Part shown: piece after piece, positions 1 to 41,009 of the stretch
Layout: each line of letters starts with the position of its first letter
How positions within the stretch are numbered: position 1 is the first letter of the stretch
IMG/VR virus record: IMGVR_UViG_3300040962_000437
Coordinates: 1-41,009 of that record
Direction: 5' to 3' (one strand)
DNA: 41,009 bases
From: a virus
Made by a program: the position numbers and the translations under genes
Notes under the pieces: model-generated
Database searches by the model: none
What the model saw: the letters and a program-made list of their open reading frames with translations, nothing else
Told to the model about the DNA's origin: nothing

Positions 1-104
1 GGATCGTTCATCCCCTACGGGGACGCAAACGACTGAAGGAACGGGAAAACGGATCCTGCGAAAGCAGAGAAGGTTAACTTTCCATTCTTTTAGGAGTAAC
101 TACC
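1..104. other. Leader region, no convincing gene
   Basis: The window opens here. One plus-strand frame runs from base 1 to a TGA at 34-36 and ends in the residues YGDAND, so it could be the last codons of an upstream gene, but 11 codons are too few to judge. CCCC at 12-15 and GGGG at 19-22 could form a small hairpin. A good ribosome binding site (AGGAG, 92-96) lies 8 bases before the first clear start at 105. I see no near-consensus promoter in this stretch. Confidence 0.3.
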
Positions 105-269
105 ATGAACACCTTAACACTCATCAAAAAGCAAATCGATAAAGCAGCAGCACTGCACGACGCACAAATCCTCGTTACCAAGTATCGTGGCGTTGATTGC
201 AAAGTGCATGAAGCCCCTGAGGAAACTCACGGCACCTTCTGCTATCGTGGTCGCACATACGTAAAGTGA
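105..269 (+). CDS. Small DUF4278-like protein
   Basis: This codes for 54 residues. The C-terminal half has the pattern of DUF4278, a short family of cyanobacteria and their phages whose signature is a YRG-x-x-Y/C element: here KYRGVDC near residues 26-32, and a second FCYRGRTY at the end. The start is the ATG at 105 behind AGGAG (92-96). The N-terminal part is rich in Lys and Ala and probably helical. The function of the family is not known. A second protein with the same motif follows at 376, so the two may be paralogs. The next gene starts one base after the stop, which suggests one transcript. It is too short for most automatic gene calls, but the SD, the family motif and the tight packing support it. 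Confidence 0.75.
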   Translation: MNTLTLIKKQIDKAAALHDAQILVTKYRGVDCKVHEAPEETHGTFCYRGRTYVK

Positions 270-270
270 T

Positions 271-366
271 ATGGAAGCACTACAATTAACCGGGATCGTA
301 TCCTTAAGTTGTGTAGTATTTCTTTCTATTCTTTACGGTGAGTTAACCCTCTTACACAAAAGTTAG
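271..366 (+). CDS. 31-residue single-pass membrane peptide
   Basis: A 31-codon frame lies between the two DUF4278-like genes, starting one base after the first and ending nine bases before the second. It starts MEALQLTG and is followed by a run of hydrophobic residues (about residues 8-23, IVSLSCVVFLSILYG) that would cross a membrane once, then a short polar tail. Its length and the start MEAL recall the photosystem II subunit PsbT, which is about 31 residues with one helix, but the charged C-terminus typical of PsbT is not seen and I do not claim homology. No SD stands out, so translation is probably coupled to the upstream gene. It could be a chance frame, but the packing argues for a real gene. 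Confidence 0.5.
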   Translation: MEALQLTGIVSLSCVVFLSILYGELTLLHKS

Positions 367-375
367 GAGAGGAAA

Positions 376-534
376 ATGCTGAAGATCAGACTTGAGTATG
401 ATCTTCCAGTATATGATCCAGATAAACATGATCCAGATAGAACATTCGCGTTTTTGACGTATCGTGGTGTAAATTATGCTAAATGGGTTTTACTTAAATC
501 CAGAGGCTCACAAAACTGGAAAACAACGATATGA
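376..534 (+). CDS. Second DUF4278-like small protein
   Basis: This codes for 52 residues. The ATG at 376 follows a strong SD (AGGAGAGG, 365-372). An acidic N-terminal stretch rich in Asp and Pro is followed by the DUF4278-type element LTYRGVNYAKW (residues 27-37), close in sense to the YRG elements of the gene at 105. The role is unknown. The stop codon (532-534) lies in the first bases of the terminator stem, so this is the last gene of the unit. A frame that begins inside it at 476 and runs through the terminator is an upstream extension of the gene at 590 and is not used here. Confidence 0.7.
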   Translation: MLKIRLEYDLPVYDPDKHDPDRTFAFLTYRGVNYAKWVLLKSRGSQNWKTTI

Positions 535-559
535 GGACCTTGACGGGTCCTCTTTTTTT
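533..559 (+). terminator. Rho-independent terminator after the DUF4278 pair
   Basis: GAGGACC (533-539) and GGTCCTC (546-552) are perfect inverted repeats of 7 bp around a 6-base loop, followed by seven T (553-559). The left arm overlaps the stop codon of the gene at 376. The loop TTGACG is also the -35 element of the promoter described at 540-568. Confidence 0.85.
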
Positions 560-568
560 GTCTATAAT
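540..568 (+). promoter_or_regulatory. Host-like sigma70 promoter nested in a terminator
   Basis: TTGACG (540-545), a 17-base spacer and TATAAT (563-568) match the bacterial sigma70 consensus at 11 of 12 positions. A start near 575 would give a leader of about 15 bases before the ATG at 590. The -35 element is the whole loop of the terminator hairpin and the T-tract lies in the spacer, so the unit that ends here and the one that begins here share the same bases. The same two hexamers with the same spacing recur at 24088-24116. Confidence 0.75.
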
Positions 569-589
569 TATTGGAAGTATATTCTTTTT

Positions 590-760
590 ATGGACAGAGA
601 AAAACTCAAATTAATCGTGAGGAACTTAAAGTCTCTTGTCGATGCACTAGAGTCTGAGGTATACTCAAATGTGGATGCATACAAGGCAGAAAACTTTGAT
701 GATCCCGCACCTAATTACATAGTAGATTACGACGAGGTATTTGAAGACGATGATGATTAA
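590..760 (+). CDS. Small acidic protein of unknown function
   Basis: This codes for 56 residues, starting at the ATG at 590 just downstream of the sigma70-like promoter. The first half is a basic to amphipathic helix (MDREKLKLIVRNLKSLVDAL); the second half is acidic and ends in EDDDD. The frame stays open upstream to 476, but that stretch crosses the terminator, so the shorter start is preferred. The end overlaps the start of thyX, so the two are probably translated in series. I do not recognise a family. A short helix followed by an acidic tail is a common shape for small early phage proteins, which says little about its role. Confidence 0.6.
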   Translation: MDREKLKLIVRNLKSLVDALESEVYSNVDAYKAENFDDPAPNYIVDYDEVFEDDDD

Positions 761-1394
761 TACTGCTAAACTGATTAGTGTGACTCCTGATGCAGAGAAG
801 CACATGGCCTACTGTGCCCGTGTGAGCAACCCTGCTAATCAGGGAAATGAAAAGTTCTCTGGTCTTCTCAAGTATTGTGTAAAGCATCAGCACTGGAGTA
901 TCTTTGAGCAGGCATACATGACTCTGGAACTAACTACTACCAGGGGCATAGCGGCTCAAGTGCTGCGCCACCGTAGCTTCACATATCAAGAATTTTCACA
1001 ACGGTATGCTGATTCTTCCTTACTCGCGGAGAAGATCCCTCTACCTGAACTACGGCGTCAAGATGAAAAGAATCGTCAGAATTCTATCGATGATCTTGAT
1101 CCATTCGATGTTCAAAATTTGGAACTTCAGATGCAAACTCTTTTCGATTCTTCCATGGCACTCTATCAGCAGATGCTTGGACGAGGTGTGGCAAAGGAGT
1201 GTGCTCGTTTTGTGCTTCCTTTGGCCGTGCCCACAAAAATTTACATGACGGGCTCAGTAAGATCATGGCTACATTATATTGAATTGCGTTCTGCTAATGG
1301 TACGCAGAAAGAGCATATGGATCTTGCTCTGAGTGCGAAAGAGATCTTTATCGAACAGTTTCCTGCCGTTGCGGAAGCAATGGAATGGATTTAA
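750..1394 (+). CDS. thyX: Flavin-dependent thymidylate synthase ThyX
   Basis: ThyX makes dTMP from dUMP using methylene-tetrahydrofolate and FADH2 from NAD(P)H, and so supplies thymidine for phage DNA. The 214-residue product has the family signature RHR followed by seven residues and Ser, RHRSFTYQEFSQR (starting near residue 73), which binds the flavin and dUMP. The length is normal for a compact ThyX. The ATG at 750 is followed at once by a second ATG at 753, and either could be used; a TTG at 741 would add three residues. The start lies inside the last codons of the preceding gene. ThyX is common in cyanomyophages as a replacement for ThyA. The call is firm. Confidence 0.95.
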   Translation: MMINTAKLISVTPDAEKHMAYCARVSNPANQGNEKFSGLLKYCVKHQHWSIFEQAYMTLELTTTRGIAAQVLRHRSFTYQEFSQRYADSSLLAEKIPLPELRRQDEKNRQNSIDDLDPFDVQNLELQMQTLFDSSMALYQQMLGRGVAKECARFVLPLAVPTKIYMTGSVRSWLHYIELRSANGTQKEHMDLALSAKEIFIEQFPAVAEAMEWI

Positions 1395-1400
1395 TAAATA
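1393..1400 (+). promoter_or_regulatory. Late-promoter octamer AATAAATA
   Basis: AATAAATA fits the NATAAATA consensus of T4-type late promoters used with gp55 and gp33 in cyanophages. It overlaps the thyX stop codon and lies 21 bases before the ATG at 1422, within the 17-35-base range seen at the other copies here. Late expression of this unit would be in addition to read-through from the promoter at 540-568. Confidence 0.5.
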
Positions 1401-1421
1401 CTAGAAAAGGATTGAACGTTT

Positions 1422-1673
1422 ATGCCAACGTACCCAGTTATTAATTTAGAGACAAAAGAAAAAAAGACCCTTAATATGACCATGAAGCAGTATGCTGAAT
1501 GGAGAGAAGAAAATCCAGGATGGGATAAAGATTGGTCGCAAGGATGTGCTGGACAATCTACAGAGTTTAAGTGGACAGGAGAAGCAAAGTCAAGTGGTTG
1601 GAATGAAGTTTTGGACCGAGCATCCAAACAACCGGGTGCAAACGTTCAGAAACACCGCGACTACTCCTTCTAA
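1422..1673 (+). CDS. Conserved cyanophage protein of unknown function
   Basis: This codes for 83 residues starting MPTYPVINLETKEKK. The sequence has a short beta-like N-terminus, then a Trp-rich middle (YAEWREENPGWDKDW) and a C-terminal part with KHRDYSF. I recall similar proteins of about this size near phoH in cyanomyophages, with the same MPTYPV start and a W-x-x-DW-x-QG element, none with a known job. The N-terminus resembles the start of FmdB-type zinc ribbon proteins (MPTY), but only one Cys is present, so no zinc ribbon can form. A late-promoter octamer lies upstream. The phoH gene starts 13 bases after the stop. Confidence 0.7.
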   Translation: MPTYPVINLETKEKKTLNMTMKQYAEWREENPGWDKDWSQGCAGQSTEFKWTGEAKSSGWNEVLDRASKQPGANVQKHRDYSF

Positions 1674-1686
1674 TCTAAAACAGCTT

Positions 1687-2442
1687 ATGCCAGCAAAAAG
1701 AAAGTCTCAATCACCCGTTGTCCCATTTGGGATGTCTAATAAGCACATGAAAAGAAAGAAACCAATCAATGCAGACTTGATGAAACGCATCGAGCCTCTG
1801 ACAGAGAATCAACAAGAACTTTTCCGCTGTTATGAAAATGATCAAAACATTGTTGCTTATGGGTGTGCGGGAACAGGAAAGACCTTTGTCACTCTCTACA
1901 ACGCTCTTAGAGATGTTCTTGACCCAAAGACTCCATATGAAAAGATCTATATCGTCAGGTCTCTTGTAGCGACTAGAGAGATTGGTTTCCTTCCAGGAGA
2001 TCATGAAGATAAATCTTCACTTTACCAAATTCCTTATAAGAATATGGTGAAGTATATGTTTGAAATGCCTACAGATACAGACTTTGAAATGCTGTATGGC
2101 AATCTTAAAAACCAAGGAACTATTTCTTTTTGGTCTACATCATTTATTCGTGGTACGACACTTGATAATTGTATTATTATTGTAGATGAATTTCAAAACT
2201 TGAACTTCCATGAACTTGATAGTATAATTACAAGGATCGGACAAGATTCTAAAATTATGTTCTGTGGTGATGCAACACAATCTGATTTGGTCAAAGCATC
2301 TGAAAAAACTGGCATTGCTGATTTCATGAAAGTTCTTAGACTCATGCCATCAATTGATATTATTGAATTTGGTGTTGAGGATATCGTTAGATCTGGTCTT
2401 TGTAAAGAATATCTAATTGCAAAAATGGATTTGAATTTATGA
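1687..2442 (+). CDS. phoH: PhoH-like P-loop ATPase
   Basis: The 251-residue product is a PhoH-family NTPase. It has Walker A GCAGTGKT (residues 59-66) and Walker B IIIVDEFQN (from residue 163), followed by a helicase-like motif CGDATQSD. PhoH is induced by phosphate starvation in bacteria and is widespread in marine phages, but its role in infection is not settled; RNA and nucleotide metabolism have been proposed. The frame is open back to 1492 inside the preceding gene; ATG 1687 is the first start outside it, and ATG 1732 is an alternative. The SD is weak. The stop overlaps the next start as ATGA, which couples it to the nuclease gene. Confidence 0.93.
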   Translation: MPAKRKSQSPVVPFGMSNKHMKRKKPINADLMKRIEPLTENQQELFRCYENDQNIVAYGCAGTGKTFVTLYNALRDVLDPKTPYEKIYIVRSLVATREIGFLPGDHEDKSSLYQIPYKNMVKYMFEMPTDTDFEMLYGNLKNQGTISFWSTSFIRGTTLDNCIIIVDEFQNLNFHELDSIITRIGQDSKIMFCGDATQSDLVKASEKTGIADFMKVLRLMPSIDIIEFGVEDIVRSGLCKEYLIAKMDLNL

Positions 2443-3122
2443 TTTTTGAGCATTGTAATTATCTCGGTGACCTTGAACTAACGAAGAAAGAAACAAATGG
2501 CATCCGTCTCTATAATCTTCCAAGTGGAGACTGGGTGCCTTCTATTACATCTGTAACTTCTTTCTACAACCGACAAATCTTTGCCAAGTGGCGTAAACGA
2601 GTTGGTGTTGAGGAAGCAAACCGAATCACAAAGAAAGCAACTGCTCGCGGAACAGACTTCCATGAAGCAGTTGAAGTTTACATGAGGAATAAAGAAATCA
2701 ATTGGGATGATTTCAAACCACTTACACGGTTTATGTTTCATCATGCACTACCATATCTGGACAAGATAAATAATATACACGCTATAGAAAGGACCCTCTA
2801 CTCCGAGTATCTTGGATTAGCTGGTCGCGTTGACTGCATCGGAGAGTACGAAGGCGAACTCGCAGTTATCGATTTTAAAACATCCGAAAAGATTAAACCA
2901 GAAGAGTGGTTAGAAAATTACTTCGTTCAGGAGACTTTTTACGCCGCTGCGTATTATGAGTTGACTGGTATCCCCGTCAAAAAACTTATCACCATTATGG
3001 TCACACCTGGTGGTGAGGTCAAAGTATTTGACAAAAGAAACAAAGGGGATTATATTAAATTATTGGTTCGCTATATTAAGGAATTTGTATCTCACAATCT
3101 TAGGTCAGAGAATGGAGAATGA
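2439..3122 (+). CDS. PD-(D/E)XK exonuclease, RecB/MGME1-like
   Basis: The 227-residue product carries the ordered motifs of a RecB-type PD-(D/E)XK nuclease: RGTDFHEAVE with His75, GRVDC with Asp132, IDFKT with Asp145 and Lys147 (metal-binding and catalytic residues), and QETFY (Gln164, Tyr168). This motif set is found in YqaJ/RecB-like exonucleases and in the mitochondrial exonuclease MGME1. It probably trims DNA ends or degrades host DNA during replication and recombination. All catalytic residues appear intact. The start overlaps the phoH stop by four bases (ATGA), and gp33 begins before its stop, so the three are likely translated in series. Which DNA it cuts cannot be told from the sequence. 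Confidence 0.85.
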   Translation: MIFEHCNYLGDLELTKKETNGIRLYNLPSGDWVPSITSVTSFYNRQIFAKWRKRVGVEEANRITKKATARGTDFHEAVEVYMRNKEINWDDFKPLTRFMFHHALPYLDKINNIHAIERTLYSEYLGLAGRVDCIGEYEGELAVIDFKTSEKIKPEEWLENYFVQETFYAAAYYELTGIPVKKLITIMVTPGGEVKVFDKRNKGDYIKLLVRYIKEFVSHNLRSENGE

Positions 3123-3369
3123 ACTAGAAAAAGCACTAGAAAATAAATTCTTCTGCCCGTCCCGTTTCGCACAAGAAATCGAATCCCTTGTGCATACAGG
3201 TGATGGAATGAGTTATATTGATGCTGTTGTTCACTTCTGTGATAATAATAGTATTGATGTGGAATCCGTTCCTAAACTTATATCCAAACCACTTAAGGAA
3301 AAATTAAAGTATGAAGCTATGGAACTTAATTTTTTGAAGAGAAGTTCCAGAGCAAAATTGCCCCTTTAA
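3112..3369 (+). CDS. 33: gp33-like late transcription co-activator
   Basis: This codes for 85 residues; T4 gp33 has 112. The middle aligns with T4 gp33 around GMSYIDAVVHFCDNNSID (T4 has GMSYLEATTAFLEENSI) and the following helix with EAMELNFL (T4 EAIDENLL). gp33 bridges RNA polymerase to the DNA-tracking sliding clamp gp45 and is needed with the sigma-like gp55 to activate late promoters. The T4 protein ends in a hydrophobic clamp-binding tail (LDFLL); this one ends AKLPL, so the clamp contact is shortened or different. The ATG at 3112 overlaps the end of the nuclease gene; the frame extends upstream only within that gene. gp59 follows, as in the T4 33/59/32 cluster. Confidence 0.82.
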   Translation: MENELEKALENKFFCPSRFAQEIESLVHTGDGMSYIDAVVHFCDNNSIDVESVPKLISKPLKEKLKYEAMELNFLKRSSRAKLPL

Positions 3370-3373
3370 TACA

Positions 3374-3413
3374 TTTTTGGTCGAAAAAAAATCCGGCCAA
3401 AAAATGACCCTAT
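3374..3413 (+). repeat. A-tract/CCGG motif before gp59 (copy 1)
   Basis: This lies in the 54-base gap between gp33 and gp59. It contains GGTCG, eight A, TCCGGCC, six A and TGACCCT. TTTTTGG (3374-3380) and CCAAAAA (3397-3403) could pair around a 16-base loop. Nearly the same order of elements (TCGC, eight A, TTCCGGC, five A, TTTACCCT) appears at 24346-24384 upstream of the gene at 24420. It is not a coding repeat and not a late-promoter octamer. A regulatory role is my inference. Confidence 0.5.
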
Positions 3414-3423
3414 TACTTTTTTC

Positions 3424-4020
3424 ATGATGCCTTTTGATGCTTATAAACAATATCTTTCATTGAAGAATCACTTCACGAAAGAGAAATATGATTACCATAA
3501 GTATTGTGGTAAAAGTCGCGCCACAGTTCAATCTTTTTATAAAAGAAAAGATCGTTTCTGGTTTGAAAAACTCGCTAGAGGTAAAGACGACAAAGAAGTA
3601 GTTGAGTTCTTCGTATCTAACTTTATCACCTGCACTGATCCAAGTAAGCTTTGGATAGGAGAAATGATAAGAGAAGGTGAAGGTAGATACACTTCATGGA
3701 AGAAGAGAACTCAGTCACTTTCATATCTTTTTAAAGAAGAGACAGAAAAAGTGTTTTCAAATAATAATTTTGATGCTATGTTTTCTATGAATGGATCTAG
3801 TCATCCAGACATTCTGAAATCATATCTTAGAGATGACATATCAATTGAAACTCTGGTCATTCTCGATAGGATACTTGGATTCAGAAAGAACTGGGATAAT
3901 AAACTATTAGACCCAGTGTGGGAAACCGTCAGCATGAGAATGCGAAAGTATTCTCCATTCCTAAATATCGATGTACCCCACTACAAAAAAATTCTCAAGG
4001 AGATGATTCATGGCACTTGA
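3424..4020 (+). CDS. 59: gp59-like helicase loader
   Basis: T4 gp59 loads the gp41 replicative helicase onto gp32-coated single-stranded DNA and promotes recombination-dependent replication. The 198-residue product (T4: 217) matches in several places: YKRKDRFWFEKLARG near residue 40 (T4 has QKRRDKYFFQKLS), the following FFVSNF, IETLVILDRILGF in the C-terminal half (T4 has FETFILLDSFLNI), and a late LNID. It is mostly helical, as in T4. Two ATG codons (3424 and 3427) stand in tandem, and either could be the start. No SD is clear, but the repeated A-tract motif lies just upstream. Its place between gp33 and gp32 keeps the T4 synteny. Confidence 0.85.
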   Translation: MMPFDAYKQYLSLKNHFTKEKYDYHKYCGKSRATVQSFYKRKDRFWFEKLARGKDDKEVVEFFVSNFITCTDPSKLWIGEMIREGEGRYTSWKKRTQSLSYLFKEETEKVFSNNNFDAMFSMNGSSHPDILKSYLRDDISIETLVILDRILGFRKNWDNKLLDPVWETVSMRMRKYSPFLNIDVPHYKKILKEMIHGT

Positions 4021-4186
4021 CAATGCAACAGTATTAGAAAATCTGCAGAAGCAAAAAGTTGAAATTGAACAGCAATTTGAAACTCTTCGCACCACTTACT
4101 TTAAAATTATTGGAGCGATTGATGCATTATCTCAAATTGAAGAATCAAATTTATCTGAATCCGAAGAGGAGTCCGAAGAAGAATGA
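4010..4186 (+). CDS. Small coiled-coil protein with acidic tail
   Basis: This codes for 58 residues. It starts within the last codons of gp59 behind AAGGAG (3997-4002), and its stop overlaps the next start (ATGA). Residues 8-45 have heptad-like spacing of hydrophobic residues and charges, consistent with a coiled coil; the last 14 residues are almost only Glu and Ser. The acidic tail resembles in character the C-terminal tails by which replication proteins are often recruited, but I have no family match. Position between gp59 and gp32 suggests a role near replication. The overlaps on both sides make a real gene likely. Confidence 0.65.
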   Translation: MALDNATVLENLQKQKVEIEQQFETLRTTYFKIIGAIDALSQIEESNLSESEEESEEE

Positions 4187-4527
4187 GTTTCTTTGATTCG
4201 GAAGTAGTCCGTGCTGAGATGACAGAAATTAGTGAGTTACAAGAAGATGTTTATCGCAATGTCTTCAAATTCCCCACTATGAATAATGAAGAGAAACTCT
4301 TTCATGTCTCAATGTTAGAAAGACTCATTGAAAAACAAAAAATTCTTTATACACGTTTGAGTTTATCTGATGATCCTGAAGCAATAGAGATGAAAGAAAA
4401 AATCATGGAATCTGCTACGATGATGGGACTCCCCCCTGGGAGTGATATGTCTACTGTCTTTAATAATATGTCCAAAATGCTTGAAGTGATGAAGGATCAG
4501 ATTGACAAGTCTGGTTCTGACCTGTAG
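4183..4527 (+). CDS. DUF1825-like protein
   Basis: The 114-residue product starts MSFFDSEVVRAEM, the typical opening of DUF1825, a family almost limited to cyanobacteria and their phages. It is nearly all helix, with a central LERLIEKQKILYTRLSLSDDPEA segment that fits the family's helical core, and a Met-rich C-terminal end. The function is unknown. The start overlaps the preceding stop by four bases. The last 26 bases of the gene carry the sigma70-like promoter for gp32; the stop codon TAG is part of its -10 box. A host-derived or host-shared family next to gp32 is unusual compared with T4. Confidence 0.75.
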   Translation: MSFFDSEVVRAEMTEISELQEDVYRNVFKFPTMNNEEKLFHVSMLERLIEKQKILYTRLSLSDDPEAIEMKEKIMESATMMGLPPGSDMSTVFNNMSKMLEVMKDQIDKSGSDL

Positions 4528-4530
4528 AAT
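4502..4530 (+). promoter_or_regulatory. Sigma70-like promoter for gp32
   Basis: TTGACA (4502-4507), 17 bases, TAGAAT (4525-4530): 11 of 12 matches to consensus with ideal spacing. It lies inside the 3' end of the DUF1825 gene, and the -10 box contains its stop codon. A start near 4537 would give gp32 a leader of about 41 bases that contains the AATCCGA repeat. This would let gp32 be transcribed by host polymerase independently of the upstream genes. Confidence 0.7.
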
Positions 4531-4560
4531 AAAGAGGTACACACAAGCCAAATACGTACA

Positions 4561-4577
4561 AATCCGAGGTAATCCGA
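4561..4577 (+). promoter_or_regulatory. Direct repeat around the gp32 ribosome binding site
   Basis: AATCCGA occurs at 4561-4567 and again at 4571-4577, ten bases apart. GAGG of the SD (4566-4569) begins at the end of the first copy and the ATG follows the second directly. In T4, gp32 represses its own translation by binding the unstructured leader after nucleating at a pseudoknot. A repeat overlapping the SD could serve a like purpose here, but that is inference. Confidence 0.4.
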
Positions 4578-5507
4578 ATGTCATTCGCAAATCTTAAGAA
4601 GCAATCTTCTCTTGGTTCTTTGACTTCTAAACTGGTCAAAGAAGTTGAGAAGATGAACAATACTAGTGGCGGTGGAGATGACCGTCTCTGGAAACCTGAA
4701 ATGGACAAGACTGGCAATGGTTATGCAGTCATCCGTTTCCTGCCCGCACCCGAAGGGGAAGAACTCCCCTGGGCAAAGATGTACTCCCATGCCTTCCAAG
4801 GTCCTGGTGGTTGGTACATTGAGAACTCTCTGACCACTCTGGGTCAAAAGGATCCTGTGTCTGAGCACAACCGTGAGTTGTGGAACAGTGGTCTTGACTC
4901 CGACAAGGACACCGTTCGTAAGCAGAAACGTAAACTGTCCTACTATGCCAACATCTATGTTGTACAGGACAAAGCAAATCCTGACAATGAAGGCAAAGTC
5001 TTCCTGTACAAGTTCGGGAAGAAAATCTTCGACAAGATCATGGAAGCCATGCAACCTGAGTATGAGGATGAGACTGCCATCAATCCTTTTGACTTCTGGC
5101 AGGGTGCTAACTTCAAACTCAAACTGAAGAAGGTTGCAGGTTACTGGAACTATGACTCCTCTGAGTTTGCTGCACCATCTCCTCTCCTGGATGATGACGA
5201 TGCACTGGAAGCAGTGTGGCAGAAGCAGTATTCTTTGACCGCATTGACTGCTGCTGATCAGTTTAAATCTTATGAGGATTTAGACAAGCGTCTGAAGATG
5301 GTTCTTGGTAGCAAAACACCTACTCGTCGTTATGACGAAGAGACCTCTAATGAGGACAATGATCGTGGTTCTTATACTCCTGACTTCCAAGCACGTCGTC
5401 CTGAGCCCACTACGGACTTTAATGCACCAGACATCACTCCCACTAAATCTGCTGACTCAGATGAGGATGATGCTCTCTCATACTTCCAGAAACTTGCTGA
5501 AGAGTGA
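4578..5507 (+). CDS. 32: gp32 single-stranded DNA-binding protein
   Basis: The 309-residue product (T4: 301) coats single-stranded DNA in replication, recombination and repair. It matches T4 gp32 in the basic N-terminus used for cooperativity (MSFANLKKQSSLGSLTSKL), in the OB-fold core with YYANIYVVQD and NEGKVFLYKFGKKIFDKI, in WQGANFKLKLKKVAGYWNYD, and in an acidic C-terminal tail (SDEDDALSYFQ) of the kind that binds partner proteins. T4 gp32 holds a structural zinc through His64, Cys77, Cys87 and Cys90; this protein has no Cys at all, so the zinc site is gone. It starts at ATG 4578 with GAGG upstream and has its own promoter. It meets gp53 tail to tail with two bases between them. Confidence 0.95.
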   Translation: MSFANLKKQSSLGSLTSKLVKEVEKMNNTSGGGDDRLWKPEMDKTGNGYAVIRFLPAPEGEELPWAKMYSHAFQGPGGWYIENSLTTLGQKDPVSEHNRELWNSGLDSDKDTVRKQKRKLSYYANIYVVQDKANPDNEGKVFLYKFGKKIFDKIMEAMQPEYEDETAINPFDFWQGANFKLKLKKVAGYWNYDSSEFAAPSPLLDDDDALEAVWQKQYSLTALTAADQFKSYEDLDKRLKMVLGSKTPTRRYDEETSNEDNDRGSYTPDFQARRPEPTTDFNAPDITPTKSADSDEDDALSYFQKLAEE

Positions 5508-5509
5508 TA

Positions 5510-6175
5510 TTAAAATAATCTAATATTATCAGCAGTTTTTAAGGTTTCAGTCTTATATTGACTGGAACCTTTTCTGTATCTCATAATATTTTCAAGATCA
5601 TCAATGATAAGATTTAGATATCTTTTTTTCAGAAGATATATATTTCTTTTATTTTCATTTAATTTTTCTTCATACTCATAGTTTGTAACTGCTACAACTG
5701 GATTTTTAGTAACCATTCCAATTTCAATATCAGAACTCTCAAAGTATGTAATTGAATAATCTGATGGTACTTTTAATCCTTTTTGAACTATGATGACATC
5801 ATTATCATTTTTAAGTTCTACTGTTTCATAATGATGAATTGAATTTAAATTTTCATATGTTTCATATTTTTCAATTAGATAATTATCAAATTCAAACTGA
5901 GGCATGGGCCATTCACTCTGAATATTTAAAATATTATTGCTAGTTAACACAACCCAATCTAAATCTGATCTACCATATTCTTTGAACGCAACATTGTCTG
6001 GTCTATCATCTCCCTTAATTTCATACTTAGTAAAAAATGATAAGTCTTGGTAGATATCTTGTCTTAGATTTACTCGCTTAAATAAATTTTTGACATTAAT
6101 ATAATCTGATATATTAGCATCGGGTAGTCTGCTTACATATTCAAAATCTGGAACTTTACTGAAGTAATTTGACAT
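5510..6175 (-). CDS. 53: gp53-like baseplate wedge subunit
   Basis: gp53 joins baseplate wedges to each other and to the hub in T4-like tails. The 221-residue product (T4: 196) fits the family: an N-terminal YFSKVPDFEYVSR, then a LKRVNLRQDIYQ-like segment and YEIKGDDRPDNVAFKEYG-S/R-DLDWVVL, which corresponds to the T4 region with 'GSPRPEELANAIYGNPQLYWVLL'-type pattern (Pro-Glu/Asp, Tyr-Gly, Trp-Val-Leu-Leu). The C-terminus is helical (YLNLIIDDLENIMR). Its start codon is one base past the gp48 stop on the minus strand, so the two are co-translated. It is the last gene of the minus-strand unit and faces gp32. Confidence 0.85.
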   Translation of the reverse strand: MSNYFSKVPDFEYVSRLPDANISDYINVKNLFKRVNLRQDIYQDLSFFTKYEIKGDDRPDNVAFKEYGRSDLDWVVLTSNNILNIQSEWPMPQFEFDNYLIEKYETYENLNSIHHYETVELKNDNDVIIVQKGLKVPSDYSITYFESSDIEIGMVTKNPVVAVTNYEYEEKLNENKRNIYLLKKRYLNLIIDDLENIMRYRKGSSQYKTETLKTADNIRLF

Positions 6176-6176
6176 T

Positions 6177-7451
6177 TTAGAAACCTATATTAGTATCATC
6201 AAAATCACTATATTCGTCATTATATACTGGTTCAAGTTCTTTGAACTGAAGAGACATTCTATATGATGACATAGCACCATCTTCATATGGTGCATAATTC
6301 CCTTCAGGGGTATATTGAATATTGCAAGATAGTAAGGCACACTCCTTAAATTTGTTTAGAAATTTGCTATCCTCACCATTTTGTATGTATTTAATTTTAA
6401 ATGTATGTGGAGTTTTTAAAAACAATCTTGACTCATCTCTGATCGGTGCCATCCCTTGTTTAAAAAATCTAATTATCTCTACAATCCTTGCTGCTTCATC
6501 CGAACTCCTGGGAGACATTTTAAATTCAAAAGTAAATGGTCTTAATGTCGGAGATTGAAATAATAACTCAAGATTTGGATTAATTATAACACCCTGAGTT
6601 CTACCAAGTAGGGAGTTAATATCAGATCCTATTGCGGCTGATGCTGTGGCACCAGCAATTGCACTTTTAACTGTCTGATTATTTTCAACAACCTGGTTTT
6701 TTAAATCACCTAGAGCACCACCAAGTCCACCAGTAACAGAATCAGATCCAAGTGCTCCTAAGGCAAGCGCAGCACCTGCAATCTGTAGTGGATTCATTGT
6801 ATCATCCCCCCAGTTACATGCATTAGAATCAGAAATTCCACCTGGAATTGGTAAGGTAACTGAACCAATAGACGCCCTGTCTTTATTCCTTTCTGAGAAT
6901 CCAAATCCACTTACTTTTTTGGGTTCATACTTTAACATATCAAATTTGATGACATCTTGTGCCGAAGCCATATCCACTGGATACCTAAGACCTTGTGGAA
7001 AAGAATCTCTTGTTTTTGCGTCTGTTGTAATTTGACCAGATGGTCGAGAATTATCTCCAGTTTGAACTTCATTCAGGGCAGCATTACCAGATCCATTGGC
7101 AGATTTATCAATAGTTGAATCAGTTACACCATCAATATTATTATCTACTAATTCATCCTTTACACTATTAACAGAATTCTTAATTCCATTTCTCATTTGA
7201 GATTTAGGATTTCGTAAGTCTCTTCTCTCTTCAATTGATGCGTTAGATGAAATTTCATCTTTAGTAAGTTTTCCGTCTTTATCAACTTGAACAGTTTGAA
7301 CTAAAACTTTATTGTTTCCTTTATTATCAGATCGATATGTTTCTCTTTTGACTGATCCATCCGCAAGGGTGGTTACATCAGTTACATAGAAAGAATCACC
7401 ACCAGCAGTTCCTCTGTTGACTTTGAATTTTTCTGCTGTTTTCGATGCCAT
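6177..7451 (-). CDS. 48: gp48-like baseplate tail tube cap
   Basis: gp48 caps the baseplate hub and starts the tail tube together with gp54. The 424-residue product is longer than T4 gp48 (about 364). The C-terminal half is the conserved part: INPNLELLFQSPTLRPFTF, then FKMSPRSSDEAARIVEIIRF, FFKQGMAP and the final MSLQFKELEPVYNDEY, a pattern typical of gp48/gp54-type tube proteins. The first 150 residues are polar, rich in Asp, Lys and Asn and of low complexity, and probably form the extension. An alanine/glycine-rich stretch (GAALALGALGSDSVTGGLGG) lies in the middle. A late-promoter octamer (7468-7475, minus) sits 16 bases before the ATG and overlaps the stop of the gene upstream. Confidence 0.85.
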   Translation of the reverse strand: MASKTAEKFKVNRGTAGGDSFYVTDVTTLADGSVKRETYRSDNKGNNKVLVQTVQVDKDGKLTKDEISSNASIEERRDLRNPKSQMRNGIKNSVNSVKDELVDNNIDGVTDSTIDKSANGSGNAALNEVQTGDNSRPSGQITTDAKTRDSFPQGLRYPVDMASAQDVIKFDMLKYEPKKVSGFGFSERNKDRASIGSVTLPIPGGISDSNACNWGDDTMNPLQIAGAALALGALGSDSVTGGLGGALGDLKNQVVENNQTVKSAIAGATASAAIGSDINSLLGRTQGVIINPNLELLFQSPTLRPFTFEFKMSPRSSDEAARIVEIIRFFKQGMAPIRDESRLFLKTPHTFKIKYIQNGEDSKFLNKFKECALLSCNIQYTPEGNYAPYEDGAMSSYRMSLQFKELEPVYNDEYSDFDDTNIGF

Positions 7452-7466
7452 TAGATATGGTGATTT

Positions 7467-7817
7467 TTATTTATTTAGCACGAATTTTCCATATTGCAGT
7501 GATAGTAAATCATCAAGTTCAGTTCTATTCACGATGTATACTTGAGTTCCTAACTCTTCCCAGGTATACTGTCGATAATCTTGGTGATGAAAGTTGATTC
7601 CACGAAATCCCCACTGAAATAATTCTGTCACTGCAACTAGTGGGTGTTGATCGTATTCGATATTGGGTGTCTTTGCGAAGTATTTGAAGGTGCAGATGTT
7701 TCCTTCTTCAGGTATTGGTGCTACAGTATCATTCAGTGCATACATGATCAATTCCATTCTGTCATCGACATTAGTCTCTGATTGAATGTCTTGTCTTACT
7801 GGTTCGATGCGGTTCAT
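7467..7817 (-). CDS. Unidentified small phage protein between gp4 and gp48
   Basis: This codes for 116 residues. Its middle holds FKYFAKTPNIEYDQHPLVAV followed by GFRGINFHHQDYRQYTW. The ordered pattern of a tyrosine/lysine strand, 'TP-x-x-x-YD-x-x-PL' and 'GF-x-G-x-NFH' is one I associate with small proteins in many unrelated tailed phages, without a fixed function. It overlaps the gp4 stop as ATGA on the minus strand and is therefore translated after gp4. Its place among head-completion and baseplate genes suggests a virion or assembly role. It is not a match to T4 gp2 or gp64 that I can support. Confidence 0.65.
   Translation of the reverse strand: MNRIEPVRQDIQSETNVDDRMELIMYALNDTVAPIPEEGNICTFKYFAKTPNIEYDQHPLVAVTELFQWGFRGINFHHQDYRQYTWEELGTQVYIVNRTELDDLLSLQYGKFVLNK
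7468..7475 (-). promoter_or_regulatory. Late-promoter octamer AATAAATA for gp48-gp53
   Basis: Read on the minus strand this is AATAAATA, 16 bases before the gp48 ATG. It overlaps the stop codon of the gene at 7467-7817. A further AAATA follows in the same A/T tract, so the exact register is uncertain. Confidence 0.5.
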
Positions 7818-8257
7818 TTGATTCCGAGTTCGTCTTCTGTAATTACTTTGAACTCAATTCGTCTGTCTGCACAGAACTCAACTGCAGCTTTCCACTTTGC
7901 TTTATTGACTTCCCAGGTCTTACACTCATACAGATAGGATTTAGTCACTCTCTTTCTCTGCTTTGGTGGTTGAGTTTGTCTCTTTGGTTTTACCTCAACA
8001 ACGTAAGTTTTGATATGACCTGTGTTTTCTTTGACCTTGATAATGAAGTCAGGGAAATATTTGTGAACTTTTCTATCAACAGGTGAGACATACGGTATAA
8101 AAAATTCTTCGCTGCCCCACTGAAGAATGTTCTCGTTAAGATCACAGTAACGACAAAACTTGCGTTCCCAACTACTTCTACATATAATATTGTTAGGATT
8201 ACCCTTATATTTTTTAGGAAATGATGGTTTGTATTTACTCTTGATACTTTCTGCCAT
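7814..8257 (-). CDS. 4: gp4-like head completion nuclease-fold protein
   Basis: The 147-residue product is very close in length to T4 gp4 (150), a head-completion protein needed before tail joining. Shared pattern: KKYKGNPNNIICRSSWERKF (T4 SKYRGDPKKITYRSNWEKFF), then QWGSEEFFIPY, FPDFIIKV and VVEVKPKRQTQPP (T4 FIEIKPKKETQPP), and a late WKAAVEFC/EFKVITEDELGIK. The E/D-x-K elements give it a PD-(D/E)XK or TnsA-like nuclease fold; whether it cuts DNA is not settled for the family. It is the first gene of the minus-strand unit, with a late-promoter octamer 23 bases upstream and gp54 diverging beyond it. Confidence 0.9.
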   Translation of the reverse strand: MAESIKSKYKPSFPKKYKGNPNNIICRSSWERKFCRYCDLNENILQWGSEEFFIPYVSPVDRKVHKYFPDFIIKVKENTGHIKTYVVEVKPKRQTQPPKQRKRVTKSYLYECKTWEVNKAKWKAAVEFCADRRIEFKVITEDELGIK

Positions 8258-8280
8258 ACATAATATATAAGGTCAAAAAT

Positions 8281-8288
8281 TATTTATA
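8281..8288 (-). promoter_or_regulatory. Late-promoter octamer TATAAATA for gp4 unit
   Basis: The minus strand reads TATAAATA, the exact T4 late consensus, 23 bases before the gp4 ATG. It lies in the 32-base gap between divergent gp4 and gp54 and ends one base short of the gp54 ATG, so polymerase bound here would cover the gp54 start. No equally good octamer is seen for gp54 on the plus strand. Confidence 0.65.
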
Positions 8289-8289
8289 G

Positions 8290-9036
8290 ATGGCAAGAAC
8301 TGTCAGAGAACAAGAAGTAAAAAGAAAGAACGTTGACACGGTTAGAGCTAACTTAATGCGTCCATCGTTGACTGCTTACTTCGCTGTCCAAATTCCATTT
8401 CCGAATGGAAAGGTTAGTGACGCTTTAAGTGATGTTCTTGATACTGCAAAACAGGATAAATTAAATTTACTTTGCACTGATGCATCATTACCTGGATCTC
8501 AGTTAACTACCATGGAGATCACGAATGATCGCACCGGAGTGACAGAGAAACACGCTTATCGTAGAATGTTTGATGACAGGGTAGATTTTACTTTTTATGT
8601 TGATGCAGATGATTATCTTCCTATTAGATTTTTTGAAACCTGGATAAAGGGAATCATGAATGAGAGTAGTGAAGCTACATCAAAAAGTTATCATTATAAA
8701 CCAACATATCCAGACGAGTATACTGCTGATCAAGGATTAAAGATCTTAAAATTTGAAAGAGATTACAAACAAGTTTTGACTTATGAATTTTTTAGGTCTT
8801 TCCCTTTAAGTATTTCATCAATGCCAGTATCATATAGTGGTAATGATTTGTTGAAGTGTACTGTTTCAATGTCATATATTAGGTACATTCAAAGTGGACC
8901 TATAAACAATAGAATCGGAAGAATTCCATTTGATGATCAGCTTAGAAGTAGTTTTGATACTGGAAACAAATCACTTTCTCAGAACTTCATAAATCCTCGT
9001 GGAGGATTATCTTTCTTATCCTCTTTCCTCTCATAA
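8290..9036 (+). CDS. 54: gp54-like tail tube initiator
   Basis: gp54 sits on the gp48 cap and is the platform from which the gp19 tail tube grows. The 248-residue product (T4: 320) shows the family features: an early LTAYFAVQIPFP, then DASLPGSQL, a YRRMFDDRVDFTFYVDADDY strand pair and the end FPLSISSMPVSYSGNDLLKC plus TVSMSYIRYIQ, which recurs in gp54 and tube proteins. The ATG at 8290 has no clear SD and follows the minus-strand late promoter by one base. A sequence AAGG at 8269-8272 is too far away to be certain. Its stop TAA is part of the late-promoter octamer for gp26. Confidence 0.88.
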   Translation: MARTVREQEVKRKNVDTVRANLMRPSLTAYFAVQIPFPNGKVSDALSDVLDTAKQDKLNLLCTDASLPGSQLTTMEITNDRTGVTEKHAYRRMFDDRVDFTFYVDADDYLPIRFFETWIKGIMNESSEATSKSYHYKPTYPDEYTADQGLKILKFERDYKQVLTYEFFRSFPLSISSMPVSYSGNDLLKCTVSMSYIRYIQSGPINNRIGRIPFDDQLRSSFDTGNKSLSQNFINPRGGLSFLSSFLS

Positions 9037-9039
9037 ATA
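9032..9039 (+). promoter_or_regulatory. Late-promoter octamer CATAAATA for gp26 unit
   Basis: CATAAATA overlaps the gp54 stop codon (9034-9036) and lies 29 bases before the gp26 ATG. Spacing and sequence match the other NATAAATA copies. Confidence 0.65.
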
Positions 9040-9068
9040 CTCACACTGAAATATATCTATAGGACATT

Positions 9069-9788
9069 ATGCCTTTACCAAAGATTGCAACTCCAACATA
9101 TGAGTTGGAACTACCTTCTAGTGGACAGACTGTTAGGTTTAGACCTTTCTTAGTAAAAGAAGAAAAAGTTCTTGTACTTGCATTGGAGAGTGAAGACACA
9201 AAGCAAATCACTAATGCGATCAAAGCAGTTATCAAAGGTTGTATTCAAACTAAAGGAATTAAAGTAGAGACTCTTCCTACATTTGATATAGAATTTTTAT
9301 TTCTTAATATTAGAGGTAAATCTGTTGGGGAAAATATTGAATTAAATATTATTTGTCCAGATGATGAGACTACAGAAGTACCTGTCACAATTGATTTAGA
9401 TGAGATTCGTGTTCAGACAAATGATGATCATACCAAACAGATAAAAATAAATGATAACCTTATGATGGAGATGAAATATCCATCACTTGATCAGTTTATT
9501 AAAAACAATTTTGATTTTGAAGATAAAAGTGTGATGGATCAATCGTTTGATTTGATCGCATCTTGTGTTGATAAAATTTATTCTGAAGAAGAAGTATGGG
9601 CTGCTAATGACTGCACAAAGAAAGAGATCAAAGACTTTTTAGAACAAATGAATTCCTCTCAATTCAAAGAAATTGAGAAGTTCTTTGAGACCATGCCTAA
9701 ATTATCTCATAAAATTAAAGTAACAAATCCAAATACAAAGGTTGAAAGTGAAGTTGTTCTTGAGGGTTTGGCAAGTTTTTTCGCATAG
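9069..9788 (+). CDS. 26: gp26-like baseplate hub assembly protein
   Basis: The 239-residue product fits the T4 baseplate hub family that includes gp26 (208 residues). It opens MPLPKIATPTYELELPSSG, followed by a strand RFRPFLVKEEKVLVLALES, a typical start of this family, and then FDIEFLFLNIRGKSVGE, which is the most conserved stretch. The C-terminal half is helical and acidic. In T4 gp26 helps build the hub, with gp51 and gp28. The start is preceded by AGGA (9060-9063) and a late-promoter octamer. gp51-like follows 11 bases downstream. Confidence 0.82.
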   Translation: MPLPKIATPTYELELPSSGQTVRFRPFLVKEEKVLVLALESEDTKQITNAIKAVIKGCIQTKGIKVETLPTFDIEFLFLNIRGKSVGENIELNIICPDDETTEVPVTIDLDEIRVQTNDDHTKQIKINDNLMMEMKYPSLDQFIKNNFDFEDKSVMDQSFDLIASCVDKIYSEEEVWAANDCTKKEIKDFLEQMNSSQFKEIEKFFETMPKLSHKIKVTNPNTKVESEVVLEGLASFFA

Positions 9789-9799
9789 CCCTGGTACAC

Positions 9800-9970
9800 A
9801 TGAGCACGCTTAGTTATTATAAGCTTAACTTTGCGTTGATGCAGTACCATAAATATTCATTAACTGAGATTGAAAACATGATGCCTTGGGAAAGAGACAT
9901 CTATGTAGCATTATTAGAACAACATCTTGAAGAAGAAAAACTAAAGCATCAACACGCGAATGGCATCTAG
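9800..9970 (+). CDS. 51: gp51-like hub assembly protein, short
   Basis: This codes for 56 residues: MSTLSYYKLNFALMQYHKYS, then LTEIENMMPWERDIYVALLE and a charged helical end. The 'PWERDIYVALL' helix after a YH-x-YS-LTEIE segment is a pattern I recall from proteins annotated as gp51 hub assembly catalysts in cyanophages, where they are much shorter than T4 gp51; it is also the shape of tape-measure chaperones found just before tape-measure genes in many tailed phages. The start has only a weak SD; the stop overlaps the next ATG (9960). Its place between gp26 and a tape-measure-like gene fits either role. Too short for most gene callers, but clearly coding. Confidence 0.6.
   Translation: MSTLSYYKLNFALMQYHKYSLTEIENMMPWERDIYVALLEQHLEEEKLKHQHANGI
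9848..9855 (+). promoter_or_regulatory. Possible internal late-promoter octamer
   Basis: CATAAATA lies within the gp51-like gene, 104 bases before the ATG at 9960. The distance is larger than at the other copies (17-35 bases) and the bases also encode YHKYS, so this may be chance. Confidence 0.25.
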
Positions 9971-12200
9971 GGCGACTACCGATCCAATAGAAATACTCTT
10001 AGAGATGGGTGTAGACCTAGATAATCTCTCTGAGGAAGAGGATTATCTGAGTGCCTTGATGGAAGCGATTGCCATCATTGAATTTCAAACAAGAGGAAAG
10101 GGTGATAATAGAAGTGCTGCCCTTAGAGAAGAAGTCATAAAGATTAGACAATCAAAGAGGATACCACAAGCAAAGAAAACCAAAATATCAGCAGAGTCTT
10201 TAAAAAGACAATCTTCATTTGCTAGAGTTGGGCAAAAGGCACTTCCAGGAATTACTAGAGGTGGTTCACTTGCTACAATATCTTCAAGGGGAGGAGCACT
10301 AGTCAAAACACCAGGAAAGGAGGATAAACAACCAAATATTTTAGAGAAAATTCTAGCAGGTGTCACTTCTATACTTGAAACTTTAGATGAGCAAAGAAAG
10401 TTAAATAAAGATCTTGCTGATAAACAGAGAAAACTTCAAGAGAGAAAAAGTAGAAGGGCAGGGGAAGATAAACTTGAGAGTGGTATATTTAAGGGAATAG
10501 CAAATCAAACAAAGAAGATATTGAAACCCGTTGAGGGATTACTAAGTCGAATACTTAAATTTATAGAAACAATCCTAATAGGAAAAGTTCTAATGAAGAT
10601 TGTTGATTGGATGAGTGATGATGATAACAAAGGAAAATTAGAGGCAATAGGAAACTTCTTAAAAAATACATGGCCTGCATTACTTGCGGCATATATTATA
10701 TTTGGAACTAGTCTTGGAAAGTTTGCCACAGGATTGATTGCGACCGTGGTTAAATTTAGTGCAAAATTAGTTGCAAAAGTTATACCCCAACTTTTAAAGG
10801 CTTTAAAATCATTAGGTAAATCCGCATTAGCAAATCCATTAGCAACTGGTGGTGCTCTTGTGGTAGGTGCCGCTGCTGCAGGACTGATAAATCAAGCAAC
10901 AACTCAATCTAATGACCCAGAAGCAGAGCAGGGAAGAACTCAACTAGATGACACAATGAGTTTTGGCGGAACAACAGGCGCACCAATTTCCTCTGATATG
11001 TTGGGATTTGAAGGTGGGGGTCAAGTCCCAGGATATGGAAATAAAGATACTATCCCTGCGATGTTAACACCTGGTGAATTTGTTATGAGTAAGAGTGCAG
11101 TTCAGCAATACGGCAGCGAAACTTTGAACGCAATGAATTTTATGGGTGGTGGTTCAGGAAGACCTTCATTTTCTAATGGAATAATGTATGCGTCATCTGG
11201 TGGCGATGTGCCTGCAAACAAAGAACCTGGTGGAAGAAATAAAACAATGTCTAATGAAGATGGTGGATTTTTTGGTGGGTTAATGAATAGTATGAAGAAT
11301 TTATTAAATGACAAAAACACTTCAAGAAATGTTAAAAATAATAATAGTGATTTGACCGATGTTCAAAAAAAGGCACTTCAAGTTCTTGCTAAGTATGAAT
11401 CTGGAGCAGCAGGGTATGATGCTGTTAATCAGATTGGAACAAAAGGTGGTAGAGGTGTTATGGGATTCTCTGGAGATATCAAGCAAATGCCTCAGTATAA
11501 AGGTAGATCCTTAACAGATTTTACTATCGCTGAAATCAAAGCACTGCAATATGATGACGGGAAAATGTCTAATCAGCAGTGGATTGATGCAGGAAAACTT
11601 CATGCCGTTGGTGCATATCAGTTTGTTGGTAATACTCTTCCTGGAGTTGCACAAAGAGCTGGTATTCCTGATAGTGCTAAGTTTTCTCCTGCTGTGCAAG
11701 ATTTGATGGCACTTCAATTAATAAAGGAAAGAGGAATTTCTCCGTGGGTGGGTCCAAGTGACAAAGCAACTGCAGCGGAGAGAGCAATAGTTGAGCAGGC
11801 TAGAAGTATTCCGATTGCATATAATAAAAAATCTGGTGGAGGAGCTGTTACCTCATTTGGGGGTGGTTCTTATACTGCTAGTTCAAGTTCAGGTAGTAGT
11901 GGATCATCTGTAAGTAAGAGTGGTGGATCTGATCCTACTGGATTAGGTCTCCTTGCTAAAATCATGAAAGCACAAAATAAAATGATGTCTGGTAGATCCA
12001 CGGCAACTCTTGGATCAGCATCTAAATTACCATCACCACCACCCCCACCAATCATTGCACCTCCAAAAGTTGAGGTTACAAACAGCACTGAACAGTCTGC
12101 CAGTCAAAAAACTCCAATCTCTGAAACTGTTTCTTACGTGCCAGTGATACCATCAGCACCAAGAGATATGTCAAAAGTCACTGTTTTAGGAATTTCGTAA
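9960..12200 (+). CDS. Tape-measure-like tail protein with muramidase-like domain
   Basis: The 746-residue product is built like a tape-measure or central baseplate protein. Residues 1-180 are charged and helical (coiled coil near 130-170); residues 200-310 are hydrophobic helices, some able to cross a membrane. Next comes GGGQVPGYGNKDTIPAMLTP followed by GEFVMSK, an element seen in many phage tail proteins. Residues about 470-625 form a lysozyme-like fold: KYESG with the candidate catalytic Glu480, GRGVMGFSGD, KLHAVGAYQFVGNTLPGVAQ (His548 onward) and FSPAVQDLMALQL, like lambda-R/GH24-GH104-type hydrolases. It would cut the glycan strands of host peptidoglycan during injection. A Ser/Gly linker and a Pro-rich stretch (LPSPPPPPIIAPP) end the protein. 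The start overlaps the gp51-like gene. It may correspond to T4 gp29 by position, but I see no gp29 sequence match. Confidence 0.75.
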   Translation: MASRATTDPIEILLEMGVDLDNLSEEEDYLSALMEAIAIIEFQTRGKGDNRSAALREEVIKIRQSKRIPQAKKTKISAESLKRQSSFARVGQKALPGITRGGSLATISSRGGALVKTPGKEDKQPNILEKILAGVTSILETLDEQRKLNKDLADKQRKLQERKSRRAGEDKLESGIFKGIANQTKKILKPVEGLLSRILKFIETILIGKVLMKIVDWMSDDDNKGKLEAIGNFLKNTWPALLAAYIIFGTSLGKFATGLIATVVKFSAKLVAKVIPQLLKALKSLGKSALANPLATGGALVVGAAAAGLINQATTQSNDPEAEQGRTQLDDTMSFGGTTGAPISSDMLGFEGGGQVPGYGNKDTIPAMLTPGEFVMSKSAVQQYGSETLNAMNFMGGGSGRPSFSNGIMYASSGGDVPANKEPGGRNKTMSNEDGGFFGGLMNSMKNLLNDKNTSRNVKNNNSDLTDVQKKALQVLAKYESGAAGYDAVNQIGTKGGRGVMGFSGDIKQMPQYKGRSLTDFTIAEIKALQYDDGKMSNQQWIDAGKLHAVGAYQFVGNTLPGVAQRAGIPDSAKFSPAVQDLMALQLIKERGISPWVGPSDKATAAERAIVEQARSIPIAYNKKSGGGAVTSFGGGSYTASSSSGSSGSSVSKSGGSDPTGLGLLAKIMKAQNKMMSGRSTATLGSASKLPSPPPPPIIAPPKVEVTNSTEQSASQKTPISETVSYVPVIPSAPRDMSKVTVLGIS

Positions 12201-12206
12201 TAAGAC

Positions 12207-14162
12207 ATGGCATTACCAGCGTTACTAGGAGGGGGATCAAGATCAAATAGTAGAAGATCTGCTATGACGGTAAGACCTAAAAGCACTATGATTCCTGCGT
12301 ATAGATCATTGTCTCCCGTGGCACCCGGAAAATCAACTAAATCAGAATCCAATATTCTTGTTGAAATTTACAGTAAAGTAGTAAAAATTGATGGTGTTCT
12401 TAAAGGCACTCTTGCTGAAGAAAAAGCAAGATCCAGAGCTAAACTCATGGATCTTGAAAAACAAAAAAGACAAAAACAGGAAGATAGATTAGAAAAGAAA
12501 AAAACGAAAGAGGAGAAAAAAGAGGAGGGAGGACTTCAACTCCCTCAACTAAGTTTCTTTGATCGAATAAAACAGTTCATTTCATCAATTATTACTGGAT
12601 TTATTCTTCAAAAGTTAGTTGATTTTGCTCCTCAATTGGAAATGATTGGAAATATTATTGGATCTGGAATTGAAATTGTTGCTGATTTGATTATTGGTGT
12701 AGTGGATGCTGCAGGTACGTTTCTAAAGTGGGGACAAGATGCGTATGATGCAACTGAAGGATTTCTGAAAGATAATTTTGGAGAGGGTGCAGCGGAGACT
12801 TTTGAGGGGGTCATGTCGAACCTCAATAAAACGTTTAATCTAATAGCAATTTTAGGGATGACCGTTGCTGCAACAAGCAGTAAATTAAAATCCGATGCTT
12901 TTTCAGGTAAACCTGGTGGTCTTCCTAAGGGTATCAAACCAGGAGCAGTAAGAAGATACGCTCAACGTTTCGGTAGAGATGCTGCAATAAAGAAATTTGG
13001 AAAAGATGCTGTAAAAAAATTTGGTGGAAGTGCAGGTAGATCCACTGCAGCAAAATTATCAAGAAATGCAGCAGTTAAATTATTTGGAAAGGGTGGGACT
13101 AAAGCAGGACTAAAAATTTTAAAGAATTTTATTAGTCCTATTGTAAAAAGAATACCAATTATTGGTGGATTAATTGACTTTGCATTAAACTATTTTGTAT
13201 TCAAAGAACCTATAGGTAGAGCTGCATTTGCTGCGATTGGTGCTACAATTTTTGGTGCTCTTGGTGCTACGGCAGGATCAATTTTACCAGTCGGTGGAAA
13301 TATTGTAGGTGGTGCTCTTGGTGGTCTTGCCGGTGATTTGGCTGGTAAGTGGTTATACGATACGTTCTTTGATAAGAAGAAACCCGTTGAAATTGAAGAA
13401 ATTGATAAACCAATTACAGACCCTGCTGCAACTGGAGGTGGTCAACCTACCTCAAATAGGGCATTTAATATTAAAAGTAGTAATAATATTGTTACTATTG
13501 GAAAAGATCTTATTAATAAAGGATTCTCTGTTGCAGAACATCCAGACTTTACTAAAAATCCAACAGCATCTGGTGGTTCATATACTCCAGGGAAAGGAAC
13601 GGTCTCTGATGTCCATAGCGGTCGTGGTCACTATGAGGGTAGAGCAATAGATGTAACAGATTGGAGAGGAACTCTTGAAGATTCTAAAGCAAGATATCGT
13701 AGTGTTTTGGATTCCATTTATAATAATGGAGATATGGGTAATAAACTACTCATACATGATAGTTGGGGTATAGCAGATCAAACTGGTAAAAATGGTCCTG
13801 GAGCATACGGACACCCAGAGCATATGCATATTGAAGTAAGAGATAAAGGTGGTGTTATTGGCAAGGGACTCTTTGCAAATTTAGGTAGTCCTGAATTTGT
13901 CTTGGATTCAGACTCATTCATGGCAATTGAAAGCAAATTACCAGGATTCCTGGGAGCACTCAATAAAGCAGATGGTGAAGAGGCATTGAAAATCCTCGCA
14001 AATTATGCTTCATATGAGCAAGGCGGTGTTCAAACTGTAATTGTGAACAGAAATCAAATCATTGGAGATATGTCTCGATCTAAAGATAAATCACGGGCAC
14101 CAATTATGATCCCTGTTGCCAGTGAATCTGATCCGACTGCTGGTCTATATGCAATGAGTTAA
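12207..14162 (+). CDS. Tail protein with LAS/M15-type peptidase domain
   Basis: The 651-residue product is the second large tape-measure-like protein in a row, seven bases after the first. A Ser/Arg-rich N-terminus leads into a highly charged coiled coil (about residues 70-110, rich in Lys and Glu), hydrophobic and Gly/Ala-rich helices (115-400), then a peptidase-like domain: GHYEGRAID (His475 and Asp482 in the pattern HxxGxAxD) and HMHIEV (His539-x-His541). These zinc-binding motifs belong to the LAS/M15 metallopeptidases, which cut peptide bonds in peptidoglycan. The end has GSPEFVLDSDSFMAIESKLP, like the 'GEFVMSK' element of its neighbour. The two genes may come from an old duplication that acquired different enzymes. 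The substrate is inferred from the family. Confidence 0.75.
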   Translation: MALPALLGGGSRSNSRRSAMTVRPKSTMIPAYRSLSPVAPGKSTKSESNILVEIYSKVVKIDGVLKGTLAEEKARSRAKLMDLEKQKRQKQEDRLEKKKTKEEKKEEGGLQLPQLSFFDRIKQFISSIITGFILQKLVDFAPQLEMIGNIIGSGIEIVADLIIGVVDAAGTFLKWGQDAYDATEGFLKDNFGEGAAETFEGVMSNLNKTFNLIAILGMTVAATSSKLKSDAFSGKPGGLPKGIKPGAVRRYAQRFGRDAAIKKFGKDAVKKFGGSAGRSTAAKLSRNAAVKLFGKGGTKAGLKILKNFISPIVKRIPIIGGLIDFALNYFVFKEPIGRAAFAAIGATIFGALGATAGSILPVGGNIVGGALGGLAGDLAGKWLYDTFFDKKKPVEIEEIDKPITDPAATGGGQPTSNRAFNIKSSNNIVTIGKDLINKGFSVAEHPDFTKNPTASGGSYTPGKGTVSDVHSGRGHYEGRAIDVTDWRGTLEDSKARYRSVLDSIYNNGDMGNKLLIHDSWGIADQTGKNGPGAYGHPEHMHIEVRDKGGVIGKGLFANLGSPEFVLDSDSFMAIESKLPGFLGALNKADGEEALKILANYASYEQGGVQTVIVNRNQIIGDMSRSKDKSRAPIMIPVASESDPTAGLYAMS

Positions 14163-14185
14163 ATAGAGATACGAGGTAATATCAA

Positions 14186-15547
14186 ATGTCAAACGAAGTA
14201 ACATTAAGGTCTTCTACTCCTTCTATACCAAAAACAATATTAATTACTTCTAACGAGGATCCCAGTAAGCAGGCAAATTTAGTTGGTGGTTTAATATCTA
14301 TTGCATATTTTGAAAGTATATTAAGTGATACTTTAAGAGCCACAATTACTTTCACAGACACTGGTATCAATACTTCTGATAGTATTAAAGAAAGTATATT
14401 AGAGGGTCTACCTATTGTAGGGCAAGAAAAAGTATTATTGAAGTTTGAGGATAATAATGAAATAACTATTGGAGATAAACCAGAGTTGGTGATGTATGTA
14501 AACAAAGTAACTCCCATTGCCGATGACACTAGAAAGACGCAAATCAAATTAGATCTTGTTTCTGCAGAGTTTATTCGTAACGAAAAAACAAGAGTTACAA
14601 AAAGATATGATGGAAAGATATCAGATCACGTTAAACAATTATTGACTGAAGGGAATAGTATAGGACTTAAAACCAAAAAAGATGTAAGTGATATAGATGA
14701 AACACTAAACAATTTTAATTACATTGGCAATAATAAAAAACCATTTTACATTATTAACTGGTTGTCTAGAAAAGCAATCTCTGCGAAAAATCAAAAAAAG
14801 GGAACAAGTGCAGGATATTTCTTCTATGAGACATCAAAAGGATTTCATTTTAAATCCATCGATAGTCTATTCTCTCAGGAACAGAAAAAATCAATTATTT
14901 TCAATGAAACAGTAGGAATTCCTGAGGGTTATGATCTGAAAGCATTGCAGTATAGTAAAGATAACAATGTTAATGTGCAAAATAAATTGAAAATGGGAGC
15001 ATATTCAACAAGGACTATATTGTTTGATCCATTTACCACATACTATGAGGTAGTTACACCAAATGCAGCACTTACAGAGGATGAATTAAAACTTGCTGGT
15101 AAGAAGTTACCTAAACTAAATGATGAGTTTAATAACGAAGGTGATAATAAAGAATTTACTCGAACGACCTATCATCTTCTTGATAAGGGAACTTTGCCAA
15201 CAGGTGATACAAATCAACAGATAGAAAAATCGGATGAAGAAAATTTTGAGTACAAAGATATTTTAAATCAGTCTATCATGAGATATAATCAATTCTTTTC
15301 TTCTATGGCAACTGTCACGATTCCCGGAGATTTCTCCCTAAGTGCTGCTGACATGGTATACTTGGATGTACCACAACTTGAGGAGGAGAGAGGAGAGAAT
15401 ACTAGTAAGCAAAATAGCGGACTATATATTATAGCAGAGCTTACACATTACATTCATGTAACCGAAGGAACTTTTACTAAACTTTCTTTAGCAAGAGATT
15501 CATTTGGAAAGACTGGAAGACCAAGTAAATCCAGCATAGCAAACTAG
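14186..15547 (+). CDS. 27: gp27-like baseplate hub protein
   Basis: The 453-residue product is probably the hub ring protein that corresponds to T4 gp27 (391 residues) and to phage P2 gpD. Supporting features: an N-terminal beta region starting VTLRSSTPSIPKTILITSNE with ISIAYFESILSDTLRATITF (typical 'I-x-Y-x-ESI' strands), a domain with KPFYIINWLSRKA in the middle that matches the helix used by hub proteins of this type, and a C-terminal SGLYIIAELTHYIHVTEGTF strand ending in LSLARDSFG. It lies between the tape-measure-like genes and gp5, as a hub gene should. The ATG at 14186 follows GAGG (14172-14175). The short TTAAATAG upstream is a poor version of the late octamer. Confidence 0.72.
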   Translation: MSNEVTLRSSTPSIPKTILITSNEDPSKQANLVGGLISIAYFESILSDTLRATITFTDTGINTSDSIKESILEGLPIVGQEKVLLKFEDNNEITIGDKPELVMYVNKVTPIADDTRKTQIKLDLVSAEFIRNEKTRVTKRYDGKISDHVKQLLTEGNSIGLKTKKDVSDIDETLNNFNYIGNNKKPFYIINWLSRKAISAKNQKKGTSAGYFFYETSKGFHFKSIDSLFSQEQKKSIIFNETVGIPEGYDLKALQYSKDNNVNVQNKLKMGAYSTRTILFDPFTTYYEVVTPNAALTEDELKLAGKKLPKLNDEFNNEGDNKEFTRTTYHLLDKGTLPTGDTNQQIEKSDEENFEYKDILNQSIMRYNQFFSSMATVTIPGDFSLSAADMVYLDVPQLEEERGENTSKQNSGLYIIAELTHYIHVTEGTFTKLSLARDSFGKTGRPSKSSIAN

Positions 15548-15558
15548 CAAGTTAACAA

Positions 15559-15786
15559 ATGGAAAGCATCGAAAAGCATATTGAAAAGGACAAAGAAATC
15601 CTTAGAGATCCGACGACTAATCCACAAATGCGTCGTCATGTCGAGGGAGAATTGAGAGAGTTGGAAGAATACGTAGAACATCACAAAAAAGAAATAGAAG
15701 CAGGAGATCATCATGACCCTACTTTCCTAGAACTTTTCTGCGATCAAAATCCATCTGAACCTGAGTGTTTGGTTTATGACGACTGA
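15559..15786 (+). CDS. CP12-like protein
   Basis: CP12 is a small disordered protein that inhibits the Calvin cycle by tying GAPDH to phosphoribulokinase through redox-active cysteines. The 75-residue product has a helical N-terminus, then GELRELEEYVEHH, which is comparable to the 'AWDAVEELQAEASH' core helix of CP12, and the C-terminal signature FCDQNPSEPECLVYDD with Cys61 and Cys70 (CX8C) and the acidic Tyr-Asp-Asp end that enters the GAPDH active site. The N-terminal cysteine pair of plant CP12 is absent, as in several phage and cyanobacterial forms. Known cyanophages carry cp12. Here it sits between gp27-like and gp5-like genes, and its stop overlaps the gp5 start (TGATG). It could instead be a structural protein that resembles CP12. 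Confidence 0.75.
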   Translation: MESIEKHIEKDKEILRDPTTNPQMRRHVEGELRELEEYVEHHKKEIEAGDHHDPTFLELFCDQNPSEPECLVYDD

Positions 15787-17348
15787 TGGAAGCAAGTACA
15801 CTATTTAATCCTGGGTTTCTTGGAACAAACTTTTTATGGTGGGTTGGTCAGATAGCTGATGACTCTACATGGAGAGATAATATTAGTTCGGCAAAATATT
15901 CGGACAAGAATAGTGTACCTGGTTGGGGAAGAAGATACAAAGTAAGAATCATTGGTCTTCATGATCAGGGACAAGAGACAATCCCAGATGATCAATTACC
16001 ATGGGCAAATGTCATGTATCCCATCACTGCTGGTGGTGGACAAACTAATGCAAGTCAAACACCAAATCTCCGTCAGGGAAACATGGTGTTTGGTTTCTTC
16101 CTTGATGGTCAAGATCAACAAGTTCCTGTTATCATGGGAGTTCTTGGTAATAACTCCCAGACAAAATTAAATCAAAAAATCGGAACCAATAGAGTCACCA
16201 ATACTACTCCTGGAACCTTAGCAACATCTGGATATGCAGATGGTGCTGTTGCTAAATCTGGAACTGCAAGAGAGGTTCCACCTGATGAGGACAAGAGTGT
16301 CATTCAACCTGGATCTCCTGGTGCTGCAAATGAAAATGCTGATGCAGTCCACCAAATAACTGCTGCTGATACAAAACGTTCAGCAAAGTGCAAAGAAAAA
16401 ATTGTACTGATGAAAGCAGATCCTGCAGAGTTAGTTCCATCAGCAATTAAGGGAATTCAAACAGCAATTGAAAACTTAACTGTTAAAATTGATTCATATC
16501 TTCAGTCAATCACAAGTTATGCAGACGCTGTTACCAATACCATTAGTGATATTCAAAATGTGGTACAAAGTTTTTCGCAAGAAATTGCGAAATATATGAA
16601 AGTTATTTTTGACAAAATTTTAGAATATGTATTGAAAGTTATGAATAAAGCTATGAATTTAGTCGTTGCGGCTCTTCCATCTAGCTTAAGATATCAGTTT
16701 GCCGATATGAAAGAGATCCTCACTGATTTAATTCGTTGCTTATACTCAAAACTGACTAATGGTCTCCCTGGAATGGTATTATCTGCATTAAGTGATGCTA
16801 TTGATATTCCTACGCTTGAAAGACAAGCAAGAGATAGAGCATCAAAAGGTGAGGATGAAAACAGTAATTCCATTGACGCTGTAACAAATCCAAATGTTCC
16901 CATGTGTTCTGCAGAATCAATTACTGCCCGTGTTCTTAAATCAGCAAAACCAGAAATAGACTCTGCTAATAACAATGCTGTCAGCAATTTAAATTTTTAT
17001 TTGGAAGATATTAATGATACCCTTGCAGGAATTACTGGATCCTTTCCTGATATTAAAAATTTAATTCCAGATATTGGTGGTAGTGTAACTTCTGCATTAT
17101 CCTTCACTAATATTAATCTTAGTCTTTTTGGATGTGAGATAACACCAAACATAGCACAATCAGATTTCTATACTTTCTGCTCTGCGGGAGATTCTCAACC
17201 GGATGCTCAAGCACCAAGTTCTAAATCTATTGATGATAAGACAGAGTTTGTGGAGACCGTTGAAGGAGCAAAACAAATACCGTATGTTGAACCAACTAGA
17301 GCAACAGCAGATGTAAATAATCAAACTTCTGGACTTGAAATTGATTAA
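15786..17348 (+). CDS. 5: gp5-like baseplate hub/spike base, no lysozyme domain
   Basis: The 520-residue product starts MEASTLFNPGFLGTNFLWWV and has an OB-fold-like domain with RRYKVRIIGLHDQG, LPWANVMYPITAGGG and GNMVFGFFLDGQDQQVPVIM in residues 50-125, as in the N-terminal domain of T4 gp5 and other spike proteins. After that come a linker, long helices (about 220-350) and an ordinary polar end. The T4 protein has a lysozyme domain and a C-terminal beta-helix needle; neither is visible here. The lysis function seems to have moved to the tape-measure-like genes and the needle may be the protein at 22070. The ATG at 15786 overlaps the CP12-like stop by one base, so the two are co-translated. 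Confidence 0.82.
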   Translation: MEASTLFNPGFLGTNFLWWVGQIADDSTWRDNISSAKYSDKNSVPGWGRRYKVRIIGLHDQGQETIPDDQLPWANVMYPITAGGGQTNASQTPNLRQGNMVFGFFLDGQDQQVPVIMGVLGNNSQTKLNQKIGTNRVTNTTPGTLATSGYADGAVAKSGTAREVPPDEDKSVIQPGSPGAANENADAVHQITAADTKRSAKCKEKIVLMKADPAELVPSAIKGIQTAIENLTVKIDSYLQSITSYADAVTNTISDIQNVVQSFSQEIAKYMKVIFDKILEYVLKVMNKAMNLVVAALPSSLRYQFADMKEILTDLIRCLYSKLTNGLPGMVLSALSDAIDIPTLERQARDRASKGEDENSNSIDAVTNPNVPMCSAESITARVLKSAKPEIDSANNNAVSNLNFYLEDINDTLAGITGSFPDIKNLIPDIGGSVTSALSFTNINLSLFGCEITPNIAQSDFYTFCSAGDSQPDAQAPSSKSIDDKTEFVETVEGAKQIPYVEPTRATADVNNQTSGLEID

Positions 17349-17354
17349 TAAATA
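17347..17354 (+). promoter_or_regulatory. Late-promoter octamer AATAAATA
   Basis: AATAAATA directly follows the gp5-like stop codon (17346-17348) with which it overlaps, and lies 34 bases before the ATG at 17389. It is in the same stop-codon position as the copies at 1393 and 9032. Confidence 0.6.
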
Positions 17355-17388
17355 TCATTACGGATATGAGAGTGTAGTATAGAAACGC

Positions 17389-20300
17389 ATGTCATCTTTT
17401 AATATCTTTGGACCTGCTACTAAGAAAGACATTCGTGTTGGATATATTGACCCTGATGCTGGTTATGTCCAAAACGTTAGTGTGCTTGAAGCTAATAAGT
17501 ATGCTGCCCTCAATCCGGGGACTGTTTTTATTTTTACAAACAGAGATAGAACAAGATATCTAACAATCAATGAGGTTAATGCATTAACTCCTGAAGATTT
17601 GAATGTTGATAGTAATGGTTGTGAAGGTATTCGGGGGTTACAACCAAATGAAAGAGCACCTTTTACTACAAAATCCGGTTCCGGAGATTCAATTGAAACT
17701 CAATCAACTAGTGCATATGATGATGGATGTAGAGGTAGATTATATTTAAGCGGTGGTGGTGGAGTTGGTGCTGTAGGATCTCCTATTTTTGGTAGAGATG
17801 GATCTCTACTAGCTGTTAGGGTTATATCAGGTGGATTTGGATATCGTTATGAACCAAAAGCAAAACTTGTTGATACTTGTAAAAGAGGATCTGGTGCTGT
17901 AATCAGGACCGTCATTGGAGAACTTCCACCAACTGTAGAGTATTTTGATCAAATAGAAGATTTTGAGATATATGACTTTACTCCTGACGGGACAGAACTG
18001 TCTGGATACGGCGATAGATTTGGACCCGATGGTAATAATTTAGGAAAATGGGATCCCAATTTATTTGCAACTCTAGCACAGGATCCAATTCAAGTTGAAA
18101 TACAAAAATACCAAGATTTTTTAAGTCAAGGTATCAATCCATTTTGGAGCACTAGGAAAGAAAAACCATTAACGGTGACTTTTGGAGATAAGACATCTAG
18201 AGTTGTTCATCAAGTAACAGATAAAGGATATAGGAAAAGAAGAAAAAGACTTGGCATTAAAGACGACTTTGGTTGGTCTGACTGGATGAACAAGTATGCA
18301 GTTTCTCCCGCTCCAGAGTCAAATGCGCCTGGTAGTGATTATGCTGGACGTGTTGCAACGATGGAATGGGAAGAAAATTTTCCTTATACTGGAGAATATG
18401 TTTTTCGTGGTATGGCTGACAATGTTGGTAAATTATATCTGGATAATGAACTTCTTATTCAAACAGGAAGATTTGGTGGATTAAATGCACGTAATATACA
18501 ACCACAGGATGTTCTCAAAAAAACAATTCAAGAGGGTGTTCATAAAATTAAAGTTGATCTTTTAAATTACCCATTTAAAGAAACTGTTAGAGTAAAACCT
18601 CCTTCTAACACTGGCACAACTATTGAAGAACTTTTAATTTCATATCGTGGAATGTCAGAGGGATCTGGATTACGTCGTGAATCAGACACTCTTGTTAGAA
18701 TTGATGATGATATTAATCCAAAATTTGATGAGAATGCTAGATTTGAAATCAAGTCATCCACTGTTAACGCGAAATTTTCAGAAGACGGTAGAAAAATTTT
18801 GTATAGTGGAAGTGGTAAAATAACTATCGAGATGAGATATGATGATAGTCCTAGAGTATCTGGATTAGCAATTACTGATATTGAAGTTGGTGGTACAGTT
18901 TGGGAAAGAGATTTTTCTTTACGTGCAAGTGGAAGGGGAGGAAGTAGAAATTTCAAAGTTTATAAAGAAAAAGGTAGCGTAACTAAAACAATCAATGTAA
19001 CTGGTGTAAGTTCTACACCTTCAGAAAAGTCACCTGCTCAGCAGCAATCACAAAAATCTATTGAAGCACAGTCAATTGGCACTATTTTTAGTACTGTAGA
19101 TTTTATTAATAAAGCGAATAGAAAATTATGGAGAACAAACGTTTATGGTCGTGGTGGATTTTTAAATGATTATGGTATCTGTCCATTTAATACAAATAAA
19201 CCATTAGATGATAATCCATATGCAGGAACACATGAAATCATCTGGAATAATATTAATTTTCCTGCAACGGGTAATTATAAAATTGATGTGGAGGTTGATG
19301 ATAGAGTAAAATTAACAATCGGCGATCAAGTAATAGAAAAAAATGGGTTTATTGGAAATTCAAATAAAGGAACTGGTAAAAGCTCATACACTAAGTTTTT
19401 TAATAAAGGAAGTTATAAAGTAAAGGCAGAGTTATATCAAAAACCAGGAGGAAGATTCGCATTTGATGGAAGCGGTAAACCAAAATCAAATAACATCACC
19501 GCTAGATTTATTAAACGAGATAATAATGATTACTTAAAGGTTGATGGTTCAGGATCAGCAGAAATTACTTTTAAATTAAGAACAAATGATAACCCTAGAG
19601 TATCTGGTGTTTTTGCGAGTGAAATTAGAATAGGAATACCTCCCAATGATTTTATAGAGTTAAAAAGATCTAGAACGGGGAGTAGAATTAAAGAAAAAGA
19701 ATTAATTACTGGTAGTGCAATATTTGAAGCCGGAAGAGAATATCTTGTTAGATCGGTGGGATCATCAAGTTCTACTGGTTCTATATTAAAAAATAATGGT
19801 GCTACTATTCAGTATGATGATGATATTGATAATGGATTTGATGAAAATGCAGATCTCTCTATTACTAGGATAAAAAATCAACAGCCTTCATTTATCAAGG
19901 GTGTAAACCCGATGGCACTTGCAATTAATATCGAAGCTGCTGAAGTTGAATTGACTAGAATATCTCCTAAATCGTTTAATGAAAACCCAATGGGAGCAGC
20001 GTTTACAATTGATGCACCATTACCACCGATTCCACAAGAACCAGTACCTATTGCTGAGGGTAGGTGTCCCAAAAATCCAATATGGTCAACTAGATTTCCC
20101 GGTGGACAAAAAAAATGGTGGCCTGTAAATCATCCTGCATGGAGTAAATTTACTAATAGATTTGCATTATCACCTCTGCCTCCACTTAGCACACTCAATA
20201 GTGATGGTGGTGGTGGGATAATTTATGATAATACTTGGACACTTGATATACCATATGATGGATTTTATGGTATTAAAGGCACTGCTGATAATGCTGGAAG

Positions 20301-22035
20301 AATTTTAATTGATAATCAAGAAGTATATAAACTTAAAGGATTTAAAAATCCATCACCAAAAATAGAAACAGTAAGATTGACCGAGGGTAAGCATACTATT
20401 AAGGTCGAAGTTGAAAACTTTAGACAGGAAAACTCAAAGACAATTAAGAAAAAAATTTTTAGCACACAAGATTGGATTAAACCAACTACTACTGTTGATT
20501 CTTTGTCCACATCAGAACTTTTAATTTCATATCGTGGTATGTCTGCGGGTTCTGGTTTACTCCGTACATCGGATACTCTTGTTGTAATTGATGACGATAT
20601 TAATCCAAAATTTGATGAGAATGCTAGGTTTGAAATCAAATCCTCCACTAATAATGCTAGATTTTCTCAAGATGGCAAAAAACTTTTGTATGATGGTAGT
20701 GGAAAAATCACTATTGAAATGAGATATGATGATAGTCCTAGAGTATCTGGATTAGCAATTACTGATATCGAAGTCGGCGGAACAGTGTGGGAGAGAGATT
20801 TTTCTCTCCGTTCAAGTGGAAGAGGAGGTAGTGAAAGTTTTAAGGTTTATAAAGAAAGAGGAGGAGTTACAAAAACTATAACCGTTAAAGGTTCCTCTAA
20901 ATCATCTGTTAGAACTGGAGTTGAGTCTGGAAAAAATATCAGTGGCGTGACTTACTCCGGACCTCCATTATTCAATCATAACAATAAAAATTGGAGTGAT
21001 TTTATGAATCGTAATAATGTATCTCCTTTTTTACCACCACTCGATTTGCCAAATCCAAACTTAGCAGGAGATAAAACTTTTACATGGACTAATGTAGATT
21101 TTCCTGAAAGTGGTAGATATGAGATTAAATTTCAATCTGATTTTGTGGGAAGATTATTCATTAACAATCAAGAAATTGTTGAGTCAAGATCTTTTAGGGG
21201 AGAAGCAATAAGCAGATTTGCAGAAGTTAGTGCTGGAAAATATGAAGTAACAGTTGTGTTGTTGGATGACACGGGATTTGGACTAACATTTAATACAAAC
21301 CCTACGGGATTTGCTCTTAAGATTTTCAAAGATATTGAAGTTGTTATTTCAACTCCTCCATGGACAACTAATCCACTCTGTGCATCTGCTGTTCTTATTC
21401 CACCACCATGTCCAAAAATAATTGAGGGACAAGGTGTCGTGACAGATATCATTCCATTAGAACCTGGTAATGGATATCCATCTACCCCATCATCGGGTCC
21501 ACCAGTTACTTTAGTTTTAAAAGATATTATTCCAACAGCTCCAGGAATTAACTATGGTCCAGATGATTTAATTTTTATTGATGGTAAACCAGTTACGCCA
21601 AGGTTCGGACCTTTTGGTCAGATAGAAGGTATTGAACCAGTTTCTTACTACGGATTTACTGATTATCCAAACATCACATTGCCATCTGATACCGGGTTGG
21701 GATTTAGAGGAAGACCGGTATTTGAACCTGTTATTGTTCCAGAGCTTGTCTTGCCTGACGATCAATTGCTTCAGGTGACAGATTTGGTTGGACTTAAACA
21801 GACTGGTTACGTCAATGGAAAACCATATTATGGTTCCACTTTCTCTAAAGATGGCATACTTTATGCTGGTATATATGAAACCACTGGTGATTTGGTGCAG
21901 GTGTATGCAACTCTTCAGGAAAGCATCGATGGTCAAGTTACAACTAGAGCATCCGCAATTCTCAGACAGGGTACGGACATTACTAGTAATGATCCACGTC
22001 TCGATATACCCAACACCCCAGATAATCTAATTTGA
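17389..22035 (+). CDS. Large virion structural protein with PA14-like repeats
   Basis: The 1548-residue product has no known T4 equivalent; similar large proteins follow gp5 in cyanophages. Four similar beta-sandwich segments of the PA14 type can be seen: near residues 325-395 (FPYTGEYVFRGMADNVGKLY), 618-690 (FPATGNYKIDVEVDDRVKLT), 948-1015 (IPYDGFYGIKGTADNAGRIL) and 1231-1300 (FPESGRYEIKFQSDFVGRLF). Each has the pattern FP-x-x-G-x-Y, then D-N-x-G-x-L, then a K-V strand. Between them lies another module starting LLISYRGMS, present twice almost unchanged (residues 414-529 and 1043-1158), with a diverged third copy near 720-830. PA14 domains often bind carbohydrate, so a host-surface role is plausible. 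A late-promoter octamer precedes it. Confidence 0.7.
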   Translation: MSSFNIFGPATKKDIRVGYIDPDAGYVQNVSVLEANKYAALNPGTVFIFTNRDRTRYLTINEVNALTPEDLNVDSNGCEGIRGLQPNERAPFTTKSGSGDSIETQSTSAYDDGCRGRLYLSGGGGVGAVGSPIFGRDGSLLAVRVISGGFGYRYEPKAKLVDTCKRGSGAVIRTVIGELPPTVEYFDQIEDFEIYDFTPDGTELSGYGDRFGPDGNNLGKWDPNLFATLAQDPIQVEIQKYQDFLSQGINPFWSTRKEKPLTVTFGDKTSRVVHQVTDKGYRKRRKRLGIKDDFGWSDWMNKYAVSPAPESNAPGSDYAGRVATMEWEENFPYTGEYVFRGMADNVGKLYLDNELLIQTGRFGGLNARNIQPQDVLKKTIQEGVHKIKVDLLNYPFKETVRVKPPSNTGTTIEELLISYRGMSEGSGLRRESDTLVRIDDDINPKFDENARFEIKSSTVNAKFSEDGRKILYSGSGKITIEMRYDDSPRVSGLAITDIEVGGTVWERDFSLRASGRGGSRNFKVYKEKGSVTKTINVTGVSSTPSEKSPAQQQSQKSIEAQSIGTIFSTVDFINKANRKLWRTNVYGRGGFLNDYGICPFNTNKPLDDNPYAGTHEIIWNNINFPATGNYKIDVEVDDRVKLTIGDQVIEKNGFIGNSNKGTGKSSYTKFFNKGSYKVKAELYQKPGGRFAFDGSGKPKSNNITARFIKRDNNDYLKVDGSGSAEITFKLRTNDNPRVSGVFASEIRIGIPPNDFIELKRSRTGSRIKEKELITGSAIFEAGREYLVRSVGSSSSTGSILKNNGATIQYDDDIDNGFDENADLSITRIKNQQPSFIKGVNPMALAINIEAAEVELTRISPKSFNENPMGAAFTIDAPLPPIPQEPVPIAEGRCPKNPIWSTRFPGGQKKWWPVNHPAWSKFTNRFALSPLPPLSTLNSDGGGGIIYDNTWTLDIPYDGFYGIKGTADNAGRILIDNQEVYKLKGFKNPSPKIETVRLTEGKHTIKVEVENFRQENSKTIKKKIFSTQDWIKPTTTVDSLSTSELLISYRGMSAGSGLLRTSDTLVVIDDDINPKFDENARFEIKSSTNNARFSQDGKKLLYDGSGKITIEMRYDDSPRVSGLAITDIEVGGTVWERDFSLRSSGRGGSESFKVYKERGGVTKTITVKGSSKSSVRTGVESGKNISGVTYSGPPLFNHNNKNWSDFMNRNNVSPFLPPLDLPNPNLAGDKTFTWTNVDFPESGRYEIKFQSDFVGRLFINNQEIVESRSFRGEAISRFAEVSAGKYEVTVVLLDDTGFGLTFNTNPTGFALKIFKDIEVVISTPPWTTNPLCASAVLIPPPCPKIIEGQGVVTDIIPLEPGNGYPSTPSSGPPVTLVLKDIIPTAPGINYGPDDLIFIDGKPVTPRFGPFGQIEGIEPVSYYGFTDYPNITLPSDTGLGFRGRPVFEPVIVPELVLPDDQLLQVTDLVGLKQTGYVNGKPYYGSTFSKDGILYAGIYETTGDLVQVYATLQESIDGQVTTRASAILRQGTDITSNDPRLDIPNTPDNLI
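18628..18975 (+). repeat. Intragenic repeat, copy A
   Basis: This 348-base segment of the gene at 17389 (residues 414-529) has a near-identical partner at 20515-20862, exactly 1887 bases (629 codons) downstream with no insertion or deletion between aligned bases that I could see. The match includes long identical runs such as the codons for DDDINPKFDENARFEIKSS and DDSPRVSGLAITDIEVGG. High identity at the DNA level points to recent duplication or gene conversion. Confidence 0.75.
20515..20862 (+). repeat. Intragenic repeat, copy B
   Basis: This is the partner of the repeat at 18628-18975 (residues 1043-1158). It keeps the reading frame and differs mainly at third codon positions and a few residues. 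A third, much more divergent copy of the same module (DNPRVSGVFASEIRIG and DDDIDNGFDENADLS) lies around 19540-19870. Confidence 0.75.
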
Positions 22036-22069
22036 GGTGTTAAATAGTTCACACACTTGATTCCAAAAA

Positions 22070-22693
22070 ATGCCAACAACTGGTAATAGTAAAAGATCAC
22101 TTGATCGAGGATCTGAGGGTAATAATTTAAAAAAGACTTATACTACAGTCAAATATTCTAATGATCATGGGTCAATTACATTCGGACATATTGATAGAGA
22201 ATCATCTGTAATATCTGATGTGATGCTTCGTGGATCTGATGGCGAACATTTCTTTTCCATGGATAAAGATGGCGAAAGAAACGGTTGGACTACATCAATG
22301 TGTCCTGGAAACTTTCAAGTTGAGTGTGGAAGTAATCGGAAGAAAGATGATGATACTTGTATGATTAATGCCAAGAATGGCAATATTGACATTATTGCAA
22401 CTAATGGTAAAATAAGATTACAAGCAAATAGTATTGAATTAGTTGCTGTTGGTGACAATAGTGAGGGCAATATAGTGCTTGAGGCAACAGAAACCATTAG
22501 TTTGGATTCTAGTAAAATTGTCATGAACTCCAAAGTAAAAACAAAAATAGTTTCTTCTGGTGTTACTGATATCTGTTCAAATAGTTGCCTTAAATTGTAC
22601 TCATCAATTATTCGTGGAGTTACTGATGCGGTAGCAATTAAGGACTCTAAAGTCGGTGGTCAAAGATTTCAACAACAATGTAATCAAGCATAG
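22070..22693 (+). CDS. Beta-helix spike or needle-like structural protein
   Basis: The 207-residue product has, from about residue 100, short repeats of alternating hydrophobic and polar residues: NGNIDIIATNGKIRLQANSI, then IELVAVGDN, NIVLEATETISLDSSKIVMN and KTKIVSSGVTDICSNSCLKL. This is the pattern of triple-stranded beta-helices such as the needle of T4 gp5 and VgrG tips. The first 90 residues form a separate domain with YTTVKYSNDHGSITFGHIDR. As the gp5-like protein lacks a needle, this may be the piercing tip or a fibre stem made as a separate chain. A second possibility is a plain fibre protein. SD is weak; the next gene starts nine bases after it. Confidence 0.65.
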   Translation: MPTTGNSKRSLDRGSEGNNLKKTYTTVKYSNDHGSITFGHIDRESSVISDVMLRGSDGEHFFSMDKDGERNGWTTSMCPGNFQVECGSNRKKDDDTCMINAKNGNIDIIATNGKIRLQANSIELVAVGDNSEGNIVLEATETISLDSSKIVMNSKVKTKIVSSGVTDICSNSCLKLYSSIIRGVTDAVAIKDSKVGGQRFQQQCNQA

Positions 22694-22701
22694 GAGAATA
22701 T

Positions 22702-23463
22702 ATGTCATTTAATTTGGACGACGTAAATATCGGTGGACAGTTAAAAGTAGGTACGGGCATCTGTCCAGCCACCGGTGAAGGTGCTACTAGATTCAACGGG
22801 TCTGCGATGATTGAGGGTCCAGTAGTTATCGGCCAACCAACTCATTTTCCTACACCTTTTGCTGGACTAAATGTAGGGCCTCTTGCAAACTCTGATGCCC
22901 CACCTCCACTTGCACCAGGTGCGCTTCCGTTGGGATTGAGTAATCCATATAGTGCGATTATTTCTCCTAACTTAGGTGTTCTTGGCAATCTTGATGTAAA
23001 TTTTAGAATTCAGGCAGGAGGAACTGTTTCTGGATTATCTGTCTTTGATTATAAGGGCAATGTCTTGGCAGCAAAGAAAGATTTTGACATTGAGCATCCA
23101 TCAAAAAAAGGGTGGAGACTTAGATATGTTGCCCCTGAGGCACCGAGTGCTGACGTATATTGTAGAGGTAGAGTAATAAACAAAACTGAGATTGTGTTAC
23201 CATTATATTGGAAAGATCTTGTTGATTGGACTACAATCACTGTCAATCTTACTCCTATCGGTGCCCATCAAGACGTAATAGTAAAGAGAATTGACGAAGA
23301 AAAAGTATATCTTCAGTCTCGTGGAGGTATGCCAATTAATTGTTTCTATCATGTATATGGTGAAAGGCAAGATTGCGAAAGAAACATATCAGAGTATGAG
23401 GGAACATCTCCTGAGGATTATCCAGGAGACAACAATCAATACTTACAATCAGGAAAAGTTTAG
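22702..23463 (+). CDS. Structural protein with a fibre-type C-terminal module, paralog 1
   Basis: The 253-residue product opens with a strand-rich, Gly/Pro-rich part (VNIGGQLKVGTGICPATGEG and a Pro-rich linker to about residue 95). Its C-terminal part, residues about 125-235, has KDFDIEHPSKKGWRLRYVAP, then YCRGRVINKTEIVLPLYWKD and LVDWTTITVNLTPIGAHQD and CFYHVYGERQDCERNISEY. The next gene carries the same module. In marine myoviruses this module is common at the ends of tail fibre-type proteins, but no function is proven. The start has a clear AGGAGA (22692-22697). Neighbours suggest a baseplate or fibre role. Confidence 0.65.
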   Translation: MSFNLDDVNIGGQLKVGTGICPATGEGATRFNGSAMIEGPVVIGQPTHFPTPFAGLNVGPLANSDAPPPLAPGALPLGLSNPYSAIISPNLGVLGNLDVNFRIQAGGTVSGLSVFDYKGNVLAAKKDFDIEHPSKKGWRLRYVAPEAPSADVYCRGRVINKTEIVLPLYWKDLVDWTTITVNLTPIGAHQDVIVKRIDEEKVYLQSRGGMPINCFYHVYGERQDCERNISEYEGTSPEDYPGDNNQYLQSGKV

Positions 23464-23474
23464 GAGATTAGATT

Positions 23475-24104
23475 ATGACAGATTCAGCACAAAAGTTTAT
23501 TCCATCCCCAAGAAGTCAAGACTGTAGCAAACACGTCGGTGGTTGGGGAATACCAATGACTGACTTTGAATATATTTGGTATGGCAATAAAAGTGAAGAT
23601 GATTATCCAGATGAAGCTTGTGAACCGTATTATCACAAGAAAGCACAAATTAATGCCATTCAAGTCAATGACACATTAGCTGGTAGTGGTGATAGTGGAA
23701 AAGGATCTCTTACTATTAATGCAAATACTATTAATGCAAATAATTTTAGTTCTGAATCTAAATTTTTTGATATACCTCATCCAACTAAGAAGAACAAAAG
23801 ACTTCTTCACGGTTGTTTAGAGGGACCGGAGCTAGGTGTTTATGTTCGTGGAAGATTAACAAATGAAACTGTAATTGAACTTCCAGATTACTGGATGGGT
23901 CTTGTAGACCCAGAAACAATAACAGTAACTCTTACGCAAATTGGATCATCTCAAGATCTTATTGTTGAAAAAATTGAGTGGGGTAGAAAAGTTAAAATTA
24001 AATCGGGAAGTGGATCTAATATTGATTGTTTTTATACAGTCTATGCCATGCGTAAAGACGTGCCAGTGCTGGAAGTGGAGCAAGATGTTGACGCTGCTCC
24101 CTGA
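23475..24104 (+). CDS. Structural protein with the same module, paralog 2
   Basis: The 209-residue product has an N-terminal region of its own (about residues 1-90, with HVGGWGIPMTDFEYIWYGN) and then the module of its neighbour: FFDIPHPTKKNKRLLHGCLE, GPELGVYVRGRLTNETVIEL, PDYWMGLVDPETITVTLTQI, and CFYTVYAMRKDVPV. The two modules line up without large gaps, although N-termini differ, so only the C-terminal unit was duplicated or exchanged. AGGAG (23462-23466) precedes the ATG. The last 17 codons hold a host-like promoter (24088-24116) for the next, different class of genes. Confidence 0.65.
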   Translation: MTDSAQKFIPSPRSQDCSKHVGGWGIPMTDFEYIWYGNKSEDDYPDEACEPYYHKKAQINAIQVNDTLAGSGDSGKGSLTINANTINANNFSSESKFFDIPHPTKKNKRLLHGCLEGPELGVYVRGRLTNETVIELPDYWMGLVDPETITVTLTQIGSSQDLIVEKIEWGRKVKIKSGSGSNIDCFYTVYAMRKDVPVLEVEQDVDAAP

Positions 24105-24116
24105 CCGTATTATAAT
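24088..24116 (+). promoter_or_regulatory. Sigma70-like promoter of the small-gene and tRNA island
   Basis: TTGACG (24088-24093), 17 bases, TATAAT (24111-24116), the same hexamers and spacing as the promoter at 540-568. The -35 box is inside the structural gene that ends at 24104, and the start would fall near 24123, 17 bases before the ATG at 24140. It separates the late tail genes upstream from small genes of an early type. Confidence 0.75.
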
Positions 24117-24139
24117 AAACAGGTAATCAAACGAACCTC

Positions 24140-24322
24140 ATGCAAGACGAGTACCTGACCCGGTGTGTTGTTGATCCTGTGAAGCGTAAGTTCTTCCTAT
24201 ATTCTAATGAAGGGGAAGAGCGTGTCGTGGACTGCGATACAGTGGATCAATTCATGGCAGTTCTTGAGTTGTGCCGTGACAACCTTGACGAAGATACACT
24301 GGCGTATGCTGACCCCCTCTGA
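24140..24322 (+). CDS. Small conserved cyanophage protein
   Basis: This codes for 60 residues, MQDEYLTRCVVDPVKRKFFL followed by YSNEGEERVVDCDTVDQFMAVLELCRDNLDEDTLAYADPL in two pieces: strands of the form 'VVD-P-x-KRKF-LYSNEG' and a C-terminal helix. I recall close relatives of this length in cyanomyophage genomes, with no known function. It is the first gene after the sigma70-like promoter, with a weak SD and a short leader. The fold suggested by the strands plus helix is small and soluble. Base composition is higher in G+C than in the neighbouring tail genes. Confidence 0.65.
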   Translation: MQDEYLTRCVVDPVKRKFFLYSNEGEERVVDCDTVDQFMAVLELCRDNLDEDTLAYADPL

Positions 24323-24328
24323 GGAAAA

Positions 24329-24511
24329 ATGACTTTCAATTCCAAAAAAGTCGCAAAAAAAATTCCGGCAAAAATTTACCCTGAGGGGTTTTATAAAGAA
24401 ATACTAGAGTGCTACGACTATGAGACCAGAAACCCGTCAATCTATGGAAATGTTATTCACTGCGAAGTGGAATCTTCCAAAAGCAGCAAAAAACGCAGGT
24501 CTGACAAATAA
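24329..24511 (+). CDS. Doubtful small ORF over the repeated motif
   Basis: A 60-codon frame with GAGG four bases before its ATG. It lies across the A-tract/CCGG motif (24346-24384), and 92 bases of it overlap the better-supported gene at 24420 in another frame. The translated Lys/Ser-rich sequence (ending SSKSSKKRRSDK) looks like what an A-rich non-coding stretch would give. I list it so that it can be checked, but the gene at 24420 explains the region better. Confidence 0.25.
   Translation: MTFNSKKVAKKIPAKIYPEGFYKEILECYDYETRNPSIYGNVIHCEVESSKSSKKRRSDK
24346..24384 (+). repeat. A-tract/CCGG motif (copy 2)
   Basis: Elements in order: AAAAGTCGC, eight A, TTCCGGC, five A, TTTACCCT. Compare the copy at 3374-3413 before gp59. 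Here the motif ends about 36 bases before the ATG of the gene at 24420. The hairpin arms of copy 1 are not conserved, which favours a sequence-specific protein site over an RNA structure. Confidence 0.5.
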
Positions 24512-24572
24512 AGAAATGAAGATTACATTTAACGAATATTGTTCATTTCACCCTCCTACTTGGGAGGAGTGA
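24420..24572 (+). CDS. Small conserved protein with helix-turn-helix-like pattern
   Basis: This codes for 50 residues, MRPETRQSMEMLFTAKWNLP, then KAAKNAGLTNKEMKITFNEY and CSFHPPTWEE. The spacing 'LPKAAKNAGLTNKEMKITFNEY' (A-x-x-x-G-L-T-x-x-x-x) resembles a helix-turn-helix, but it is too short to be sure. I recall near-identical proteins (starting MRPETR and ending HPPTWEE) in many cyanomyophages. The product would be small and basic to neutral. It ends six bases before the tRNA gene, so the two probably share a transcript from 24088-24116. Translation probably depends on GAGG at 24383-24386 only weakly; no strong SD is visible. Confidence 0.65.
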   Translation: MRPETRQSMEMLFTAKWNLPKAAKNAGLTNKEMKITFNEYCSFHPPTWEE

Positions 24573-24578
24573 TTCCTT

Positions 24579-24662
24579 GGGAGCGTGGCGGAATCGGTAG
24601 ACGCACCAGACTTAAAATCTGTTGAGAATTATCTCGTGGGGGTTCAAGTCCCCCCGCTCCTA
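24579..24662 (+). tRNA. tRNA-Leu (anticodon UAA)
   Basis: The 84-base gene folds as a class II tRNA: acceptor GGGAGCG (24579-24585) with CGCTCCT (24655-24661), the first pair being G-U; a D arm with GCGG and GGTAGACGC; an anticodon loop CTTAAAA with anticodon TAA at 24613-24615; a long variable arm as in Leu tRNAs; and a T arm GGGGG/TTCAAGT/CCCCC. CCA is not encoded and must be added. It reads UUA (and UUG by wobble) codons, which are frequent in the AT-rich tail genes. Confidence 0.97.
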
Positions 24663-24693
24663 TTCTAAATATATTGGGGTACACTATAAACCC

Positions 24694-24966
24694 ATGAAAT
24701 ACCATATAGACACAAAGTATGCTTGGTACGATCATGAGGGAGAACATCTTGTATTATTATATTTGATTCAAAACATTCCATTTACCTTTGATGAACTCCC
24801 AGAAGTAGCTAGACAAAATCCAAGTGTAATACAACTAGCAAATTCTCATCCGAGATTGACTGCTGAGGATCTGTATAAATCTGCCATGTACCTTATGATG
24901 GAAGAATGCAATCCATTAGTGTATGAGCTAGAATTAGAAAATCCAGAATTGTTGCCTGTAGACTAA
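24694..24966 (+). CDS. Small hypothetical protein after the tRNA
   Basis: This codes for 90 residues, MKYHIDTKYAWYDHEGEHLV and then a helical part (LLYLIQNIPFTFDELPEVAR, QNPSVIQLANSHPRLTAEDL) rich in Leu and Glu. No family is recognised. The frame extends upstream through the tRNA, so ATG 24694 is the first usable start; there is no good SD. TATAAA at 24686-24691 lies just before the start, but no -35 box is convincing. The stop overlaps the next start (TAATG), so both are co-translated. Confidence 0.6.
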   Translation: MKYHIDTKYAWYDHEGEHLVLLYLIQNIPFTFDELPEVARQNPSVIQLANSHPRLTAEDLYKSAMYLMMEECNPLVYELELENPELLPVD

Positions 24967-25136
24967 TGGTTATAAATTTATGGTATAATGACAAGATGGA
25001 AGAATGGCGTTGGTCATTGACAGAAACTACAATTATGACTCAACACACGGGAGGTCAAAAAGAACTTCGTTGTGCCATGAATGATGTTGCAAAAACCGTT
25101 GAATATATACTTGACAATGAGTTAAAAGAAGGATAA
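24966..25136 (+). CDS. Small hypothetical protein, last of the island
   Basis: This codes for 56 residues, MVINLWYNDKMEEWRWSLTE at the start. The start at 24966 overlaps the preceding stop (TAATG). A second in-frame ATG at 24996 would give 46 residues and would fit transcription from the extended -10 element at 24981-24989. I prefer the longer one because Trp-rich NLWY-x-x-x-M-x-EWRW patterns occur at the N-terminus of similar cyanophage proteins, as far as I recall. The C-terminal half is helical (AMNDVAKTVEYILDNELKEG). A strong terminator follows 27 bases after the stop. The function is unknown. Confidence 0.55.
   Translation: MVINLWYNDKMEEWRWSLTETTIMTQHTGGQKELRCAMNDVAKTVEYILDNELKEG
24981..24989 (+). 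promoter_or_regulatory. Possible extended -10 promoter
   Basis: TGGTATAAT is a perfect extended -10 element (TGnTATAAT), but no -35 box lies at the right distance. It is inside the coding start of the gene at 24966 and would produce a leaderless-type transcript at the ATG at 24996. Could be chance in A/T-rich codons. Confidence 0.3.
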
Positions 25137-25163
25137 TATATAAAGGTGTGAAGGAAGTGCGAA

Positions 25164-25196
25164 AAGGGCGACCCCTATATAGGGTTGCCCTTTTTT
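25164..25196 (+). terminator. Rho-independent terminator closing the island
   Basis: AAGGGCGACCC (25164-25174) and GGGTTGCCCTT (25182-25192) pair over 11 positions with a single G-U, around a CTATATA loop (25175-25181), and a T run ends at 25196. Its strength would insulate the early-type island from the late fibre genes behind it. Confidence 0.9.
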
Positions 25197-25201
25197 CGTT
25201 T

Positions 25202-25209
25202 GATAAATA
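25202..25209 (+). promoter_or_regulatory. Late-promoter octamer GATAAATA
   Basis: GATAAATA starts just after the terminator and lies 29 bases before the ATG at 25239. It is the only visible promoter for the fibre gene block that follows, and the terminator in front makes it necessary. Confidence 0.7.
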
Positions 25210-25238
25210 ATCCATAACAGAACTTATAGTGTAATAAG

Positions 25239-28200
25239 ATGGGTCTTTCCAGATTAGATAATTTTCTGAAATCTACTCGCGGTACTATTCTTTACGTTGA
25301 TCCGAATAGTTTAGACGCCACAGATAGTATCGAAAATAAAGGTAATTCATTGACTCGTCCCTTTAAAACGATTCAACGTGCGTTGATAGAATCTGCCAGA
25401 TTTTCATATCAAAGGGGACTTAATAACGATAGATTTGCTAATACTACAATCTTATTGTATCCGGGGGAGCATTTTGTAGACAATAGACCTGGATTTATAC
25501 CAGATGGTTCAAATAATTACAGACTAAGGGATGGAACAACTTCAAATGATCTTCCACCTTTAGATTTAACATCTAATTTAAATCTGGAATCACCTAATAA
25601 TGAATTATATAAACTTAATAGTATAAATGGAGGGGTGATTCTTCCAAGAGGAACATCGATTGTTGGTCTTGATTTAAGAAAAACTAAAATTCGTCCAAAA
25701 TATGTTCCAGATCCTCAAAACGATAATATTGCCAGATCTGCTGTATTCAGAGTAACTGGTGGATGTTACTTGTGGCAGTTCTCAATTTTTGATGGTGATC
25801 CTAATGGTGTTGTATATAAAGATTATACCTCAAATACTTTTGTACCAAATTTTTCACACCATAAACTAACTTGTTTTGAATATGCAGACGGTGTGAATAA
25901 TGTAAGCATTGATGATGCTTTTATGACATACTCCAGCACCAGAACAGATCTGGACATGTACTATGAGAAAGTTGGTCTCGTATATGGTCAATCTTCTGGT
26001 CGTCCTATTGAGCCAGATTATCCATCTGCGGGTGTTGATATTCAACCCAAGATTGATGAGTTTCGTATTGTTGGATCAACGGGTCAAAGTGTAGGCATTT
26101 CCAGTATTAAAGCTGGTGACGGAACTACTGCTAGTAATGTAATCACGGTCACAACATCATCTGCAGTATCTGGTCTCGACGTAGATACCCCTTTCCGTAT
26201 TGAGGGCATATCAGCAACTGGATATAATGGGCAGTTTGTTGTATCAGAAAAAACATCAAGCACTGAAATTAAATATCAAACTCAAAATGCTCCATCAAAT
26301 CCACTGCCAACGGTGGCTGGATCAACTTTATCATTGTCATCTGATACTGTTACTTCCGCATCTCCATATATTTTTAACATCTCATTGAGATCTGTTTTTG
26401 GTATGTGCGGAATGGAGGCAGATGGTACTAAAGCAACTGGATTTAGATCAATGGTTGTTGCACAATTTACCGGTATTGGATTGCAGAAGGATGATAATGC
26501 TTTTGTTAAATATAATGAAAGTTCTCCACCAACTGGAACTTATGATGATAGCACAGTTGCTGGAAATGAAACTTTAAGTAACAATTCAAAGGCAAGATAT
26601 AAACCATCTTATAGAAACTTTCATGTAAAGGTATCAAATAATTCCTTCATCCAAGCAGTTTCTATCTTTGCAATCGGATTTGCAGAACACTTTGTTACTG
26701 AGAATGGTGGTGACATATCCTTAACAAACTCTAACTCTAACTTTGGTGCAAATGCTCTTACCTCTGTTGGATTTAGAACAGATGCGTTTACTCAAGATAA
26801 TCAAGGATATATTACTCATATTATTCCACCAAAACAGATTCCACTTACAGAATCCTCTATTGAATTTGAATCTATTGATGTTACAAAAACAGATAGAGTT
26901 GCTGGTGTTGGATCCACAGGAAATCTTTATTTACTTGATAAAACAAACGTTGATGCACCACCAGAAAATGTTTTAGAGGGATTTAGGGTAGGTGCAAGAA
27001 CTAATGATCAACTAAGAGTTTTAATTTCTCAAGCAGGTATTGTCACCGAATATTCTGCTCGTATTGTTATGCCTGACAATACTGATAATCCTGAGTCTAG
27101 CGCAGAAAAAGTATTTGATGTAAAAAGAATAGCAGGTGTTAATAGTATCGGTGCATTTAGTGACGGTAGTAATGCTAATGTTATTACCTTAACCGGAGCA
27201 CATAATTTTATTAATGGAGAATCCGTTCGTGTACTAAGTGACACCGGACAACTTCCCGATGGACTGACTGCTAATGTGGTTGCTTTTGCGATCACTACTG
27301 GATCTGGTATCACAACTAATACAAATATTAAACTTGCAAAAACTCTTAATGATGCTATAAATGGAACACCTCTTACGATTAACGAAAAAGGTGGATCACT
27401 TAAGGTTGTAAGTAGAGTATCTGATAAAAATTCTGGAGATATTGGACATCCAGTTCAATATGATTCCACTAATTCTCAATGGTATATTAAGGTAGCTACC
27501 GCATCAACAGAAAATAGTATCTATCCAACCATTGTAAGTTTAGGCACAACTTCACTTGGTCAAGCCACACCAAGAACATTTATCAATAGAAAATCTGATA
27601 CAAGATCTTCTATTGATAGAACTTATAGAATGAGATATGTTATCCCACAAAATTCTGGTGCTGCAGCACGACCACCTATTGAAGGATTCATTATTCAGGA
27701 ATCTAATACGTCCATAGGTTCAACTGATTCAGAGATTCAAACCTATTTTGGAAGTGGTTCTCTTACAAATGTAAATCAACAAAGAAATTTCAGATTTATA
27801 TCTGGTGCTAGTTGGGATGGATCTAGTGCTATCATTGACACTGAACTGCCACACAACCTTTCAGTTGGATCATTAGTTGCTATAAAAAATATTACAAGTA
27901 CAAATAACTCTACAGGCACACAAAATCTAGGATTTAATAGACATTTTAGTGTGACAGGTATTTCTAGTTCAAAAACCTTTACAGTTGGATTGACTACCGA
28001 CCCAGGAACGTTTACGAATGATGTTGATACAAGAACGACATCACTTCCTTACTTTGAACGTAAAAAGTATTCTAATACTTACTATGTTTATAGACTGTCG
28101 GAAGCTCAAAAATATATCAATGGAGAGCAAGATGGTGTTTACTATGTAAGTGTTCTCAATGCATCAAATGCTCCAACCGTTTCTCCATTTACTGGCGATC

Positions 28201-31160
28201 AATATTCACAACCAGTTAAAGAACTTTTTCCACAAACAAGTAGAGATAATCCTGTCTCTGACCCAGATGCCGCAACTTGTTTTGCAACATCTAGTTTAAT
28301 TGGTCTCGTTGAAACTGATGACCCAAGAAAAAGTGTTACAAAAGAGACTGTTAACAAAATAAATGATGATAAAAATATTGGTATAGGAATTACTGATATA
28401 TCATCAGCAACTGGTGTTGATCATACTATACACACTCAGTATGATCATGGTCTGAATAGAGTCACTCAACTTTCTATTGTAGATGGTGGTGCGGGATATG
28501 GATCTGGATCTGCAGGAGATATTTACAATGCTAAATTGGTATCAATTGGTTCCTCTGTTACGGGAAAACATGCAACAGCAAAACTAACTGTTAATGCAAG
28601 TGGAACTATCACTGCCGTGAAAGTCATGGACGGTGGTTCCGCATATGGTATTGGCAACACAATGAACGTTGTTGGGGTTACTACTACTGGATCATTCTCT
28701 CAAGCAGTGGTTCAAGTTAGTAAAATTTATAATAATGTAGGTGATACCATAAGAATGGTTGGAGTGAAATCCGATTCCTACTCCGATTATAATCAACTTT
28801 ATAGGATTACTGATGTTGCAATTGGATCTGCCACTACAGTTAGTGTCGCAGCAGCATCATCCATCTCAGCAGATAAGATATCGGGATCAATCGGTGCTAC
28901 TTTAACATCAGATGCGTATTTCTATGTAACTGGCGAAGCAATCAATGTCAATACCTTTACATATACAGGTGTGTCTGGTATCGCTACCGTGACCACACAT
29001 AATAGACATGGATTATCTGTTGATAGAAAAGTAAAAATTGCTGGAGCAGATCAGACTCAATATAATGGTTCATTCATTGTCACTAAAATTAATTCTCTCA
29101 CTTCATTTGAAGTTCAACTTGGTGTTAGCACTTTAGCTCCATCCGCCTCTGGAACTATTTTTGCTCTTCCTGAGGGATTCACTTCTAATGATGGTAATAT
29201 CACCGTTGAAAATGAAAACTTGTCTGGACGCATGATTCCAACCTATGCTGGAATTACCACCACAATATCGTCGGCAATTGCAAATGCTACAACTGATCAA
29301 ATTTCAATACAGTCAATAGGTGATCTTGACATTAATATTGGTGATTACTTAATGATTAATAGTGAGATAATGAGAGTCAAGACCACAACAACTGGTTCAA
29401 ATCCAGTTTCTGTATTCCGTGGTATTCTTGGATCAAAAGCAACTTCTCATGTAATCAACTCTGTAATTAGAAGAGTAAGAATTGAACCTATTGAACTTAG
29501 AAGACACTCAATTATTCGTGCTTCAGGACATACATTTGAGTACGTAGGATTTGGACCTGGTAATTACTCTACTGCATTCCCAGATAAACATGATCGTGCT
29601 ATTTCTGTTGATGAAGAACTGTTATCACAGTCTGGTAAAAGAGATGGTGGAATTAACTTCTATACTGGAATGAATGATAGGGGTATTTCATATTCTGGTA
29701 ATAAACGTCTTAGTACAATCACTGGTAGAGAAGAAATTTTTGACACTCCTGTAGAAACTATAGAGGGTGAAGATATTGCAGAACTTCCAAATCTTAATGT
29801 TATTGAACCTGTAGAAGGTGTATTCTCAAGATCGATTAAAGTTGAGGGTGGTCCAGATAACAAGGTTATCTCTAAATTTAATGGACCCATTATTGTTAAC
29901 AATAAACTGACGATTAATTCACCTAAGGGTGTTGAATCTAACTCACTATTCTTACAAGGAGACGCAACAGTATCTAGAAAATATACTGTTGGTATTGCAA
30001 CTCCAACATTGTCTGGTAACCCAGGTGATTTAGTATACAATGCTAATCCGACTGATGGCGATTATGTTGGTTGGATATACAGTGTTCAAAATGATTGGCG
30101 TCGTTTTGGTGCTATCAGTTTAGAAACTGATTCCAACGTCATGGTATTTAATAAGGTTGGTGTTGGAACTACCGGACCTGGTGAAGCAACATTTAAAATT
30201 GGTGCTGGAACAACTCAACTTTCAGTCGATGGAGACGGAGTTGGTATTGGTACAACTGCCAATGGATATAAACTGCACGTCTTTGGGGATGTCAATATTG
30301 GTGGCAATATTAATGCTGGAGTTGTTACTGGAACATCTTTCCACGGTGATGGTTCAAATCTAACGAGTATTAATGTATCTGCTGCTGGTTGGACAAACGA
30401 AGGAGGTATTCTTTATAATACTTCTCTCGGATCTGTTGGTATCGGAACATCTGTAACCAGTGTTAACTTAACAGTTGGTGATATTCATGAAAATGCCGGT
30501 GCTGGTAGAAGCACAACTTTATTAGTTCATGGGCAGGGTACTTTTACCGGTATAGTTACGACTAAAGATGCGATAGTTGTTGGTGTTCTTACTGCATCAG
30601 ATTATGATCTTGATAATAGTTCAACTGGTAGAATAAATGTTGGTATTGCAACTATCGGAACACTAAATGTTGGAACTGGTGGAACAATCATTACATCATC
30701 AAATTCAGTTGGTGTTGGATCTGTCGGTATTAACTCCACCACGCCTCAGGCAACACTTGATATTGATGGACATACACTCTTCAAGACTTACTCTGAGAGA
30801 GTTAAGTATCTTGATATCTCATCTAACGTTGTTACGGTTGATCTTTCACAGGCTCAGACATTCATTTGTACTGCTACTTCGGATATTACGCAATTTACTT
30901 TGACTAATTTACCAATTCAAGCAACCTCATTTACATTAAGAGTTGAGCAGGATGCAACAGGCAGTCGTTCTGTTGGTATAGATACATTTAAGACCACTGG
31001 TGGTTCCACAATTCCAGTCTACTGGCCAGGAAATGTTGTGCCACAAGTTACGACAACCGCAAGTAGAACTGACATTTATTCATTCAAGATTTTTGATGGT
31101 TCAAATCCAACAACATCTGGTCTCTATGGCGTTGTAAGTGGTCAAAACTTCCTGAACTGA
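25239..31160 (+). CDS. Very large tail fibre or tailspike-like protein
   Basis: The 1973-residue product opens MGLSRLDNFLKSTRGTILYV, then DPNSLDATDSI and RPFKTIQRALIESARFSYQR with TTILLYPGEHF. The sequence 'YVDP-x-x-x-DA-x-D-x-x-x-G-x-x-x-x-PFKTIQRAL-x-x-A' then a 'LYPGEHF'-like turn is the start of many right-handed beta-helix (pectin-lyase-fold) spikes. Middle parts contain repeated beta domains with short 'GA-x-x-F/YNG-x-F-x-V' modules (e.g. GYNGQFVVSE, QYNGSFIVTK). The C-terminal 450 residues have tail-fibre repeats such as NVGIGTT/VGIGTT with DGSNLTSINV. It would contact the host surface. Late promoter at 25202. The gene ends six bases before the next. No enzymatic motif is clear. Confidence 0.75.
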   Translation: MGLSRLDNFLKSTRGTILYVDPNSLDATDSIENKGNSLTRPFKTIQRALIESARFSYQRGLNNDRFANTTILLYPGEHFVDNRPGFIPDGSNNYRLRDGTTSNDLPPLDLTSNLNLESPNNELYKLNSINGGVILPRGTSIVGLDLRKTKIRPKYVPDPQNDNIARSAVFRVTGGCYLWQFSIFDGDPNGVVYKDYTSNTFVPNFSHHKLTCFEYADGVNNVSIDDAFMTYSSTRTDLDMYYEKVGLVYGQSSGRPIEPDYPSAGVDIQPKIDEFRIVGSTGQSVGISSIKAGDGTTASNVITVTTSSAVSGLDVDTPFRIEGISATGYNGQFVVSEKTSSTEIKYQTQNAPSNPLPTVAGSTLSLSSDTVTSASPYIFNISLRSVFGMCGMEADGTKATGFRSMVVAQFTGIGLQKDDNAFVKYNESSPPTGTYDDSTVAGNETLSNNSKARYKPSYRNFHVKVSNNSFIQAVSIFAIGFAEHFVTENGGDISLTNSNSNFGANALTSVGFRTDAFTQDNQGYITHIIPPKQIPLTESSIEFESIDVTKTDRVAGVGSTGNLYLLDKTNVDAPPENVLEGFRVGARTNDQLRVLISQAGIVTEYSARIVMPDNTDNPESSAEKVFDVKRIAGVNSIGAFSDGSNANVITLTGAHNFINGESVRVLSDTGQLPDGLTANVVAFAITTGSGITTNTNIKLAKTLNDAINGTPLTINEKGGSLKVVSRVSDKNSGDIGHPVQYDSTNSQWYIKVATASTENSIYPTIVSLGTTSLGQATPRTFINRKSDTRSSIDRTYRMRYVIPQNSGAAARPPIEGFIIQESNTSIGSTDSEIQTYFGSGSLTNVNQQRNFRFISGASWDGSSAIIDTELPHNLSVGSLVAIKNITSTNNSTGTQNLGFNRHFSVTGISSSKTFTVGLTTDPGTFTNDVDTRTTSLPYFERKKYSNTYYVYRLSEAQKYINGEQDGVYYVSVLNASNAPTVSPFTGDQYSQPVKELFPQTSRDNPVSDPDAATCFATSSLIGLVETDDPRKSVTKETVNKINDDKNIGIGITDISSATGVDHTIHTQYDHGLNRVTQLSIVDGGAGYGSGSAGDIYNAKLVSIGSSVTGKHATAKLTVNASGTITAVKVMDGGSAYGIGNTMNVVGVTTTGSFSQAVVQVSKIYNNVGDTIRMVGVKSDSYSDYNQLYRITDVAIGSATTVSVAAASSISADKISGSIGATLTSDAYFYVTGEAINVNTFTYTGVSGIATVTTHNRHGLSVDRKVKIAGADQTQYNGSFIVTKINSLTSFEVQLGVSTLAPSASGTIFALPEGFTSNDGNITVENENLSGRMIPTYAGITTTISSAIANATTDQISIQSIGDLDINIGDYLMINSEIMRVKTTTTGSNPVSVFRGILGSKATSHVINSVIRRVRIEPIELRRHSIIRASGHTFEYVGFGPGNYSTAFPDKHDRAISVDEELLSQSGKRDGGINFYTGMNDRGISYSGNKRLSTITGREEIFDTPVETIEGEDIAELPNLNVIEPVEGVFSRSIKVEGGPDNKVISKFNGPIIVNNKLTINSPKGVESNSLFLQGDATVSRKYTVGIATPTLSGNPGDLVYNANPTDGDYVGWIYSVQNDWRRFGAISLETDSNVMVFNKVGVGTTGPGEATFKIGAGTTQLSVDGDGVGIGTTANGYKLHVFGDVNIGGNINAGVVTGTSFHGDGSNLTSINVSAAGWTNEGGILYNTSLGSVGIGTSVTSVNLTVGDIHENAGAGRSTTLLVHGQGTFTGIVTTKDAIVVGVLTASDYDLDNSSTGRINVGIATIGTLNVGTGGTIITSSNSVGVGSVGINSTTPQATLDIDGHTLFKTYSERVKYLDISSNVVTVDLSQAQTFICTATSDITQFTLTNLPIQATSFTLRVEQDATGSRSVGIDTFKTTGGSTIPVYWPGNVVPQVTTTASRTDIYSFKIFDGSNPTTSGLYGVVSGQNFLN

Positions 31161-31166
31161 TAACAA

Positions 31167-33878
31167 ATGGAAAATATTTTCTACAGAGGTCTTCCAACAG
31201 ATCTAGAGTTAAATGGACCTGTACTCTCATTTTTAGAAAACCCAGTGGGGGTTGGTAGTACAGTCACTGGTTCGGTTACATTATCAGGAATAGCAACAGT
31301 TTCGTGGGCAACAACATCACCATCATCTATTGGTAGTATTGATTATCAATGGTACGAGGTTAATGTTGGCGCATTAAGTGATGGATCAAATATTAGTGGA
31401 TCTGGAACCACTACTCTTACAATTTCTAATTTAACAAGTCCAGGTGATAATGGTAGAAAGTTTTACCTTGAAGCAGATTATAATGCAACTAATGAATATG
31501 ATAGTGAATTAAAGGGAACTGGTAATGCAATTAATGAACCCATAAATTCCGGAATTGCAACGATTACAGTTGATCCGTTAATTGAAATCATAGCACAACC
31601 AAGCACCACAGAAACAATAGTAAATCAAAGCAGAACTTTTACAATTGATGCAGGATTAACTGATGAAACATATGGTGATGTCACATATCAGTGGTCACTT
31701 AATGGCAGTGAGGTATCTGATGGAACAGTGACTGAGACTATTGGTTCAACAGCATTAGAAGAAGGATTTCAATCATTTAATTATGATTCAGATGCAACAC
31801 TTGATTTAATTGATGCACGGGATATAACAATAACCATTGCTGGCGGTGCTGGCGGTTCTGGATCTAGTAGACCTGGGCATTTTGGTAGAGCTGGAAGACT
31901 TCCATATGCTTCTGGAGAAACCATAACAAGAACTCTAAGATTTGAAGTCGGAAGAAGAGGAAATTCTTCTGTAGGCAGTAATGGTGGTCTTGGTGGTGCT
32001 AGTAGTTATGCTGCCGGTGGAGCAGGTGGTTCAAATAGTAGTGGTGGTGGAGGTGGTGGTGGAGGTGCCAGTGCTGTATATGATGAAACTTTAGGAAGAT
32101 ATACCATTGTATCCGCTGGCGGCGGTGGGGGTGGAGGATCTCTAGGACCATCAAACGATAGAGGTGGTGGATTAGGTTTTGGTAGAGTGAGGGATGCAAT
32201 GTCAAATAGCACTAGTTCACCAAAACCAGGAGGTGATGGAGTGCTTGGTGGTGGCGGTGGAGGTGGTGGTGGAACTCCATCTAATTATGGTGGTCATGGT
32301 GATGGTGGTAATAATAGAGATGGAAATGGTGGGGCAAGTGGATTTGATACAAGAACTGCTGATTTTGCATATGACGGATGGGGAGTAAGTGGTAATGGGT
32401 ATATTAATATTTCTTACACTGGAAAAGTTGCAGTTGATACTACTTTAACTAGAAATACAATTATATCTGGTTCAAATACTCCAACATTAACATTAACCTC
32501 AGATCAAGTTGGAATTCAGACTGTTTCTTGCGCGGTATCCAGTTTAGTTGCAACTAATACTCCAGGAATTAGTACCACAGCAAATTTTGTTGTGCGGGAG
32601 AACGCAGAACAATATTTACTTAACATTGAAGGAATAAACGGAACAGATACTGCTAATTTAAGCACTATAGATTTATTCAATGGAGAGTATGAGTTTACAA
32701 CATTTACAGGAGACCCTACATTAGGATCATTTAATAGTTTGTATAGTTTTTACTGTCCAGACAGAGATATTGATGTAGAGATGGATTTATATGGAGGAAA
32801 AGGGTCCAACTCTGGTTCATTTTCTGGCGGTGAGGGTGGATTTTCAAGATTCAGACTTACATTAGAAAGAAATGTTGAATACGTAATTGCTGGATTGATT
32901 GAGTCAATTAATACTCCATTTTTCTATAGAAAAGCAACTTTAATTGCATGTGTTGGTGGTGGTGGAGATGCTGGCAGTGGTAATAATGGTGGATTTGGTG
33001 GTGGAATAGGTATTGCGGGACAAAATGGACTGGGTGGTGGAGCTAGTGGTGGATATTTAATTACAGCAGGAACATTGTCAGAAAACGGTGTGTTTAGTTC
33101 TATGGTTCCACAGGAAACTGCTATTGCACCAGATGGTTGGGCTGGTGGCAATTCTGGAGGTAAAGTAAGACCATGCACCAGAGGTGTATATTGGAGACAA
33201 CAAGGAAAATCACCTTGCGAAGATTTGGGCACAATCAAGTTTAGAATTTCTGACGGAACTGAAGTATCAAATACTGCCGAAATTGATCGTGGATATAAAT
33301 CAGGATATAATGTTATTCAAAATAAGGGAGTGGGAATTCCAGAAAACACTGGACGTGGAAATGGTGGTGCTGGTGCAATTGGTGGCAATGGTGGAAGTTC
33401 ACTAAATTCTGGTGCGGGTGGCGGTGGATCAGGATATACTGATGGATCTATATCTATTATTAGCACTCAACTTGGTGGTAGTAATGAAAATGCAAGAGTT
33501 GTAATTAGATTTGCTGAACCTATTAAAATTGGAAATCTAAATCATACATTTAATAATGTTACAGATACTAATACTTTCTTTGAATACTCTGGAGCAATCG
33601 TATTCGCAAAAGCCGAATCCCCAGGTTCTCCTGATCAGCAGGTTAGTACATCAACTAATGTAAAACATTATATTATTACTATGAATAAACCTTATAGTAG
33701 TATAATTGTTAGCAACATATCAAGTACAACTTCAGGTGGAGGCAGTGGAGTTGATACATCAGGACCTGCAAAAGTGGAGAAAGTTTCTAGTAGTGACACT
33801 CAGTGGAGAATTTGGTTTAATAAAACTAATGGTTTTAACACATATGTAAGATCATTCACAGTTGAAGGAATTGATTAG
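31167..33878 (+). CDS. Gly-rich tail fibre/adhesin-like protein
   Basis: The 903-residue product has Ig-like beta segments first (residues about 20-110, with TVSWATTSPSSIGSIDYQWY and NGRKFYLEADYNA; second near 140-200), then long glycine-rich stretches: around residues 225-410 (GGGGGGGGAS, GGGGGGGS, GGGGGGGGGTPSNYGGHGDG), 590-640 and 725-765. Runs of Gly separated by Ser, Asn and Asp can form a polyglycine-II bundle, as in the host-binding adhesin gp38 of phage S16. The C-terminal 120 residues look like a beta-sandwich. It probably binds the host surface. Neighbouring fibre genes and lack of any signal peptide agree with a virion role. Confidence 0.65.
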   Translation: MENIFYRGLPTDLELNGPVLSFLENPVGVGSTVTGSVTLSGIATVSWATTSPSSIGSIDYQWYEVNVGALSDGSNISGSGTTTLTISNLTSPGDNGRKFYLEADYNATNEYDSELKGTGNAINEPINSGIATITVDPLIEIIAQPSTTETIVNQSRTFTIDAGLTDETYGDVTYQWSLNGSEVSDGTVTETIGSTALEEGFQSFNYDSDATLDLIDARDITITIAGGAGGSGSSRPGHFGRAGRLPYASGETITRTLRFEVGRRGNSSVGSNGGLGGASSYAAGGAGGSNSSGGGGGGGGASAVYDETLGRYTIVSAGGGGGGGSLGPSNDRGGGLGFGRVRDAMSNSTSSPKPGGDGVLGGGGGGGGGTPSNYGGHGDGGNNRDGNGGASGFDTRTADFAYDGWGVSGNGYINISYTGKVAVDTTLTRNTIISGSNTPTLTLTSDQVGIQTVSCAVSSLVATNTPGISTTANFVVRENAEQYLLNIEGINGTDTANLSTIDLFNGEYEFTTFTGDPTLGSFNSLYSFYCPDRDIDVEMDLYGGKGSNSGSFSGGEGGFSRFRLTLERNVEYVIAGLIESINTPFFYRKATLIACVGGGGDAGSGNNGGFGGGIGIAGQNGLGGGASGGYLITAGTLSENGVFSSMVPQETAIAPDGWAGGNSGGKVRPCTRGVYWRQQGKSPCEDLGTIKFRISDGTEVSNTAEIDRGYKSGYNVIQNKGVGIPENTGRGNGGAGAIGGNGGSSLNSGAGGGGSGYTDGSISIISTQLGGSNENARVVIRFAEPIKIGNLNHTFNNVTDTNTFFEYSGAIVFAKAESPGSPDQQVSTSTNVKHYIITMNKPYSSIIVSNISSTTSGGGSGVDTSGPAKVEKVSSSDTQWRIWFNKTNGFNTYVRSFTVEGID

Positions 33879-33882
33879 GTTG

Positions 33883-33890
33883 TATAAATA
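33883..33890 (+). promoter_or_regulatory. Late-promoter octamer TATAAATA
   Basis: An exact TATAAATA lies four bases after the stop of the adhesin-like gene and 32 bases before the ATG at 33923. Confidence 0.7.
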
Positions 33891-33922
33891 ATAAAAACTA
33901 AACGGGGGAGAGTGAACCCGAA

Positions 33923-34660
33923 ATGGCAGTCAATAAGAATTTTGTTGTCAAAAATGGCTTAGAAGTAGCATCGAATGTCATTTTGGCAGATGCTACAACT
34001 AAGAACGTTGGTATTGGTTCAACTCAACCAAATTTCACCCTAGACGTTAGTGGTGGAATTGGTGCTACCGACGTTAGTGTAACGGGATTCACTACACTTA
34101 CAAAAGACTTACAGGTGGGAACATCTGGTAGTGTCTTTTATGTAAGTGACTCTAACAACAATGTTGGTGTAGGAACCTCAGTTCCCAACCCCATTTATAC
34201 TTTAGATGTGCGGTCTCCAGTTTCAACTGGTCAGACTGCACTTTATGTTTATGGTGACATGCGTGTCACTGGTGATATTAACCTTGATGATATCACTCTT
34301 GATGATGCATCTATTCAAAACCTCACAGTTACTGATACACTTCATGTAACTGGATTAACCACTTTTGTGGGTTTTACAACCTTTAGTGATTATATCTTTG
34401 TTCAGGATGGATTAAATGTAACTGGTGCAGGTATCACTTCACCTAACATTAATGTTAGTGGAGTTGTTACTGCAACTCAATTCATAGGTCTTGGTCAGAT
34501 TGGTGTTGGTTCTGAGGGAACTTCCATTGGAACTGGTGTTACTATGGTTGATTTTAAATCATCAAATGCAGGAAATACTGTTGATTTAGCTTCAGGAATT
34601 GCAACAGTTACAGTTCAGACCGGTGCTTCCATTGGTCTCGTAATCGCACTTGGCGGTTAA
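33923..34660 (+). CDS. Tail fibre protein
   Basis: The 245-residue product has the short-beta-repeat style of fibre shafts: MAVNKNFVVKNGLEVASNVI, TKNVGIGSTQPNFTLDVSGG, NNNVGVGTSVPNPIYTLDVR and YGDMRVTGDINLDDITLDDA. 'NVGIGST-x-P-x-x-x-LDVSG' is a repeat common to many marine phage fibre proteins and to the C-terminal part of the gene at 25239. GGGGGAGAGTG (33904-33914) sits before the ATG. Hydrophobic strands at the end (IGLVIALGG) suggest a trimer interface. No enzymatic or receptor domain is visible, so it is likely a shaft or connector. Confidence 0.7.
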   Translation: MAVNKNFVVKNGLEVASNVILADATTKNVGIGSTQPNFTLDVSGGIGATDVSVTGFTTLTKDLQVGTSGSVFYVSDSNNNVGVGTSVPNPIYTLDVRSPVSTGQTALYVYGDMRVTGDINLDDITLDDASIQNLTVTDTLHVTGLTTFVGFTTFSDYIFVQDGLNVTGAGITSPNINVSGVVTATQFIGLGQIGVGSEGTSIGTGVTMVDFKSSNAGNTVDLASGIATVTVQTGASIGLVIALGG

Positions 34661-34663
34661 TTC

Positions 34664-34671
34664 AATAAATA
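34664..34671 (+). promoter_or_regulatory. Late-promoter octamer AATAAATA
   Basis: AATAAATA lies three bases after the stop of the fibre gene at 33923 and 20 bases before the ATG at 34692. AAGGAAAG (34684-34691) just before the ATG provides the SD. Confidence 0.6.
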
Positions 34672-34691
34672 CTTTTAACACATAAGGAAAG

Positions 34692-35258
34692 ATGGCAGAA
34701 GTTTTTCAAAATCAAGTAGTTAGAGCTGTGGGAGTTGTAACTAGTTATAGTGGAAGCACCGTAGCCGCAGCAAGCACTGCGATTACAGTTACGGCACTTA
34801 CTGGTATTGGCGTTTCTTTCCTGGTTGATAATCCAAACTTTATTGCTGGAACTAAAGTTGTCTCAACCAGTCCGGTATCAGGTGGCGTGGGAACGGTTTT
34901 CACCGATAAAAATTCTACTAATACCTCATCAGCATCTAGTCAAGTTGTTAGATTTCTTGGTCCAACGACAGCATTTACCTCACCTTCTGCAACGAAGAGT
35001 ATCATAATTGGTGGAACGTTTGCAAATAATACAAATAATAGTGTAAATCTCAGTGTTGAAATGTATGATACCAGTGTTGGGGTTACTTCTACGGGGTCAG
35101 TTGCAATAGCGAGCAAGATTCCTGTTCCTAGTGGAAGTTCTTTTGTTATTTCGGATACTGGTAAAACTCTATTGGAAAGCGGAGATGAGTTAAAGGTTTA
35201 TTGCGATACAACTGACGCAATAGATGTCAGCCTGAGCATCCTGACAGGAGTTAACTAA
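34692..35258 (+). CDS. Small beta-rich tail protein, fibre tip or adaptor
   Basis: The 188-residue product starts MAEVFQNQVVRAVGVVTSYS and ends with strands SKIPVPSGSSFVISDTGKTL, LESGDELKVYCDTTDAIDVS. The last part, with KIPVP-x-G-S, S-F-V-I and GD-x-L-x-V-Y-x-D, is a known-looking pattern for small cyanophage tail proteins, of unproven place in the fibre. It is short, rich in Ser, Thr and Val, and predicted nearly all beta. Its stop overlaps the next ATG (TAATG), so the next fibre gene is translated from the same transcript. Confidence 0.6.
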   Translation: MAEVFQNQVVRAVGVVTSYSGSTVAAASTAITVTALTGIGVSFLVDNPNFIAGTKVVSTSPVSGGVGTVFTDKNSTNTSSASSQVVRFLGPTTAFTSPSATKSIIIGGTFANNTNNSVNLSVEMYDTSVGVTSTGSVAIASKIPVPSGSSFVISDTGKTLLESGDELKVYCDTTDAIDVSLSILTGVN

Positions 35259-36778
35259 TGGCAGATAGAAACGGTTATATTGGAAGAGCACCTAGTGACT
35301 CATCGGTCATAGTAGCGAGACAAACTTTTTCACCCACTGGAGTTACGACTGACTTCACTTTTTCATCTGGTTATACTGTAGGATACTTTGATATCTTTAT
35401 TAATGGTGTAAAGATGATAGAAGGAAGTGATTATACTTCCACGGATGGACTTACTTTCTCAGTATTAAATGGTGGAGTAACTAGTGGTGATGTAATTGAA
35501 GGTGTCGCATATAAAGCATTTAATTTAGTTGATAGAAAAGTTGGTATTTTATCTGCTGGATCACTTATTGGAAATGCAAATAATCTTAATTTTGTAGGCA
35601 CTGGAAATACATTTTTACTTAATGGCACTACAGTTGATATTGCTATATCTGGTGGTGGTGCCGGTGCTGGTGGAACGTGGTCTACAAACGCCTCAGGTAT
35701 TCATACCACTAAGAGTGTAGGTATCGGAACAACAACAGCTACCGGAGCTGCTGATACCAATAACACAGCAGTTCTGAATGTTGGTATTGTTACTGCTAAT
35801 AGTTTATTTGGTACATTAACAGGTGATGTAACAGGTGATGTAACTGGAACAGCTACTGGATTATCTGGCTCACCAAATATTACCATCAATAATCTCACTG
35901 GTGTTGCTGCTACATTTACTGGTGTTCTGACTTATGAAGATGTAACCAACGTTGATTCTGTTGGTATTGTTACTGCAAGATCTGGTTTAAGAGTTGTTGG
36001 TGGTGGTGCAACTGTCACTGGAGTGTCAACATTCTTTAGCGATGTATCAATCGCAGATAAGATCATCCATACTGGAGACACTGATACTTCAATTAGATTC
36101 CCTGCTGCTAACGTATTTACTATAGAGACTGCTGGTACTGAAAGATTTCGTGTTCTCGCTGATGGAACAGTTTCATCTGGCACACTAGCTTCAACACCAG
36201 GAACGATTGCAGCAGGGAGTTTAGTTGTAACTAATTCTAATGCTGGATTCTTTAGTAATGTTGGTGGTGATGCAAAGTTTGGTAGTTCTGATAATAATAA
36301 TGTTATATTCCAAGTAAATGGATCTGAAAAAGTTCGTATTGCTACATCAGGTCAGATTGGTCTTGGTGGTGCTAACTACGGAACATCGGGTCAGGTAATT
36401 CTTTCTAATGGTTCTGGATCAGCACCAACCTGGGGGGATATACCTGCTGCTGGTGTCACTACAGAGGCATTTACTTCATCTGGTATTGTTACCGCAGTTC
36501 GTCTTGGTACAGCAGTAGATCATAAAATTACTGCAACTGGTATCACTACAATCACATCAAGTGGTTCAGGAACAGAGGGAGAATCACATACGATTCGTAT
36601 TGTAAACTCTGGTATTGCAACTGTTGGATTCAGTACATACTTCTTGTTCCCATCAGGAGCAGCACCAACACTACCAACAGCAGACGGTGCAATTAGTTTA
36701 ATATCTTTCACCGTACACGATTCTGTAGGAGCAGGTTGTACGCAACTACTTGCGGGTGCTTCTGTAAACTATAGCTGA
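35258..36778 (+). CDS. Tail fibre protein with repeats
   Basis: The 506-residue product has an N-terminal domain (about 1-110, MADRNGYIGRAPSDSSVIVA, with DFTFSSGYTVGYFDIFINGV and KMIEGSDYT; a familiar fibre N-terminus for virion attachment), then shaft repeats VGIGTTTATG, VGIVTANSLFG, TLTGDVTGDVTGTATG, VGIVTARSGLRVVGG, and ISIADKIIH/TGDTDTSIRFPAANVF, TIETAGTERFRVLADG. The end has a beta tip (TIRIVNSGIATVGFSTYFLF, AAPTLPTADGAISLI). No enzymatic motif is seen. The start overlaps the preceding stop. GTTACTG-rich third positions follow codon use of its neighbours. Confidence 0.7.
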   Translation: MADRNGYIGRAPSDSSVIVARQTFSPTGVTTDFTFSSGYTVGYFDIFINGVKMIEGSDYTSTDGLTFSVLNGGVTSGDVIEGVAYKAFNLVDRKVGILSAGSLIGNANNLNFVGTGNTFLLNGTTVDIAISGGGAGAGGTWSTNASGIHTTKSVGIGTTTATGAADTNNTAVLNVGIVTANSLFGTLTGDVTGDVTGTATGLSGSPNITINNLTGVAATFTGVLTYEDVTNVDSVGIVTARSGLRVVGGGATVTGVSTFFSDVSIADKIIHTGDTDTSIRFPAANVFTIETAGTERFRVLADGTVSSGTLASTPGTIAAGSLVVTNSNAGFFSNVGGDAKFGSSDNNNVIFQVNGSEKVRIATSGQIGLGGANYGTSGQVILSNGSGSAPTWGDIPAAGVTTEAFTSSGIVTAVRLGTAVDHKITATGITTITSSGSGTEGESHTIRIVNSGIATVGFSTYFLFPSGAAPTLPTADGAISLISFTVHDSVGAGCTQLLAGASVNYS

Positions 36779-36791
36779 GGAGATTAGGTAA

Positions 36792-39700
36792 ATGGCAGGT
36801 ATTCCTCAGGTAATTACATCTGATAGAGCAACTGGTGCTCAGGTAATTGATGGCAGTTTAGGATTCTCTGGCACTGATCAAAAGTTGGAAAGAACTCCAG
36901 GTTCTGCAGGTAATCAACAAACCTGGACTTGGAGTGGATGGATAAAACTACATAAGTCAAACCAAGAGCATTCAATCTTTAGTTCACACACTGGATCCTC
37001 AGATAGACTTCATTTTAGAATATCCAGTGGACAAATACAATTCGCTCAAAATACAGGATCATGGGATTTTGATATAAGATCTAATGCACTTTTAAGGGAT
37101 ATTGGATGGTATCATATAGTTGCGATTGCCGACTTTACGAATAGCACTCAAAATGATAGAGCTAGATTATATGTAAATGGAGAGAGACAAACACTCGCAA
37201 CAAATACACTACCATCTAATACAACGACAGATACAATTGTAAATGCGGTTAAGGCACATTATATTGGAGAGGCAAGAAGCTCTACAGATTATTATGGGAG
37301 GATGTCACAGGTCTATCTGATAGACGGACAAGCACTTGGACCCGAATATTTTGGATTCACTGATCCACTCACAAACACTTGGAAACCTAAAAAGTTTAGA
37401 AGAGGAGTCTTTGAGGAACTTGATAAATTTAACACTTATACATGGGCAGAGTCTCAAAATCAACTAAGATATCAGGGTATTAAATTTCCATCATCTGCTG
37501 GTGGAACAGTTGCATGGAAAGCTACTGGTTCATCTAATACTGGATTAAATTTATATACATCAACAGATAATTCTACCTGGACAAGAAGACTTACTAATCA
37601 AACAGTAGATTCTACAAATGGATTAGTATATGAATCATCTGATCAATATGTAATATTGGTGAATGGTACAGATACAAACTGGTCAAATCAATTGCAATTG
37701 TTCTCCGATGTAAATGGAGCAACAATTCATTATTCAAATTCTACTTATCCAGGAAATGGTAGCCCAACGATGAGTTGGTCTGGACCAGGATATACCGATG
37801 GTACAATTGCTTCTTACAATTCTTTCTACCTCCCATTCGATGGAAACTCACCCATCGGTCAGGATAAATCTGGTAATGGAAATGACTGGACTCCTGTAAA
37901 CTTTGGTGGTTCTAATTCACTTGAAAAAGCAACGGGAGCAAAACCCATTCTGAATACTACTCCAGGTGGCAATTCAGCAGCAGTTGGTGTATTTGGAAGT
38001 AAGCAGAATGTAGGATATGCTGTCACTGTCTATGATGATGGTGGTGGAAACAAGTATTATATTGATGGAGTTAAGCAAGATACAGTCACAGGACTGATTC
38101 GTGGTGCTACTTATACCTTTGATACATCTGATAGCACAGTATCATCTCACCCATTTAGATTCTCTGCGACTAGTAATGGAAGTCATGGTGGTGGATCAGA
38201 ATACACAAATGGTGTAGCAGCAATCACAGGTGCAGCAACAACCATTACTGTTCCACATGATGCTCCTAATACCTTATATTATTATTGTACATCTCACTCT
38301 GGGATGGGAGCTGATATCACAGGTATCACCACAAATGAGAAGTTAGCAGATCAATATGCATCAAACTGTGTTATTGCACTTCCATTAGTTAGTATAACAG
38401 ACGATAAAAGTAATTCAGTTAATATTGGAACAACAGCAAAAACTGTATCTCAAACTGGTTCTTCTTCTGATATTGCTGCTAGCACTGAGAAAAGTAATTT
38501 TTATGCATCCAGTGCTAAGTTTAATGGTAATGTTGCAAGATTAGAAATCAGTGGTGGAGGTGGAACTGACGGAGATTATGATTTTGGGACTGGCGACTTC
38601 ACTATGGAATGTTGGTTTTATCCAACAGCAACAGTTAATACAAACAATAGACTTTTTTGTAGTAGAGGTGATAGGAATAACTATCAGTTGATGATAGGAA
38701 GTAACAAATATCTTCAGTTTGATATATCAGGCACAAGTTATACATCTGCAAATAATGTATTTGGACTTAATAAATGGCATCACTTCGCAGCCACTAGACA
38801 ATCAGGAACACTTCGTCTTTTTGTTAATGGTGTAATCGTAAAAGAGCAAGCATCTGTCACCGCTGATTTAGATGAAACTACTGGAATTGATATTGGATAT
38901 GAAAGTGGATATTCAAGTTATATTAATGGATATATGCAAGATGCTCGTGTTTACAAAGGAGTAGCAAAATACACCAGCAACTTTGTTCCTGCAGCAACCT
39001 CCCCAGATATTCTTCCTGATACTCCATCAGGTGTAAGTGGTAGTTCTAAACTCACCAAGATTACTGATGGTGCTGTGAGTTTTGATGGTAGTGGTGATTA
39101 TCTTGATGTGCCTGAATCTAGTGGTGAGTTTGATTTTGGAACAGGAGATTTCACCGTTGAATTTTTTGCCAATGCAAATTCTTATGGTAATGATATGCTT
39201 GGAACAGCAAATAATAGCACTTTCTTAGGTTCTAGTAAAAGTGGGTGGATTGTAAGAAATAATGCTAATCTATGGTATTTTTCATATCAATCTAACAATA
39301 GTTGGATATTTGAAACTACATTCACCACTACTGCTGTGGCCAAACGATGGCATCATGTAGCATTTACAAGATCGGGAACAGATCTTAAATGTTTTATGGA
39401 TGGAATACAGCAAGGATCAACATCCACAAACTCTACAAATTTAATTTCTACAGAGAATTCTTTAAGAATAGGCGGTGGCACTGGTAGCACAAGTAACTTG
39501 TATAATGGATTTTTATCAAATGTAAGAGTAATCAAAGGAACCGCACTCTACACATCAAACTTCACACCACCAACAGCACCACTCACAAATGTAACCAACA
39601 CAAAACTTCTGTGTTGTCAATCAAATGCTAATGCAGGCGCTGCTGCGGTATCACCTAATATTAGTGGTATAAATGATGGAACTGTATGGAGTTCAGGTGC

Positions 39701-41009
39701 TGGTGCTAACTTTGAAGCATCAAGACCAGCAACTGTTGGATTTGATGGAGATATATCAACTTTTACAAGAACAGATAATGCAAGTGTAACTGCTACTGTA
39801 ACTCTTCCAAAATCTGTTGCTTTTACAACTCTCAAGGTAAGAGGAGCAAGAGATAGTGGAAATGGAACTATCACTATAAATGGAGTTGATGTTTCCAGTC
39901 AATTTACATCATCAAGTTCTACGTTAGAAACTGTTACTATCACGGGTGTTACATCTCCTCTTACATCAATAGCACTTACAGGTATAAGTGGTTCTGCTCA
40001 ACCAAGATTTTCAGCAATTTATGTTGATGATGTAATATTGGTTGATCCACTCACACCAAATGGAGATGCAGCAGCAACCAACTTCAACCCATTCACAACT
40101 GACATCAACACAGTTCGCGGACAAGAGACTGGTTATGCTACTTGGAACCCCTTGACCAATAGAGGTGTAGTCACTACAAGCGATGGAAACCTTACTGCTA
40201 ATGCGATAAACTCGGGTTATGGATATACACTTAGCACGATTGCGGTAAGTAGTGGCAAGTATTACTGTGAAATCAGTTTTGAAGGGACAATGGCTCACAG
40301 TGTTAATTACAACTACATTGGTATCGTTCCCACTGATTCTGCCGCTATTTACACTGGTCAAGATATATTCCGTGCTAATGGAGCGTTGTCTATCGACTCC
40401 AATAGCAGTGTAATCAGAGGAACTATTGGCACCGGCAGTGGCGAGACCAATAACACTTATCAGTCTTCTTATGGATTTGATGAGAATGACACTATTGGAA
40501 TTGCCATTGATTGTGATACACCGCAAGTAACGTTCTACAAAAATGGCACTAGCATTGGAACTTTTCCACACACAATGCAGTCAAATAAGTCGTGGGTTTT
40601 ATTTGTAAATGATTGGGCGAATGCCGCTGATTTTACTGGATATATCCTTAATGCTGGACAAAAACCCTTCAAGTTCCCACCACCTGATGGTTTCCAACCA
40701 CCGAATGCTGCTAATGTTCGTCCAGAGACTGTGATTTCACGTCCTGATCAGTATGTTGGGGTGACGACTTATACAGGAAATAACACTGTTGGTAGAATAA
40801 TTGATATTGGTAGAAATGCTGACCTCGTTTGGGTCAAGAAAAGAACTGCCGAAAATCACATATTGGTAGATACAGTAAGAGGTGAAAATAACTTCTTAAT
40901 GTCGGATTCTACTAACGCAGCTAATACAAGTGGTGGACCTATTACTGGAATAGGAGCAACTGTTTATAATGGATTTATTGTAGACAATAATGGATATGTA
41001 AATGCTAAT
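36792..41009 (+). CDS. Large tail fibre/adhesin, truncated by window end
   Basis: The frame is open for at least 1406 codons to the last base, so the C-terminus is missing. In order: residues about 25-200 a LamG/concanavalin-like domain (WTWSGWIKLHK, RLYVNGE); an F5/8-like or spacer part; about 405-515 a cupredoxin-like domain (TVYDDGGGNKYYIDGVKQDT; His453, and CTSHSGMG with Cys499, His502, Met505); about 575-735 and 755-920 two LamG domains (DFGTGDFTMECWFYP, WHHFAATR, DFGTGDFTVEFFANA, WHHVAFTR, RVIKGTALYTSNFTPP); then a SPRY-like segment (GKYYCEISFEG, DENDTIGIAIDCDT) and a C-terminal 'DLVWVKKRT'-type segment. It would bind host-surface sugars or proteins. A GGAG is at 36779-36782. The start AAATGGCAGG at 36792 is the first after the preceding stop. 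Confidence 0.78.
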   Translation, partial: MAGIPQVITSDRATGAQVIDGSLGFSGTDQKLERTPGSAGNQQTWTWSGWIKLHKSNQEHSIFSSHTGSSDRLHFRISSGQIQFAQNTGSWDFDIRSNALLRDIGWYHIVAIADFTNSTQNDRARLYVNGERQTLATNTLPSNTTTDTIVNAVKAHYIGEARSSTDYYGRMSQVYLIDGQALGPEYFGFTDPLTNTWKPKKFRRGVFEELDKFNTYTWAESQNQLRYQGIKFPSSAGGTVAWKATGSSNTGLNLYTSTDNSTWTRRLTNQTVDSTNGLVYESSDQYVILVNGTDTNWSNQLQLFSDVNGATIHYSNSTYPGNGSPTMSWSGPGYTDGTIASYNSFYLPFDGNSPIGQDKSGNGNDWTPVNFGGSNSLEKATGAKPILNTTPGGNSAAVGVFGSKQNVGYAVTVYDDGGGNKYYIDGVKQDTVTGLIRGATYTFDTSDSTVSSHPFRFSATSNGSHGGGSEYTNGVAAITGAATTITVPHDAPNTLYYYCTSHSGMGADITGITTNEKLADQYASNCVIALPLVSITDDKSNSVNIGTTAKTVSQTGSSSDIAASTEKSNFYASSAKFNGNVARLEISGGGGTDGDYDFGTGDFTMECWFYPTATVNTNNRLFCSRGDRNNYQLMIGSNKYLQFDISGTSYTSANNVFGLNKWHHFAATRQSGTLRLFVNGVIVKEQASVTADLDETTGIDIGYESGYSSYINGYMQDARVYKGVAKYTSNFVPAATSPDILPDTPSGVSGSSKLTKITDGAVSFDGSGDYLDVPESSGEFDFGTGDFTVEFFANANSYGNDMLGTANNSTFLGSSKSGWIVRNNANLWYFSYQSNNSWIFETTFTTTAVAKRWHHVAFTRSGTDLKCFMDGIQQGSTSTNSTNLISTENSLRIGGGTGSTSNLYNGFLSNVRVIKGTALYTSNFTPPTAPLTNVTNTKLLCCQSNANAGAAAVSPNISGINDGTVWSSGAGANFEASRPATVGFDGDISTFTRTDNASVTATVTLPKSVAFTTLKVRGARDSGNGTITINGVDVSSQFTSSSSTLETVTITGVTSPLTSIALTGISGSAQPRFSAIYVDDVILVDPLTPNGDAAATNFNPFTTDINTVRGQETGYATWNPLTNRGVVTTSDGNLTANAINSGYGYTLSTIAVSSGKYYCEISFEGTMAHSVNYNYIGIVPTDSAAIYTGQDIFRANGALSIDSNSSVIRGTIGTGSGETNNTYQSSYGFDENDTIGIAIDCDTPQVTFYKNGTSIGTFPHTMQSNKSWVLFVNDWANAADFTGYILNAGQKPFKFPPPDGFQPPNAANVRPETVISRPDQYVGVTTYTGNNTVGRIIDIGRNADLVWVKKRTAENHILVDTVRGENNFLMSDSTNAANTSGGPITGIGATVYNGFIVDNNGYVNAN

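Follow-up and report, generated by a model that had tools for sequence, protein, structure and literature searches.

The tail-fibre protein encoded at one end of a marine virus contig carries, between its first and second LamG domains, a domain that almost certainly adopts the cupredoxin fold, as judged from sequence profiles and structural models, and that retains an intact predicted type-1-like metal site. We regard as reasonably probable the whole statement that this cupredoxin is a displayed, swappable accessory β-barrel, putatively stiffened by metal. The window analysed here is the entire virus contig record (IMG/VR IMGVR_UViG_3300040962_000437; 41,009 nucleotides), the genes of which specify a contractile tail and baseplate (tail tube, tube cap, baseplate hub with tail lysozyme and tail fibres), and the virus that carries the fibre is a marine virus of bacteria, a myovirus. 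The baseplate hub and tail lysozyme protein encoded at 15786–17348 is nearest to those of the Synechococcus phages Bellamy and S-SM2 (40–42% identity), and because of this similarity the virus may be a relative of the cyanophages. The fibre open reading frame encodes 1406 residues and is open to the contig end, its 3′ end being cut. The placement between LamG domains given in a preliminary description made from the sequence alone was right, and a search with the fibre segment upstream of the cupredoxin (residues 203–405) gave no useful relatives. The features are collected in Table 1.

Table 1. Features of the fibre gene and its surroundings in the window, with the evidence for each.
Feature	Position (nt)	Residues	Strand	Evidence
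Fibre/baseplate-region protein without cupredoxin	33923..34660		+	Orthologue comparison
Tail-fibre/virion structural protein with cupredoxin	36792..41009		+	ORF; PHROG matches (virion structural, tail proteins)
N-terminal LamG (Laminin_G_3), lectin-like	36882..37325	31-178	+	Pfam PF13385, E 1.7e-15
Conserved DNA island centred on the cupredoxin	37818..38393		+	blastn, per-domain dN/dS; ~90% nt identity in three relatives, flanks diverged
Cupredoxin domain (predicted)	38007..38327	406-512	+	AlphaFold2 pLDDT 86.9; Foldseek; profile A3 against PDB
Predicted N-terminal copper ligand (SHPFRF)	38148..38150	His453	+	Invariant in A3
Predicted copper thiolate ligand; sole Cys of the domain	38286..38288	Cys499	+	Invariant in A3
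Predicted C-terminal copper ligand	38295..38297	His502	+	Invariant in A3
Predicted axial ligand	38304..38306	Met505	+	96% conserved
Second LamG	38580..38960	597-723	+	PF13385, E 7.6e-22
Third LamG	39084..39536	765-915	+	PF13385, E 1.7e-17
SPRY-like domain	40395..40577		+	PF00622, E 7.9e-7
Start of DUF7483, cut by the contig end	40743..41003		+	PF24299, E 2.8e-14

AlphaFold2 prediction for the window domain together with 47 relatives yielded a confident model (Table 1), for which Foldseek returned Shewanella SO1698 first, followed by rusticyanin, three-domain nitrite reductase, plastocyanin and amicyanin. For a second model (pLDDT 87), built on a diverged metagenomic copy from the sister phage L003 that is 36% identical to the window copy (alignment A4), the top Foldseek matches were plastocyanins and the cupredoxin AcoP. 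From the two models, the Foldseek probability to rusticyanin, plastocyanin and amicyanin was 0.98–1.00, with moderate TM-scores to known cupredoxins (0.5–0.6) and E-values of only about 1e-3. Profile searches pointed the same way. In an hmmsearch of the PDB, a profile of 32 diverse copies of the domain (A3) matched type-1 copper proteins at the top, namely nitrite reductase (E = 3.6e-5), fern plastocyanin (9.7e-5), rusticyanin (2e-4) and amicyanin (approximately 2e-3), and in the A3 alignments to plastocyanin and rusticyanin the N-terminal His and the loop Cys and His fall on those of the two copper proteins. Comparison by hhalign with 22 cellular Copper-bind (PF00127) proteins gave an E-value of 1.9e-6. 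The cupredoxin fold suggested in the preliminary description is thus upheld by structure prediction and by the A3 profile.

Among the hmmsearch profiles, significance was reached by the diverse A3 only: a profile of close relatives alone (A1) gave no significant cupredoxin match, and single-sequence searches of Pfam and PDB did no better, the leading PDB hits being fortuitous and Anabaena plastocyanin reaching E = 0.95. The window copy has no match to PF00127; of 48 relatives, 9 match it weakly (E = 0.0014 at best), and the highest-scoring cyanophage copy, at 21.0 bits, falls just short of the gathering cut-off of 21.2 bits; matches to Cupredoxin_1 (PF13473) fell below the curated cut-off. Ig-like Pfam families gave no match for the domain, the best structural matches of which are cupredoxins, and weak matches were found to PF25489 (At5g54830-like), a family detected in no control genome, for which reason they carry no weight here. 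A search of BFVD with the model matched A0A481Z6J5, A0A481YVH3 and A0A481Z7Q7, free-standing 'beta-sandwich' proteins of pithovirus- and marseillevirus-like giant viruses, at 19–30% identity.

The spacing C-x2-H-x2-M is that of the amicyanin loop, and the loop of the phage domain is of this type. The preliminary description had recognized a copper-site motif of His453, Cys499, His502 and Met505 at about residues 405–515; its positions proved exact, and the segment resolved into a compact domain (Table 1). The pattern C..H..M occurs once in the fibre protein, and the sole occurrence of [YF].C..H..M in all six frames of the window is the cupredoxin segment. Four columns of A3 are invariant, namely His48, Tyr92, Cys94 and His97 (numbering of the window domain), and Met100 is nearly so, the natural variants at the Met505 position being one Gln (L283) and one Leu (L210). 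By sequence comparison the motif exceeds chance, the four positions being among the most conserved of a family whose copies have a median pairwise identity of 55%. One alternative ligand was rejected: hhalign with A1 aligned His465 rather than His453 to the cellular ligand, but gp9-type copies, and others besides, retain the His453-Cys-His-Met set and lack His465.

All four ligands are kept in 162 of 169 copies in which the four positions were aligned (a set made non-redundant at 90%, drawn from the loci retrieved up to that stage). One scan had been anchored on the Cys-His motif, and as a control for this bias a retrieval query lacking the Cys-His-Met loop was used; 67 of the 69 unique copies that it recovered kept the four ligands. 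The free variation among relatives that the preliminary description had named as evidence against a copper site was therefore not seen. The seven exceptions retain 0, 0, 0, 1, 1, 2 and 3 ligands, and when independent losses were permuted, at least five copies with one ligand or none arose in 0 of 20,000 shuffles. Such loss as a set with the barrel kept is what a shared metal site would predict, and falls short of proof. In the degenerate copies L045, L279, L047, L056 and L044 most or all ligands are gone and Ser stands at the Cys position; in the first three of these, the degenerate cupredoxin is followed by an intact copy in the same protein. A single Cys is present in 159 of the 162 intact domains and therefore lies outside any intradomain disulphide. 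Taken together, the sequences make metal binding by the domain quite likely, and the metal is probably copper; zinc would fit the same ligand set.

Searches of phage records by tblastn revealed how far the domain extends. The window copy matched 83 records, the named ones being picocyanobacterial, Pelagibacter and uncultured marine phages, and a gp9-type copy matched 339, of which 338 are labelled Synechococcus, Prochlorococcus, 'cyanophage' or 'marine' and the lone exception is a lake phage of Actinomycetia. In cyanophage gp9, annotated as the baseplate wedge tail-fibre connector, the cupredoxin forms the C-terminal domain (the N terminus of Syn9 gp9 matches Pfam T4_gp9_10_N), and all 13 gp9-type copies sampled keep the four ligands. 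If its copy number is as in T4, each virion would contain 18 gp9 chains. Other carriers are gp10-like proteins, hypothetical virion proteins and proximal tail fibres, together with tail fibres of the pelagiphages HTVC028P and EXVC032P. The S-SCSM1 copy is within a protein that its GenBank record labels a virion protein; the virion proteome of this phage has been analysed by mass spectrometry (PMC9602691). Among the first 600 candidates listed by each of two IMG/VR scans, 590 and 581 stretches encode relatives. The domain is a widespread virion module, most likely exchanged horizontally, and reaches beyond one fibre, which the preliminary description could not have seen.

Comparison with related phages revealed the behaviour of a cassette. 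Between the window and three relatives the cupredoxin region is 96% identical in nucleotide sequence (dS 0.11–0.19), whereas elsewhere in this gene identity is 36–62% (dS approximately 0.8–1.3) for the three LamG domains and for the middle segment that follows the first of them. For L003 and L004, the dS of the cupredoxin (0.11–0.12) is low relative to that of neighbouring genes (approximately 0.6–1.7), and the domain has for this reason most likely been exchanged between diverged phages. Compared with L002, L003 and L004, the fibre gene as a whole is a mosaic, with conserved islands at 37311–37393, 37818–38393, 38928–39167, 39543–39626 and 40072–40771 separated by strongly diverged segments, and only L002 has a near-identical SPRY region. 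In addition, the L003 orthologue of the protein encoded at 33923–34660 contains an extra, diverged cupredoxin cleanly inserted at a point equivalent to approximately 34478–34510 of the window, ahead of a final stretch of 49 residues that shares 86% identity with the window protein; the orthologues in the window, L002 and L004 are without it. Some proteins carry tandem arrays of two or three cupredoxin copies.

The main rival to an accessory barrel is docking at the host surface, in which the domain would derive from host-type surface cupredoxins, such as lipoprotein-like proteins of SAR86, and bind their partner or an envelope metal-acquisition receptor as a copper 'Ferrojan horse'. Cellular relatives exist: SAR86-order genomes gave matches, some of them weak, in 51 of 101 cases, compared with 4 of 190 in the class of the Pelagibacter genome, and the SAR86 relatives include proteins of approximately 180 residues with a lipobox-like N terminus as well as open reading frames of more than 3,400 residues. 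(The SAR86 loci L276–L290 include short lipoprotein-like carriers with Gly-rich linkers, and in L283 the axial Met is replaced by Gln.) The domain is moreover placed in proteins of host contact (fibres, gp9 and the proximal fibre), and iron-binding HxH motifs in phage fibres, together with the Trojan-horse idea, have already been published (PMC11705849). However, gp9 is annotated as a baseplate connector rather than as a receptor-binding tip, picocyanobacterial genomes were absent from one pattern-limited genome scan, and a near-constant domain amid diverged flanking fibre domains is the opposite of what a receptor-specificity domain would display. We consider docking unlikely, although it is less so than a metal-free structural or a redox role.

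Quite improbable, in our estimate, is a purely structural β-sandwich that binds no metal, the ligands of which would persist because the copies share a recent ancestor or because these residues make up the top of the barrel by hydrogen bonding. Apo-cupredoxins do fold without metal, and virion proteins do hold degenerate copies that lack the ligands; yet the four positions are otherwise fixed at the median identity given above and are lost together, and the version invoking recent origin is excluded by copies that still keep the ligands at divergence to below 30% identity. A role in redox chemistry or copper handling, whether carrying electrons, sensing or buffering copper, or protecting the virion from copper and oxygen radicals, would suit the full type-1 ligand set including the axial Met and the Met-to-Gln variant of the cellular copy L283, which resembles stellacyanin, but it is very improbable, with no redox partner domain recognized in the fibre or in the scanned neighbouring structural proteins and with tens of sites per virion being few for buffering.

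The accessory barrel that we favour would act at the surface of the tail, either as a compact spacer or in adhesion, in the manner of phage Ig-like domains; on this analogy, we give its role as a stabilized accessory domain about even chances. Phage proteins fold in a cytoplasm in which copper is tightly buffered, and the site may accordingly stay empty until lysis and load outside the cell. The bound metal would then tie the ligand loop to the barrel and stiffen a domain that has no disulphide. Some virion copies lack the whole site, so that the barrel can manage metal-free, which speaks against this reading. A further proposal, which we regard as distinctly unlikely, is that the virions of many marine cyanophages and pelagiphages are copper proteins, with putative type-1 centres on gp9, gp10-like proteins and fibres that are loaded after lysis from seawater or the host envelope, and with occupancy or redox state affecting fibre deployment or adsorption. 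Were this true, phage infection would be tied to ocean copper chemistry.

The phage domain shares with amicyanin, plastocyanin and pseudoazurin (PF00127, Copper-bind; PF13473, Cupredoxin_1) the cupredoxin barrel, a His just before a strand and the Cys-His-Met loop, as well as profile similarity; it differs in scoring below the curated cut-offs, in being embedded in virion proteins and in having Pro after the first His, where cellular relatives mostly have Asn or Asp. The Ig-like domains found on phage virions (Fraser et al. 2006, as cited by PMC13370021), as in Hoc-type adhesins, have been described as accessory adhesion units (PMC13370021). They are likewise mobile, optional and displayed β-sandwiches, single or in tandem, and the L003 insertion, the near-identity across diverged phages and the tandem arrays give the phage cupredoxin the same mobile and optional character. 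This likeness supports the view that the domain may work like an Ig-like domain, not that it is one: here the predicted fold is that of cupredoxins, a metal-ligand set is conserved and the carriers are almost only marine phages. Metal sites in tail fibres are also described for T4 gp37 and marine fibres, as HxH iron sites (PMC11705849), but they bind iron through paired His residues between fibre strands, in contrast to the predicted Cys-His-His-Met site of a single-chain barrel. Plastocyanin PetE of cyanophages (PMC3037559) is a type-1 copper protein from the same kind of phages; it is, however, the product of a separate auxiliary metabolic gene and a free electron carrier for host photosynthesis, whereas the cupredoxin described here is a virion domain.

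No entry naming the domain was found in Pfam, NCBIfam or PHROG, and literature searches for cupredoxins or copper with phage tails, cyanophages, virions or baseplates yielded nothing relevant within a coverage that mostly excludes subscription papers. We found no earlier description of a cupredoxin superfamily member used as a mobile virion display domain, which is how we classify it. A hitherto unnamed domain, present at the C terminus of gp9 in hundreds of sequenced T4-like phages of picocyanobacteria and in many fibre proteins from the ocean, thereby gains a predicted fold and a candidate metal site, and the near-identical cassette within highly diverged fibres shows how marine phages swap tail parts. 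Should the domain bind copper, some viruses that rank among the most abundant in the sea would carry tens of copper sites per particle, and an effect of metal availability on the stability and adsorption of marine phages, so far argued mainly for iron, would become directly testable.
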